NCBI RefSeq assembly: GCF_004366375.1
Contig: NZ_SOEF01000025.1
Span: forward strand, 1-41,881
Source: Halanaerobium congolense
Lineage (GTDB): Bacteria; Bacillota; Halanaerobiia; Halanaerobiales; Halanaerobiaceae
Direction: 5' to 3'
Length of the DNA stretch: 41,881 nt
The notes under the pieces were generated by a model. That model had not been told where the DNA came from. It searched no databases and worked only from the letters and a program-made list of their open reading frames with translations. The position numbers and the translations under genes are program-made. Positions within the stretch are counted from its first letter, which is position 1. Each line of letters begins with the position of its first letter. Of this stretch, positions 1 to 41,881 are shown piece after piece.

Positions 1-930
1 GACTTTGATGATACAGTCTGTACTGTTTTTGGTAATCAGGAAGGTTCTGAAAATGGATATAATCCAAGATATAAAGGCAGACCTTCTTTTAAAGAAAAAG
101 TTGGTATCATTTCTAAGACTGATGAACTACTTAACCTGACACTGGAAGAAGGCACTCATCACAGCAACCATGAATTCCTTAGTTTTTTAGAATCCTGTAT
201 TGAGACTCTACCTAAAACCTGGTATCTAAAAAGGATCAGAGCAGATCGAGGTTTCTTTGACCAGAAAAACTTCAGATACTGTGAAGATAACGGTATCGAA
301 TATGTGATCAAAGCTAAAATGCAAAATGGTGTCAAAAAGATTATTGATTATGTTAATGAGAATCCAGATCAATATCCCTGGGTCAAAATTGATAACACAT
401 TTAGTGTTACTGAAATTAGAGTACCACTAAAAAGCTGGGATAGAGAGCGTAGATTTGTTTTAATCAAAAAATCATTACCAAAAAACAACAAAAATGGTCA
501 GCTTCTTTTTGAAGAGTTCACCTATGAATATCAGGCCATAGTTACTAATGTTGACTATCTAACAGCTGAAGAAGTATTCAATGACTACAACCAACGCTGT
601 AATATTGAAAACAAGATTGACGAGCTGAAAGAAGGTTTTGCCTTTGACCAGAACACTCAGATTAATCGCAAATGTAATGAACTGTATTTACTGATTAAAA
701 TGATTGCTTTTAACCTTAATAACTGGTTTAAAAGAACTTTCTTACCTGAAAGTATGCACCATCATGAGATAACAACGATCAGAAGAATATTTTACAAAAT
801 AGCAGGTAATATCTGCGGCAGTGGCTGGTACAAACACATCCGCTTTGCCCCAAATAAACTGCTGAAAAAAACAATTACACATCTTAGAAAGGCGTTAACA
901 GATTTTAGAAAGAAGGTGGTCCTAAATTAA
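1..930 (+). CDS. IS1380-family transposase, C-terminal 309 residues (partial at window edge)
   Basis: The reading frame is open from base 1 to a TAA at 928-930, so the true start lies before the window. The visible part carries a DDE-type catalytic core. An Asp-rich motif (DFDDTV) begins at the first codon and is followed by an NPRYKGRPSF stretch. RADRGFF holds the second Asp, and YNQRCNIENKIDELK fits the Y-x2-R-x3-E-x6-K signature of the IS4-related superfamily that includes IS1380. A GTG at 304 could be mistaken for the start, but it lies inside the catalytic domain. No frameshift is seen, so the element may be active. The protein would bind the element's ends and catalyse cut-and-paste transposition. 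Confidence 0.88.
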   Translation, partial: DFDDTVCTVFGNQEGSENGYNPRYKGRPSFKEKVGIISKTDELLNLTLEEGTHHSNHEFLSFLESCIETLPKTWYLKRIRADRGFFDQKNFRYCEDNGIEYVIKAKMQNGVKKIIDYVNENPDQYPWVKIDNTFSVTEIRVPLKSWDRERRFVLIKKSLPKNNKNGQLLFEEFTYEYQAIVTNVDYLTAEEVFNDYNQRCNIENKIDELKEGFAFDQNTQINRKCNELYLLIKMIAFNLNNWFKRTFLPESMHHHEITTIRRIFYKIAGNICGSGWYKHIRFAPNKLLKKTITHLRKALTDFRKKVVLN

Positions 931-1134
931 AACCACCAGTACAGTTTAGACTTATTTTTAAGCTATGAAAACCATAGTTTAGTTAAGTGCGTCTAAAATC
1001 TGGAAGCTGGATAATTTATTTAACTGGTTATTTAAATTAAGACTAAATCTTTAATTTTAATAGATTGAAATGATTTTTTAACGGCAAAAATCTAAAAAGA
1101 ACTACTTTAACTTTTTACTTGCCGAATTCAAGTT
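1..1134 (+). mobile_element. IS1380-type insertion sequence, left copy, 5' part outside window
   Basis: This stretch matches the reverse complement of 40748-41881 over 1134 bases with no indels and about 27 substitutions by hand count. Homology stops after the sequence GCCGAATTCAAGTT, which puts the element's downstream end near 1134. It holds the 3' part of a DDE transposase and about 200 bp of noncoding tail with a small hairpin (CTATG/CATAG, around 963-977). The terminal inverted repeat partner and any target duplication cannot be seen because the other end is outside the window. Confidence 0.85.
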
Positions 1135-1169
1135 TAAATATTTATTATAAAAAATGGGGGACTAAAATA

Positions 1170-2303
1170 ATGAAGTACAGAAAACTAGGTGAGCTTGATT
1201 TAGAAGTTTCGGCACTCGGTTTTGGTGCTATGCGTTTACCGGTCATAGATGATAATTCAGCAAATATTGATCAAGAAGAAGCAGTTGAAATGATTCGCTA
1301 TGGAATTGACAATGGAATTAATTATGTGGACACAGCCTGGCCCTATCATCAGGGAGAAAGTGAGAAGGTTGTAGGTAGAGCATTAAAAGATGGATACCGG
1401 GACAAAGTTTATTTAGCGACTAAACTTCCTGTCTGGAAATGTGAAACAGAAGCTGACTTAGATAAATATTTTGAACAGCAGTTAGAAAAACTTCAGGTAG
1501 AAAAAATTGATTTTTATCTTCTCCATGCTCTAAATACTGAGCGGTGGCAGATTGTTAAAGATCTTAATATTATTGAATGGGGAGAAAAGAAGAAAAAAGA
1601 AGGTAAGATTTCTTATCTAGGTTTTTCTTTTCATGACAATCACGAGGTATTTAATGAGATTTTGGATGCCCATGATTGGGATTTTTGCCAGATTCAGTAT
1701 AATTATTTAGATACAGAATACCAGGCAGGTCAGGCAGGACTAAAAAAAGCTTATGACCAGAAAACAGCTGTAATAATTATGGAGCCAATTCGAGGTGGCT
1801 GGTTGGCACAGGAGCCACCACAGGCTGCAAAAGCATTATTTGAATCCGAAAATAAAGATCGTAGCCCTGTAGAGTGGGCCTTACACTGGGTCTGGAGCCA
1901 AAAAGAACCCGGCGTAGTACTTAGCGGCATGAGCAATTTACAGCAGCTTAAAGAAAATCTGCAGACAGCTTCTGAATCTGAGATAGGATTATTGAGTCAA
2001 TCTGAGTTTGAAATGATGGAAAAAGCAGCAGAAGAAATGAGAGGACCAATCACCTGCACCCGCTGTGAATACTGTCTTCCCTGCCCTGAAGGAGTAAATA
2101 TACCACGAAACTTTTATTTATATAATAAAGCCAAATTGCTTGATACAGGTGAAGAAATGAAAGAAAAATATTTGAAAATGGATAAAACAGCTAGAGCCAG
2201 CAACTGTGTAGAATGCGGACAGTGTGAGCCGCAGTGCCCACAAAACTTGGAAATTATTGAACTTTTAAAAGAAGTAGAAAAATACTTTGAAGATGCTGTT
2301 TAA
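1170..2303 (+). CDS. Aldo/keto reductase with C-terminal 4Fe-4S ferredoxin-like domain
   Basis: This is an NAD(P)H-dependent oxidoreductase of the aldo/keto reductase fold, about 377 residues. The usual tetrad residues can be placed: Asp and Tyr in NYVDTAWPYHQGE, Lys in LATKLP, His in FYLLHAL. The C-terminus adds Cys motifs (CTRCEYCLPCP, then CVECGQCEPQCP), as in the iron-sulfur aldo/keto reductases common in anaerobes; these probably bind [4Fe-4S] clusters. The ATG at 1170 is chosen because a GGGGG ribosome binding site lies at 1156-1160. A frame extension upstream to a TTG at 1119 runs into the insertion sequence. The element ends only about 35 bp before the start, so the native promoter has probably been displaced. 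It heads a run of six co-directional genes. The physiological substrate is unknown. Confidence 0.9.
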   Translation: MKYRKLGELDLEVSALGFGAMRLPVIDDNSANIDQEEAVEMIRYGIDNGINYVDTAWPYHQGESEKVVGRALKDGYRDKVYLATKLPVWKCETEADLDKYFEQQLEKLQVEKIDFYLLHALNTERWQIVKDLNIIEWGEKKKKEGKISYLGFSFHDNHEVFNEILDAHDWDFCQIQYNYLDTEYQAGQAGLKKAYDQKTAVIIMEPIRGGWLAQEPPQAAKALFESENKDRSPVEWALHWVWSQKEPGVVLSGMSNLQQLKENLQTASESEIGLLSQSEFEMMEKAAEEMRGPITCTRCEYCLPCPEGVNIPRNFYLYNKAKLLDTGEEMKEKYLKMDKTARASNCVECGQCEPQCPQNLEIIELLKEVEKYFEDAV

Positions 2304-2317
2304 TAGGAGATGATTAA

Positions 2318-3211
2318 ATGCTTAATAAAAAGGTTAAATTAATTTACAATCCAGCCGCTGGAGATCAAAGTTTTAATTCTTCTTTAGACATGTTTTTAAA
2401 GTATTTTCAGGGAGCTGGTTTTAAAGTAGATATCTTTAGAAGTATGGAGCCAGGCGATTTTGAAGAAGGTTTAAAAAATATTGATGACAAATTTGAAGCT
2501 GTTATTGTTGCCGGGGGAGATGGTTCAGCAAGTGAAATATTAAATTTACTGCAAACAAAAGAGATTGATCTCCCTTTAGGCATAATTCCAGCAGGTACTG
2601 CTAACGATTTTGCTTCATTTTTGGGGATGACTCAGGATATCGAAAAAAGTATAAAAAGGATTTTAGATTGGAAGATTAGAGAAATAGATGTGGGAAAAGT
2701 GAATGATAGATACTTTTTAAATGTTTGTTTAGGTGGTATTATCTCCCAGATAGCCCATGGTACGGAAACAGATATGAAAAACAAGCTTGGTAAAGCGGCC
2801 TACTATCTGCAGGGATTAAAAGAGCTACCAAATATTAAATCAATGAAATTAAAAATCGAAAGCACTGACAAAGTAATTGAAGGTGATTTTTTAGGATTTT
2901 TCGTTTTTAATAGTAAAGATGCTGGAGGTTTTAAAAACATAGCCAAACTGGCTTCAATTGATGATGGGCTTTTTGATTTATTAGCAGTTAAAACAGGTAA
3001 TATTATAAAACTCAGTTCAGCTGCAGCGGATTTATTTAATGGTAAAGATATTAAAAATGATAATTTGATTTATTTACAAGATGACTATTTAAAAATAACG
3101 ATACTCAATGCTGAAAAAGAAATACACTGTAATATTGATGGAGAAAAAGGGCCAGCTTTTCCTTTAGAAATAAAATTAATTCCTTCAGCTCAAAAGGTTT
3201 TTACAGTTTAA
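2318..3211 (+). CDS. Diacylglycerol/lipid kinase family protein (YegS/BmrU type)
   Basis: This 297-residue protein is of the diacylglycerol kinase catalytic family. The nucleotide-binding motif VAGGDGSASEIL sits near residues 65-75, followed by the LGIIPAGTANDFA motif around 92-104, both hallmarks of YegS/BmrU/DgkB-type kinases. The family phosphorylates diacylglycerol or related lipids using ATP at the inner face of the membrane. There is no transmembrane segment, as is usual for the soluble type. It lies 14 bp after the aldo/keto reductase with its own AGGAGA site, so the two are probably cotranscribed. Which lipid is used cannot be read from the sequence. Confidence 0.9.
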   Translation: MLNKKVKLIYNPAAGDQSFNSSLDMFLKYFQGAGFKVDIFRSMEPGDFEEGLKNIDDKFEAVIVAGGDGSASEILNLLQTKEIDLPLGIIPAGTANDFASFLGMTQDIEKSIKRILDWKIREIDVGKVNDRYFLNVCLGGIISQIAHGTETDMKNKLGKAAYYLQGLKELPNIKSMKLKIESTDKVIEGDFLGFFVFNSKDAGGFKNIAKLASIDDGLFDLLAVKTGNIIKLSSAAADLFNGKDIKNDNLIYLQDDYLKITILNAEKEIHCNIDGEKGPAFPLEIKLIPSAQKVFTV

Positions 3212-3233
3212 TTAAAGATAAAGGAGCATAAAG

Positions 3234-4514
3234 ATGCTGAATTCAAAAAAAATAATATTTGTTTTAATCTTAATTCTATTATTTTCTACAGCAGTTCAAG
3301 CAAAAAAAGAAATAGAATTTTGGACTATTAGTTTAAGACCGCAACATGATGATTATTTTCTAAAAAAGATTGATGAATTTGAAAGTAAAAACCCTGCTTA
3401 TAAGATAATCTGGGAAGATACAAATTTTTCTTCGATTAATCAAAAACTTCGGTATCGAATTGCAGCAGGAAATGCACCAGAAGTAGTTAATCTTTCACCC
3501 CAATTAATGTCTTCACTGCTGCAGGAAGATTTATTATATCCAATTTCTGATTTAGAGCAGGATTACAGTCGAAATTTTTATCCACTGCTCTGGGAAAATG
3601 GGTTATATCAGGAAAAATACTATGCTTTCCCCTGGTATGTTAGTTCTAAATTAATGGTCTACAATCAGGAAATATTTAAAATAGCAGGTCTAGATCCAAC
3701 AAAAGTTATTAATAACCGGGAGCAGTTATTTGCAGCTGCTAAAGAAATAACTAAAAAAACAGGAATCTATGCTTTAATGCCCCAATTAAAAATTCACCAT
3801 GAGTTTATAGAGGCAGGGATAGATTTATTTGAAGATAATAATAAAAGAGAAAAAGCAGCATTTAACACTAAAGCTGCTGAAGAAATAATCATTAGATACC
3901 AAAAATTAGCTGAAGCCGGTGTAATTCCAAAAGATACTCTTAACTCTGGTTTCAATGTCGCCTTAGAACGCTATAAAAAAAATGACCTAGCCATCTTATT
4001 TGCTGCACCACAATTTTTAGATGAAATTGAAAACGAGTCAGATTATTTGAGGGAACAAACAGCTTTGGCGGTTATTCCAACAGCTAAAGATGGTATAGTT
4101 AATTCCCCGTTAATGAATTTAGTTATTCCAAAAGGAGCGGATCATAAAAAAGAAGCAGCAGAGTTTGCCGCACTGATAACTTCACCGGCATCACAGCGAG
4201 AATTTAGTCAGAGAACTTCAATCTTATCTTCTGCTGTAGATGATAGTGCAGAATTAGAAACAGAAAAAGAAGAAATCATCACAAAAATTGAGTCTAAAAA
4301 AGCTTTGAAAACTGAAGCTCAAAAGATTTTACGAGAACAGCTGCCAAAAAGTAAAGATCTAACTTTAATCCACCCTAAAGCAGATAAACTAATCAAAGTA
4401 TTAGATGAGGAGTTTGCTAAGGCATTTGCTAACAAAATTACTGCTGAAGAAGCCTTAACTAATATGGAAAAAGAATGGAATCAGATCTTAAATGAGGAGA
4501 ATAATAATGAATAG
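3234..4514 (+). CDS. Secreted extracellular solute-binding protein (family 1, sugar-type)
   Basis: This 426-residue periplasmic binding protein resembles family 1 ABC sugar-binding proteins. It has an N-terminal signal peptide (Lys-rich start, hydrophobic core, cleavage near Ala-Gln-Ala at about residue 23) and no lipobox cysteine, fitting a soluble periplasmic protein of a diderm cell. The body has the typical opening (IEFWTISLRP), a KNPAYKIIWEDTNFSS segment and a later PLMNLVIPKGADHKKEAAEFAALI segment of the family. It lies 22 bp after the lipid kinase and its end overlaps the next gene by 8 bp. No ABC permease or ATPase is nearby, so it is an orphan here. It may pair with a distant transporter or work with the neighbouring glycosidase-like protein. 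The ligand is unknown. Confidence 0.85.
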   Translation: MLNSKKIIFVLILILLFSTAVQAKKEIEFWTISLRPQHDDYFLKKIDEFESKNPAYKIIWEDTNFSSINQKLRYRIAAGNAPEVVNLSPQLMSSLLQEDLLYPISDLEQDYSRNFYPLLWENGLYQEKYYAFPWYVSSKLMVYNQEIFKIAGLDPTKVINNREQLFAAAKEITKKTGIYALMPQLKIHHEFIEAGIDLFEDNNKREKAAFNTKAAEEIIIRYQKLAEAGVIPKDTLNSGFNVALERYKKNDLAILFAAPQFLDEIENESDYLREQTALAVIPTAKDGIVNSPLMNLVIPKGADHKKEAAEFAALITSPASQREFSQRTSILSSAVDDSAELETEKEEIITKIESKKALKTEAQKILREQLPKSKDLTLIHPKADKLIKVLDEEFAKAFANKITAEEALTNMEKEWNQILNEENNNE

Positions 4515-6150
4515 GAAAATAAAATTTATAATTTTAATTGTTGCTGCAGTATTATTTGTTTATTCCCTCAGTTCAGCTGCATATTTTGAACCAAAGGAAT
4601 ATCGAAAGTCATTATTAGAGCTAAGAGATGCAGAACGTGCTTTAAATAATTTGGATAAAAATTTAAAAGAAGCTGAATCTGACTTTAGGATTATAGATAA
4701 GCAAACAGTTGAATCCAATTTAAAAGAACTAGATAGTCTATACCAGGAACTTATTCAGGCATATCAGCAGCAAAGAGATCGTCAAGTCCAGGAATTAGAA
4801 TATATTATAACCAATAAATCCGACGAAATACGAATGAAAATTATAGAATCAAAACCAGTACAGCTTAGAGCCTTCTGGCTGGACAATGGAACTTTTGCCA
4901 GATTAAATGGTAGAGCTGGAGTTCAAAAATTATTAGATAGGGCTCAAAAAGCAAATTTTAATGTGATATTTCCTGAAACATTTTATAAGGGAAAAGCAGT
5001 TATTCCTGATAATAAATTATTTGAACAAGATTCCCAATTCAGCAGTTGGGAAGAAGATCCTTTAGAAATTTTAATTGAAGAAGCAAAAAAAAGAAAGATA
5101 GAAATCCATCCCTGGGTCTGGGTTTTTAATGAGAATACAAGCGGCAGTCCGGGCAAAATTTTGACTGAAAATCCGGAATGGGCTAATCAAGACAAAGAAG
5201 GTAATATTGTCAGCTATCATGATTCAACCTGGCTTTCACCTGCCAGAGAGGATGTAAAAGATTTTCTGCAGCAGAGATACCTATATTTAGTTAAAAATTA
5301 TGATATCCAGGGAATTAATCTAGATTATATTCGTTTTCCAGAAGAATATAGAGGTAGTTTTGGTTATGATAAAAGTACAGTAGAAGGATTTAAAGAAAAA
5401 TATGGAATGGATCCCTTTCAAATAAAAAGCTCCAGTTCAGATTTTTCTCTCTGGAATAAATATAGAGAAAATTTAGTTACTGAAATGGTAAAAGAAGTTT
5501 CTAAAAAGCTAAAAAATGTTGATCCCAAGTTATTGATATCAGCTGATGTGATCCCAGGAAGAGAGGAAGCTCGCTATCGGGCGTTACAGGATTGGTCGCT
5601 CTGGCTTGAAAAAGATTTTGTAGATTTTGTAGTTCCAATGACCTATACAGAAAACCTCTTTTCGGAATTAAGACGCTGGATTAAAGAAGATCGAAATGTG
5701 CTAACTGATCCACTCTATCCTGGTATCTCAGTTTTTAAATTAACCCCCGATCAATTAATAGATCAGGTAGAAGAAGTCAATAGAATAAATCCAAATGGAG
5801 CTTCTTTATTTGCAGCAGCTCATTTAACAGCAAATGATTACCATAGTTTATCTCAGGGAGTTTATTCAGAGGCAGCCCTTTTACCTTATAAAAACAAAGC
5901 AGCTTCTTTAAAAAGCATACAAAAATTAATTTTAAAAAGGCTAGAGTTGATTAAAGAAAAAAATAAAATTGATAATTTTTCCATTATCAAAATAAGAGGC
6001 TATTTAAATCAAGCAGCTCAAGCTGATTCAGAAATTGATGTTAAATTTGAGCAATTTATCATTGATAATAAGATAGAGCTTTCTGAAAATGTGATGAGAG
6101 TTTTAAAAGCAGACTTTGATTATTTAATGGATCAAAAAAGACTTTATTAA
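4507..6150 (+). CDS. Glycoside hydrolase-like GHL10 (DUF187) family protein
   Basis: This 547-residue exported protein has an N-terminal hydrophobic segment (about residues 5-24; signal peptide or anchor), a helical region predicted to coil (about 35-105), then a TIM-barrel GHL10-type domain. Domain hallmarks are RAFWLDNGTF, the HPWVWVFNEN segment, and the strand motif QGINLDYIRFPEE with acidic residues expected in the active site. The ATG at 4507 is chosen because GAGGAG at 4494-4499 is well spaced from it; an ATG at 4492 would overlap that site. It overlaps the binding-protein gene by 8 bp, suggesting translational coupling. GHL10 proteins are thought to act on cell-surface or exogenous polysaccharides, but substrates are poorly known. 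The extra C-terminal helical part (about 460-547) is not recognised. Confidence 0.85.
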   Translation: MNRKIKFIILIVAAVLFVYSLSSAAYFEPKEYRKSLLELRDAERALNNLDKNLKEAESDFRIIDKQTVESNLKELDSLYQELIQAYQQQRDRQVQELEYIITNKSDEIRMKIIESKPVQLRAFWLDNGTFARLNGRAGVQKLLDRAQKANFNVIFPETFYKGKAVIPDNKLFEQDSQFSSWEEDPLEILIEEAKKRKIEIHPWVWVFNENTSGSPGKILTENPEWANQDKEGNIVSYHDSTWLSPAREDVKDFLQQRYLYLVKNYDIQGINLDYIRFPEEYRGSFGYDKSTVEGFKEKYGMDPFQIKSSSSDFSLWNKYRENLVTEMVKEVSKKLKNVDPKLLISADVIPGREEARYRALQDWSLWLEKDFVDFVVPMTYTENLFSELRRWIKEDRNVLTDPLYPGISVFKLTPDQLIDQVEEVNRINPNGASLFAAAHLTANDYHSLSQGVYSEAALLPYKNKAASLKSIQKLILKRLELIKEKNKIDNFSIIKIRGYLNQAAQADSEIDVKFEQFIIDNKIELSENVMRVLKADFDYLMDQKRLY

Positions 6151-6181
6151 TGTTCATCATTTCTGGATTGGGGTGATAAAA

Positions 6182-7300
6182 ATGAAAAATTCTTTTACAG
6201 TTGGTCATTTATTTGGAATACCTGTAAAAATTCATTTTAGTTTGCTGTTGGTTTTGCCGTTTTTTGCCTGGGCCTTTGGCAGTAATATTATTTATCTAAC
6301 CGAAAATACGGACATTGCCAGGAGAGAGCTGATTTTAAACCCTTATTTATTAGGCTTTATCATGGCAGTGATGCTTTTTATCAGTATTTTAATTCATGAA
6401 CTGGCACATTCACTTGTAGCTAGAACTAAAGATGTTAAAACAACAGATATTACTTTAATGCTTTTTGGAGGACTGGCAAATATTGAAGAAATTTCTAAAG
6501 ATCCTAAAAATGAGGTTAAAATTGCAGCAAGTGGTCCTTTAACTAGTCTTTTTATTGGTTTTCTATGTGTGGCTGCAGCTCGTTTTGCTCCAACATTTAT
6601 ATTTGAAGATCTGCGTTTAATCATTTTATATACAGGTCAGTTAAATATATTCCTTGCTATTTTTAACTTGATACCTGCTTTTCCATCGGATGGTGGTCGG
6701 ATGTTAAGGGCTGTAATTGCTCAAAAAACATCATTTAGAAGGGCAACTGAAATCGCATCTAGAGTTGGGAAAGCATTTGCCTTGGTTTTTGGTATTTTTG
6801 GTTTTATGAGCGGGAACTTTCTCTTAGTTTTTATTGCTTTTTTCATTTATATTGGAGCATCACAGGAACATCAATTCAGTAATATTAAATTTGCTCTCTC
6901 TAATTTAAAAGTAAAAGATTTAATGACAACAGATGTAAAAACAGTTCCGGTAAACATGAGTATTCACCGCTTAATCGAAAAAATGCTTGCTGACAAACAT
7001 TCTGGTTTTCCTGTTTTAAGAGATGAAAAAGTGGTTGGGATAGTGACAATGGAAGATGCAAAAAAGATTCCTCAGGATGAATATCGCAATACTCCAGTTC
7101 AAAGTATAATGAATAAAGATTTACACTGTGTTAAAGAAGAAGATGAATTATTTGAGGCATTTAAATTACTTTTTCAAAAAGATATTGGAAGACTTTTAGT
7201 TATGAAAGGTGATGAATTAAAAGGCATAATCACTCGTTCAGATGTAATGACAGGCTTACGGGTCAGACAGTTAGAAAATATTAAAGTAGAAGATGATTGA
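6182..7300 (+). CDS. Site-2 protease family zinc metalloprotease (M50) with tandem CBS domains
   Basis: This is a membrane-embedded intramembrane protease of 372 residues. The zinc-binding HELAH lies at about 72-76 within a hydrophobic helix, and the distal Asp motif NLIPAFPSDGGRM around 162-174. Several transmembrane segments precede a cytosolic pair of CBS domains (about 241-295 and 305-360), the arrangement of SpoIVFB-like group III site-2 proteases. CBS pairs usually bind adenosyl nucleotides, so activity may respond to energy state. The ATG at 6182 follows GGGGTGA at 6169-6175 with good spacing; a GTG at 6173 would start inside that site. It is 31 bp after the GHL10 gene. The substrate is unknown; it may be a membrane anti-sigma factor or signal-peptide remnant. 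Confidence 0.92.
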   Translation: MKNSFTVGHLFGIPVKIHFSLLLVLPFFAWAFGSNIIYLTENTDIARRELILNPYLLGFIMAVMLFISILIHELAHSLVARTKDVKTTDITLMLFGGLANIEEISKDPKNEVKIAASGPLTSLFIGFLCVAAARFAPTFIFEDLRLIILYTGQLNIFLAIFNLIPAFPSDGGRMLRAVIAQKTSFRRATEIASRVGKAFALVFGIFGFMSGNFLLVFIAFFIYIGASQEHQFSNIKFALSNLKVKDLMTTDVKTVPVNMSIHRLIEKMLADKHSGFPVLRDEKVVGIVTMEDAKKIPQDEYRNTPVQSIMNKDLHCVKEEDELFEAFKLLFQKDIGRLLVMKGDELKGIITRSDVMTGLRVRQLENIKVEDD

Positions 7301-7337
7301 AAATATAAAATAATAGAAATAGAAAAGAGGAATAAAG

Positions 7338-7739
7338 ATGTTTTATATAAAATCATATTTAATTGCAATTGTAGTCTTTTTTTCTGTTGATCTTGTCTGG
7401 CTAGGTGCCGTAGCTAAAAATCTCTACAGAGAGCAGCTTGGCTTTTTACTTAAAGATAATTTTAATATGACAGCAGCTGCAGTATTCTATATCTTTTATA
7501 TAGCTGGCCTGCTCTTTTTTGTAATAAATAGAGCAGTAGAATTATCAAGCTGGCAATATGCCTTAGGTGTTGGTGCTTTCTTTGGCTTCATTACTTACGC
7601 TACCTATGATATGACAAATCTAGCAACTATCAAAGATTGGCCTGTGATGATTACTGTGATCGATATTATCTGGGGTAGTGTATTATGTGGACTAACTTCA
7701 CTGATAACTTATCTTTTAATTAACTATTTTAAGATATGA
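7338..7739 (+). CDS. DUF2177 family membrane protein
   Basis: This 133-residue integral membrane protein has four predicted transmembrane helices (about 4-22, 43-62, 72-92 and 105-130). It matches the DUF2177 family in layout and in the segments FFSVDLVWLG near the N-terminus and FFGFITYATYDMTNLATI in the middle. Its molecular role is unknown. A GAGG site precedes the ATG. It lies 37 bp after the protease gene and ends the first co-directional run. No clear hairpin terminator follows, but a new promoter begins about 55 bp downstream. Confidence 0.85.
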   Translation: MFYIKSYLIAIVVFFSVDLVWLGAVAKNLYREQLGFLLKDNFNMTAAAVFYIFYIAGLLFFVINRAVELSSWQYALGVGAFFGFITYATYDMTNLATIKDWPVMITVIDIIWGSVLCGLTSLITYLLINYFKI

Positions 7740-7793
7740 TAAAAAACTAAAAAACAGAAAACCTCGATAAAAATTTAAAATTAATTTAAGAAA

Positions 7794-7825
7794 TTCATAA
7801 TTCCTTCATATTTCACTCTTATAAT
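7794..7825 (+). promoter_or_regulatory. Promoter with TTCATA-N5-TTCATA direct repeat, upstream of the Spy-like gene
   Basis: A consensus TATAAT lies at 7820-7825. The -35 region has no good TTGACA match. Instead it is covered by two exact TTCATA copies at 7794-7799 and 7805-7810, with an 11-bp period. This spacing is typical of tandem sites for OmpR/PhoB-type response regulators that replace a weak -35. The regulator is not encoded in the window. Confidence 0.5.
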
Positions 7826-7878
7826 GAAGTCAGAAGTTAAGAAAAGCAAATAAAAAATACTTAAGGAGTGAATTAGAT

Positions 7879-8529
7879 ATGAAAAAATTATTAACAACTT
7901 TATTGGTGATGCTTTTATTAGGAACAGTATTTACAGGTGCAGTTTTTGCTCAGGGGGCACAGTCTAAAATGGGAGCTGCAAATAATCAACCCCGTTACAA
8001 TCAGGATCAAAGAGATTATGGTGTTGGCTATAACAGAGTTGAACTAAGTGAAGAACAGATCAATCATATTGCTGATTTAAGAGAAGAATTTTATAATGAA
8101 ACTGCAGATTTAAGAGCTCAACTACAGGATTTAAACCGTGAAATAAGAGATTTAGAATTCCGAGGAGCATCTTATGCAGAAATTGGAGCAGTAGAAGATG
8201 AAATAGAAACTGTTTTAGTTGAAATGGATGAAAAAAGAATTGCTCACCAGGAAAATATAGAAGCAGTAATGACAGAAGAACAACTACAGCAAATTGAAGA
8301 AAATCGTTTAAATTATGAAGAACGTTTCCAAGGTCGCTATAACAATGAATTTGGTCCAAGATCTCAGATGGATTATGGCAGAAATAGTTTTTCCAACAGA
8401 GCTTTTGGCCACCATGGATTTGACGAATATGGCTATGGAATGATGGGAAGATCTTTTAACGATCGTGGAAGAACTGGTAGCTTTAGATCTAATAGAGGAT
8501 TTGGATATGGAGCCGGTTTCTGCCACTAA
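7879..8529 (+). CDS. Spy/CpxP-like periplasmic protein
   Basis: This 216-residue secreted protein has a clear signal peptide (MKK start, cleavage after about Ala-Phe-Ala, residue 24). Residues 55-150 form long acidic helices with a duplicated LSEEQINHIADLREEF / MTEEQLQQIEE pattern, resembling the LTxxQ repeats of Spy/CpxP/ZraP chaperone-like proteins. The tail (about 150-216) is rich in Gly, Arg, Phe and Tyr, with several His residues and a final Cys-His that could bind metal. AAGGAG at 7863-7868 supports the start. It sits directly before the efflux operon, has its own promoter and is followed by a strong terminator. A role in envelope-stress or metal sensing is inferred from fold and position. 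Confidence 0.75.
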   Translation: MKKLLTTLLVMLLLGTVFTGAVFAQGAQSKMGAANNQPRYNQDQRDYGVGYNRVELSEEQINHIADLREEFYNETADLRAQLQDLNREIRDLEFRGASYAEIGAVEDEIETVLVEMDEKRIAHQENIEAVMTEEQLQQIEENRLNYEERFQGRYNNEFGPRSQMDYGRNSFSNRAFGHHGFDEYGYGMMGRSFNDRGRTGSFRSNRGFGYGAGFCH

Positions 8530-8558
8530 ATAAATTTAAAAAATAAATAATATTTTAA

Positions 8559-8585
8559 AAAAGGCCGGATATTTTCCGGCCTTTT
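8559..8585 (+). terminator. Rho-independent terminator after the Spy-like gene
   Basis: An 11-bp perfect stem (AAAAGGCCGGA/TCCGGCCTTTT) with a 5-nt loop lies 29 bp after the stop codon. It is followed by a weak T-run and works on paper in both orientations. Confidence 0.9.
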
Positions 8586-8663
8586 AAAGGTTTTAAATGG
8601 TTTTTGCAGAAAATTATTATAATAGTAGGAATTATTTTATTAATAATTTTGGGGGGCAGTTAA

Positions 8664-9707
8664 ATGCTAAAAAAACAGATAATAATTTTATTCATTTTAG
8701 CAATTTTATTTATCTCACCTTTGAGTGAAGCAGCAGATTTATCATTAACTGATGCTGTTAAATTGGCTGAGAAAAATAATAAAGATTTAAAAATTGCAGA
8801 ATTTGAGCAGCAAATATCAGAACTGGAATTAATAAAGACAAGAGCTGAAAATAATGCGGCTGAAATAAATTCTGAATCTTTAAAAGCTGAAATTAGATTT
8901 TTTAATAATAGTGAAAACTACCGCAGCAAAAAAAGTAATATTATTAAATCTGTTATTAATGATTATTTAAGGCTATTATCGTTGGCTGAAGAAAAGAAAG
9001 CAGAAAAATTGAAGCTGGAAGTAGAAGCAAGGCTTTTAGCAGAAATGGAGAAACGCTTTCAGTTAAAAGATATTAATAGAAGAGAATTAACAGAACAGCA
9101 GAATGACTACCGAGAAAAGCAGATTATTGTCGAAGACTTAGAAAATAATTATCAGCTGCAGAAACTTAATTTTAAAAATGAATTAGGTCTTCAGAATGAA
9201 ATTGAATTAGAATCAGTTAAAGAGATTAATTATTGGAATATCAAAGAAACCCAAATTCTAAAATCAGCTTTTGATAACAGTTTTTTGTTAAAAATTGCTG
9301 AATCAGAAACTAAACTGGCTGAAATAGAAAATAAAGTTTCCAATATTGATGCAGCTGAAATTGATCAAAAAATAGCTGAAATTTCTATTGAAAAAGCAGA
9401 AAAAAATTATGAAAATGAAAAAGAAGAATTGGAAAATCAAATTAAAGCAGAATATCTGACCTTAACTCAGGCAGAGGCTAAAATTGAAGTTCAAAAAGAA
9501 AGAAAAGATAGGGCAGAAAATGTATACCAACAGAGTTTAAAAGAATATGATCTGGGAATAATAACTAAAACTGCTGTCTTAGAAACTGAGGCTGCTTTTT
9601 TAACTCAAAAATATCAGTATTTAAACTCAATCTTAGATTATTATCAGGCTGCTGAAGAACTGGCCCAAACAGCTGGTCTTGAGGCTGGAGTGATTTTAAA
9701 TGACTGA
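8664..9707 (+). CDS. Short TolC-like outer membrane efflux protein paralogue
   Basis: This 347-residue protein has a signal peptide (to about residue 23) and two helical repeats of the outer membrane efflux family, each opening with the typical long amphipathic helices (SLTDAVKLAEKNNKDLKIAE; later KNYENEKEELENQIKAEYLTL). The family is usually 420-470 residues. This one is short because the beta-hairpin segments that build the outer-membrane barrel are not evident between the helices, whereas the next gene has them. A GGGGGG ribosome binding site precedes the ATG. Its end overlaps the next gene by 8 bp, so the efflux genes are translationally coupled. It may form part of a heteromeric channel or only a periplasmic coiled-coil. 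Confidence 0.75.
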   Translation: MLKKQIIILFILAILFISPLSEAADLSLTDAVKLAEKNNKDLKIAEFEQQISELELIKTRAENNAAEINSESLKAEIRFFNNSENYRSKKSNIIKSVINDYLRLLSLAEEKKAEKLKLEVEARLLAEMEKRFQLKDINRRELTEQQNDYREKQIIVEDLENNYQLQKLNFKNELGLQNEIELESVKEINYWNIKETQILKSAFDNSFLLKIAESETKLAEIENKVSNIDAAEIDQKIAEISIEKAEKNYENEKEELENQIKAEYLTLTQAEAKIEVQKERKDRAENVYQQSLKEYDLGIITKTAVLETEAAFLTQKYQYLNSILDYYQAAEELAQTAGLEAGVILND

Positions 9708-11001
9708 AAAAAACTTTAAAACAATGGTTCTGAGTCTATTAATTTTAACATTTTTTCTAACAATTTCTCCTAATGCAGCAGCAGAAAAAGCAGCATTTTT
9801 TGAAGCATTAAGCAGAGAAATAGATAATAATTCAAATTCTTATACAAATAGTTTTTCGGAACAGTCAGTTTATGATGGCAGTAGAGCAAATTTGAACTTT
9901 AAACGTGAATTTCTTTCAGGAGCTGAGATTTCCCAACGAGCTATTTTAGATGACCAGGGCAGAGAAAATTATAACTTTAGCTTTTCTTATCCCTTATTAC
10001 CAGGCACTAATAGTGAATTAGAAAATCAATATTTTGAACTTAAAAAAGAAATAATTTTAGCTGAAGCTGAATATTTAAAACTTAAAGATCAAATAATTAT
10101 TGAACTTAGCTCTGATTATTTAAATCTTTTAAATCAAAAAAAAGAAGTAGAAAACTTGTCTAGAACCAAAAATGATGCTGCTCTGGCTTTAAAAAGAGCG
10201 GGAAGAAAATCAGAAATTAATGAAATTACTAAAAGTGAAATGCTGGCTGCAGAAATTTCTTTTTTGGAAGCAGAAAATTCTTATTTAAATTCAAAAAATG
10301 AATTTGAAAAACAGAAAGATAGTTTAGAAGTTGATTTAAATTTAACCCAAGAAGAAAGTCTATTGCTGGAAGATAGAAAAAAATTAGAATCAGAGCTAAA
10401 AGCTTTTGTTTTTGATTATAACTCGTATCAATTTGAAGAGTTATATGAGTTTTTTATTCAAGAAAACAGTGAACTTTTAGCCAAAAATATAAATATAGAA
10501 ATTCTAAAAAATGAATTAAATACTAAGGCAAGATCTGATTTTGAACTAAATTTAAGCGGAAATTATGATTATGATGAAGATGAGAGTATATTAGGAGTTT
10601 CTTTAAGTTATGATTTATTTGATAGTGGTTCTAAAAAAAATAATATAGAAAAAATTGAAGCCAGATTGAAATTAACTGAGAAAGAAATATCAAATCAAGA
10701 AAAAGAGCTGAAAATTGAGCTGCAGTCTATGTTAAATCAACTCTCAAATTTCAATAGACAGCTACAAAAATCAGAGTTGGAACTAAAAAAAGCAGAACTA
10801 GATTTAAAAGAAGCAGAAGAAAAGCAGAAAAAAGGTATAATAACAGATAAAGATTATCTGCTTCAGGAAATAGATTTTTATCAAAAATTAACACAGCTTC
10901 AAGACAGCAGAGACAGAGTTTTAATTGAAAAACTAAAATTAAGCCAGGCTTTAAATAAAGGAATTTTTAAGTTAGATAAGGGGCGGAGAGACTATGAATA
11001 A
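9700..11001 (+). CDS. TolC-like outer membrane efflux protein
   Basis: This 433-residue outer membrane efflux protein has a signal peptide (hydrophobic stretch about 10-25, cleavage near Ala-Ala-Ala). Strand-like alternating segments occur at about 65-108 (DGSRANLNFKREF to FSFSYPLLPG) and about 285-310 (FELNLSGNYDYDEDES to GVSLSYDLFDSG). They sit between long coiled-coil helices, matching the two-repeat TolC plan with four barrel strands per subunit. It would form the outer-membrane duct for the RND pump encoded downstream. It overlaps both its upstream and downstream neighbours by 8 bp. The sequence is very rich in Glu and Lys. The family call is secure; the exported substrate is unknown. 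Confidence 0.85.
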   Translation: MTEKNFKTMVLSLLILTFFLTISPNAAAEKAAFFEALSREIDNNSNSYTNSFSEQSVYDGSRANLNFKREFLSGAEISQRAILDDQGRENYNFSFSYPLLPGTNSELENQYFELKKEIILAEAEYLKLKDQIIIELSSDYLNLLNQKKEVENLSRTKNDAALALKRAGRKSEINEITKSEMLAAEISFLEAENSYLNSKNEFEKQKDSLEVDLNLTQEESLLLEDRKKLESELKAFVFDYNSYQFEELYEFFIQENSELLAKNINIEILKNELNTKARSDFELNLSGNYDYDEDESILGVSLSYDLFDSGSKKNNIEKIEARLKLTEKEISNQEKELKIELQSMLNQLSNFNRQLQKSELELKKAELDLKEAEEKQKKGIITDKDYLLQEIDFYQKLTQLQDSRDRVLIEKLKLSQALNKGIFKLDKGRRDYE

Positions 11002-12301
11002 AAAAACAATAATTGTATTAACACTATTATTAAGCTTAGTTAGTTTTAATTTCAGCAGTACTTTTTTTATTACTGCTGAACCTGCTGCAGTTTATGCTCA
11101 GAGTGGCGGTGGAGGTGGTGGCGGACGCGGCCAGGGAGTAGAAGCCGACTCTGATGCTGCTTCAGTAGCTGTTGAAACAGTAGAAAGCTTTAGAGGTGAC
11201 TTTACAGACGAAATCACAGTCACAGCCAAAGCAGAGGCAAAAAAAGAAGTGAAAATAACTTCGGATATTAGAGATTTCATAACTTCAGTTAACTATCAAC
11301 TGGGTGATGAAGTTGAGAAAAATGATCTTTTAATTGAACTGGACACCAGTGATTCAGAGCTGGATATTTTGGAGGCTGAAGCTGCCCTAAAGAGTGCGGA
11401 AGCAGATTTAGAAGAAGCTTTAAATGGTCCTTTAAAGGCAGAAATTGCACAGCAGGAGGCAAGAGTAAAAGAAGCAGAATCTGAATTAAAATTGCAGCAG
11501 GAAAATTATCAAAGACAAAAAGAATTATATGCAGATGAATATATTTCAAAACAGGAATTAGAGCAAGCCGCAAACAAGCTAACTGCTGCAGAGAGCAGCT
11601 ATATTTCTGCAGAAAAATCTTTAGAACTTTTAAAAGCAGGAGCCAGAAAAGAACAGATAAAAAAATTAGAATCACAGAAATTAAGAGCAGAACTAAACTT
11701 AAAAAGGGCAGTTAAAAACCAAAATGACAGGAAAATAAAAACGCCAATTTCTGGTATAGTTTCTTATCTTAACGCTCAAGCAGGTGAGAAAATAACAGCT
11801 GATACCACAGCAATCATTACTGATATTAGTCAGATCGAACTAACAGCTTATATTAGTGAATTATATATTAATGATTTAGAAAAAGGAGAAACAATAAAAG
11901 CCTATTTTAATTCTATTGATCAGGAATTTGAGGGTGAAATAATTGGTATTTCTCCCAGAACTGCTGAAGCAAGAAATACATTTCCAGTGAAAATGCAAAT
12001 AGATAATCCAGAAAAAGTAATAAAAGCTGGGATGAATGCCGCTGTTAGTTTAATTACTGCTAGAGCCAATGATGTAGTAATCATATCTCAAGATGCACTT
12101 TTAGAAGAAAATGGAGAGAATTATATTTATATTATCAAAGATTCTACTGCAAAAAGAAGATCAGTAAAAGTATTTTTAGAAAATGAAGATCATGCTGTTA
12201 TTAGTTCAGGCCTCGAAGAAGGAGAAAAAGCTGCAGCAGTTGGAAAAGAAAACTTAAGAGATGGAATTAAAGTTACTACAGCTGCTGGAGGTGAACAGTA
12301 A
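10994..12301 (+). CDS. RND efflux periplasmic adaptor subunit (HlyD/AcrA type)
   Basis: This 435-residue membrane fusion protein links the inner-membrane RND pump to the TolC channel. After a signal peptide (to about residue 35) comes an unusual Gly-rich linker (residues 38-46, a run of Gly with Arg). Then follow a first barrel/lipoyl half (about 60-115), a long alpha-hairpin of about 110 residues (about 118-235), the second lipoyl half (KIKTPISGIVSYLNAQAGEKI) and beta-barrel domains to the C-terminus. The lipoyl motif and hairpin identify the family. It overlaps the upstream TolC gene by 8 bp, and its stop overlaps the pump gene start (TAATG). No lipobox is seen. The substrate range cannot be inferred. 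Confidence 0.92.
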   Translation: MNKKTIIVLTLLLSLVSFNFSSTFFITAEPAAVYAQSGGGGGGGRGQGVEADSDAASVAVETVESFRGDFTDEITVTAKAEAKKEVKITSDIRDFITSVNYQLGDEVEKNDLLIELDTSDSELDILEAEAALKSAEADLEEALNGPLKAEIAQQEARVKEAESELKLQQENYQRQKELYADEYISKQELEQAANKLTAAESSYISAEKSLELLKAGARKEQIKKLESQKLRAELNLKRAVKNQNDRKIKTPISGIVSYLNAQAGEKITADTTAIITDISQIELTAYISELYINDLEKGETIKAYFNSIDQEFEGEIIGISPRTAEARNTFPVKMQIDNPEKVIKAGMNAAVSLITARANDVVIISQDALLEENGENYIYIIKDSTAKRRSVKVFLENEDHAVISSGLEEGEKAAAVGKENLRDGIKVTTAAGGEQ

Positions 12302-15300
12302 TGAAAATTTCAAATCTATCTGTTGACCGACCTGTAGCGATAACTATGATTATTTTAGTAATTGTTCTGATTGGAGGAGTTGCCTTGACAATGCTCCCCT
12401 TAGAGCTTACTCCAGATATTGAAATGCCTTTTTTGATGATTACAACCTCCTACAGTGGTGGCAGTCCAGAAGAAGTAGAAGAATTGGTAACCAGACCCAT
12501 AGAACAGAGTGTAGCTACTTTAGATGGGCTTGATACTTTAAGTACAACAAGCAGGGAAGGATTTTCCTGGGTAATGCTCCGGCTTAATTATGGTACAGAT
12601 TTAACCGAAGCTAAGAATGATTTACGAGATTTGATGGCAGAAATAGAAAATAGGCTGCCTGATAGTGCTGAAACCCCTAGAATTAGAAACTTTGATCCCA
12701 ATGCCGAGCCAATCATGGAAATTTCTATTGCTGGGATGGAAGCAGAACAATTAAAAACTATTGCTGAAGATAGTATTCAGCCTGAATTAGAAAAGATTAA
12801 TGGAGTAGCAGCTGCCGAAATAAGTGGTGGTCGAGAAAGAGAAATAAAAATAAATATTGATCAAAACCTGCTAGAGGCCTATCAAATTAGCCTAGATCAG
12901 ATTGCTTCTGTTATTAGAGCCTCAAACCAGGATGGTGGACTGGGCAGTGTTATGGTGGGAGAAGAAGAAATTTCAGTTAGAGCCCAGGGAGAATTTGAAA
13001 TTGTAGATGATATTAGGAATCTTAAAATTAGAACATCTGCTGGAGATGAAATACCACTGACTTTAATTTCAAAAATAGAAGACAGTTATAAAGATGTAAG
13101 CAGCATTAGTTATTTAAATGGAAGAGAAAGTGTTGGTCTTTCAATTCAAAAACAGGGTGACAGTAATATTGTATCTGTGGCCAATGAGGTTGAAACTGCT
13201 GTAGAAAATTTAAAGCAGAGTTATAGTGATTTAGAAATTGTTATTACCAGTAATAATGCTGAATATATCAAAGATTCCCTAGCAAGTGTACAGCAGAACT
13301 TTATTATAGGTGGTATTTTAGCAGTAATAATTTTATACTTATTTTTGCGAAATATCAGCAGTACTATAGTTATTGCTACTGCAATTCCAACTTCTATTTT
13401 AGCAACTTTTGCAATAATGTTTTTTACAGATCTAAGCATCAACACAATTACTCTTGGTGGTATTGCTCTTGGAGTTGGAATGATCGTTGATAATTCAATT
13501 GTTGTCCTGGAGAATATTTATAGAAAAAGAGCAAAAGGCCTGGATAGGTTTAAAGCAGCTAAAGCAGGTAGTTCTGAGGTGACAACAGCAATTTTTGCTT
13601 CTACCTTAACTACTGCTGCAGTATTTATTCCAATTGTTTTTGTTGAAGACATGATGGCAGAACTTTTTACTCCAATGGCTTTAACAGTAAGTTTTTCTTT
13701 ATTTGCCTCACTTTTAGTCGCTCTAACCTTTATTCCAATGTTATCTTCTAAAGCCTTAAAAATTAGTCATAATGAAAATAATAATGCCTTAAAAGATAAA
13801 AAATATCTAAATTTTTATCAGAATATACTCAAAAAAGCACTGAAAAATCGCTATAAAATACTAGTCGGATTAATAGTCTTTTTTATCTTTTTTGGATCAG
13901 GAATTTACTTTGGTTTTATTCCAATCACCACCGAATATATGCCAGCTTCAGATCAGGGTTCAATTAGAGTTTATGTTTCGATGCCTGATAATTCGACAAT
14001 TGAACGCAGTGACCAAATAGCAAAAGAAATTTATAATCAGATTAAAGAGATTAAAGAGATAGAAAATGTAACTGCTAGGGTAAACAATGGTCGGGCTCGT
14101 TTTAGTATTGAATTAATTACTCAGGATCAGCGCCAGCAGGATGTTGAAGCGGTTGCAGAAGCAATTAGAAATAAAACTGCTGCCATTGCCGGTCCAAGAA
14201 TTAATGTAGCTGCCCAGAGCTCAATGCGAGGTGGCAGTGGTAGTTCGATTGAAGTTAAAATAAGTGGATCAGATTTAGAAACACTACTTAACTATGGTGA
14301 AAATGCAGAAAGACTACTCAATAAGATTGAGGGTATAAGAAATACTGATCTGTCGCTTGAAAGAGGAAACCCGGAAATTCATGTTAATTTAAACAGGCGA
14401 GAAATTCAAAATCAGGGATTTACTGAAAGAGAAATTATAACTTATGCTGAAATGGCATTAGACGGCAGTACTGTCGATCAATTAACAGAGGCTGGAGAAG
14501 AAATCGATATAATTATTCAGCTGGCTGAAGCTGACCGCCGCTCTTTAAATAATTTGAGAAACTTAAAAATATTTAAAGCAAATGGAGATTCAGTTTTATT
14601 ATCTCAATTAGCCGAAATTGGCCCAGGTAGTGGTTTTTCAGCTATTGAGCGCGAAAATCAGCAGCGTTATATTACTGTTAGTGCTGATACTTTTGAACGT
14701 GCACTTGGTGAAGTCCAGCAGGATGTTGAAAAAATAATGGCAGCAGAATTGAATCTTCCGACAAACTACCTTTTAAGCTATGGTGGTGAAGCCCAGGAGA
14801 TGGATGAGTCTTTTTCTCAGTTAATTATAGCAGCGGTAATGGCCATCTTATTAGTTTATATGGTCATGGCAGCTCAGTTTGAGTCATTAATATATCCTTT
14901 TGTCATTATGTTTACAGTTCCTCTTTCGGCTGCTGGGGCTGTGATAGCTTTAATTATTACCGGTATGTCATTGAGTACTTATGGTATGATTGGAGCCATA
15001 ATGCTGGTTGGAATTGTAGTTAATAATGCTATAGTTATGATTGATTACATTAATAATCGCAAAGAGAAAATGAATCGTCGAGAGGCTATTTTAGAAGCAG
15101 CACCGATAAGATTAAGACCAATCTTAATGACAACATTAACTACTGTTTTGGCAATGATGCCGCTTGCAGTTGGAATTGGTACAGGTGCTGAAACTCAACA
15201 GCCTTTAGCTGTAGTAGTTATTGGCGGATTATTATTTTCTACAATATTAACTCTAATTATTATTCCAGTTGTCTATGATATTGTCGATGAATTTAGAAAT

Positions 15301-15342
15301 AAAGTAGTTAATTATTTAAGAAAAATTGTTCATAATGAGTAA
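12301..15342 (+). CDS. RND efflux transporter permease (HAE1/AcrB/SwrC type)
   Basis: This 1013-residue inner-membrane proton-driven pump has the RND plan of twelve transmembrane helices with two large periplasmic loops. The N-terminus (SVDRPVAITMIILV, then PLELTPDIEMP) is typical of the family. Helix 4 carries GMIVDNSIVVLENI, where one of the two proton-relay aspartates of AcrB is an Asn, as also found in SwrC-type pumps. The helix 10 region has LVGIVVNNAIVMIDYIN. Length is normal and there is no frameshift. It is the last gene of the spy-like/tolC/tolC/adaptor/pump block and is followed by a strong terminator. It probably exports amphiphilic compounds, drugs or detergents; the exact cargo is unknown. 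Confidence 0.95.
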   Translation: MKISNLSVDRPVAITMIILVIVLIGGVALTMLPLELTPDIEMPFLMITTSYSGGSPEEVEELVTRPIEQSVATLDGLDTLSTTSREGFSWVMLRLNYGTDLTEAKNDLRDLMAEIENRLPDSAETPRIRNFDPNAEPIMEISIAGMEAEQLKTIAEDSIQPELEKINGVAAAEISGGREREIKINIDQNLLEAYQISLDQIASVIRASNQDGGLGSVMVGEEEISVRAQGEFEIVDDIRNLKIRTSAGDEIPLTLISKIEDSYKDVSSISYLNGRESVGLSIQKQGDSNIVSVANEVETAVENLKQSYSDLEIVITSNNAEYIKDSLASVQQNFIIGGILAVIILYLFLRNISSTIVIATAIPTSILATFAIMFFTDLSINTITLGGIALGVGMIVDNSIVVLENIYRKRAKGLDRFKAAKAGSSEVTTAIFASTLTTAAVFIPIVFVEDMMAELFTPMALTVSFSLFASLLVALTFIPMLSSKALKISHNENNNALKDKKYLNFYQNILKKALKNRYKILVGLIVFFIFFGSGIYFGFIPITTEYMPASDQGSIRVYVSMPDNSTIERSDQIAKEIYNQIKEIKEIENVTARVNNGRARFSIELITQDQRQQDVEAVAEAIRNKTAAIAGPRINVAAQSSMRGGSGSSIEVKISGSDLETLLNYGENAERLLNKIEGIRNTDLSLERGNPEIHVNLNRREIQNQGFTEREIITYAEMALDGSTVDQLTEAGEEIDIIIQLAEADRRSLNNLRNLKIFKANGDSVLLSQLAEIGPGSGFSAIERENQQRYITVSADTFERALGEVQQDVEKIMAAELNLPTNYLLSYGGEAQEMDESFSQLIIAAVMAILLVYMVMAAQFESLIYPFVIMFTVPLSAAGAVIALIITGMSLSTYGMIGAIMLVGIVVNNAIVMIDYINNRKEKMNRREAILEAAPIRLRPILMTTLTTVLAMMPLAVGIGTGAETQQPLAVVVIGGLLFSTILTLIIIPVVYDIVDEFRNKVVNYLRKIVHNE

Positions 15343-15366
15343 AGTGAAATTAATAGAACAGATCAA

Positions 15367-15391
15367 AAAGGGACCAGATTTTGGTCCCTTT
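15367..15391 (+). terminator. Rho-independent terminator after the efflux operon
   Basis: A 10-bp perfect stem AAAGGGACCA/TGGTCCCTTT with a 5-nt loop lies 24 bp after the pump stop codon. It also faces the end of the convergent gene at 15425 and may serve both. Confidence 0.9.
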
Positions 15392-15424
15392 AATCTTAAA
15401 AAATCACTTTAAAGATTTAGTAGA

Positions 15425-16279
15425 TTAATTGAAAAGATCACTCAAATCAATTTCAAGATCTAGTTTTACATTGATATCATTATTATCATCGTTATCACTA
15501 TTATCATCATTTTCATCTTCATCCCAATCATCGTCATCATATTTGTCATCATCGTCCCAGTCATCATGATCGTCATCCCAGTCATCATCATCTTCCATCT
15601 TATTATATTTTTCTTTTAATTCTTCGTAAACATTATATTTATTAGCTTCTCTACCTCTGCCTGATTTTTTGATAGTTCTACCAGTATTTAAATTTTTATA
15701 GTAGTAGCTATATTTATTATTTGCATGATGCACATCAAGCATTTCTATCATATTACGATCTTTATAATAATATTCATATTTCTGATTTTTAATTTCTATT
15801 TTTTCTTCGACACCTGTTCGTTTATTATTATACTTGTAGTCATAGTTATTTCCTCTAACCTTAATAATTTCAGTGCCACCTTTAAATTCATACTTTTTAT
15901 CATATTTTTTAGTATCTAAAGGTGGAAAATGTCTATCCCTTTTAGGATGTCTGAATCTTACTAAATCGTCATCAAAAATAATCTGGGGTAAACCATAATA
16001 TCTGTGGAATTCACTAATTCTTTCTCTATTTCGAACCAATCGATCAAGTTCATCTCTGTCCAATCTTTTATCTGAATTACTGTAATAATATAAAATCAAG
16101 CTAATATCCTTACTGTCCAGACCCAGTCTGGCCATATATTCTAAATCATCATCATTAACATCTTTAAATACTCTAACAAGTAGATTTTTATCAAAATCAT
16201 CTAGTTCTAGAGCTGCTGCCGAAATCGAAGCAAGTAATAAAATGCTGATTAAAAGAAAAGAAGTGAATTTTAATTTCAT
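15425..16279 (-). CDS. Secreted protein with tyrosine-rich repeats and Asp/Trp-rich tail, unknown function
   Basis: This 284-residue exported protein was not recognised. It has a clean signal peptide (cleavage near Ala-Ala-Ala-Leu, about residue 23). A helical, charged region follows, including a segment with DKRLDRDELDRLV that could be EF-hand-like. Residues about 142-207 contain three repeats of roughly 22 residues, each with the pattern Tyr-x-Tyr-x-Tyr plus Lys/Asn. The tail (about 225-272) is almost pure Asp with evenly placed Trp, Tyr and Lys, suggesting calcium or cation binding. A TAAGGAGG site supports the ATG at 16279. It is transcribed away from the hemerythrin gene. The extreme acidity is consistent with a secreted halophile protein. 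Confidence 0.75.
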   Translation of the reverse strand: MKLKFTSFLLISILLLASISAAALELDDFDKNLLVRVFKDVNDDDLEYMARLGLDSKDISLILYYYSNSDKRLDRDELDRLVRNRERISEFHRYYGLPQIIFDDDLVRFRHPKRDRHFPPLDTKKYDKKYEFKGGTEIIKVRGNNYDYKYNNKRTGVEEKIEIKNQKYEYYYKDRNMIEMLDVHHANNKYSYYYKNLNTGRTIKKSGRGREANKYNVYEELKEKYNKMEDDDDWDDDHDDWDDDDKYDDDDWDEDENDDNSDNDDNNDINVKLDLEIDLSDLFN

Positions 16280-16661
16280 TATTAATCCTCCTTATATTTG
16301 AAATTATTAGTTTCCTAATTTTATTATATCCTTGTTCATTATAAATTACAATTCTTAAAAATTCTTTTTAAAAATAAATATAAGTAATTTTTTTGGTATT
16401 AATTTGATAAAAGTCTTGATATATATTAAAATATAAATAGTTTTGATTAGAAAATCCTGTTCACTCTTTTAATTTTTAGCATATAATTTACGATATCAAT
16501 AAAATTTAACTTTAATTGATTGCAGATTATATAGATGATAATTTATTCTTCAAAGCAAAAATCAATTCAAAAAAATAAATTAAAAGCAGGAATAGTTATT
16601 ATTATAAAGAATAAAGTTATATAAGCTTAAATTTTTTGATAATCGATAAAGGAGTGAAAAA
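16280..16661. other. Divergent intergenic region between the secreted Asp-rich protein and hemerythrin
   Basis: This 382-bp AT-rich stretch lies between two divergent genes. It contains the AGGAGG site of the leftward gene close to 16290, one good rightward promoter (16404-16432), and an AAAGGAG site at 16648-16654 for the hemerythrin gene. No open reading frame with a good ribosome site and no RNA gene was recognised. Confidence 0.6.
16404..16432 (+). promoter_or_regulatory. Putative sigma-A-type promoter for the hemerythrin-cheX operon
   Basis: TTGATA at 16404-16409 and TAAAAT at 16427-16432 are separated by 17 bp, close to the vegetative consensus. This leaves a leader of about 225 nt before the hemerythrin start. 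The region is AT-rich, so chance matches are possible. Confidence 0.45.
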
Positions 16662-17072
16662 ATGATCTGGAAAGATGAATACAAAATTGGAGTAGAACTT
16701 GTTGACAGCCAACATGAAGAGCTTTTTAAGCGTTTAGGTGACTTTATAGTAACTGTAAGAAGTGACCAGGACAAAGAAGAAAAAAGAAAAGAAATTGAAA
16801 AAACTTTAGATTTTATGGGAGAATATGTAGTTACACATTTCAATGCTGAAGAAGCACTGCAGAAAAGATATAATTATCCAGACTATGAAAATCATCATAA
16901 GATACATGAAGATTTCAAAGCAGAAATTGCTGAATTTAAAAAAGAATATAAAGAAAATGACTATGATGAAGATTTTGTTCTGGAGTTTAGTGGAAGGTTA
17001 TTAACCTGGTTGATTAATCATGTAGCATCAACAGATCAGGATATTGGCGAACATATTAATTCAGTTAAATAG
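16662..17072 (+). CDS. Bacteriohemerythrin
   Basis: This 136-residue di-iron oxygen-binding protein forms a four-helix bundle. The iron ligands can be placed: His18, His59 and Glu63 (HFNAE), His78 and His82 (HHKIH), His120 and Asp125 (HVASTD). Length is normal for a single-domain bacteriohemerythrin. An AAAGGAG site precedes the ATG. In anaerobes such proteins sense, store or remove traces of oxygen. It lies only 17 bp before cheX, so the pair is probably cotranscribed, hinting at a link between oxygen and chemotaxis control. The ligand assignment is firm; the physiological role is inferred. Confidence 0.95.
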   Translation: MIWKDEYKIGVELVDSQHEELFKRLGDFIVTVRSDQDKEEKRKEIEKTLDFMGEYVVTHFNAEEALQKRYNYPDYENHHKIHEDFKAEIAEFKKEYKENDYDEDFVLEFSGRLLTWLINHVASTDQDIGEHINSVK

Positions 17073-17089
17073 AAGGAGGAAATTAATTA

Positions 17090-17545
17090 ATGGATGTTAA
17101 ATACTTAAATCCAATAATTGCAGCAACTGATTCAGTTTTTGAAACTATGTTATCTCTTAAACCTGAAAAAGGAAAAATGTCTGTTCAAGAAGAGTTGATA
17201 ACTGATAAGGAAGCTAATGTTATTATTGGCATGACTGGAGATATAAGAGGATCAATTGTTTATAGCTTTTCTGAAGAAATGGCCCTAAAAGTAGTAGCTG
17301 CAATGTCTGGTATGGAAATGGACACACTCGATAAATTTGTTACATCTGCTATGGGAGAATTAGGTAATATAATAAGTGGGAAAGCTACAGTAGGTTTATC
17401 AGAACAAGATCTTGAATGTGATATTGTTCCACCTCAGATTGTAACCGGAAAAGAAATCAATATTACTTCTGAAGCCGATTCAGTGCTTATGGTTAACTTT
17501 AACACTGAACTTGGCGATTTTGATGTTAGCTTTGCTATAAAATAA
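17090..17545 (+). CDS. cheX: Chemotaxis phosphatase CheX
   Basis: This 151-residue protein belongs to the CheC/CheX/FliY family that dephosphorylates CheY-P. It has the single catalytic E-x2-N motif (Glu90, Asn93 in SAMGELGNIISG) and the ANVIIGMTGDIRGSIVYSF strand region. One motif and this length favour CheX over CheC. It acts in the cytoplasm, probably as a dimer, resetting the flagellar motor signal. A strong AAGGAGG ribosome site precedes it. It follows the bacteriohemerythrin gene by 17 bp and is followed by a terminator. No other chemotaxis gene is in the window, so this is a detached copy. Confidence 0.9.
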   Translation: MDVKYLNPIIAATDSVFETMLSLKPEKGKMSVQEELITDKEANVIIGMTGDIRGSIVYSFSEEMALKVVAAMSGMEMDTLDKFVTSAMGELGNIISGKATVGLSEQDLECDIVPPQIVTGKEINITSEADSVLMVNFNTELGDFDVSFAIK

Positions 17546-17557
17546 TTTGAATAAATT

Positions 17558-17583
17558 AAAAGCTCCTGCGGGGAGCTTTTTCT
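17558..17583 (+). terminator. Rho-independent terminator after cheX
   Basis: A 9-bp stem AAAAGCTCC/GGAGCTTTT with a 5-nt loop and a T-rich end lies 12 bp after the cheX stop codon. Confidence 0.92.
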
Positions 17584-17687
17584 TTTACCAAGCAGGATTA
17601 TAATTCTATCTCTAGAATAATAAATAATAACAGAATTAAAATAACAAGAATAAATTTTAATAATTTACTGAGATGGAGGCAGCAAAT

Positions 17688-18236
17688 ATGGAAGATACTT
17701 ATCAATACAACAAATATAAATTTTTAGAGAAGCTTTATACTCCAGTTGGAATTTTAATGGCAGGTATTTTACTGCAATTTTTTTACCCGGGAATTGGATT
17801 TTATCAAAAACTTTTAATTTATTTAATTTACCTTTCAGCAGTACTTTTATTTGCTTTTGATACCTTAGCTGTTATTATCAGCAGTTATAAAGTTTGGGAT
17901 AAAGAAATAATTTTGACAAACAGAACAATAGTTGTCAAAGGCAATGATCATTTAAAAACCAAGGTGGTAAATAGAAAAGATATAGAAAGAATTATTTTTC
18001 GGTCATTAAGAGGAGAAGATGTAGAAATACCACACTTTAGAAAACTTGAAGATATTGATGATAAACTTTATGAACTTGCCGGCAGGAAGTTTGTTATAAA
18101 ATATGATGAAGAAAATTCAGATGACATAAAAACTATAAATGCTGAAAATGAACTCGTAATTCATTTAGAATTACTTCCAGCAGAATTTATAGAAGACTTT
18201 ATTAAATGGTACCAGGCCGATATTTCTTTAGAGTAA
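17688..18236 (+). CDS. Small membrane protein of unknown function, possibly PH-like C-domain
   Basis: This 182-residue protein has two predicted transmembrane helices (about 20-38 and 44-66) followed by a soluble part of about 110 residues with alternating strands (KEIILTNRTIVVKG, NRKDIERIIFRSL, GRKFVIKYDEEN, ENELVIHLELLP). This resembles the arrangement of bacterial PH-domain membrane proteins, but I cannot assign it firmly. The ATG at 17688 is chosen because GGAGG at 17675-17679 fits it; the in-frame ATG at 17673 would overlap that site. It stands alone after the cheX terminator, and no clear terminator follows before the convergent gene. Confidence 0.75.
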   Translation: MEDTYQYNKYKFLEKLYTPVGILMAGILLQFFYPGIGFYQKLLIYLIYLSAVLLFAFDTLAVIISSYKVWDKEIILTNRTIVVKGNDHLKTKVVNRKDIERIIFRSLRGEDVEIPHFRKLEDIDDKLYELAGRKFVIKYDEENSDDIKTINAENELVIHLELLPAEFIEDFIKWYQADISLE

Positions 18237-18271
18237 TTTCAATTTGAATAAATTATAGCATCTAAGTCTTA

Positions 18272-18568
18272 TTATTTACTTTGAAGCTCTTCTAAATCAT
18301 AAAAAAATGAAAGAATTTCAGCAATAATAGTATAAAGTTCTTCGGGAATTTCATCTCCAACATTTAATTCTGCGAGTACTTGAACAACATCCTTATCTTC
18401 TTTGATAGGGATGTTTTCTTCTTTAGCTTTTTTTAAAATTTTTTCGGCAATATTTCCTTTACCACTGGCGATAATTTTTGGAGCACTATCTTTAGTGTGA
18501 TCATATTTTAAAGCAACCGTTTTTTTAAGATGTTCTTTATCCAAATTATTTTTGCTATCTGCTGCCAT
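18272..18568 (-). CDS. FlhB-like C-terminal-domain protein (YlqH/FlhB2 type)
   Basis: This 98-residue protein corresponds to the cytoplasmic C-terminal domain of the flagellar export switch protein FlhB, without the membrane part. The segments TVALKYDHTKDSAPKIIASGKG and AKEENIPIKEDKDVVQVLAELNVGDEIPEELY match that domain. The autocleavage NPTH motif of full FlhB is absent, as in the stand-alone homologues (B. subtilis YlqH type). It has its own ATGAGG-type ribosome site. Before insertion of the ISL3 element it would have started about 22 bp after the FliK-like gene, making a two-gene unit. The function of such stand-alone proteins is not settled; interference with or assistance to export switching is possible. 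Confidence 0.85.
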   Translation of the reverse strand: MAADSKNNLDKEHLKKTVALKYDHTKDSAPKIIASGKGNIAEKILKKAKEENIPIKEDKDVVQVLAELNVGDEIPEELYTIIAEILSFFYDLEELQSK

Positions 18569-18587
18569 CTTTTTTCCTCATTTCAGT

Positions 18588-18595
18588 TTTATATT
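18588..18595. repeat. Target site duplication, left copy
   Basis: The octamer TTTATATT directly precedes the ISL3 element and is repeated exactly at 20037-20044. This is the 8-bp duplication expected of the ISL3 family and proves insertion into a previously continuous locus. Confidence 0.92.
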
Positions 18596-20036
18596 GGCTC
18601 TTCGCTATTTAGTGTGGGTAACACAAATGTCATATATTAACATTAATGGTAACATGGAATATAAATACACTCTCAATACAGCATAAATTTAGACTTAAAT
18701 AAATGCTTGAGGTAAATCAAAATCAAGTTTACCGCACTTTAAATAGATAGCTGTCATGAAATTATTTAAATTCCTAAATCCTCTGGCTTTTCTTTTTATG
18801 GTCTGAACAATACTGTTTAAGCCTTCTAAGATTCCATTGTTAATATGACTTTCAATATAATTCATTATGCCCTGCCAGTGTCTGTTAATAAATCGACCTA
18901 TTTCAACCATTGGTTCCAGCTGACTGCGGATCGCCCAGAGATACCATTTTTGTAGATAGCTTGCTGCTGTTGTGAGGTCATCTATATCCCAAAACTCCTG
19001 TAAAGCTAATTTAAGATTATAGGCTCTCAATGTTTTTAGATTCATCTCAGATAATGATTTGAACTTTTTCTGTTGTTTTTTAGTTAGATTGTTCTTGTTT
19101 TTAAGCCAGATGTATCTTGTCTTTTTGAGTTCCTTGTTATCAGACTGTTCATTGCGTCTGACCTGATCTACAGCTTTGTTAACGGCTTTCATTACGTGAA
19201 ACTTATCAAAGGTAACCTTAGCTTGAGAAAAGTTTTCAGCAACGCCTTTAATAAAAGCAGGAGACATATCACAGCAGACTTTTTTAATGTTTTTAGGATC
19301 ACCATTATGTGATTTTAGACTTAAGGCAAAAGAATCAACAGTTGAAGAGTCTTTACCTTCAGTAATATAGATTATTTTTGATTGATCCAGATCTACAAAT
19401 ATTGTGATGTAATTATGTCCTTTTTTGCTTGAAGTTTCATCAATACCAATTTTATTGGTGCTGCTGTAGTCTTCTTTAGCACGGGCTTCATCGACATAAC
19501 GGTTTAATATTCTCCAGAGTCTTGTATCGTGTTCGCCGACTAAATCAGCTATTTCATTGACAGTCATTGCTTTTGCTAATTCCATAATGAAGGCTTCAAA
19601 AAGCATTGTAAAGCCTGAACCTGGTTCAGCCCAGGGTGCTTTCACCTGAAGCACTCCATGTTCTGTACATTTTGTTCTCGGCATTTTAGCATGTATATAG
19701 GCTCTATACTGAAAGAAGTTAAGATGTCTCCAGGTTCTTTCTTTAGTATCGTGAATGGATGATTTTTTACCACACTCAGGGCAGGGGAATTTACTGCCTC
19801 TTTTATGAGAAATGTAGATATCAAGTCGACCATCATCTTTATTAAAATCTAATTTATCAAGTTTCCATGGGTCATTAATTCCTAAAGCCTGGGTGAATAA
19901 ATCTATATTATTAAACATTAAAATCATCTCCTGTTATAGTATAGGTAAAGTATACCATAATTGGAGATTGAAATGAACAAATTCAACGAGATTAAATAAA
20001 AGAACAATGAAAACCCACACTAAATAGCGAAGAGGC
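18596..20036 (-). mobile_element. ISL3-family insertion sequence, complete
   Basis: This 1441-bp element has inverted ends that match at 23 of 24 bases (left GGCTCTTCGCTATTTAGTGT..., right GCCTCTTCGC... when reversed). One ISL3-type transposase fills most of it. Both ends and both 8-bp target duplications are intact, so it is complete and inserted as a simple event. The insertion falls exactly at the TAA of the FliK-like gene, and the duplication preserves that stop. Confidence 0.93.
18695..19918 (-). CDS. ISL3-family transposase
   Basis: This 407-residue transposase has an N-terminal zinc-finger-like segment (CPECGKKSSIHDTKERTWRHL), as usual in ISL3 proteins. DDE residues can be placed in IGIDETSSKKGHNY (Asp), CCDMSPAFIKG (Asp) and GILEGLNSIVQTIKRKARGF (Glu). 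The second ATG at 19918 is preferred because the AGGAG site directly abuts the first ATG at 19927 and leaves 9 bases to the second. The frame is intact, so the protein may be active. It is transcribed in the same direction as the interrupted FliK-like/FlhB-like pair, so readthrough could still express the downstream gene. Confidence 0.93.
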   Translation of the reverse strand: MFNNIDLFTQALGINDPWKLDKLDFNKDDGRLDIYISHKRGSKFPCPECGKKSSIHDTKERTWRHLNFFQYRAYIHAKMPRTKCTEHGVLQVKAPWAEPGSGFTMLFEAFIMELAKAMTVNEIADLVGEHDTRLWRILNRYVDEARAKEDYSSTNKIGIDETSSKKGHNYITIFVDLDQSKIIYITEGKDSSTVDSFALSLKSHNGDPKNIKKVCCDMSPAFIKGVAENFSQAKVTFDKFHVMKAVNKAVDQVRRNEQSDNKELKKTRYIWLKNKNNLTKKQQKKFKSLSEMNLKTLRAYNLKLALQEFWDIDDLTTAASYLQKWYLWAIRSQLEPMVEIGRFINRHWQGIMNYIESHINNGILEGLNSIVQTIKRKARGFRNLNNFMTAIYLKCGKLDFDLPQAFI

Positions 20037-20044
20037 TTTATATT
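20037..20044. repeat. Target site duplication, right copy
   Basis: TTTATATT is identical to 18588-18595. On the minus strand it contains the stop codon of the FliK-like gene. Confidence 0.92.
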
Positions 20045-21621
20045 TTTATATCAATATGCCTATATTTACCTTCTTGATTGCTATCATTTAATTCAGGAAG
20101 AATAATTTTATTAAAAAATTTAGTTTTTTCTTCTTCGAAATCCTCAAAATTTTCTATATGAACTCGATTAATTTCAAAATCATTTTTATAGAGAGCTGAC
20201 TGTAATTTAGCAATATTATCTTTGATCAATTCTGCAGTTTCATGGCTTTCAGTAAAAAAACTGGTGTTAATTTTTTTTTGGTTAATATTAATATTGCTTT
20301 TAATTGGTCCTATGTTTTCAAACTCCAAAATAAAAGTAATGTTATAACCTGTATTACTTTGTTCAGCTTTATTTTCATCACCACTATTTTTTTCGATTTT
20401 TAAGAGCAGTGAAGACATTTTATTTTCTTGTAATTGGACTGGAATTTCTAAAGCCAGCATTAGAGGAGTATTTATATCCTGCTGCTGTAAATTAATTATT
20501 TTTTGTCCCAAAAAATTATCAGCAATTTTTTCTTCACTTTCACCACCACTTTTATTAAAAAGTGAAACTATTTGATCAGAAATCTTAGAAAAATCATTTA
20601 ATTTTGCTGCAATTTTAGCTGCTTCTGTATTTAGATCTAAAGTTGATTCATTTTTATTAATAATTGAAGAATTATTTTCAAGCAGATTTTTAAACAACTC
20701 ATTTTTGCTTTCAATTTCAGTAATCATATTTTCAAGATTAGAATTCTGAAAATTTGTTTTCATTTCATCAACTAAGCTTTCGGCTAAAGGAAGCTGGTTG
20801 TTCTCTAGAAAAGCAAATGATTTTAATACAGCAGTCTTTTCAGAAAAAGATTCAATATTATTTTCAGCTAAATAATTATTTAGGATTTTAATAGTATTTT
20901 GATCAAAGTTTTTAGCAGTAGTATCTAGATTATTTAAAATTAGAGTTTTTGTCTCCTGGTCTAAATTATTAAAACTATTCAAAAAATCAGGACTTAAGTT
21001 ACTAATGTTTTCATTATTTGCTGGAGGAGCCGGAGTGGATTCAGGATTTTGTACATTTAAATTTTGAGTTGAAGCAGCCGCTTCTTTATTTAGTGTGTTT
21101 TGAGATGGTTCAGTTAAACTATTTAAATCTATTATAGATTCTTTTAGTTCAGATAAAGATGAATTTTCTAGAAGCTGACTTAGTTGTTCCTCACTTATTG
21201 AATTATTGGAGTTGATATATTGTTCAAGATCAGCCGCCAGATTTCCATTATTATTAAAAATTGATCGTAATGCATCAACAAATTTTTCTGAGTAGGGAAG
21301 ACCATTACTTTCTAAAAAGGCAAAAGCTTTTATAACCGCCATTTTATCTTGAGTATTTAAGGCCGGTTTATTACCCAAATACTCTAAAAGTTGACCTACT
21401 GTTTTTTCATTTAACGGCATTTCTAATTTAGCCCAGCTGTCGAGCAGCATTTTTTGGGTATCATCTTCTAAAGATGCAATCAGCCTAAAAATCTCTGGTA
21501 AATGTTCAACCCCTTTATTTTTGACCTTGCTTTCATCTGTATTTAAATTATCAGTATTTAGAGTCTGCCTCAAAATACCGATATCAAGTTTTCTAATTGG
21601 TGCTAATCCATTTAAATCCAT
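20038..21621 (-). CDS. FliK-like protein (flagellar hook-length control C-domain)
   Basis: This 527-residue acidic, Asn- and Ser-rich protein probably works with flagellar export. The C-terminal 110 residues (NITFILEFENIGPIKSNINI through QSALYKNDFEINRVHIENF) resemble the FliK hook-length control C-domain. The N-terminal part has two related helical repeats of about 90 residues, sharing KMAVIKAFAFLESNGLP and KTAVLKSFAFLENNQLP, separated by a Pro/Asn-rich linker. The ATG at 21621 is chosen for its GAAGGAG site; an in-frame ATG at 21657 has none. The downstream partner is the FlhB-like gene, now separated by the ISL3 element, the same pairing as ylqG-ylqH of B. subtilis. The assignment rests on C-domain pattern and context. 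Confidence 0.75.
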   Translation of the reverse strand: MDLNGLAPIRKLDIGILRQTLNTDNLNTDESKVKNKGVEHLPEIFRLIASLEDDTQKMLLDSWAKLEMPLNEKTVGQLLEYLGNKPALNTQDKMAVIKAFAFLESNGLPYSEKFVDALRSIFNNNGNLAADLEQYINSNNSISEEQLSQLLENSSLSELKESIIDLNSLTEPSQNTLNKEAAASTQNLNVQNPESTPAPPANNENISNLSPDFLNSFNNLDQETKTLILNNLDTTAKNFDQNTIKILNNYLAENNIESFSEKTAVLKSFAFLENNQLPLAESLVDEMKTNFQNSNLENMITEIESKNELFKNLLENNSSIINKNESTLDLNTEAAKIAAKLNDFSKISDQIVSLFNKSGGESEEKIADNFLGQKIINLQQQDINTPLMLALEIPVQLQENKMSSLLLKIEKNSGDENKAEQSNTGYNITFILEFENIGPIKSNININQKKINTSFFTESHETAELIKDNIAKLQSALYKNDFEINRVHIENFEDFEEEKTKFFNKIILPELNDSNQEGKYRHIDIKI

Positions 21622-21739
21622 AATGTCAACTCCTTCAAATATAATGCATGTATTCATTCAATTCTATAAAATTGATTAAAATCCTTTAATTTATTCAGAT
21701 AAATAAGCTTAAATTAGTTTAAAAATTTAATTTTAGTTA

Positions 21740-21789
21740 TTGACATTTGATTATAATTATTATATTGTTATATTCAAATAATACAATAT
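21740..21789 (+). promoter_or_regulatory. Promoter and inverted repeat upstream of the polyferredoxin-flavin reductase gene
   Basis: A perfect TTGACA lies at 21740-21745; TATTGT at 21763-21768 gives a 17-bp spacer. An inverted repeat ATATTGT (21762-21768), 14 bp, ACAATAT (21783-21789) overlaps the -10 and the likely transcription start, where a repressor would act. A GGAGGG site at about 21797-21802 precedes the gene. Regulator identity is unknown. Confidence 0.55.
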
Positions 21790-21808
21790 TATAATTGGAG
21801 GGATTTAA

Positions 21809-23284
21809 ATGGAAAATATTGAGTCATTATATTATATTGAGACAAATAGAACTTTTACTATGCTGAGAAAATATGCCTGGATTTTTACCCTGACAGTTGC
21901 TATAGGTGGTTTATGGTTTCCTAAACTTGGACTTTTTGTTTTACCAGTAATGCTTGGTTTATCATTAACATCATTTTTTAAAGGAAGATACTGGTGTGGG
22001 AATATTTGTCCTCACGGCAGCTTATTTGATGCAGTGATGTTGAAATTTAGTAAAAACCGAGAAATACCCAAATTTTTTAAATCAAATATTTTAAGAATTG
22101 CTTTTTTAGCATTTTTCTCTTTTCAAGTTGGTAGAAAATTGATCAGAGTTATGGGGATTTATGGTCAGGCTCCATTTTTAGATAAATTAGGTTTTATTTT
22201 TGTAGCAAGCTATTTAATGGTTACAGTTTTAGGAGGAATTACCTCAATTTTTTATTCACCCAGAACCTGGTGCCAGTTCTGCCCAATGGGAACTATTCAG
22301 CAGGCAAGTTATAAGGCGGGAAAAGCTTTAGGGGTAAACCAAAAGACTGATGAAAAAGTAACAATTGAATCCACTGATCTCTGCCATGAATGTGGTATGT
22401 GTGCTAGAGTCTGTCCGATGCAGCTTGAACCATATCTAGAATGGAATGAAAATGGTCAATTAGATAACGAAAAATGTATTCGCTGCAATACCTGTATGGA
22501 AAACTGCCCAGCAGGAATTCTAGAAATCAAAAATGATGCAGCTTCTGATTTTAATGTCTGGGAAGAAGGCGAATTAGATTACTATAAAAAAGATGAAATT
22601 TCAGCGGTGATTGAAAATATTGAAGAGATGTCAGAAAATATCAAAGAATTTTCATTTAGACTGCAGAATCCAAATCAGATAGATGTTGAAGCTGGCCAAT
22701 TTATTTTGGTAAAAGTTTCTGAAAAGCATCAGATGTATAGAGCCTATTCTATTGCAGGAATAGAGGATGAAGGCAGTTTAATTAAAATAACTGTCATGAA
22801 AGTTGCTGATGGATATGGAACCAGCATTATTTTCTCAAAATTTAAAGAGGGGCAGGCGATTGAACTTAAAGGACCAATGGGTCATGAACTAGTTGTAGAT
22901 ACTGAGGCAGAAAATATAATGCTAGTTGGCGGAGGTATAGGAATAACTCCATTTATTCCAATTGTAGAATCTGTTGTTAATAACGAAAATAAGATTAAAA
23001 ATGCCAAACTAGTTTATGGGGTTAATAAAGAAAATCAGTTTTTATATAGAGACTTTTTTGAAAAAATGGAGGCTGAATCTGATAAATTCGAATTTATCCC
23101 GGTAGTAGCCTTTGATGATAATTGGGAAGGTGAAAAAGGATTTGTAACAGATGTTATGGATAAATATGATCTAGATGATTATAAGATTTACATGTGTGGT
23201 CCAGGACCAATGGAAGCAGCAGCCCGTAAACTTTTAGAAGAAAAAGATTTTGATCAGAGTCACCTTTATGCAGAATCAACTTAA
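21809..23284 (+). CDS. Fusion of NapH/CcoG-like membrane 4Fe-4S protein with FAD/NAD(P)-binding reductase
   Basis: This 491-residue membrane flavo-iron-sulfur protein has four or five transmembrane helices in residues 22-150, with cytoplasmic motifs WCGNICPHG (62-70) and WCQFCPMG (154-161) as in NapH/CcoG. Two ferredoxin clusters follow (CHECGMCARVCP at 192-203, CIRCNTCMENCP at 223-234). From about 262 a ferredoxin-NADP reductase-type module begins, with the FAD motif RAYSIAG (311-317), nucleotide-binding GGGIGITPF (374-382) and MCGPGPM (462-468). It probably moves electrons between NAD(P)H, flavin, Fe-S clusters and a membrane partner; direction and partner are unknown. It stands alone with its own promoter and terminator. 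Confidence 0.88.
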   Translation: MENIESLYYIETNRTFTMLRKYAWIFTLTVAIGGLWFPKLGLFVLPVMLGLSLTSFFKGRYWCGNICPHGSLFDAVMLKFSKNREIPKFFKSNILRIAFLAFFSFQVGRKLIRVMGIYGQAPFLDKLGFIFVASYLMVTVLGGITSIFYSPRTWCQFCPMGTIQQASYKAGKALGVNQKTDEKVTIESTDLCHECGMCARVCPMQLEPYLEWNENGQLDNEKCIRCNTCMENCPAGILEIKNDAASDFNVWEEGELDYYKKDEISAVIENIEEMSENIKEFSFRLQNPNQIDVEAGQFILVKVSEKHQMYRAYSIAGIEDEGSLIKITVMKVADGYGTSIIFSKFKEGQAIELKGPMGHELVVDTEAENIMLVGGGIGITPFIPIVESVVNNENKIKNAKLVYGVNKENQFLYRDFFEKMEAESDKFEFIPVVAFDDNWEGEKGFVTDVMDKYDLDDYKIYMCGPGPMEAAARKLLEEKDFDQSHLYAEST

Positions 23285-23369
23285 AAAATTAAGTTTATCT
23301 TCTAATAAGCTTTATAAAACAGCTGTAGTTTTAAATTGAATTCACCATAAAATATTCAATAGCAGCCTA

Positions 23370-23407
23370 AAACATCCTTATTTATTACAAATAAGGGTGT
23401 TTTTTTT
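23370..23407 (+). terminator. Rho-independent terminator after the polyferredoxin-flavin reductase gene
   Basis: A long stem (AAACAtCCTTATTT with AAATAAGGgTGTTT, one T-G pair) is followed by a run of T. It lies about 85 bp after the stop codon. Confidence 0.9.
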
Positions 23408-23485
23408 ATTTTTAATTAAATTTTAAAAAAACTATGTTATAATAGTTGTAGAAAATATATTAATGAATTGATGGGAGGGAATATA

Positions 23486-23779
23486 ATGTCAGAACACTGT
23501 GGAAACTGCGGCGGTGGTTCTAATGATTGCGGCAGCAGTGATTTAGATGAGGCTCAAATAGAAGAAATACTTGCAGAAAAAGAAAATCACAGAAGAAAAT
23601 ATACAGTTGAATATAGAATTAGCTTAGAAGAGATGGCCTGTCAGGCAGAAGAATTAATTGATAGAGTTAAAGCTTATACAGGGATAGTAGATGAAGTAGA
23701 ATTTACAGAAAAAGAGCTAATTATTTCTTACGATGATCGTTTGGTTACTCCTGCTGAAATTTCAGATTTAGTTCAATAA
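23486..23779 (+). CDS. Small protein with Cys/Gly-rich head and HMA-like fold, unknown function
   Basis: This 97-residue cytosolic protein has an N-terminus (HCGNCGGGSNDCGSSD, residues 4-19) with three Cys and many Gly that could bind a metal. After an acidic helix, residues 36-97 follow a strand-helix-strand-strand-helix-strand order (KYTVEYRISL, ACQAEELIDRVKAY, VDEVEFTEKELIISYDDRLV, TPAEISDLV). This resembles heavy-metal-associated domains but lacks their CxxC. GGGAGGG at 23473-23479 fixes the start; a TTG at 23468 lies before it. A TATAAT at 23438-23443 may be its promoter. It lies 33 bp before the TIGR00266 gene. A metal-related role is only a suggestion. Confidence 0.7.
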   Translation: MSEHCGNCGGGSNDCGSSDLDEAQIEEILAEKENHRRKYTVEYRISLEEMACQAEELIDRVKAYTGIVDEVEFTEKELIISYDDRLVTPAEISDLVQ

Positions 23780-23812
23780 GTTTGTAAAATAACAAGGGAA
23801 GAAGGGGTTAAA

Positions 23813-24610
23813 ATGAAGAGCCACGAAATTGACTTCGAAATTATTGGTGATGACATGCAGGTGGTAGAGGTAGAATTAGATCCAGAAGAAACTGTAATTG
23901 CTGAAGCTGGAGCAATGAACTGGATGGATAATGGAATTTCATTTGATACCAAAATGGGAGATGGCAGTGAAGCAAATAACTCTCTATTAGGGAAGGTTTT
24001 TGGAGCTGGTAAAAGAGCAATAACCGGTGAATCAATTTTTATGACTCATTTTACTAATACCGGTTATTCTAAAAAGAAAATTGCTTTTGCTGCACCGTAT
24101 CCCGGAAAAATAATTGCTTTAGAACTTTCGGAGTTACCCTTAAATCAATTCACCTGTCAAAAAGATGCTTTTTTATGTGCTGCTTTGGGAACAAAAGTTG
24201 ATATCACTTTTAATAAGAGATTTGGAAGTGGTTTATTTGGTGGCGAAGGATTTATTCTTCAAAAATTAAGTGGAGATGGGAGAGCTTTTGTTCATGCTGG
24301 CGGAACTGTAGTTAAAAAGGAATTAAACAATGATGAAATAAAAGTGGATACAGGCTGTCTGGTTGGATTTACAGCAGGTATAGATTATAATATTGAAAGA
24401 GCAGGAAATTTAAAATCAATGGTTTTTGGTGGGGAAGGATTATTTTTAGCTACTCTTAAGGGTAAAGGAACTGTTTATCTGCAGAGCCTGCCGTTTTCCA
24501 GACTTGCTGATAGAATTATTAAAAATGCTCCTCGTATTTCAGGTAAACAAAAAGGCGAAGGATCTGTTTTAGGTCAGATCGGAAATATTTTAGATGGAGA
24601 TAATTTTTAA
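23813..24610 (+). CDS. TIGR00266 / AIM24-family protein
   Basis: This 265-residue protein is of the AIM24-like family (TIGR00266), with a beta-rich, trimer-forming fold of unknown biochemical role. Typical segments are [15 protein letters not shown] near the N-terminus, the Gly-rich [26 protein letters not shown] in the middle and [23 protein letters not shown] towards the end. Length is normal for the family and no signal peptide is present. A GAAGGGG-type ribosome site precedes it. It follows the small Cys-rich gene by 33 bp and they may form an operon. Confidence 0.92.
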
Positions 24611-24631
24611 CTAAATTGTAATCTCCTTAAC

Positions 24632-24660
24632 TTGCAATACCTCCCGGGATATTAGATAAT
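24632..24660 (+). promoter_or_regulatory. Sigma-A-type promoter for the HD hydrolase gene
   Basis: TTGCAA at 24632-24637 and GATAAT at 24655-24660 are separated by exactly 17 bp, leaving a leader of about 55 nt before the ATG. No terminator for the preceding gene is evident between them. Confidence 0.6.
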
Positions 24661-24721
24661 ATATATTAATACCTATAATAATTAAAATAAATTTATTGAA
24701 ATAAATTAGGGAGGTAATATT

Positions 24722-25399
24722 ATGTTGACTTTAAAAGAAATAAAAGCAAATCCTGATTTCCAGCATATGATCAAAGAGGCTAATCATTATCTTTCAGAAA
24801 AAGGTTATACAGAACATGGTTTTAGACATGTTAATTATGTTTCTGAAACAACTGAAAGAATTTTAAAAGATTTAGGTTTTGATGATAAGACTGTTGAGTT
24901 TGGAGCTATTGCAGGATATTTACACGATGTTGGTAATATGTTTAATAGAAAACATCACGGAATTTCTGGGGCAAATATTGTCTATACAGAACTGAGAAGA
25001 TTGGATGTGCCTTTAAAAGATATTACAAAAATAACTACAGCAATTGCCAATCATGATGTTGATATTGGTAAAGCAGTGAGTCCAATTACAGCAGCTTTAA
25101 TTTTAGCTGATAAAAGTGATGCCCATAGAACTCGTGTTAATAAAAAAGATTCTACATTTATTCATGATCGGGTTAATTTGGCAATTATGGATTCAACAAT
25201 ATCAGTTGATTCAGAAGATGAAACAATAACTTTGAGCATAGATTATGATTCTTCGATCAGTCAGGTAATGGATTATTTTGAAATCTATTTATATAGAATG
25301 GAAATGTGTAAAGAAGCTGCTAAATATCTAGGCTGTCGTTTTAGATTGCTGATCAATGATTTAGAGCTTTTAGGTCATGTTAATTATCAAGAAGATTAG
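24722..25399 (+). CDS. HD-domain metal-dependent phosphohydrolase
   Basis: This 225-residue protein has an HD domain: a first His in HGFRHVNYV (about 32-40), the HD pair in YLHDVGNMF (about 80-86), a following HHGISGANI, and a distal Asp in LADKSDAHRTRV (about 132-143). Such domains hydrolyse phosphate esters, often of nucleotides or cyclic nucleotides. The C-terminal 65 residues (SVDSEDETITLSIDYDSS...) may form a small extra domain. A GGGAGG site supports the start. The gene is followed 40 bp later by the FxsA-like gene. The substrate is unknown. Confidence 0.88.
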   Translation: MLTLKEIKANPDFQHMIKEANHYLSEKGYTEHGFRHVNYVSETTERILKDLGFDDKTVEFGAIAGYLHDVGNMFNRKHHGISGANIVYTELRRLDVPLKDITKITTAIANHDVDIGKAVSPITAALILADKSDAHRTRVNKKDSTFIHDRVNLAIMDSTISVDSEDETITLSIDYDSSISQVMDYFEIYLYRMEMCKEAAKYLGCRFRLLINDLELLGHVNYQED

Positions 25400-25439
25400 A
25401 TTCTAAAAATATGATTATTTTTAACTGAGGAAGGTAAAT

Positions 25440-25940
25440 ATGTTTTATAAATTCTTATTGATCTTTATAGTAGTACCCTTAATCGAGTTATACTTTTTAC
25501 TTGAAATAAGTCAATTTATTGGTGTTTTTACAACTGTTATGGTAATAGTATTTACAGGAGCAGCAGGAGTTAGCATTGCTAAAAGGCAGGGTTATCAAGT
25601 AGTTAATAATATTCGTTCAACCCTTAATTCTGGTAAGATGCCAACAGATGATCTAATTAGTGCTTTACTAATTTTAATTGGTGGAGTAACCTTACTAACT
25701 CCAGGTTTTCTAACAGATATAACAGGTTTTCTATTAATCTTACCTGGCTCAAGAGATTTGATTGGGGCAGTTGTGAAAAAATACTTCCTCAAATATGTTA
25801 AAGAAAATAAAGTGGAAGTTCATTATGGTGGTCAATTCAATCAAAATCAGCAGCAAACTAATAATCAAAGAACTAATGATGATCAAAGTTATAAAGAAGA
25901 TTTCATTGATGTAGAAGCGGAAAAAGTAGAAGATGATTAA
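25440..25940 (+). CDS. fxsA: FxsA family membrane protein
   Basis: This 166-residue inner-membrane protein matches FxsA, named in E. coli for suppressing phage T7 exclusion by the F plasmid when overproduced. Family features are IFIVVPLIELYFLLEISQFIG at the N-terminus, the KRQGYQVVNNIRSTLNSGKMP loop and the GGVTLLTPGFLTDITGFLLILPGSR membrane segment. The C-terminus (about 120-166) is a Gln/Asn-rich, acidic cytoplasmic tail. A GAGGAAGG site precedes the ATG. It ends at a bidirectional terminator. The cellular role is not known. Confidence 0.92.
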   Translation: MFYKFLLIFIVVPLIELYFLLEISQFIGVFTTVMVIVFTGAAGVSIAKRQGYQVVNNIRSTLNSGKMPTDDLISALLILIGGVTLLTPGFLTDITGFLLILPGSRDLIGAVVKKYFLKYVKENKVEVHYGGQFNQNQQQTNNQRTNDDQSYKEDFIDVEAEKVEDD

Positions 25941-25960
25941 AAAAATAAATATCTGCAAAA

Positions 25961-25992
25961 AAATAGGAGCCAGTTTAAACTGGCTCCTTTAA
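25961..25992. terminator. Bidirectional rho-independent terminator
   Basis: A perfect 12-bp inverted repeat at 25965-25988 (AGGAGCCAGTTT and its complement) is flanked by A-rich sequence on one side and T-rich on the other. It sits between the ends of the convergent fxsA and 75-residue genes and probably serves both. Confidence 0.92.
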
Positions 25993-26006
25993 TATTGTTA
26001 TTTAGT

Positions 26007-26234
26007 TTATGCATTTTGATAGAGCAAACGGTGTCTTAAATTGAATACATGTGCAAAAGAATAATTTTCTTCAAGCTGCATTTCATATACCAATTTATTT
26101 GTCATTAAGACACAAATTCTAAAAGCTGATTCAATATCATTTTTAAAACTGTATTCCCTCTCTAAAAATTCCTGATGTTCTTTTTCTATAAAAGTTTCTA
26201 AATTATTTCTATAAACAAATTTCTCTTCTCGCAT
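26007..26234 (-). CDS. Small helical protein of unknown function
   Basis: This 75-residue, charged, mostly helical protein was not recognised. It begins MREEKFVYRNNLETF and has no signal peptide or membrane segment. Its ribosome site is weak (AGAG six bases before ATG). Support for a real gene is its placement: it ends 15 bp from a bidirectional terminator shared with fxsA and fills the gap between that and a long AT-rich intergenic region. A random reading frame cannot be excluded. Confidence 0.5.
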   Translation of the reverse strand: MREEKFVYRNNLETFIEKEHQEFLEREYSFKNDIESAFRICVLMTNKLVYEMQLEENYSFAHVFNLRHRLLYQNA

Positions 26235-26697
26235 TAATTCTCTATTTTTATGTATATTTAAAAAATTATATATCTCTATTTTTATCTATTCAATTCTATC
26301 TCCACATAGAACAGAAATAATATTTTGAAATTAATTCATAACTAGAAAGAATAATAAATTTAATTTTTATTATATTTCATTTATTTTTATAAAAAAATAA
26401 TTAAAATCAGAATAAATATATATTTAAAATAATTAATAACGTCTTTATATGGGGATTAATAAATAAATTCCGGTATTATTTTTGATATTATGTTATTATG
26501 AATAAAATAATTAATTATAAAAAAGGTAGTTTAAAATTATAAAATGAAAAAAAATAAAAAAAATGATAAAAAACGCTTGTTTTTATTTTTTTTTTATGTT
26601 AGTATTAAATTAACGAAAAAGTTAGTTAATTCATTTTATTTAAATTTTAATTTTAAATACCTTGGCCAGGTAATGTAAAAATCTAGGAGGGACTAAA
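26235..26697. other. Long AT-rich intergenic region before the sugar-phosphate locus
   Basis: This 463-bp stretch has long A and T runs and no convincing coding frame. Its 3' part contains the regulated promoter at 26577-26624, an imperfect 15-bp palindrome TACCTTGGCCAGGTA at 26659-26673, and the AGGAGGG site of the isomerase gene. No DnaA-box cluster was seen. Confidence 0.6.
26577..26624 (+). promoter_or_regulatory. Promoter with putative DeoR-type operator, isomerase operon (site 1)
   Basis: TTGTTT at 26577-26582, a 17-bp spacer, then TAGTAT at 26600-26605. TAACGAAAAAGTTA (26611-26624) follows directly, a TAAC/GTTA inverted repeat with 6 bp between. The layout matches the promoter at 37219-37266 nearly base for base around CGAAAAAGTT. 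Confidence 0.6.
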
Positions 26698-27180
26698 ATG
26701 ACAGAAATATCTAAGAAAAAAATTGTAATTGGTGCAGCGACTGCTGGAATAGAACTTAAAGAGGTAATTAAGGAAATGTTGGATGAAGAAGGGATAGCAT
26801 ACGAAGATGTGGGTCTTGATTCTGTTGATGATGAAATGTATTATCCATCAGTAGCAAAAAAATTATCAGAAAGAATTATTGCTAGTAATTATGAAAAAAA
26901 TGGTATTTTAATCTGTGGTACAGGAATTGGAATGGCAATAACTGCTAATAAATTTCCAAAAATTTATGCAGCTCAGGTTTATGATACATTTGCTTCTGAA
27001 AGAGCATCCTTAAGTAATGATGCTAATGTTATTACACTTGGATCAAGAATTACTGGTCCTAGACTTGCAAAGAAAATTGTAAAAGAATGGCTCGGACTTG
27101 AGTTTGAACCGGGACGTTCAACTCCAAAGCTAAAAGAAATTTATGATATTGAAAAAGAAAACTTAAAAGGTATTGAATAA
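26698..27180 (+). CDS. RpiB/LacAB-family sugar-phosphate isomerase, atypical active site
   Basis: This 160-residue aldose-ketose isomerase has the RpiB fold. The loop ICGTGIGMAITANKFP carries the catalytic Cys73. Canonical RpiB has Asp-His after the first strand and a ring-opening His (His98 in E. coli). Here these positions read Ala14-Thr15 and Ser106 (ERASLSNDANVITLGSR). Such changes are expected if the substrate is acyclic. From memory, the ERAxLSN pattern recalls EryI/DerI-type D-erythrulose-4-phosphate isomerases. It heads an operon with transaldolase and transketolase, has an AGGAGGG site and follows a regulated promoter. The fold call is firm; ribose-5-phosphate as substrate is doubtful. 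Confidence 0.88.
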   Translation: MTEISKKKIVIGAATAGIELKEVIKEMLDEEGIAYEDVGLDSVDDEMYYPSVAKKLSERIIASNYEKNGILICGTGIGMAITANKFPKIYAAQVYDTFASERASLSNDANVITLGSRITGPRLAKKIVKEWLGLEFEPGRSTPKLKEIYDIEKENLKGIE

Positions 27181-27254
27181 GCTTAGGTAAAAATTACTTG
27201 AATCATGAAATAAAAGCAGCAGCTTAAATAAAATTATAAGGAGAGTGAAGATTA

Positions 27255-27908
27255 ATGAAATTTTTTATTGACACAGCAAATCTGGAAGAGATTAAAAATG
27301 CAGAAAGTTATGGAGTTATAGATGGTGTAACCACAAATCCGTCACTTGTTGCAAAAGAAGGAGATATTGATTTTCAGACAAGAATTAGTGAAATTTGTGA
27401 TACTATAGATGGTCCTGTAAGTGCAGAAGTTGTTGCACTTGAAGCAGATAAGATGATTGAAGAAGCAAGAGAGCTTGCAGAAATAGCTTCAAATGTAGTA
27501 GTAAAAATCCCTATGACAATGGAAGGTCTCAAAGCTGTTAAAACATTAAGTGATGAAGGTATAAATACAAATGTAACCTTAGTTTTCTCAGCAAATCAGG
27601 CACTTTTAGCTGCTAAAGCAGGTGCAACTTATGTTAGCCCATTTATTGGAAGACTGGATGATCGGGCAGCAAATGGCATGGATCTTGTAAGAGAGATTGT
27701 ACAGATATTTGATAATTATAAAATGGATACAGAAATCATTTCTGCAAGTATTAGACATCCAATGCATGTAAAAGAAGCGGCTTTAGCAGGTGCAGATATA
27801 GCTACAATTCCATTTAACGTAATTGAAAAACTTTCGCAACATCCATTAACTGATATAGGAATAGAGAGATTTTTAGATGACTGGAATAAAACTCAAGGTA
27901 ATAAATAA
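27255..27908 (+). CDS. tal: Transaldolase, small (TalC/FSA) subfamily
   Basis: This 217-residue class I aldolase moves a dihydroxyacetone unit between sugar phosphates. The Schiff-base Lys84 lies in [19 protein letters not shown] is near the N-terminus. Two residues separate true transaldolases from fructose-6-phosphate aldolase: Glu58 (SAEVV), where the aldolase has Gln, and Phe130 ([11 protein letters not shown]), where the aldolase has Tyr. Both favour transaldolase. Length is normal for the short decameric type. An AAGGAGA site precedes the ATG. It lies between the RpiB-like isomerase and transketolase genes, so it probably handles erythrose 4-phosphate and sedoheptulose 7-phosphate in the non-oxidative pentose pathway. 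Confidence 0.93.
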
Positions 27909-27918
27909 GGGGGAAAAG

Positions 27919-29889
27919 ATGTTAAATGAAATTGCAAATGTTGTCTGTGGCTTAGCGGCAGATTCAGTAGAAGATGCTAACTCCGGACATCCAGGTTTAC
28001 CGATTGGTTGTGCAGAGATTGGAACTGCTTTATATGCAGACATATTGAAACATGATCCTCAAAAACCGGACTGGCCAGATAGAGATAGATTTGTACTCTC
28101 TGCTGGTCATGGATCAGCACTGCAGTATGCACTGCTTCACTTAAGTGGTTATGATCTTTCACTGGAGGAATTAAAAAAGTTTCGTCAGCCTGGTTCTAAA
28201 ACTCCAGGACACCCAGAATATGGGATGACTCCAGGCGTAGAAACTACTACTGGTCCTTTAGGGCAGGGCTTAGCTAATGCAGTTGGAATGGCTCTTGCTG
28301 AAGAGATAAAAGCTGCAGAATTTAATACATCTCAACATAAAATAGTAGATCATTATACTTACACTATTGCTGGAGACGGATGTATGATGGAAGGTGTAAG
28401 TTCAGAAGCGGCTTCTCTTGCCGGTCACCTTGCTCTTGATAAGCTAATTGTTATTTATGATGATAACAATATTTCTATAGAAGGTAGTACAGATATTACT
28501 TTTACAGAAAATGTAGCTGATCGATTTAAAGCATATAACTGGCACGTTATTGAAGATGTAGATGGACATGATCTTGAACAGATTAAAAATGCAGTAAAAG
28601 CAGCAAAGGCAGAAAAAAACAAGCCAACACTTATTATGGCTAAAACTAAAATTGCCTGTGGTGCACCTACAAAAGAAGGAACTGCAGCAGCTCATGGAGC
28701 TCCACTTGGTGAAGAAGAAATTAAAGGATTAAAAAAGAATATTGGTCTTCCTGTTGATAAAAAATATTATATATCAGAAGAAGTAAAAGAATTTTTTGCA
28801 GAACGTCAAGTTGTATTAGAAGCTAAAAGAAAAAAATGGGAAGCAGAATTTATTGAATGGGCTAAAAACAATCCTGAATTGAAAGAAAAATGGGATAAAG
28901 CAGAAGCACTTCTTTTACCAGATAATCTTAAAGAAACTATCGAAGAACTTGAAATTGAAACTCCAAATGCTACAAGAAAAGCTTCTGGAGCTGTTCTAAG
29001 AAAACTTGCAGATGAGATTGATTATTTACTTGGAGGTTCAGCTGATCTTGCTCCTTCCAATAAAACATATTTAGATAAATATGCAGAAATTCAGCCCGGA
29101 AATTATATGGGTAGAAATATTAGATTTGGGGTCAGAGAACATGCAATGGGCTCAATCGTAAATGGAATGTTTTTACATGGTGGACTGCGACCATTTGCTG
29201 CAACATTTTTGGTTTTCAGCGATTATATGCGTCCCGCAATTAGGATGGCCGCTTTAATGAAGCTACCAATAATTTATGTATTCACACATGACTCGATTTA
29301 TATCGGAGAAGATGGACCTACTCATCAGCCAGTTGAACACTTAGAAGCTTTGCGTGGAATTCCTGGACTTAAAGTTTTAAGACCGGCAGACGAAGAAGAA
29401 ACAAAAGCTGCCTGGTATGAAGCTATTAAAAATACAGAAGGTCCAACTGCACTTGTATTTACAAGACAGACTCTTCCTCATCTGGACAAAGAAGATGATT
29501 TCTGGACTGGTATGGAAAAAGGTGCTTATAAAATAAGCTCTACAGATTCAGATACTTATCATTATACATTCCTTGCAAGTGGTAGTGAGGTATCACTAGC
29601 AGTCGAAACAGCTGATCTTCTTGAAGAAAAGGGAAAAAACGTACAGGTTATTTCTATCCCAGATAAAGATACTCTTGATGGAAATGAAGAATATTATTTT
29701 GATGAACTGCTTTCTAAAACAGAGAAAACTGTTGTTATAGAAGCAGGTATAGGTAGAGCCTGGCATAATCTACTTAATGGAGATTATGAATTAATTACCG
29801 TAGAGGACTTTGGTGAAAGCGGACCGGGTAATAAAATAGCTGAAAAATTTGGCTTCAATCCAGAAAAAATCATTGAAAAAATAAGCTAG
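27919..29889 (+). CDS. tkt: Transketolase
   Basis: This full-length, single-chain transketolase of 656 residues transfers two-carbon units between ketose and aldose phosphates using thiamine diphosphate. The cofactor motif begins at AGDGCMMEG and continues to YDDNNISIEG. The N-terminal SGHPGLPIG and the C-half pyrimidine-domain segments (RFGVREHAMGSI, HDSIYIGEDGPTHQPVEH) are all present. The ATG at 27919 is preferred for its AAGGGGG site; a longer frame from 27877 overlaps the transaldolase end and has no site. It starts 10 bp after transaldolase and is followed by a terminator, closing the three-gene operon. Many clostridia split transketolase into two genes, so the single chain is worth noting. 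Confidence 0.95.
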   Translation: MLNEIANVVCGLAADSVEDANSGHPGLPIGCAEIGTALYADILKHDPQKPDWPDRDRFVLSAGHGSALQYALLHLSGYDLSLEELKKFRQPGSKTPGHPEYGMTPGVETTTGPLGQGLANAVGMALAEEIKAAEFNTSQHKIVDHYTYTIAGDGCMMEGVSSEAASLAGHLALDKLIVIYDDNNISIEGSTDITFTENVADRFKAYNWHVIEDVDGHDLEQIKNAVKAAKAEKNKPTLIMAKTKIACGAPTKEGTAAAHGAPLGEEEIKGLKKNIGLPVDKKYYISEEVKEFFAERQVVLEAKRKKWEAEFIEWAKNNPELKEKWDKAEALLLPDNLKETIEELEIETPNATRKASGAVLRKLADEIDYLLGGSADLAPSNKTYLDKYAEIQPGNYMGRNIRFGVREHAMGSIVNGMFLHGGLRPFAATFLVFSDYMRPAIRMAALMKLPIIYVFTHDSIYIGEDGPTHQPVEHLEALRGIPGLKVLRPADEEETKAAWYEAIKNTEGPTALVFTRQTLPHLDKEDDFWTGMEKGAYKISSTDSDTYHYTFLASGSEVSLAVETADLLEEKGKNVQVISIPDKDTLDGNEEYYFDELLSKTEKTVVIEAGIGRAWHNLLNGDYELITVEDFGESGPGNKIAEKFGFNPEKIIEKIS

Positions 29890-29900
29890 TAGAGTTAAAT

Positions 29901-29931
29901 AAAGCTGTAGAATTTTATTTCTGCAGCTTTT
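29901..29931 (+). terminator. Rho-independent terminator after transketolase
   Basis: A 12-bp stem AAAGCTGTAGAA/TTCTGCAGCTTT (one T-G pair) is followed by TTTT and lies 11 bp after the stop codon. It implies that the kinase gene beyond the insertion sequence has its own promoter. Confidence 0.88.
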
Positions 29932-30169
29932 AAAATACATTTAAAATTCAGAATATTGATTATGGATGTAATAAGAAAGAATATATATTAATTTAAACTA
30001 AGTTTTTAATCTAAAAATATGTTTTCACCAATATAAAATTGTTAATTTTAGTAATTGTCTTTATCTAGTGATTATTCCTGAATTTTTGGTTTGTGAATAA
30101 CTTTATTGTTTGATTTTTTAGTACAGATGTTTATGAGAAATTTTTTAATTCTCATTTAACATATATATA
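29932..30169. other. Intergenic remnant, original leader of the sugar kinase gene
   Basis: This AT-rich stretch lies between the transketolase terminator and the insertion sequence. It contains a possible promoter (TTGTTT, 17 bp, GTTTAT, close to 30109-30136) and a TGAGAA/TTCTCA inverted repeat at 30134-30154. Before the insertion it ran directly into the kinase ribosome site. Confidence 0.4.
30156..30169. repeat. Direct repeat flanking the IS1182-like element, left copy
   Basis: TTAACATATATATA is repeated exactly at 31909-31922 on the other side of the element. It is a candidate target duplication; the AT-rich ends blur its exact length. Confidence 0.7.
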
Positions 30170-31908
30170 GGTGTTTGCAAAATAGACAAAGAAAATAGTA
30201 AAAAACTGTAAGTAATGGGTTGAGTTCAATTTTAAAAATTTAAAAATTGAATAAGAAAATGTTCTAATAAAACTAAGCATGACAAAATAAACCTATGAAC
30301 ACAGGTTTTAAAAAAAGATATTAAAAGATTTAAATTCTAAGCAATTAGTGATCTTAAAGATCTAATATTTTCTGGTTTATCCATTTTATCAGCTAAAATC
30401 AATGTTAAAAGCTGAGTTATTCCAGCCAGAAAAACATCTGCTTTAATACTCTTTAGATTCTGAGTTTTTAGATTACCAGTAACCATAGCATCTTTAAAAT
30501 AGTTAATTGTCTGTTCAACCACTCCGCGTTTTTTGTAGAGATCTATCCAGTCATCTGTATCTCTAATGATACCAGGATAAGTTCTTAAATCCTGATTTGG
30601 ATAAGTATAGATAACTCTACCATAACTGGAGTCAGTACAGGGGTTTTCACAGCAGCAGTTTCTTTTACCGCCTTTATGATTGGTTTTTGGACAGACAAAT
30701 TTAAATCTGGGGCTGCGATTCTTTTCGCGTGACCAGCCAGCTGGTTTCATTGGTAAAGAGGAATCTTTAGGACATAAAGGCCAGCCGTTTTCATTGTAAT
30801 TTGGTTGGGGTAGATCTGAACTACTATTTCTAGGATTAAGTGGAATGACTGCTTTATCAAAGCCAAAATCCTTAATTAAAAAGGGGTAAGTCTGATAATT
30901 ATCAAAGGCAGAATCAGCGATAAAAGTGGAATAATGTTGATTACTATGAAGATTGAAATAATCTTCTAAAACTGGTTTTAAAGAAGTTGAATCTCCAATT
31001 GATTTGTCTTCATCAGGTGAGTCAGATTTTTTCTCAATAGGTACTTCAGGGTGATTATCTTTAAAGTCATCATCAAAAAAGGAGATATGACGGATAATAC
31101 CAAGCCCATTAGTGACAATACCAGCTTTGTAGACATAGCAGAAATGACCATTGATATAGAGCTGTTTAATCTCTTGATTAACATGAGCTGAAGAAGGCAT
31201 AGACTGATAAGCGAAGGAATATATATTAACATTTTTATCGTTTCTGTAGATGTTTTTAAGTCTGCGAATGATATTGTTTATGTATTTAGGATTGTTTTCA
31301 GTCACATAGGGTTCAAAGCCAGTTGTATCATAGATGAAAAGATCAGATTTTAGAGGGTCAATTTTTCTGCAAAGAGGTTCAGTAACATCAACAAGATGAT
31401 AGAAAAGATCTTCTAAGTGATCTTCAAACTTTGTCTTAAAACGAGAAAACTGAGAGATATCAGGAACAGATTTAAAACCACAGAAATCTCTTAAGTCGCT
31501 GCTCAATGCAAAAATATTAACTAAAAGTACAAGAGTTGGAATTCCTAATATTTTTTGAAGGATAAAGGCAGAAAGTATTGATTCCAGACCATATTCTCTT
31601 TTTCTACCAAAATATTTGTAGTAAGCATTGTAGAAACTGGCAGGAATAAATTCAGATAAATCAAGATATTGATCGAGCATTTCAAGGAATTGAGGTTTAT
31701 CATTTTGAGCCCAATCTTTGGCTTGTTCATAAAGATCACCGAAAGACAATTGCTTTTTAGAATTAAAAGACATTATGATTTCCTCCTTTTGATTTGTGGT
31801 ATTTTTAGTATCTCTAACTATATTATACCATATCTTAAGGAGGAAGTCACCAAAAATTTATGTCATGAGCCCTGTTATTTCGGGCCTTAGACATTATACA
31901 AACGACTA
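30170..31908 (-). mobile_element. IS1182-like insertion sequence
   Basis: This element of about 1.74 kb lies between two 14-bp direct repeats. Its ends are loosely inverted (left GTGTTTGCAAAATAGAC; right, reversed, GTCGTTTGTATAATGTC). It carries one DDE transposase with a normal ribosome site. A GCCC/GGGC hairpin around 31869-31886 near its right end may stop transcription. The family name is tentative. It sits directly upstream of the FGGY kinase gene, separating it from its original leader. Confidence 0.75.
30337..31773 (-). CDS. DDE transposase, IS1182/IS4-like
   Basis: This 478-residue transposase has an N-terminal DUF772-like domain (GLESILSAFILQKILGIP and later FCGFKSVPDISQFSRFKTKF). 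A DDE core follows: Asp in SDLFIYDTTGFEPYV, a second Asp in FIADSAFDNYQTYPFL, and Glu in KKRGVVEQTINYFKDA. A Cys-rich insert (KRNCCCENPC, about residue 370) occurs before the last motif. The strong AAGGAGG site before the ATG at 31773 fits. The frame is intact. It is leftward, opposite to the surrounding metabolic genes. Confidence 0.88.
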   Translation of the reverse strand: MSFNSKKQLSFGDLYEQAKDWAQNDKPQFLEMLDQYLDLSEFIPASFYNAYYKYFGRKREYGLESILSAFILQKILGIPTLVLLVNIFALSSDLRDFCGFKSVPDISQFSRFKTKFEDHLEDLFYHLVDVTEPLCRKIDPLKSDLFIYDTTGFEPYVTENNPKYINNIIRRLKNIYRNDKNVNIYSFAYQSMPSSAHVNQEIKQLYINGHFCYVYKAGIVTNGLGIIRHISFFDDDFKDNHPEVPIEKKSDSPDEDKSIGDSTSLKPVLEDYFNLHSNQHYSTFIADSAFDNYQTYPFLIKDFGFDKAVIPLNPRNSSSDLPQPNYNENGWPLCPKDSSLPMKPAGWSREKNRSPRFKFVCPKTNHKGGKRNCCCENPCTDSSYGRVIYTYPNQDLRTYPGIIRDTDDWIDLYKKRGVVEQTINYFKDAMVTGNLKTQNLKSIKADVFLAGITQLLTLILADKMDKPENIRSLRSLIA

Positions 31909-31922
31909 TTAACATATATATA
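31909..31922. repeat. Direct repeat flanking the IS1182-like element, right copy
   Basis: TTAACATATATATA is identical to 30156-30169. It ends five bases before the AGGAGGGG site of the kinase gene. Confidence 0.7.
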
Positions 31923-31941
31923 AATTAGGAGGGGAAATTAT

Positions 31942-33486
31942 ATGAAATATGTATTAGGAGTAGACATTGGTACTGGTGGAGCAAGGGCAGCAATTATTAA
32001 TGAAAATGGAGAATTTGAAAATTCATTCTATACTGATCATGATTATAAGATACCTAAAGCAGGTTGGGCTGAACAGGAAGCAAATGTATATTGGGACAGT
32101 TTTTGTGAGGTGGTTCAAGAGGCTACAAATTGGGTTGAAGAACAGAATGGCGAAATTGTAGGGCTTGGTATTAGTGGTTTAACTCCAGATGTTTTACCTA
32201 TAGATAAAAATGGAAAGGCTTTATATCCCGCAATTCTCTGGCTGGATAGAAGAGGTACAGAAGAAGGTGAATGGATAAAAGATGTTATTGGTGTAGATAA
32301 AGTATTTGAATTAAGTGGAAACACAGTTGACCCTTATTATGGATTAGTAGAACTTCTTTGGTTAAAAAATAAAGAACCAGGCATTTATGGACAAGCAGAT
32401 AAGTTTGTAAATATTAAAGATTATATTATTAATAAAATAACTGGAACAGTTTGTATGGACTATACTCAGGCAGCCTGTACAGGTATTGGTTTTGATATTC
32501 GCAAAAAGCAGTGGGATCCTGCAATGTTCGATAAACTTGGTCTGAATATTGACAAGATGCCTGATCTAGTTAGACCAGAAGAAGTAATTGGAAAAACTCT
32601 GCCAGAAATAAGTGAAAAAACTGGTTTGAAACCTGGTATTCCAGTAGTTGCTGGAGCAGGGGATTGTTTTGCAAGTGTAATGGCTGCTGGCGTTAGTGAA
32701 GTTGGAGAAAATGTTGTAGCACTTGGCACATCAGCTGTTTGGGGCTTTTTAGGAAAATCAGATGATTTTGCAAAAAATATGCTTGTTTCACCTGCACCAG
32801 GTTACCCTGATATGTATCTTACTAGTGCTGCTCCAGCTTTTACGGGTGGAGTTTATAAATGGATTAGAGATAATATCATGGGACATGAAGGTGAAGATGC
32901 CTATATTAAAATGAATAAAGAAGCTGCAGAAATCAATCCTGGCTCAGATGGATTAACTATACTTCCATATTATGCAGGTGAAAGATCACCTGTCTGGGAT
33001 GCAAGAGCTAGAGGAGTTATGTTTGGTTTGTCCACGGACCATACTAGAGCTAATATATTTAGAGCTGGACTCGAATCTGTAGCATATGCACTGCTTGATA
33101 GTTTGAAATACATTAGAGCTTCAGGTACTGAGATTGGTAAAGATATGGTTGTAACGGGTGGTATGGCTAAAAGTAAATTATTGAGAGAAATTTTAGCCAA
33201 TACTCTAAACATGAATGTTATTTACATTGGTGGTCATGTAAGTGCCGAAGTAGGTTCAGCTTATATTGCTGGTAATGGTGTTGACCTATTTGAGAGCTAT
33301 GAAGTTGCAAAAGAAAAACTAGATCTTATCGATAAAATTGAGCCGGATCCAAAGATCAACGAAATTTATGAGGAATACTATGAGAGAGTCTACAAACACC
33401 TACATCCAGCTCTTAAAGATATATTTAGTGCTAACTATGAAATTAGAAATAATGTTGATAAGTTAATAAATTCATTTAATTGCTAA
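31942..33486 (+). CDS. FGGY-family carbohydrate kinase
   Basis: This 514-residue sugar or polyol kinase belongs to the FGGY family (xylulokinase, glycerol kinase, erythritol kinase). It has the N-terminal ATP-site strand GVDIGTGGARAAI, the ILWLDRR segment (about 98-104), the likely catalytic base Asp241 in VVAGAGDCFASVMAAG, and the C-terminal VTGGMAKSKLLREIL. The family phosphorylates ketoses, polyols or related compounds with ATP. The substrate cannot be told from these motifs; xylulose, another ketose or a tetritol would all fit the locus. AGGAGGGG at 31927-31934 is close to the end of the insertion sequence, so expression may now depend on a promoter in or near that element. Confidence 0.92.
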   Translation: MKYVLGVDIGTGGARAAIINENGEFENSFYTDHDYKIPKAGWAEQEANVYWDSFCEVVQEATNWVEEQNGEIVGLGISGLTPDVLPIDKNGKALYPAILWLDRRGTEEGEWIKDVIGVDKVFELSGNTVDPYYGLVELLWLKNKEPGIYGQADKFVNIKDYIINKITGTVCMDYTQAACTGIGFDIRKKQWDPAMFDKLGLNIDKMPDLVRPEEVIGKTLPEISEKTGLKPGIPVVAGAGDCFASVMAAGVSEVGENVVALGTSAVWGFLGKSDDFAKNMLVSPAPGYPDMYLTSAAPAFTGGVYKWIRDNIMGHEGEDAYIKMNKEAAEINPGSDGLTILPYYAGERSPVWDARARGVMFGLSTDHTRANIFRAGLESVAYALLDSLKYIRASGTEIGKDMVVTGGMAKSKLLREILANTLNMNVIYIGGHVSAEVGSAYIAGNGVDLFESYEVAKEKLDLIDKIEPDPKINEIYEEYYERVYKHLHPALKDIFSANYEIRNNVDKLINSFNC

Positions 33487-33548
33487 GTTATTTGATTTCT
33501 TAACTGTACTATAAAATAATTATTATATAAATGATTAATAAATTCTAA

Positions 33549-33596
33549 CCTGTTTTCTCGTAATAAGTCAACAATTTTAATAAGAGAGAAAACAGG
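33549..33596. repeat. Perfect 11-bp inverted repeat between kinase and aldolase genes
   Basis: CCTGTTTTCTC at 33549-33559 and GAGAAAACAGG at 33586-33596 are exact inverted copies with a 26-bp loop. No T-run follows, so this is not a typical terminator. It could be a protein-binding site or an RNA structure in the leader of the aldolase gene. Confidence 0.7.
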
Positions 33597-33711
33597 CAAT
33601 AATAATCATATAAATATATTTTATGACTTTAGATTTCAAAATATTCTTAAAAATTTTACTTATTTTTATTAATAACTTACTATTCTAAAGCTAAAAAGGA
33701 GAATAATAAAT

Positions 33712-34572
33712 ATGCTTACAAACTTAAATGAAGTATTACCTCAAGCAAGAAAAGAAGGCTATGCAGTGCCCGCATTTGACTGTATTGAAGATTTTATGGT
33801 CAGAACTATTTTGGATACTGCAGAAAAAAATAACTCACCCGTAATTTTAATGTCTTTAAGACACGATCTTGAAGGTAAAGGATTTAGTTATATTGCAGGT
33901 TTGATTAATAAAGTTGCTCCAAAATATCACATACCAATTGTGCTTCATCTTGACCATGCAGAAGATTTTGAGTTCATAAAAAAAGCTATTGATAATGGTT
34001 TTAGTTCTGTGATGTATGATGGTTCTAAGCTTCCATTTGAGGAGAACATAAAGAATACAAAAGAAGTAGTTGACTATGCACACGCTAAAGGAGTTACGGT
34101 TGAAGCCGAATTGGGCCATGTGGGTGGAATGAATCTTGATGGAAGCAAAGAGGGGGATTCCCAACTTACAAAATCGGAAGATGTGAAAACATTTATCGAA
34201 AAAACTGGAGTTGATGCCTTAGCAGTTTCAATTGGTACAGCTCATGGTGTTTACGAATCCGAGCCGAAATTAAATATTGAACGGTTGAAGGAAATTAATG
34301 AAGTCAGTTCGGTTCCACTTGTACTCCATGGTGGTTCTGGCACACCTGTAAAACAGGTTCAAAAATCTATAAAAAATGGTATTACTAAGATCAATATCTT
34401 TGCTGATTTGAGAATCTCTATGTATAAAGGTCTTTTAAAAGCTGCTGAAAAGGCAAAAAAAGACGCTAGAATTGATCCAACACCAGATATGCTTTTTGAA
34501 CCGATCAAAAATTATTTAAGTAACACTGTGGCTACAAAAATAGAAGAGCTATTTTCTGATAATAGAGTTTGA
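33712..34572 (+). CDS. Class II ketose-(bis)phosphate aldolase (FbaA/GatY/KbaY family)
   Basis: This 286-residue zinc-dependent aldolase splits a ketose phosphate into dihydroxyacetone phosphate and an aldehyde. Visible active-site elements are Asp81-His82 (LHLDHAED), the Glu133 region (VEAELGHVGG), His178 (GTAHGVY) and His206 with the following Gly loop (LVLHGGSG). Length matches the fructose-bisphosphate/tagatose-bisphosphate family. The exact substrate cannot be read from the sequence; the HLDHAED variant replaces the more usual QLDHG. The AAGGAG site supports the ATG. It lies 225 bp after the kinase and 76 bp before the dehydrogenase, which has its own promoter, so the kinase product may feed this enzyme directly or after conversion. 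Confidence 0.9.
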   Translation: MLTNLNEVLPQARKEGYAVPAFDCIEDFMVRTILDTAEKNNSPVILMSLRHDLEGKGFSYIAGLINKVAPKYHIPIVLHLDHAEDFEFIKKAIDNGFSSVMYDGSKLPFEENIKNTKEVVDYAHAKGVTVEAELGHVGGMNLDGSKEGDSQLTKSEDVKTFIEKTGVDALAVSIGTAHGVYESEPKLNIERLKEINEVSSVPLVLHGGSGTPVKQVQKSIKNGITKINIFADLRISMYKGLLKAAEKAKKDARIDPTPDMLFEPIKNYLSNTVATKIEELFSDNRV

Positions 34573-34579
34573 TTAACTA

Positions 34580-34633
34580 TTGAACAGAATATGGAAAACA
34601 AAATATAATTAGATTTGACGTAACGAAATGTTA
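34580..34633 (+). promoter_or_regulatory. Promoter with putative DeoR-type operator, dehydrogenase gene (site 2)
   Basis: TTGAAC at 34580-34585, an 18-bp spacer, then a consensus TATAAT at 34604-34609. Eleven bases further, TAACGAAATGTTA (34621-34633) forms a perfect TAAC/GTTA inverted repeat sharing TAACGAAA with site 1. Confidence 0.6.
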
Positions 34634-34648
34634 ACTGGGAGGAATAAT

Positions 34649-35902
34649 ATGAAAACTAGAGCTCTGAGATTATATGAAAAAAAAGATTTAAGGTTGGAAG
34701 AATTTGAACTTCCCGAAATAAAAGAAAATGAGATTCTGGCAGAGGTTGTCACAAACAGTATTTGCATGTCGACATACAAAACGGTTCTTCAGGGAGCCGA
34801 CCATAAGCGTGTTCCTAATGATGTTGCAGAAAATCCAACTATTACAGGACATGAATTTGCAGGAGAAATTTTAAAAGTCGGTTCAAAATGGCAGGATGAA
34901 TATCAGCCTGGACAAAAATTTACTGTTTCACCAGTTTTAGATTACAAGGGTAAATCCAATACTGCAGGTTATTCTTATAAATATTTTGGCGGCAACAGTC
35001 AGTATGTAATAATTCCAGCAGAAGCGATGGAGCTAGGATATCTTTTTAAATATGAAGGAGATGCTTTTTATGAAGCATCATTAGCTGAACCTATCTCCTG
35101 TGTGATTGGTGGTTATAAATCCGTTTATCATAATGTTGATGATTATACTCATAAAATGGGAATAATTGAAAATGGAAGCACAGCTCTTCTGGGAGCTGCT
35201 GGTCCGATGGGTATTGGTGCTTTAGATTATGCCCTTCACTCAGAAAGAACTCCTTCTCTTTTAGTTTTGGTAGATATAAATCAGGATAGATTAGATAGAT
35301 TGGCAAAGATTTTCCCACCAGCAGAAGCAGAAAAAAATGATATTGAATTACATTATATTAATCCACAGGATGAAAATGATCTGATTGAAAAATTAAAAGA
35401 ACTTAATGGAGGCAGTGGTTATAATGATGTATTTGTATATGCTCCTGTTAAATCTCTAGTTGAAGATGGAGATAGGCTTTTAGGTGATGATGGAAATCTG
35501 CATTTTTTTGCAGGCCCTACAAACAAAAACTTTTCAGCTGAAGTTAATTTTTATAATGTGCATTATTCTGCTACTCATTTTACAGGTTCATCAGGTGGCA
35601 ATGATGAGGATATGAAAGAAGCTCTCAGACTTTTTGCAGAAAGAAAACTAAAGCCTGCTAAAATGATTACCCATATAGGTGGATTAAATACTGCTGAAGA
35701 TACTATTTTGAATCTTCCTAATCTGCCAGGTGGGAAAAAATTGATTTATACAGGAATTGATATGGAATTAACTGCATTAGATGATCTTGCTGTACGCGGA
35801 GAAGAAGATGCTCGTTTCACTGAATTGGCAAAAATAGTTGAAGACAATAATGGAATATGGTCAAAAAAAGCAGAAGAATATCTTCTCCAGAATTTCAAAT
35901 AA
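34649..35902 (+). CDS. Zinc-type dehydrogenase resembling sorbose-1-phosphate reductase (SorE/YggP-like)
   Basis: This 417-residue medium-chain dehydrogenase/reductase has a catalytic zinc site with Cys39 (NSICMSTYK), His68-Glu69 (TGHEFAGEI) and Glu in EASLAEPISC. The four-Cys structural zinc lobe is absent. The Rossmann motif is ALLGAAGPMGIGALD. The opening (ALRLYEKKDLRLEEFELPEI, then GADHKRVPNDVAENP) matches my recollection of L-sorbose-1-phosphate reductase and E. coli YggP, so a sugar- or polyol-phosphate substrate is likely. The ATG at 34649 is chosen because CTGGGAGG at 34635-34642 fits it; an ATG at 34628 lies within the operator. A terminator follows. Confidence 0.85.
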   Translation: MKTRALRLYEKKDLRLEEFELPEIKENEILAEVVTNSICMSTYKTVLQGADHKRVPNDVAENPTITGHEFAGEILKVGSKWQDEYQPGQKFTVSPVLDYKGKSNTAGYSYKYFGGNSQYVIIPAEAMELGYLFKYEGDAFYEASLAEPISCVIGGYKSVYHNVDDYTHKMGIIENGSTALLGAAGPMGIGALDYALHSERTPSLLVLVDINQDRLDRLAKIFPPAEAEKNDIELHYINPQDENDLIEKLKELNGGSGYNDVFVYAPVKSLVEDGDRLLGDDGNLHFFAGPTNKNFSAEVNFYNVHYSATHFTGSSGGNDEDMKEALRLFAERKLKPAKMITHIGGLNTAEDTILNLPNLPGGKKLIYTGIDMELTALDDLAVRGEEDARFTELAKIVEDNNGIWSKKAEEYLLQNFK

Positions 35903-35921
35903 AAAAGAATAAAATTATAAA

Positions 35922-35982
35922 AACCTCATTATAAAAACAGCAGTTTTACTTTGAGCTGTTTAAATATGGGGTTGCTTTTTTT
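35922..35982. terminator. Two-tier terminator between the convergent dehydrogenase and deoR-type genes
   Basis: An inner stem AACAGC/GCTGTT (35936-35941 and 35955-35960) sits within an outer stem AACCTCAT/ATGGGGTT (35922-35929 and 35966-35973). A T-run follows at 35976-35982. The reversed sequence also ends in T-rich DNA, so it can serve the leftward gene. Confidence 0.8.
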
Positions 35983-36035
35983 GATCTGTTTAAAGTTACA
36001 TAAAATTTTAAATTGAGATTAATTAAGAAGAAGTT

Positions 36036-36806
36036 TTATTTACCAACTATGATATCAATTCCTGCTTCTTTAATTTTCTTTACATCATCTTCTTCTATAC
36101 CAGAATCGGTTATTAGTAGATCAATATCACTTGTTTTTGCAAACTGAGCTGCAGAAGTATGGCCAATTTTAGTATGATCAACTAATGCAATAAGTTTACT
36201 GGATTTAGATACCATTTTCTTTTTTAATTCTACTTCATAAAAATTGAAATCTGTTAAACCATTATTAACATTAAATCCATGTGAAGAAGTAATCATTAAA
36301 TCAGCTGAAATATCATCTAACATACAGCTACCAATTAAGCCTTCAACCGATCCTGATTTAGGTCTTACAATTCCACCGAGAAGGATTACATTAAAATCTT
36401 CTTCATTTTTTACTTCAAGTGCTGTGTAAATACCATTGGTAAGAACGGTTAATTTTTCACAGTTGGAAAGATAAGGAATAAGATAAAGGATTGTTGAACT
36501 GGCATCAAGTATAATTGTCTGACCACTTTTAATATAATCTTTTGCTAACTTACCAATTGCTTTCTTTTCTTCAATATTTTTTTCACTTCTTTTGTGAAAA
36601 TTACGAAAACTATCGACCTCATCTTTATCCGGAAGAACAGCTCCACCATGGATTCTTTCTATAAGACCTTGTTCTTCCAATTGGGCTAAATCGTTGCGAA
36701 TAGTTGCACCTGAAACATCTAGTTCTTTTTCCAGTTTTTGAGTAGATATTTGCTTATATGTTTTAAGCAACTCTAAAATTTTATTTTTTCTGGTATGTGA
36801 AAGCAT
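36036..36806 (-). CDS. DeoR-family transcriptional regulator
   Basis: This 256-residue repressor-type protein has an N-terminal winged helix (residues 1-55) with the DeoR signature ISTQKLEKELDVSGATIRNDLAQLEEQGLIERIHGGAVL. The effector domain follows (about 75-250), a ribose-phosphate-isomerase-like fold with DASSTILYL, LTVLTNGIY and LLGGIVRPKSGSVEG. Such regulators usually sense phosphorylated sugars. The ATG at 36806 is chosen for its GGAGG site; a TTG at 36821 overlaps it. It is leftward in the middle of the catabolic locus, with related promoter elements at 26.6, 34.6 and 37.2 kb that could be its operators. No copy was found before its own gene. Confidence 0.92.
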   Translation of the reverse strand: MLSHTRKNKILELLKTYKQISTQKLEKELDVSGATIRNDLAQLEEQGLIERIHGGAVLPDKDEVDSFRNFHKRSEKNIEEKKAIGKLAKDYIKSGQTIILDASSTILYLIPYLSNCEKLTVLTNGIYTALEVKNEEDFNVILLGGIVRPKSGSVEGLIGSCMLDDISADLMITSSHGFNVNNGLTDFNFYEVELKKKMVSKSSKLIALVDHTKIGHTSAAQFAKTSDIDLLITDSGIEEDDVKKIKEAGIDIIVGK

Positions 36807-37324
36807 AGAAAAGACCTCCAATCTATAATTTTTAATAAAATTATCTTATTTGAATTTTATGATCAATATTGAATGTTCTTATTAAAGGTCCATTTAGAAG
36901 TTTATTTGGATATTAAGGCCTTTTATATTTTTAATTGTATTTTATAAAATTTCAATTGTCAAGCATATATTCAGTAAAATTAAAAAAAATTTAAAATTAC
37001 TTCTTTTTTATCTTTGAAATAAAAATAAATAAAAAAATATTCAAGAATTAAAATTTTAGTTCAGGCAGAATTATCTAGGTTTATAAATGTATTTAAAGCT
37101 TAACAAATTAGAGATTAAAGCAGATAGCAAAAGATAAATAAATATAGAATACTAAAAAGGTATATGAAAAAATAATAAAAATATATGAAAAAATATGAAA
37201 ATAAATAATAGAAAATACTTGCTTTTAGTTTTATTTTATGTTAATATTTAATTGACGAAAAAGTTTTTATATTCTTTATTAAGTAAAATAATTAAAATTG
37301 GTTTAATCTTAAGGAGGAATTTTA
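36807..37324. other. Divergent AT-rich intergenic region between deoR-type and AraM-like genes
   Basis: This 518-bp noncoding region is about 80 percent A+T by eye. A possible leftward promoter for the regulator is TTGATC, 17 bp, TAATTT on the minus strand (about 36870-36840). The regulated rightward promoter lies at 37219-37266, followed by an AAGGAGG site. No coding frame or RNA gene was recognised. Confidence 0.55.
37219..37266 (+). promoter_or_regulatory. Promoter with putative DeoR-type operator, AraM-like gene (site 3)
   Basis: TTGCTT at 37219-37224, a 17-bp spacer, then TAATAT at 37242-37247. TGACGAAAAAGTTT (37253-37266) follows directly. It shares ACGAAAAAGTT and the same distance from the -10 with site 1, though the outer inverted bases are less perfect. 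Confidence 0.6.
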
Positions 37325-38656
37325 ATGGATTTAAATCTTAAAGAAATTTCAGGAAAAGAATGTTCATGTGGTAAAGTACACGAGGTACCTATAAAAGAGG
37401 TTGTAATTGAAGAAAATGCTTTGAGTAGAATCCCAGATTTAATAAGTAGAGTATCTGAAGAAAAAAAGGTTTATGTTGTTAATGATAAGAATACAAAAGC
37501 TGCTGCAGGTGATAAAGTACAATCGTTGCTGAAAGAGTCAGGTTTTGAAGTTGAAGAAATATTACTAAAAGAAAAAGAAGGTGATGATCACCTAGTTCCA
37601 GATCCAGATGCAATTTTTGGTGTTTTATCTGGTGTAGATGATGATGGATATATTTTGGCAGTTGGGTCAGGAAGCATCAATGATCTTACCGCTTATGCAG
37701 CTCGTAAAATGGGCAGACCATATTCTATCGTAGCTACTGCTCCTTCAATGGATGGTTATGCTTCTTCCATTGCTTCTATTACTTATGAGGGTGTAAAAAA
37801 ATCTTATGATATTATCCCACCAGATTTTATAGCTGCAGATCTTAATGTACTTGCTGAATCACCCTGGAAGTTAATTCAATCAGGACTTGGTGATTTACTT
37901 GGTAAAGTGACTTCACTGCTGGGATGGAAGATGCAGCGTGAATTATTAGATGCATATTTCTGTCAGGAAGCTTATGATATGGTTGAGAACGTATTGGATG
38001 ATCTTTTCAATGACTATGAAACGATTATTGAACGTAAGATTGAAGGAATTGATGCCCTGACAAAAGGATTGATTTATTCAGGTATTGCAATGATGATGGT
38101 TGGCAACTCAAGACCGGCTTCTGCAGGAGAACATCAGATATCACATTTCTTTGATATGTATTCTGGTATATTCCAGGAATCTGTGCCTACACATGGAATA
38201 AAAGTTGGAACAGCAACAGTTATTACTAGTGAATTTTATTTAAAACTGCTTGAAACAAATTTTGTTGATCTTGAATTAAATCATGATAGAGAAGCAAGAG
38301 AAAAAGCAATTAAAGAAATTTACTTGGAAAAAGCGCCTAAGATATTAGAACTATTAGATCAAAGATGGGAACGCGAAAAGATAAGCAAAGAAAAACTGCT
38401 TGAAAAAGAGGGAAACTTAAAATCTTATATTGAAGAATATAAAGAAAATCTGAAAAAAGTAGATGAAATTCTTGATGATTTTGGTTTTTTTGACAGAGAA
38501 GATGTTAAAGGACTTAATCATGATTGGTTGCGAAAAGCTGTAAATTATGGTTTTGAAATAAGGGTTCGCTATTCTATCTTAACACTATTAAATCAGGCTG
38601 GACTTCTGGAAGATTGGGCAGAAGAAGCAATTGATAATTTAGAAACAAGACTTTAG
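37325..38656 (+). CDS. sn-glycerol-1-phosphate dehydrogenase family protein (AraM/EgsA-like)
   Basis: This 443-residue NAD(P)-dependent, metal-dependent dehydrogenase resembles B. subtilis AraM, which reduces dihydroxyacetone phosphate to sn-glycerol 1-phosphate. It has the nucleotide loop AVGSGSINDLTAY (112-124), TAPSMDGYASS (138-148), and metal ligands in SGLGDLLGK (Asp190), AGEHQISHF (His270) and PTHGIKVG (His290). The N-terminal CSCGKVHEVP motif is also typical. It is about 50 residues longer than AraM, mostly towards the C-terminus. Strong AAGGAGG site. It is followed by a HAD phosphatase, mirroring the araL-araM pair of the Bacillus arabinose operon. It may act on a different polyol phosphate here. 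Confidence 0.88.
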   Translation: MDLNLKEISGKECSCGKVHEVPIKEVVIEENALSRIPDLISRVSEEKKVYVVNDKNTKAAAGDKVQSLLKESGFEVEEILLKEKEGDDHLVPDPDAIFGVLSGVDDDGYILAVGSGSINDLTAYAARKMGRPYSIVATAPSMDGYASSIASITYEGVKKSYDIIPPDFIAADLNVLAESPWKLIQSGLGDLLGKVTSLLGWKMQRELLDAYFCQEAYDMVENVLDDLFNDYETIIERKIEGIDALTKGLIYSGIAMMMVGNSRPASAGEHQISHFFDMYSGIFQESVPTHGIKVGTATVITSEFYLKLLETNFVDLELNHDREAREKAIKEIYLEKAPKILELLDQRWEREKISKEKLLEKEGNLKSYIEEYKENLKKVDEILDDFGFFDREDVKGLNHDWLRKAVNYGFEIRVRYSILTLLNQAGLLEDWAEEAIDNLETRL

Positions 38657-38828
38657 ATTATACTTTAAATTGAAAAGAAAACTAAATTTTTTTTCTAAGA
38701 TATAGCTCTTTATTAAACTACAATAAAACTCTGAAAATATTTGCTTAATGTTTGCTTAAAATTTTTTAATATCAATAAGATTGATGAAATAGATAATGCG
38801 ATAAATTTTTTAAAGGGAATGATAATAA

Positions 38829-39638
38829 ATGACTAAAATTAAAGATATCAATTGTTTTTTACTTGACATGGATGGTACCATTTATTTGAGCAATAAATTA
38901 ATTGATAAAGCAGTAGATTTTATTAATCTACTTGATGAACAGGGTAAGGATTATGTTTTTTTTACAAATAATTCTTCCAAAAATACTAAGGATTATCAAA
39001 AAAAGCTAAAGCGTTTTGGTCTAGAAGTTCCAGTCGAAAGAATTGTTAATTCAGGTCAGGTTACTGCAGATTATGTCAATAAGAAGAAAGAAGGAGCAAA
39101 GGTTTATCCTTTAGGAACACCTTCTTTAGAACAGGAATTAGCTGATGCGGGATTAAAAATAGCAAAAGATAAAAATGAAGATATAGATTTTGTTGTTTTA
39201 GGTTTTGATAAAACTCTAGAGTATAAGAAACTCTGGGATGCACATGATTTAATACTGGATGGGGTCGAATATATAGCCACAAATCCCGATTATGTCTGTC
39301 CACTTGAAGGTGGCAAAAGCATGCCTGATTGTGGCTCGATGATCAGTCTTCTCGAAACATCTACAGGTAAGAGACCACTGGTGATTGGGAAACCTAATAC
39401 TATGATGGTTGATTATGTATCTGATACTCTCGGTGTAAAAAAAGATAGAATGGCTATGGTTGGAGATAGGCTTTATACAGATATTAAGATGGCCATTGAT
39501 GCTGATATTACAAGCATACTAGTTTTAAGTGGTGAATCAACTAAAGAAACGCTTGAGGAGAGCCCTCATGAACCTGATTATGCTCTCGAATCTGTTGCAG
39601 ATATAATGGATGAACTAAAAAATAATAATAGTCAGTAG
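38829..39638 (+). CDS. HAD superfamily (IIA, NagD/AraL-type) sugar phosphatase
   Basis: This 269-residue cytosolic phosphatase has the nucleophile motif FLLDMDGTIY (Asp13, general acid Asp15), motif II in FFTNNSSKN, the Lys in IGKPNTMM and the metal motif MVGDRLYTDIKMA. The cap is of the C2 type, as in NagD and AraL. Family members hydrolyse a range of sugar phosphates and glycerol phosphate, often to limit build-up of toxic intermediates. It lies 172 bp after the AraM-like gene and 62 bp before dhaK. Together with the dehydrogenase it could convert dihydroxyacetone phosphate to glycerol, or trim side products. Ribosome site is weak (AAAGGGAA). Confidence 0.9.
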   Translation: MTKIKDINCFLLDMDGTIYLSNKLIDKAVDFINLLDEQGKDYVFFTNNSSKNTKDYQKKLKRFGLEVPVERIVNSGQVTADYVNKKKEGAKVYPLGTPSLEQELADAGLKIAKDKNEDIDFVVLGFDKTLEYKKLWDAHDLILDGVEYIATNPDYVCPLEGGKSMPDCGSMISLLETSTGKRPLVIGKPNTMMVDYVSDTLGVKKDRMAMVGDRLYTDIKMAIDADITSILVLSGESTKETLEESPHEPDYALESVADIMDELKNNNSQ

Positions 39639-39700
39639 TTTTTTTAATTAGCTTCAAATAAATTAAATTATTTTCAAAATAATTTAAAGGAGGAATTATT

Positions 39701-40726
39701 ATGGGTAATCCAAATTATGAGAAGTATCTTAATGATCCGGAAGATTTGATTGAAGAGATGATTGATGGTTTTGTTAAGTCATATGAAAACAAAATAAAAA
39801 GGGTTTCGGAAAGATGTGTTGCGAAAAAAGAAGCCCCTATTAAAGGTAAAGTAGGAGTAGTCTCTGGAGGTGGCTCAGGTCATTTACCTGCATTTATGGG
39901 ATATATTGGTCAAGGAGCATTAGATGCAGTAGCAGTAGGAGATATTTTTTCCTCGCCTTCGGTTGATCATATTTATGAAACTATTAAAGCTGCAGATGGA
40001 GGAGAAGGAGTTCTCTGCTGTATAGGTAACTTTAGTGGAGATATCATGAATTTCGAAATGGCAGCAGAAATGGCTGAAGAAGATGGAATAGATGTAGATA
40101 CAGTTATTATTAATGATGATGTTGCTTCGGCACCAAAAGAAAAGATGGAAAACAGACGTGGTGTTGCAGGTGAGGTAATTATTTGGAAGATTGCTGGAGC
40201 AATGGCAGAAAGAGGATACAGCTTAGCAAAAATGAAAGAAATTTCCGATAAAGCCCTATTTAACACACGCAGTATGGGAGTTGCTCATAAACCATGTATT
40301 ATGCCGACAAATGGTGAACCCAGTTTTGAGTTAGCAGAAGGTGAAATGGAAATTGGTGTAGGACATCACGGTGAGCCAGGTATTAGAAAAGAAACTATGA
40401 AAACAAATAATGAGGTTACAGCTGATTTAGTTAACATAGTTCTTAAAGACCTCCCCTATAAAGAGGGGGATGAGGTAGTTGTTTTAATCAATGGTCTTGG
40501 AGCCACCTCTCCTCTTGAAATGTATATTTCTTATCGTAAAGTATATAATATGCTTGAGGAAAAAGGAATAGATATTGTTAAAAACTATATTGGTGAATTA
40601 TTTACTTCACAAGAGATGGCAGGTTATTCTATTACACTAACCAAAGTTGATGATCAACTAAAAGAATTGTTTGCTGATAAATGTGATGCAGTATCCTTTA
40701 AACAAATGAAAGAGGATATTAACTAA
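39701..40726 (+). CDS. dhaK: DhaK-type dihydroxyacetone kinase subunit, variant substrate motif
   Basis: This 341-residue ketone-binding subunit of the dihydroxyacetone kinase family has a GGGSGH loop (His61) and Asp114 in NFSGDIMNF. His223 in GHHGEPG is the residue that binds the substrate carbonyl covalently. The common GHEPAHAG motif of DhaK reads GHLPAFMG here, and the usual KNYTGD reads GNFSGD, so the pocket may be altered. DhaK needs a DhaL nucleotide subunit (and DhaM for PEP-dependent forms); none is visible. An IS1380 copy begins 21 bp after the stop, so dhaL may lie beyond it. Strong AAAGGAGG site. The substrate may be dihydroxyacetone or a related ketose such as erythrulose. Confidence 0.9.
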   Translation: MGNPNYEKYLNDPEDLIEEMIDGFVKSYENKIKRVSERCVAKKEAPIKGKVGVVSGGGSGHLPAFMGYIGQGALDAVAVGDIFSSPSVDHIYETIKAADGGEGVLCCIGNFSGDIMNFEMAAEMAEEDGIDVDTVIINDDVASAPKEKMENRRGVAGEVIIWKIAGAMAERGYSLAKMKEISDKALFNTRSMGVAHKPCIMPTNGEPSFELAEGEMEIGVGHHGEPGIRKETMKTNNEVTADLVNIVLKDLPYKEGDEVVVLINGLGATSPLEMYISYRKVYNMLEEKGIDIVKNYIGELFTSQEMAGYSITLTKVDDQLKELFADKCDAVSFKQMKEDIN

Positions 40727-40747
40727 ATTCACATATAAAATAAATTT

Positions 40748-41881
40748 AACTTGAATTCGGCAAGTAAAAAGTTAAAGTAGTTCTTTTTAGATTTTTGCCG
40801 TTAAAAAATCATTTCAATCTATTAAAATTAAATATTTAGTCTTAATTTAGATAACCAGTTAAATAAATTATCCAGCTCCCAGATTTCAGACGCACTTAAC
40901 TAAACTATGGTTTTCATAGCTTAAAAATTAGTCTCAACTGTACTGGTGGTTTTAATTTAGGACCACCTTCTTTCTAAAATCTGTTAACGCCTTTCTAAGA
41001 TGTGTAATTGTTTTTTTCAGCAGTTTATTTGGGGCAAATCGGATGTGTTTGTACCAGCCACTGCCGCAGATATTACCTGCTATTTTGTAAAATATTCTTC
41101 TGATCGTTGTTATCTCATGATGGTGCATACTTTCAGGTAAGAAAGTTCTTTTAAACCAGTTATTAAGGTTAAAAGCAATCATTTTAATCAGTAAATACAG
41201 TTCATTACATTTGCGATTAATCTGAGTGTTCTGGTCAAAGGCAAAACCTTCTTTCAGCTCGTCAATCTTGTTTTCAATATTACAGCGTTGGTTGTAGTCA
41301 TTAAATACTTCTTCAGCTGTTAGATAGTCAACATTAGTAACTATGGCCTGATATTCATAGGTGAACTCTTCAAAAAGAAGCTGACCATTTTTGTTGCTTT
41401 TAGGTAACGATTTTTTGATTAAAACAAATCTACGCTCTCTATCCCAGCTTTTTAATGGAACTCTAATTTCTGTAACACTAAATGTGTTATCAATTTTGAC
41501 CCAGGGGTATTGGTCTGGATTTTCATTAACATAATCAATAATTTTTTTGACACCATTTTGCATTTTAGCTTTGATCACATATTCGATACCGTTATCTTCA
41601 CAGTATCTAAAGTTTTTCTGATCAAAAAATCCTCTATCTGCTCTGATTCTTTTTAGATACCAGGTTTTAGGTAGAGTCTCAATACAGGATTCTAAGAAAC
41701 TAAGGAATTCATGGTTGCTGTGATGAGTACCTTCTTCCAGTGTCAGGTTAAGTAGTTCATCAGTCTTAGAAATGATACCAACTTTCTCTTTAAAAGAAGG
41801 TCTGCCTTTATATCTTGGATTATATCCATTTTCAGAACCTTCCTGATTACCAAAAACAGTACAGACTGTATCATCAAAGTC
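40748..41881 (-). mobile_element. IS1380-type insertion sequence, right copy, 5' part outside window
   Basis: This is the reverse-complement counterpart of 1-1134, collinear over 1134 bases with about 27 differences, most of them silent. It begins 21 bp after dhaK with AACTTGAATTCGGC, the downstream end of the element. The outermost 95 bases match those of the left copy exactly. The other end and any target duplication are outside the window. Confidence 0.85.
40952..41881 (-). CDS. IS1380-family transposase, C-terminal 309 residues (partial at window edge)
   Basis: The frame is open from the window edge at 41881 to the stop at 40952. It has the same catalytic elements as the left copy (DFDDTV at the edge, RADRGFF, and the Y-R-E-K motif in YNQRCNIENKIDELK). 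Over the shared C-terminal 208 residues it differs by one, Ser for Asn in LPKSNKNG. No frameshift or stop is seen, so both copies look functional over the visible part. It points toward dhaK, so its transcripts would run antisense into the metabolic locus unless stopped. Confidence 0.88.
   Translation of the reverse strand, partial: DFDDTVCTVFGNQEGSENGYNPRYKGRPSFKEKVGIISKTDELLNLTLEEGTHHSNHEFLSFLESCIETLPKTWYLKRIRADRGFFDQKNFRYCEDNGIEYVIKAKMQNGVKKIIDYVNENPDQYPWVKIDNTFSVTEIRVPLKSWDRERRFVLIKKSLPKSNKNGQLLFEEFTYEYQAIVTNVDYLTAEEVFNDYNQRCNIENKIDELKEGFAFDQNTQINRKCNELYLLIKMIAFNLNNWFKRTFLPESMHHHEITTIRRIFYKIAGNICGSGWYKHIRFAPNKLLKKTITHLRKALTDFRKKVVLN

Follow-up and report, generated by a model that had tools for sequence, protein, structure and literature searches.

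EryI/DerI of the Brucella and Rhizobium erythritol loci is described as a D-erythrulose-4-phosphate (D-erythrose-4-phosphate) isomerase. The eryR-tpiB-rpiB module is presumed to be present in all erythritol users (PMC3599248), and EYI1 of Yarrowia, an EryI homologue, is required for normal erythritol use (PMC5992420). A related protein is the putative RpiB of Coccidioides immitis (3qd5/3sdw/3sgw): a 2011 paper (PMC3212906) described its change of His to Ser and its Ser/Ser/Lys phosphate site, and proposed a substrate with a shorter chain.

An RpiB-family isomerase in Halanaerobium congolense

We analysed a window of 41,881 nucleotides from Halanaerobium congolense, which encodes at 26698..27180 on the forward strand a 160-aa sugar-phosphate isomerase of the RpiB/LacAB family, belonging to the EryI/DerI-like Ser class described below. 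The ATG start is preceded in the sequence by an AGGAGG ribosome-binding site (26685..26690, forward); a promoter and terminator scan returned signals no commoner than in shuffled sequences. The protein matched PF02502 over its full length (150.8 bits, cut-off 24.7), has the Cys73-Gly-Thr-Gly loop, and passed the PRK05571 and rpiB_lacA_lacB subfamily models. It missed the rpiB equivalog TIGR01120 (122.4 bits versus a cut-off of 138.65), which some other Ser-class proteins narrowly pass. Its predicted structure has a mean pLDDT of 93.6, and C. immitis 3qd5 is the closest solved structure both by sequence and by predicted fold. Identity as LacA or LacB was rejected, with scores of 52-74 bits against cut-offs of at least 164 and a lone gene in the genome instead of a lacA/lacB pair.

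With E. coli RpiB (AlsB) the protein shares the fold, the catalytic Cys, the GTG loop and the Asn that follows the His/Ser position. A sequence-only reading of the window had noted that Cys73 (codon 26914..26916, forward) is kept and that the first-loop Asp-His has become Ala14-Thr15 (26737..26742, forward). Alignment to E. coli RpiB bore out both points, pairing Cys73 with Cys66, Ala14 with Asp9 and Thr15 with His10. That reading was also right that Ser106 (27013..27015, forward; Ser109 in C. immitis) replaces the ring-opening His, although this residue is His99 in E. coli, not His98 (PMC4783025, PMC3755991). Downstream, Ser141 and Lys144 (codons within 27118..27129, forward) correspond to the C. 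immitis phosphate ligands Ser145 and Lys148, where E. coli has His134 and Arg137. The canonical RpiB ligands His99, His10, His134 and Arg137 are all absent, with Ser106, Thr15, Ser141 and Lys144 in their places. Arg102 (27001..27003, forward), the equivalent of C. immitis Arg105 and invariant in the Ser class sampled here, completes the class signature Arg102-x3-Ser106-Asn107, Ser141, Lys144.

The phosphate ligands Ser, Ser and Lys, with the Arg behind them, thus match those published for C. immitis one for one, so the signature singled out by the sequence-only reading is known in kind. The C. immitis protein differs in the first loop, where it keeps Asp16 and has a second Asp at the next position; the window protein has Ala-Thr. 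The ERAxLSN segment, which the sequence-only reading had correctly named as an EryI/DerI feature, was found as ERAALSN in Brucella 5ifz, and it also occurs in the Rhizobium ery-operon protein. EryI/DerI enzymes (NF051858; Brucella 5ifz) share with the window protein this segment, Ser in place of both the ring-opening and the phosphate-binding His, the Cys, and linkage to genes for entry into the pentose phosphate pathway. They differ in that the window protein has Ala14 for Asp, is only ~40% identical and scores below the cut-off of their model; its gene also lacks a tpiB partner and lies among different neighbours. On NF051858, the curated NCBI DerI model for Rhizobiales, the window protein reached 133.4 bits versus 240. 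Proteins of Listeria, Arthrobacter and Pantoea from clear DHA-kinase/TPI operons also missed this model (143-179 bits).

Two classes of the family and their gene neighbours

We compared 142 family members, drawn from relatives, a GTDB genome scan, annotated plasmid records and PDB sequences. They comprised 94 His-class rows, 45 Ser-class rows including the window protein, and 3 others. His99 is present in 94/94 His-class proteins, His134 in 91/94 and Arg137 in 93/94; with His10 counted too, each canonical ligand is kept in 91-94 of 94 rows. Among Ser-class proteins outside the Halanaerobium family, Ser106, Arg102 and Ser141 are each found in 40/40 and Lys144 in 37/40. Since Ser106 is common to all Ser-class rows, it is not a sequencing error.

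In a maximum-likelihood tree the window protein fell outside a single His-class group (support 97/95), which also took in one long-branch row. After removal of long branches and of the diagnostic columns, the Ser and His classes lay on the two sides of one branch, again with 97/95; the midpoint root is arbitrary and we claim neither class as ancestral. Ser-class members include the window protein, the Rhizobium ery-operon RpiB, Listeria and Arthrobacter proteins and C. immitis 3qd5. The order of Ser subclades was poorly resolved, except that the window protein lay nearest other Halanaerobiales-type proteins. This tree, of the kind that the sequence-only reading proposed as a check, places the protein outside canonical RpiB and within the Ser class that contains EryI/DerI, and the view that it is not a canonical RpiB is supported.

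Two side observations concern the His class. Two His-class-like RpiB homologues (L050:8437-8901 and L051:8036-8500) have the loop VDGVGIGS, with the catalytic Cys changed to Asp. In several genomes of the same order (L005, L006, L008, L012, L013, L015, L022, L023, L028 and L033), His-class RpiB makes up the C-terminal portion of a longer ORF (~310-330 aa), which suggests fusion to another domain of ~160 aa.

The two classes keep different company. A DHA-type (dihydroxyacetone/erythrulose-type) kinase or TPI gene lies within 6 kb in 23/40 Ser-class versus 0/58 His-class loci (Fisher p 6e-12). For upp, which marks the housekeeping context of rpiB, the counts are 0/40 versus 28/58; these loci are related by descent and not independent, and p-values serve as a guide only. 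The kinase/TPI-positive Ser-class loci span Bacillota, Pseudomonadota and Actinomycetota. The ery locus of Rhizobium ruizarguesonis encodes an FGGY kinase, a glycerol-3-phosphate dehydrogenase-type protein, a TIM-barrel protein, two regulators, TPI and an RpiB; this RpiB, part of the eryR-tpiB-rpiB module, passes NF051858 (257 versus 240) and closely matches Brucella 5ifz. Further Ser-class proteins come from Rhizobium operons with OiaX and TPI. In Listeria (L058), the Ser-class gene is accompanied by DhaK2, DhaL2, DhaM2, TPI, SDR, fructose-6-phosphate aldolase and transketolase genes. The Listeria cluster resembles the window in that genes for a fructose-6-phosphate aldolase-type transaldolase and for a transketolase come after the isomerase gene, but it has a dedicated TPI and DhaKLM, and its isomerase keeps the Asp.

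Closer to the window, three loci of its own bacterial class (L039, L042 and L040) encode orthologous isomerases with 57-65% identity to the window protein, in clusters whose gene content sets out the tetrulose-phosphate route. The L039 cluster holds an MDR dehydrogenase, DhaK, DhaL, isomerase, TalC, Tkt and an ABC transporter, and L042 has the same kinase and dehydrogenase genes near its isomerase. L040 combines TPI, a RuBisCO-like protein, DeoR, isomerase, TalC and Tkt. Its RuBisCO-like protein (L040:5816-7093) most resembles 2,3-diketo-5-methylthiopentyl-1-phosphate enolase, with a weaker likeness to OiaX, and a variant apionate route may be encoded here. A more distant isomerase (L041, ~45-47% identity) lies among DhaK, TPI and DhaL genes.

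Database names do not follow this division: Ser-class proteins are often called ribose-5-phosphate isomerase B. The Arthrobacter Ser-class protein (L059:5992-6462), encoded between DHA-kinase- and TPI-family genes, passes TIGR02133, an NCBI equivalog for ribose-5-phosphate isomerase, a model that probably covers and misnames DerI-type enzymes.

The Halanaerobium cluster and the lost aspartate

In the window the isomerase gene is followed on the same strand by genes for a TalC/FSA-type transaldolase (27255..27908; TIGR00875, 336 bits, over the cut-off) and a transketolase (27919..29889; TIGR00232, 825 bits, over the cut-off). A transposase gene on the reverse strand (30337..31773), which is not found at that place in orthologous clusters, splits this block from the rest of the cluster. 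Beyond it, the forward strand encodes a xylulokinase-like FGGY kinase that scores under the equivalog cut-off (31942..33486), a class II ketose-(bis)phosphate aldolase (33712..34572) and a zinc-type (MDR) polyol/sugar dehydrogenase (34628..35902). A DeoR-family regulator gene on the reverse strand (36036..36821) is followed by forward genes for a glycerol-1-phosphate dehydrogenase-like protein (Fe-ADH_2; 37325..38656), an HAD-IIA phosphatase (38829..39638) and an orphan DhaK-type kinase subunit (39701..40726). The contig closes with a second transposase (40952-41881), of which a near copy lies on contig 29 (L062:4144-5511).

Halanaerobium clusters hold an FGGY kinase, a class II aldolase and the glycerol-1-phosphate dehydrogenase-like gene, not the usual DhaKL and TPI. 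In one relative (G006), which has no transposase at this place, the order is isomerase, TalC, Tkt, glycerol-3-phosphate-responsive antiterminator, SDR, FGGY kinase, aldolase, MDR, DeoR, glycerol-1-phosphate dehydrogenase-like, HAD, DhaK. A second genome (G013) shares most of this order, and G006 and G010 are close relatives of each other. G010 also carries the isomerase gene with transaldolase and transketolase; it has ethanolamine lyase genes, which H. polyolivorans and other congeners have too. No DhaL gene was found beside the window DhaK, which is followed by the IS element and is an orphan in the relatives too; a complete DhaKLM is encoded on another contig of the same genome. A search for a local LerI-type TPI was negative, and the genome holds one TPI. 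Measured from the isomerase, the orphan DhaK is 12.5 kb and the FGGY kinase 4.8 kb away, with no TPI, whereas some orthologues of the order and class have kinase or TPI genes adjacent. The MDR and glycerol-1-phosphate dehydrogenase-like genes are weakened as obligate partners, being present in congeners without the isomerase.

The window genome carries two RpiA genes (L062:1963-2685 and 7873-8544, on contig 29), 5 kb apart with a transposase between them. A role as the sole cellular ribose-5-phosphate isomerase was therefore rejected, and ribose 5-phosphate supply in this cell does not need the Ser-class enzyme. Each of the ten Ser-class genomes that are at least 90% complete likewise encodes a separate ribose-5-phosphate isomerase: in G000 (the window genome), G006, G010 and G013 this is RpiA, without any further RpiB, and in G015, G017, G023, G025, G041 and G059 it is a His-class RpiB. 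Nearly complete genomes of the genus without a Ser-class gene have RpiA, except one (G011) with a His-class protein.

Ala14 is the new point; the rest of the signature is known in kind. Of the other class-assigned sequences, 134/134 have the first-loop Asp (40/40 Ser class, 94/94 His class), and Ala takes its place in 5/5 orthologues of the Halanaerobium family, which are all those found in 14 genomes of this family. A sequencing error or pseudogene was rejected, as the five orthologues use different Ala codons and have dN/dS of 0.04-0.19 (approximate, dS being near saturation). They keep the Cys, Thr and Asn, and their sequences indicate purifying selection as a working protein. The clade sits on a long branch with 100/100 support and has other changes at conserved sites: Gly to Lys88 in 4/5, His to Tyr95, and Ser to Ala or Gly99.

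In the solved and modelled relatives this Asp is prominent. C. immitis Asp16 was called universally conserved and lies 2.6 Å from a ligand (PMC3212906); LacB Asp8, its equivalent in LacAB, contacts O3, and its mutation abolishes activity (PMC3755991); and in modelling of L. donovani RpiB the equivalent Asp is a key substrate contact (PMC4783025). Given the O3 contact and the essential role of the equivalent Asp in LacAB, normal DerI catalysis is not assured with Ala14. The sequence-only reading had grouped the change of Asp to Ala with that of His to Ser, as if a tetrulose substrate accounted for both, and here it was not fully borne out: since the other DerI-type proteins keep the Asp, a tetrulose substrate fails to explain Ala14, and the loss is a separate change specific to this lineage. 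That leaves two explanations: a different way of holding the tetrulose phosphate, or a changed substrate. We tentatively raise the possibility that the Halanaerobium-family enzyme, a DerI-type isomerase without the O3-binding Asp, either uses another sugar phosphate of short chain length or handles tetrulose phosphate through a changed mechanism, as part of an erythritol or polyol fermentation route that includes the FGGY kinase and class II aldolase.

Substrate and pathway

We infer substrate, direction and mechanism from these comparisons, and consider that the gene probably encodes an EryI/DerI-type tetrulose-4-phosphate ketol-isomerase. Such an enzyme would interconvert D-erythrulose 4-phosphate and D-erythrose 4-phosphate via a cis-enediol intermediate, with Cys73 as the proton carrier and the enediolate held by Thr75, Asn107′ and the GTGIG loop. 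The ring-opening His would be unnecessary because the substrate is open-chain, and the phosphate of the shorter chain would sit on Ser106′, Ser141′ and Lys144′. The adjacent transaldolase and transketolase would consume erythrose 4-phosphate. In the cell the enzyme would help to degrade a four-carbon polyol (erythritol or threitol) or ketose, or else some sugar giving erythrulose phosphate; candidates for the kinase making the tetrulose phosphate are the FGGY kinase, the orphan DhaK and the distant DhaKLM. Against a DerI function stand Ala14, the lone TPI with no dedicated LerI, the DhaK without an adjacent DhaL, the unusual gene content of the Halanaerobium clusters, and the sub-threshold DerI model score. 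The proposal of a tetrulose-phosphate isomerase made from sequence alone was thus largely right on class, as judged by the tree, the two RpiA genes and the tetrulose-phosphate pathway genes that adjoin class members, and is unproven on substrate, with the DerI model below its cut-off.

It is very improbable that the gene encodes a canonical ribose-5-phosphate isomerase B with unusual residues. The fold, the Cys and the two subfamily models agree with such an enzyme, but Asp9 is missing together with all four canonical His and Arg ligands; H99N lowers kcat 26-fold in E. coli and H102N inactivates the L. donovani enzyme (PMC4783025). The two RpiA genes, the TIGR01120 score and the tree position outside the His class also argue against it. 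A different possibility, which we regard as improbable, accepts the tetrulose substrate and reverses the flux in the cell: erythrose 4-phosphate would be converted to erythrulose 4-phosphate, the HAD phosphatase would then remove the phosphate, and reduction would give a tetritol serving as osmolyte or electron sink. The apparently halophilic nature of the Halanaerobium relatives, and the phosphatase and dehydrogenases of the cluster, are consistent with this; the DeoR regulators and kinases, however, indicate catabolism, erythritol supports growth of a close relative (PMC10536098), and there are genomes with the glycerol-1-phosphate dehydrogenase-like gene and no isomerase.

Less easily set aside, though we still think it rather unlikely, is a DerI-type descendant that, in the Halanaerobium family, has changed its specificity or mechanism and acts on another short ketose or aldose phosphate, supplied through the linked FGGY kinase, aldolase and dehydrogenases. 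Ala14 and the further changes at conserved sites, the long and well-supported branch, the purifying selection and the distinct cluster content of the clade all point this way. Yet transaldolase and transketolase still adjoin the isomerase, as in clear DerI-type loci, the Ser-class residues for phosphate binding and catalysis are otherwise all retained, and the link to the MDR and glycerol-1-phosphate dehydrogenase-like genes may be loose.

Halanaerobium polyolivorans grows by fermenting meso-erythritol, with acetate and hydrogen as products, and the study describing it reported no ery genes and no erythritol kinase (PMC10536098). For the lower part of that pathway, which is missing, isomerase-TalC-Tkt offers a natural candidate. 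The loss under purifying selection of a residue rated essential poses a direct enzymological question. For the family, four residues tell the tetrulose-phosphate class from true RpiB, making many annotations correctable, and the genus gains a concrete candidate gene set for erythritol fermentation.
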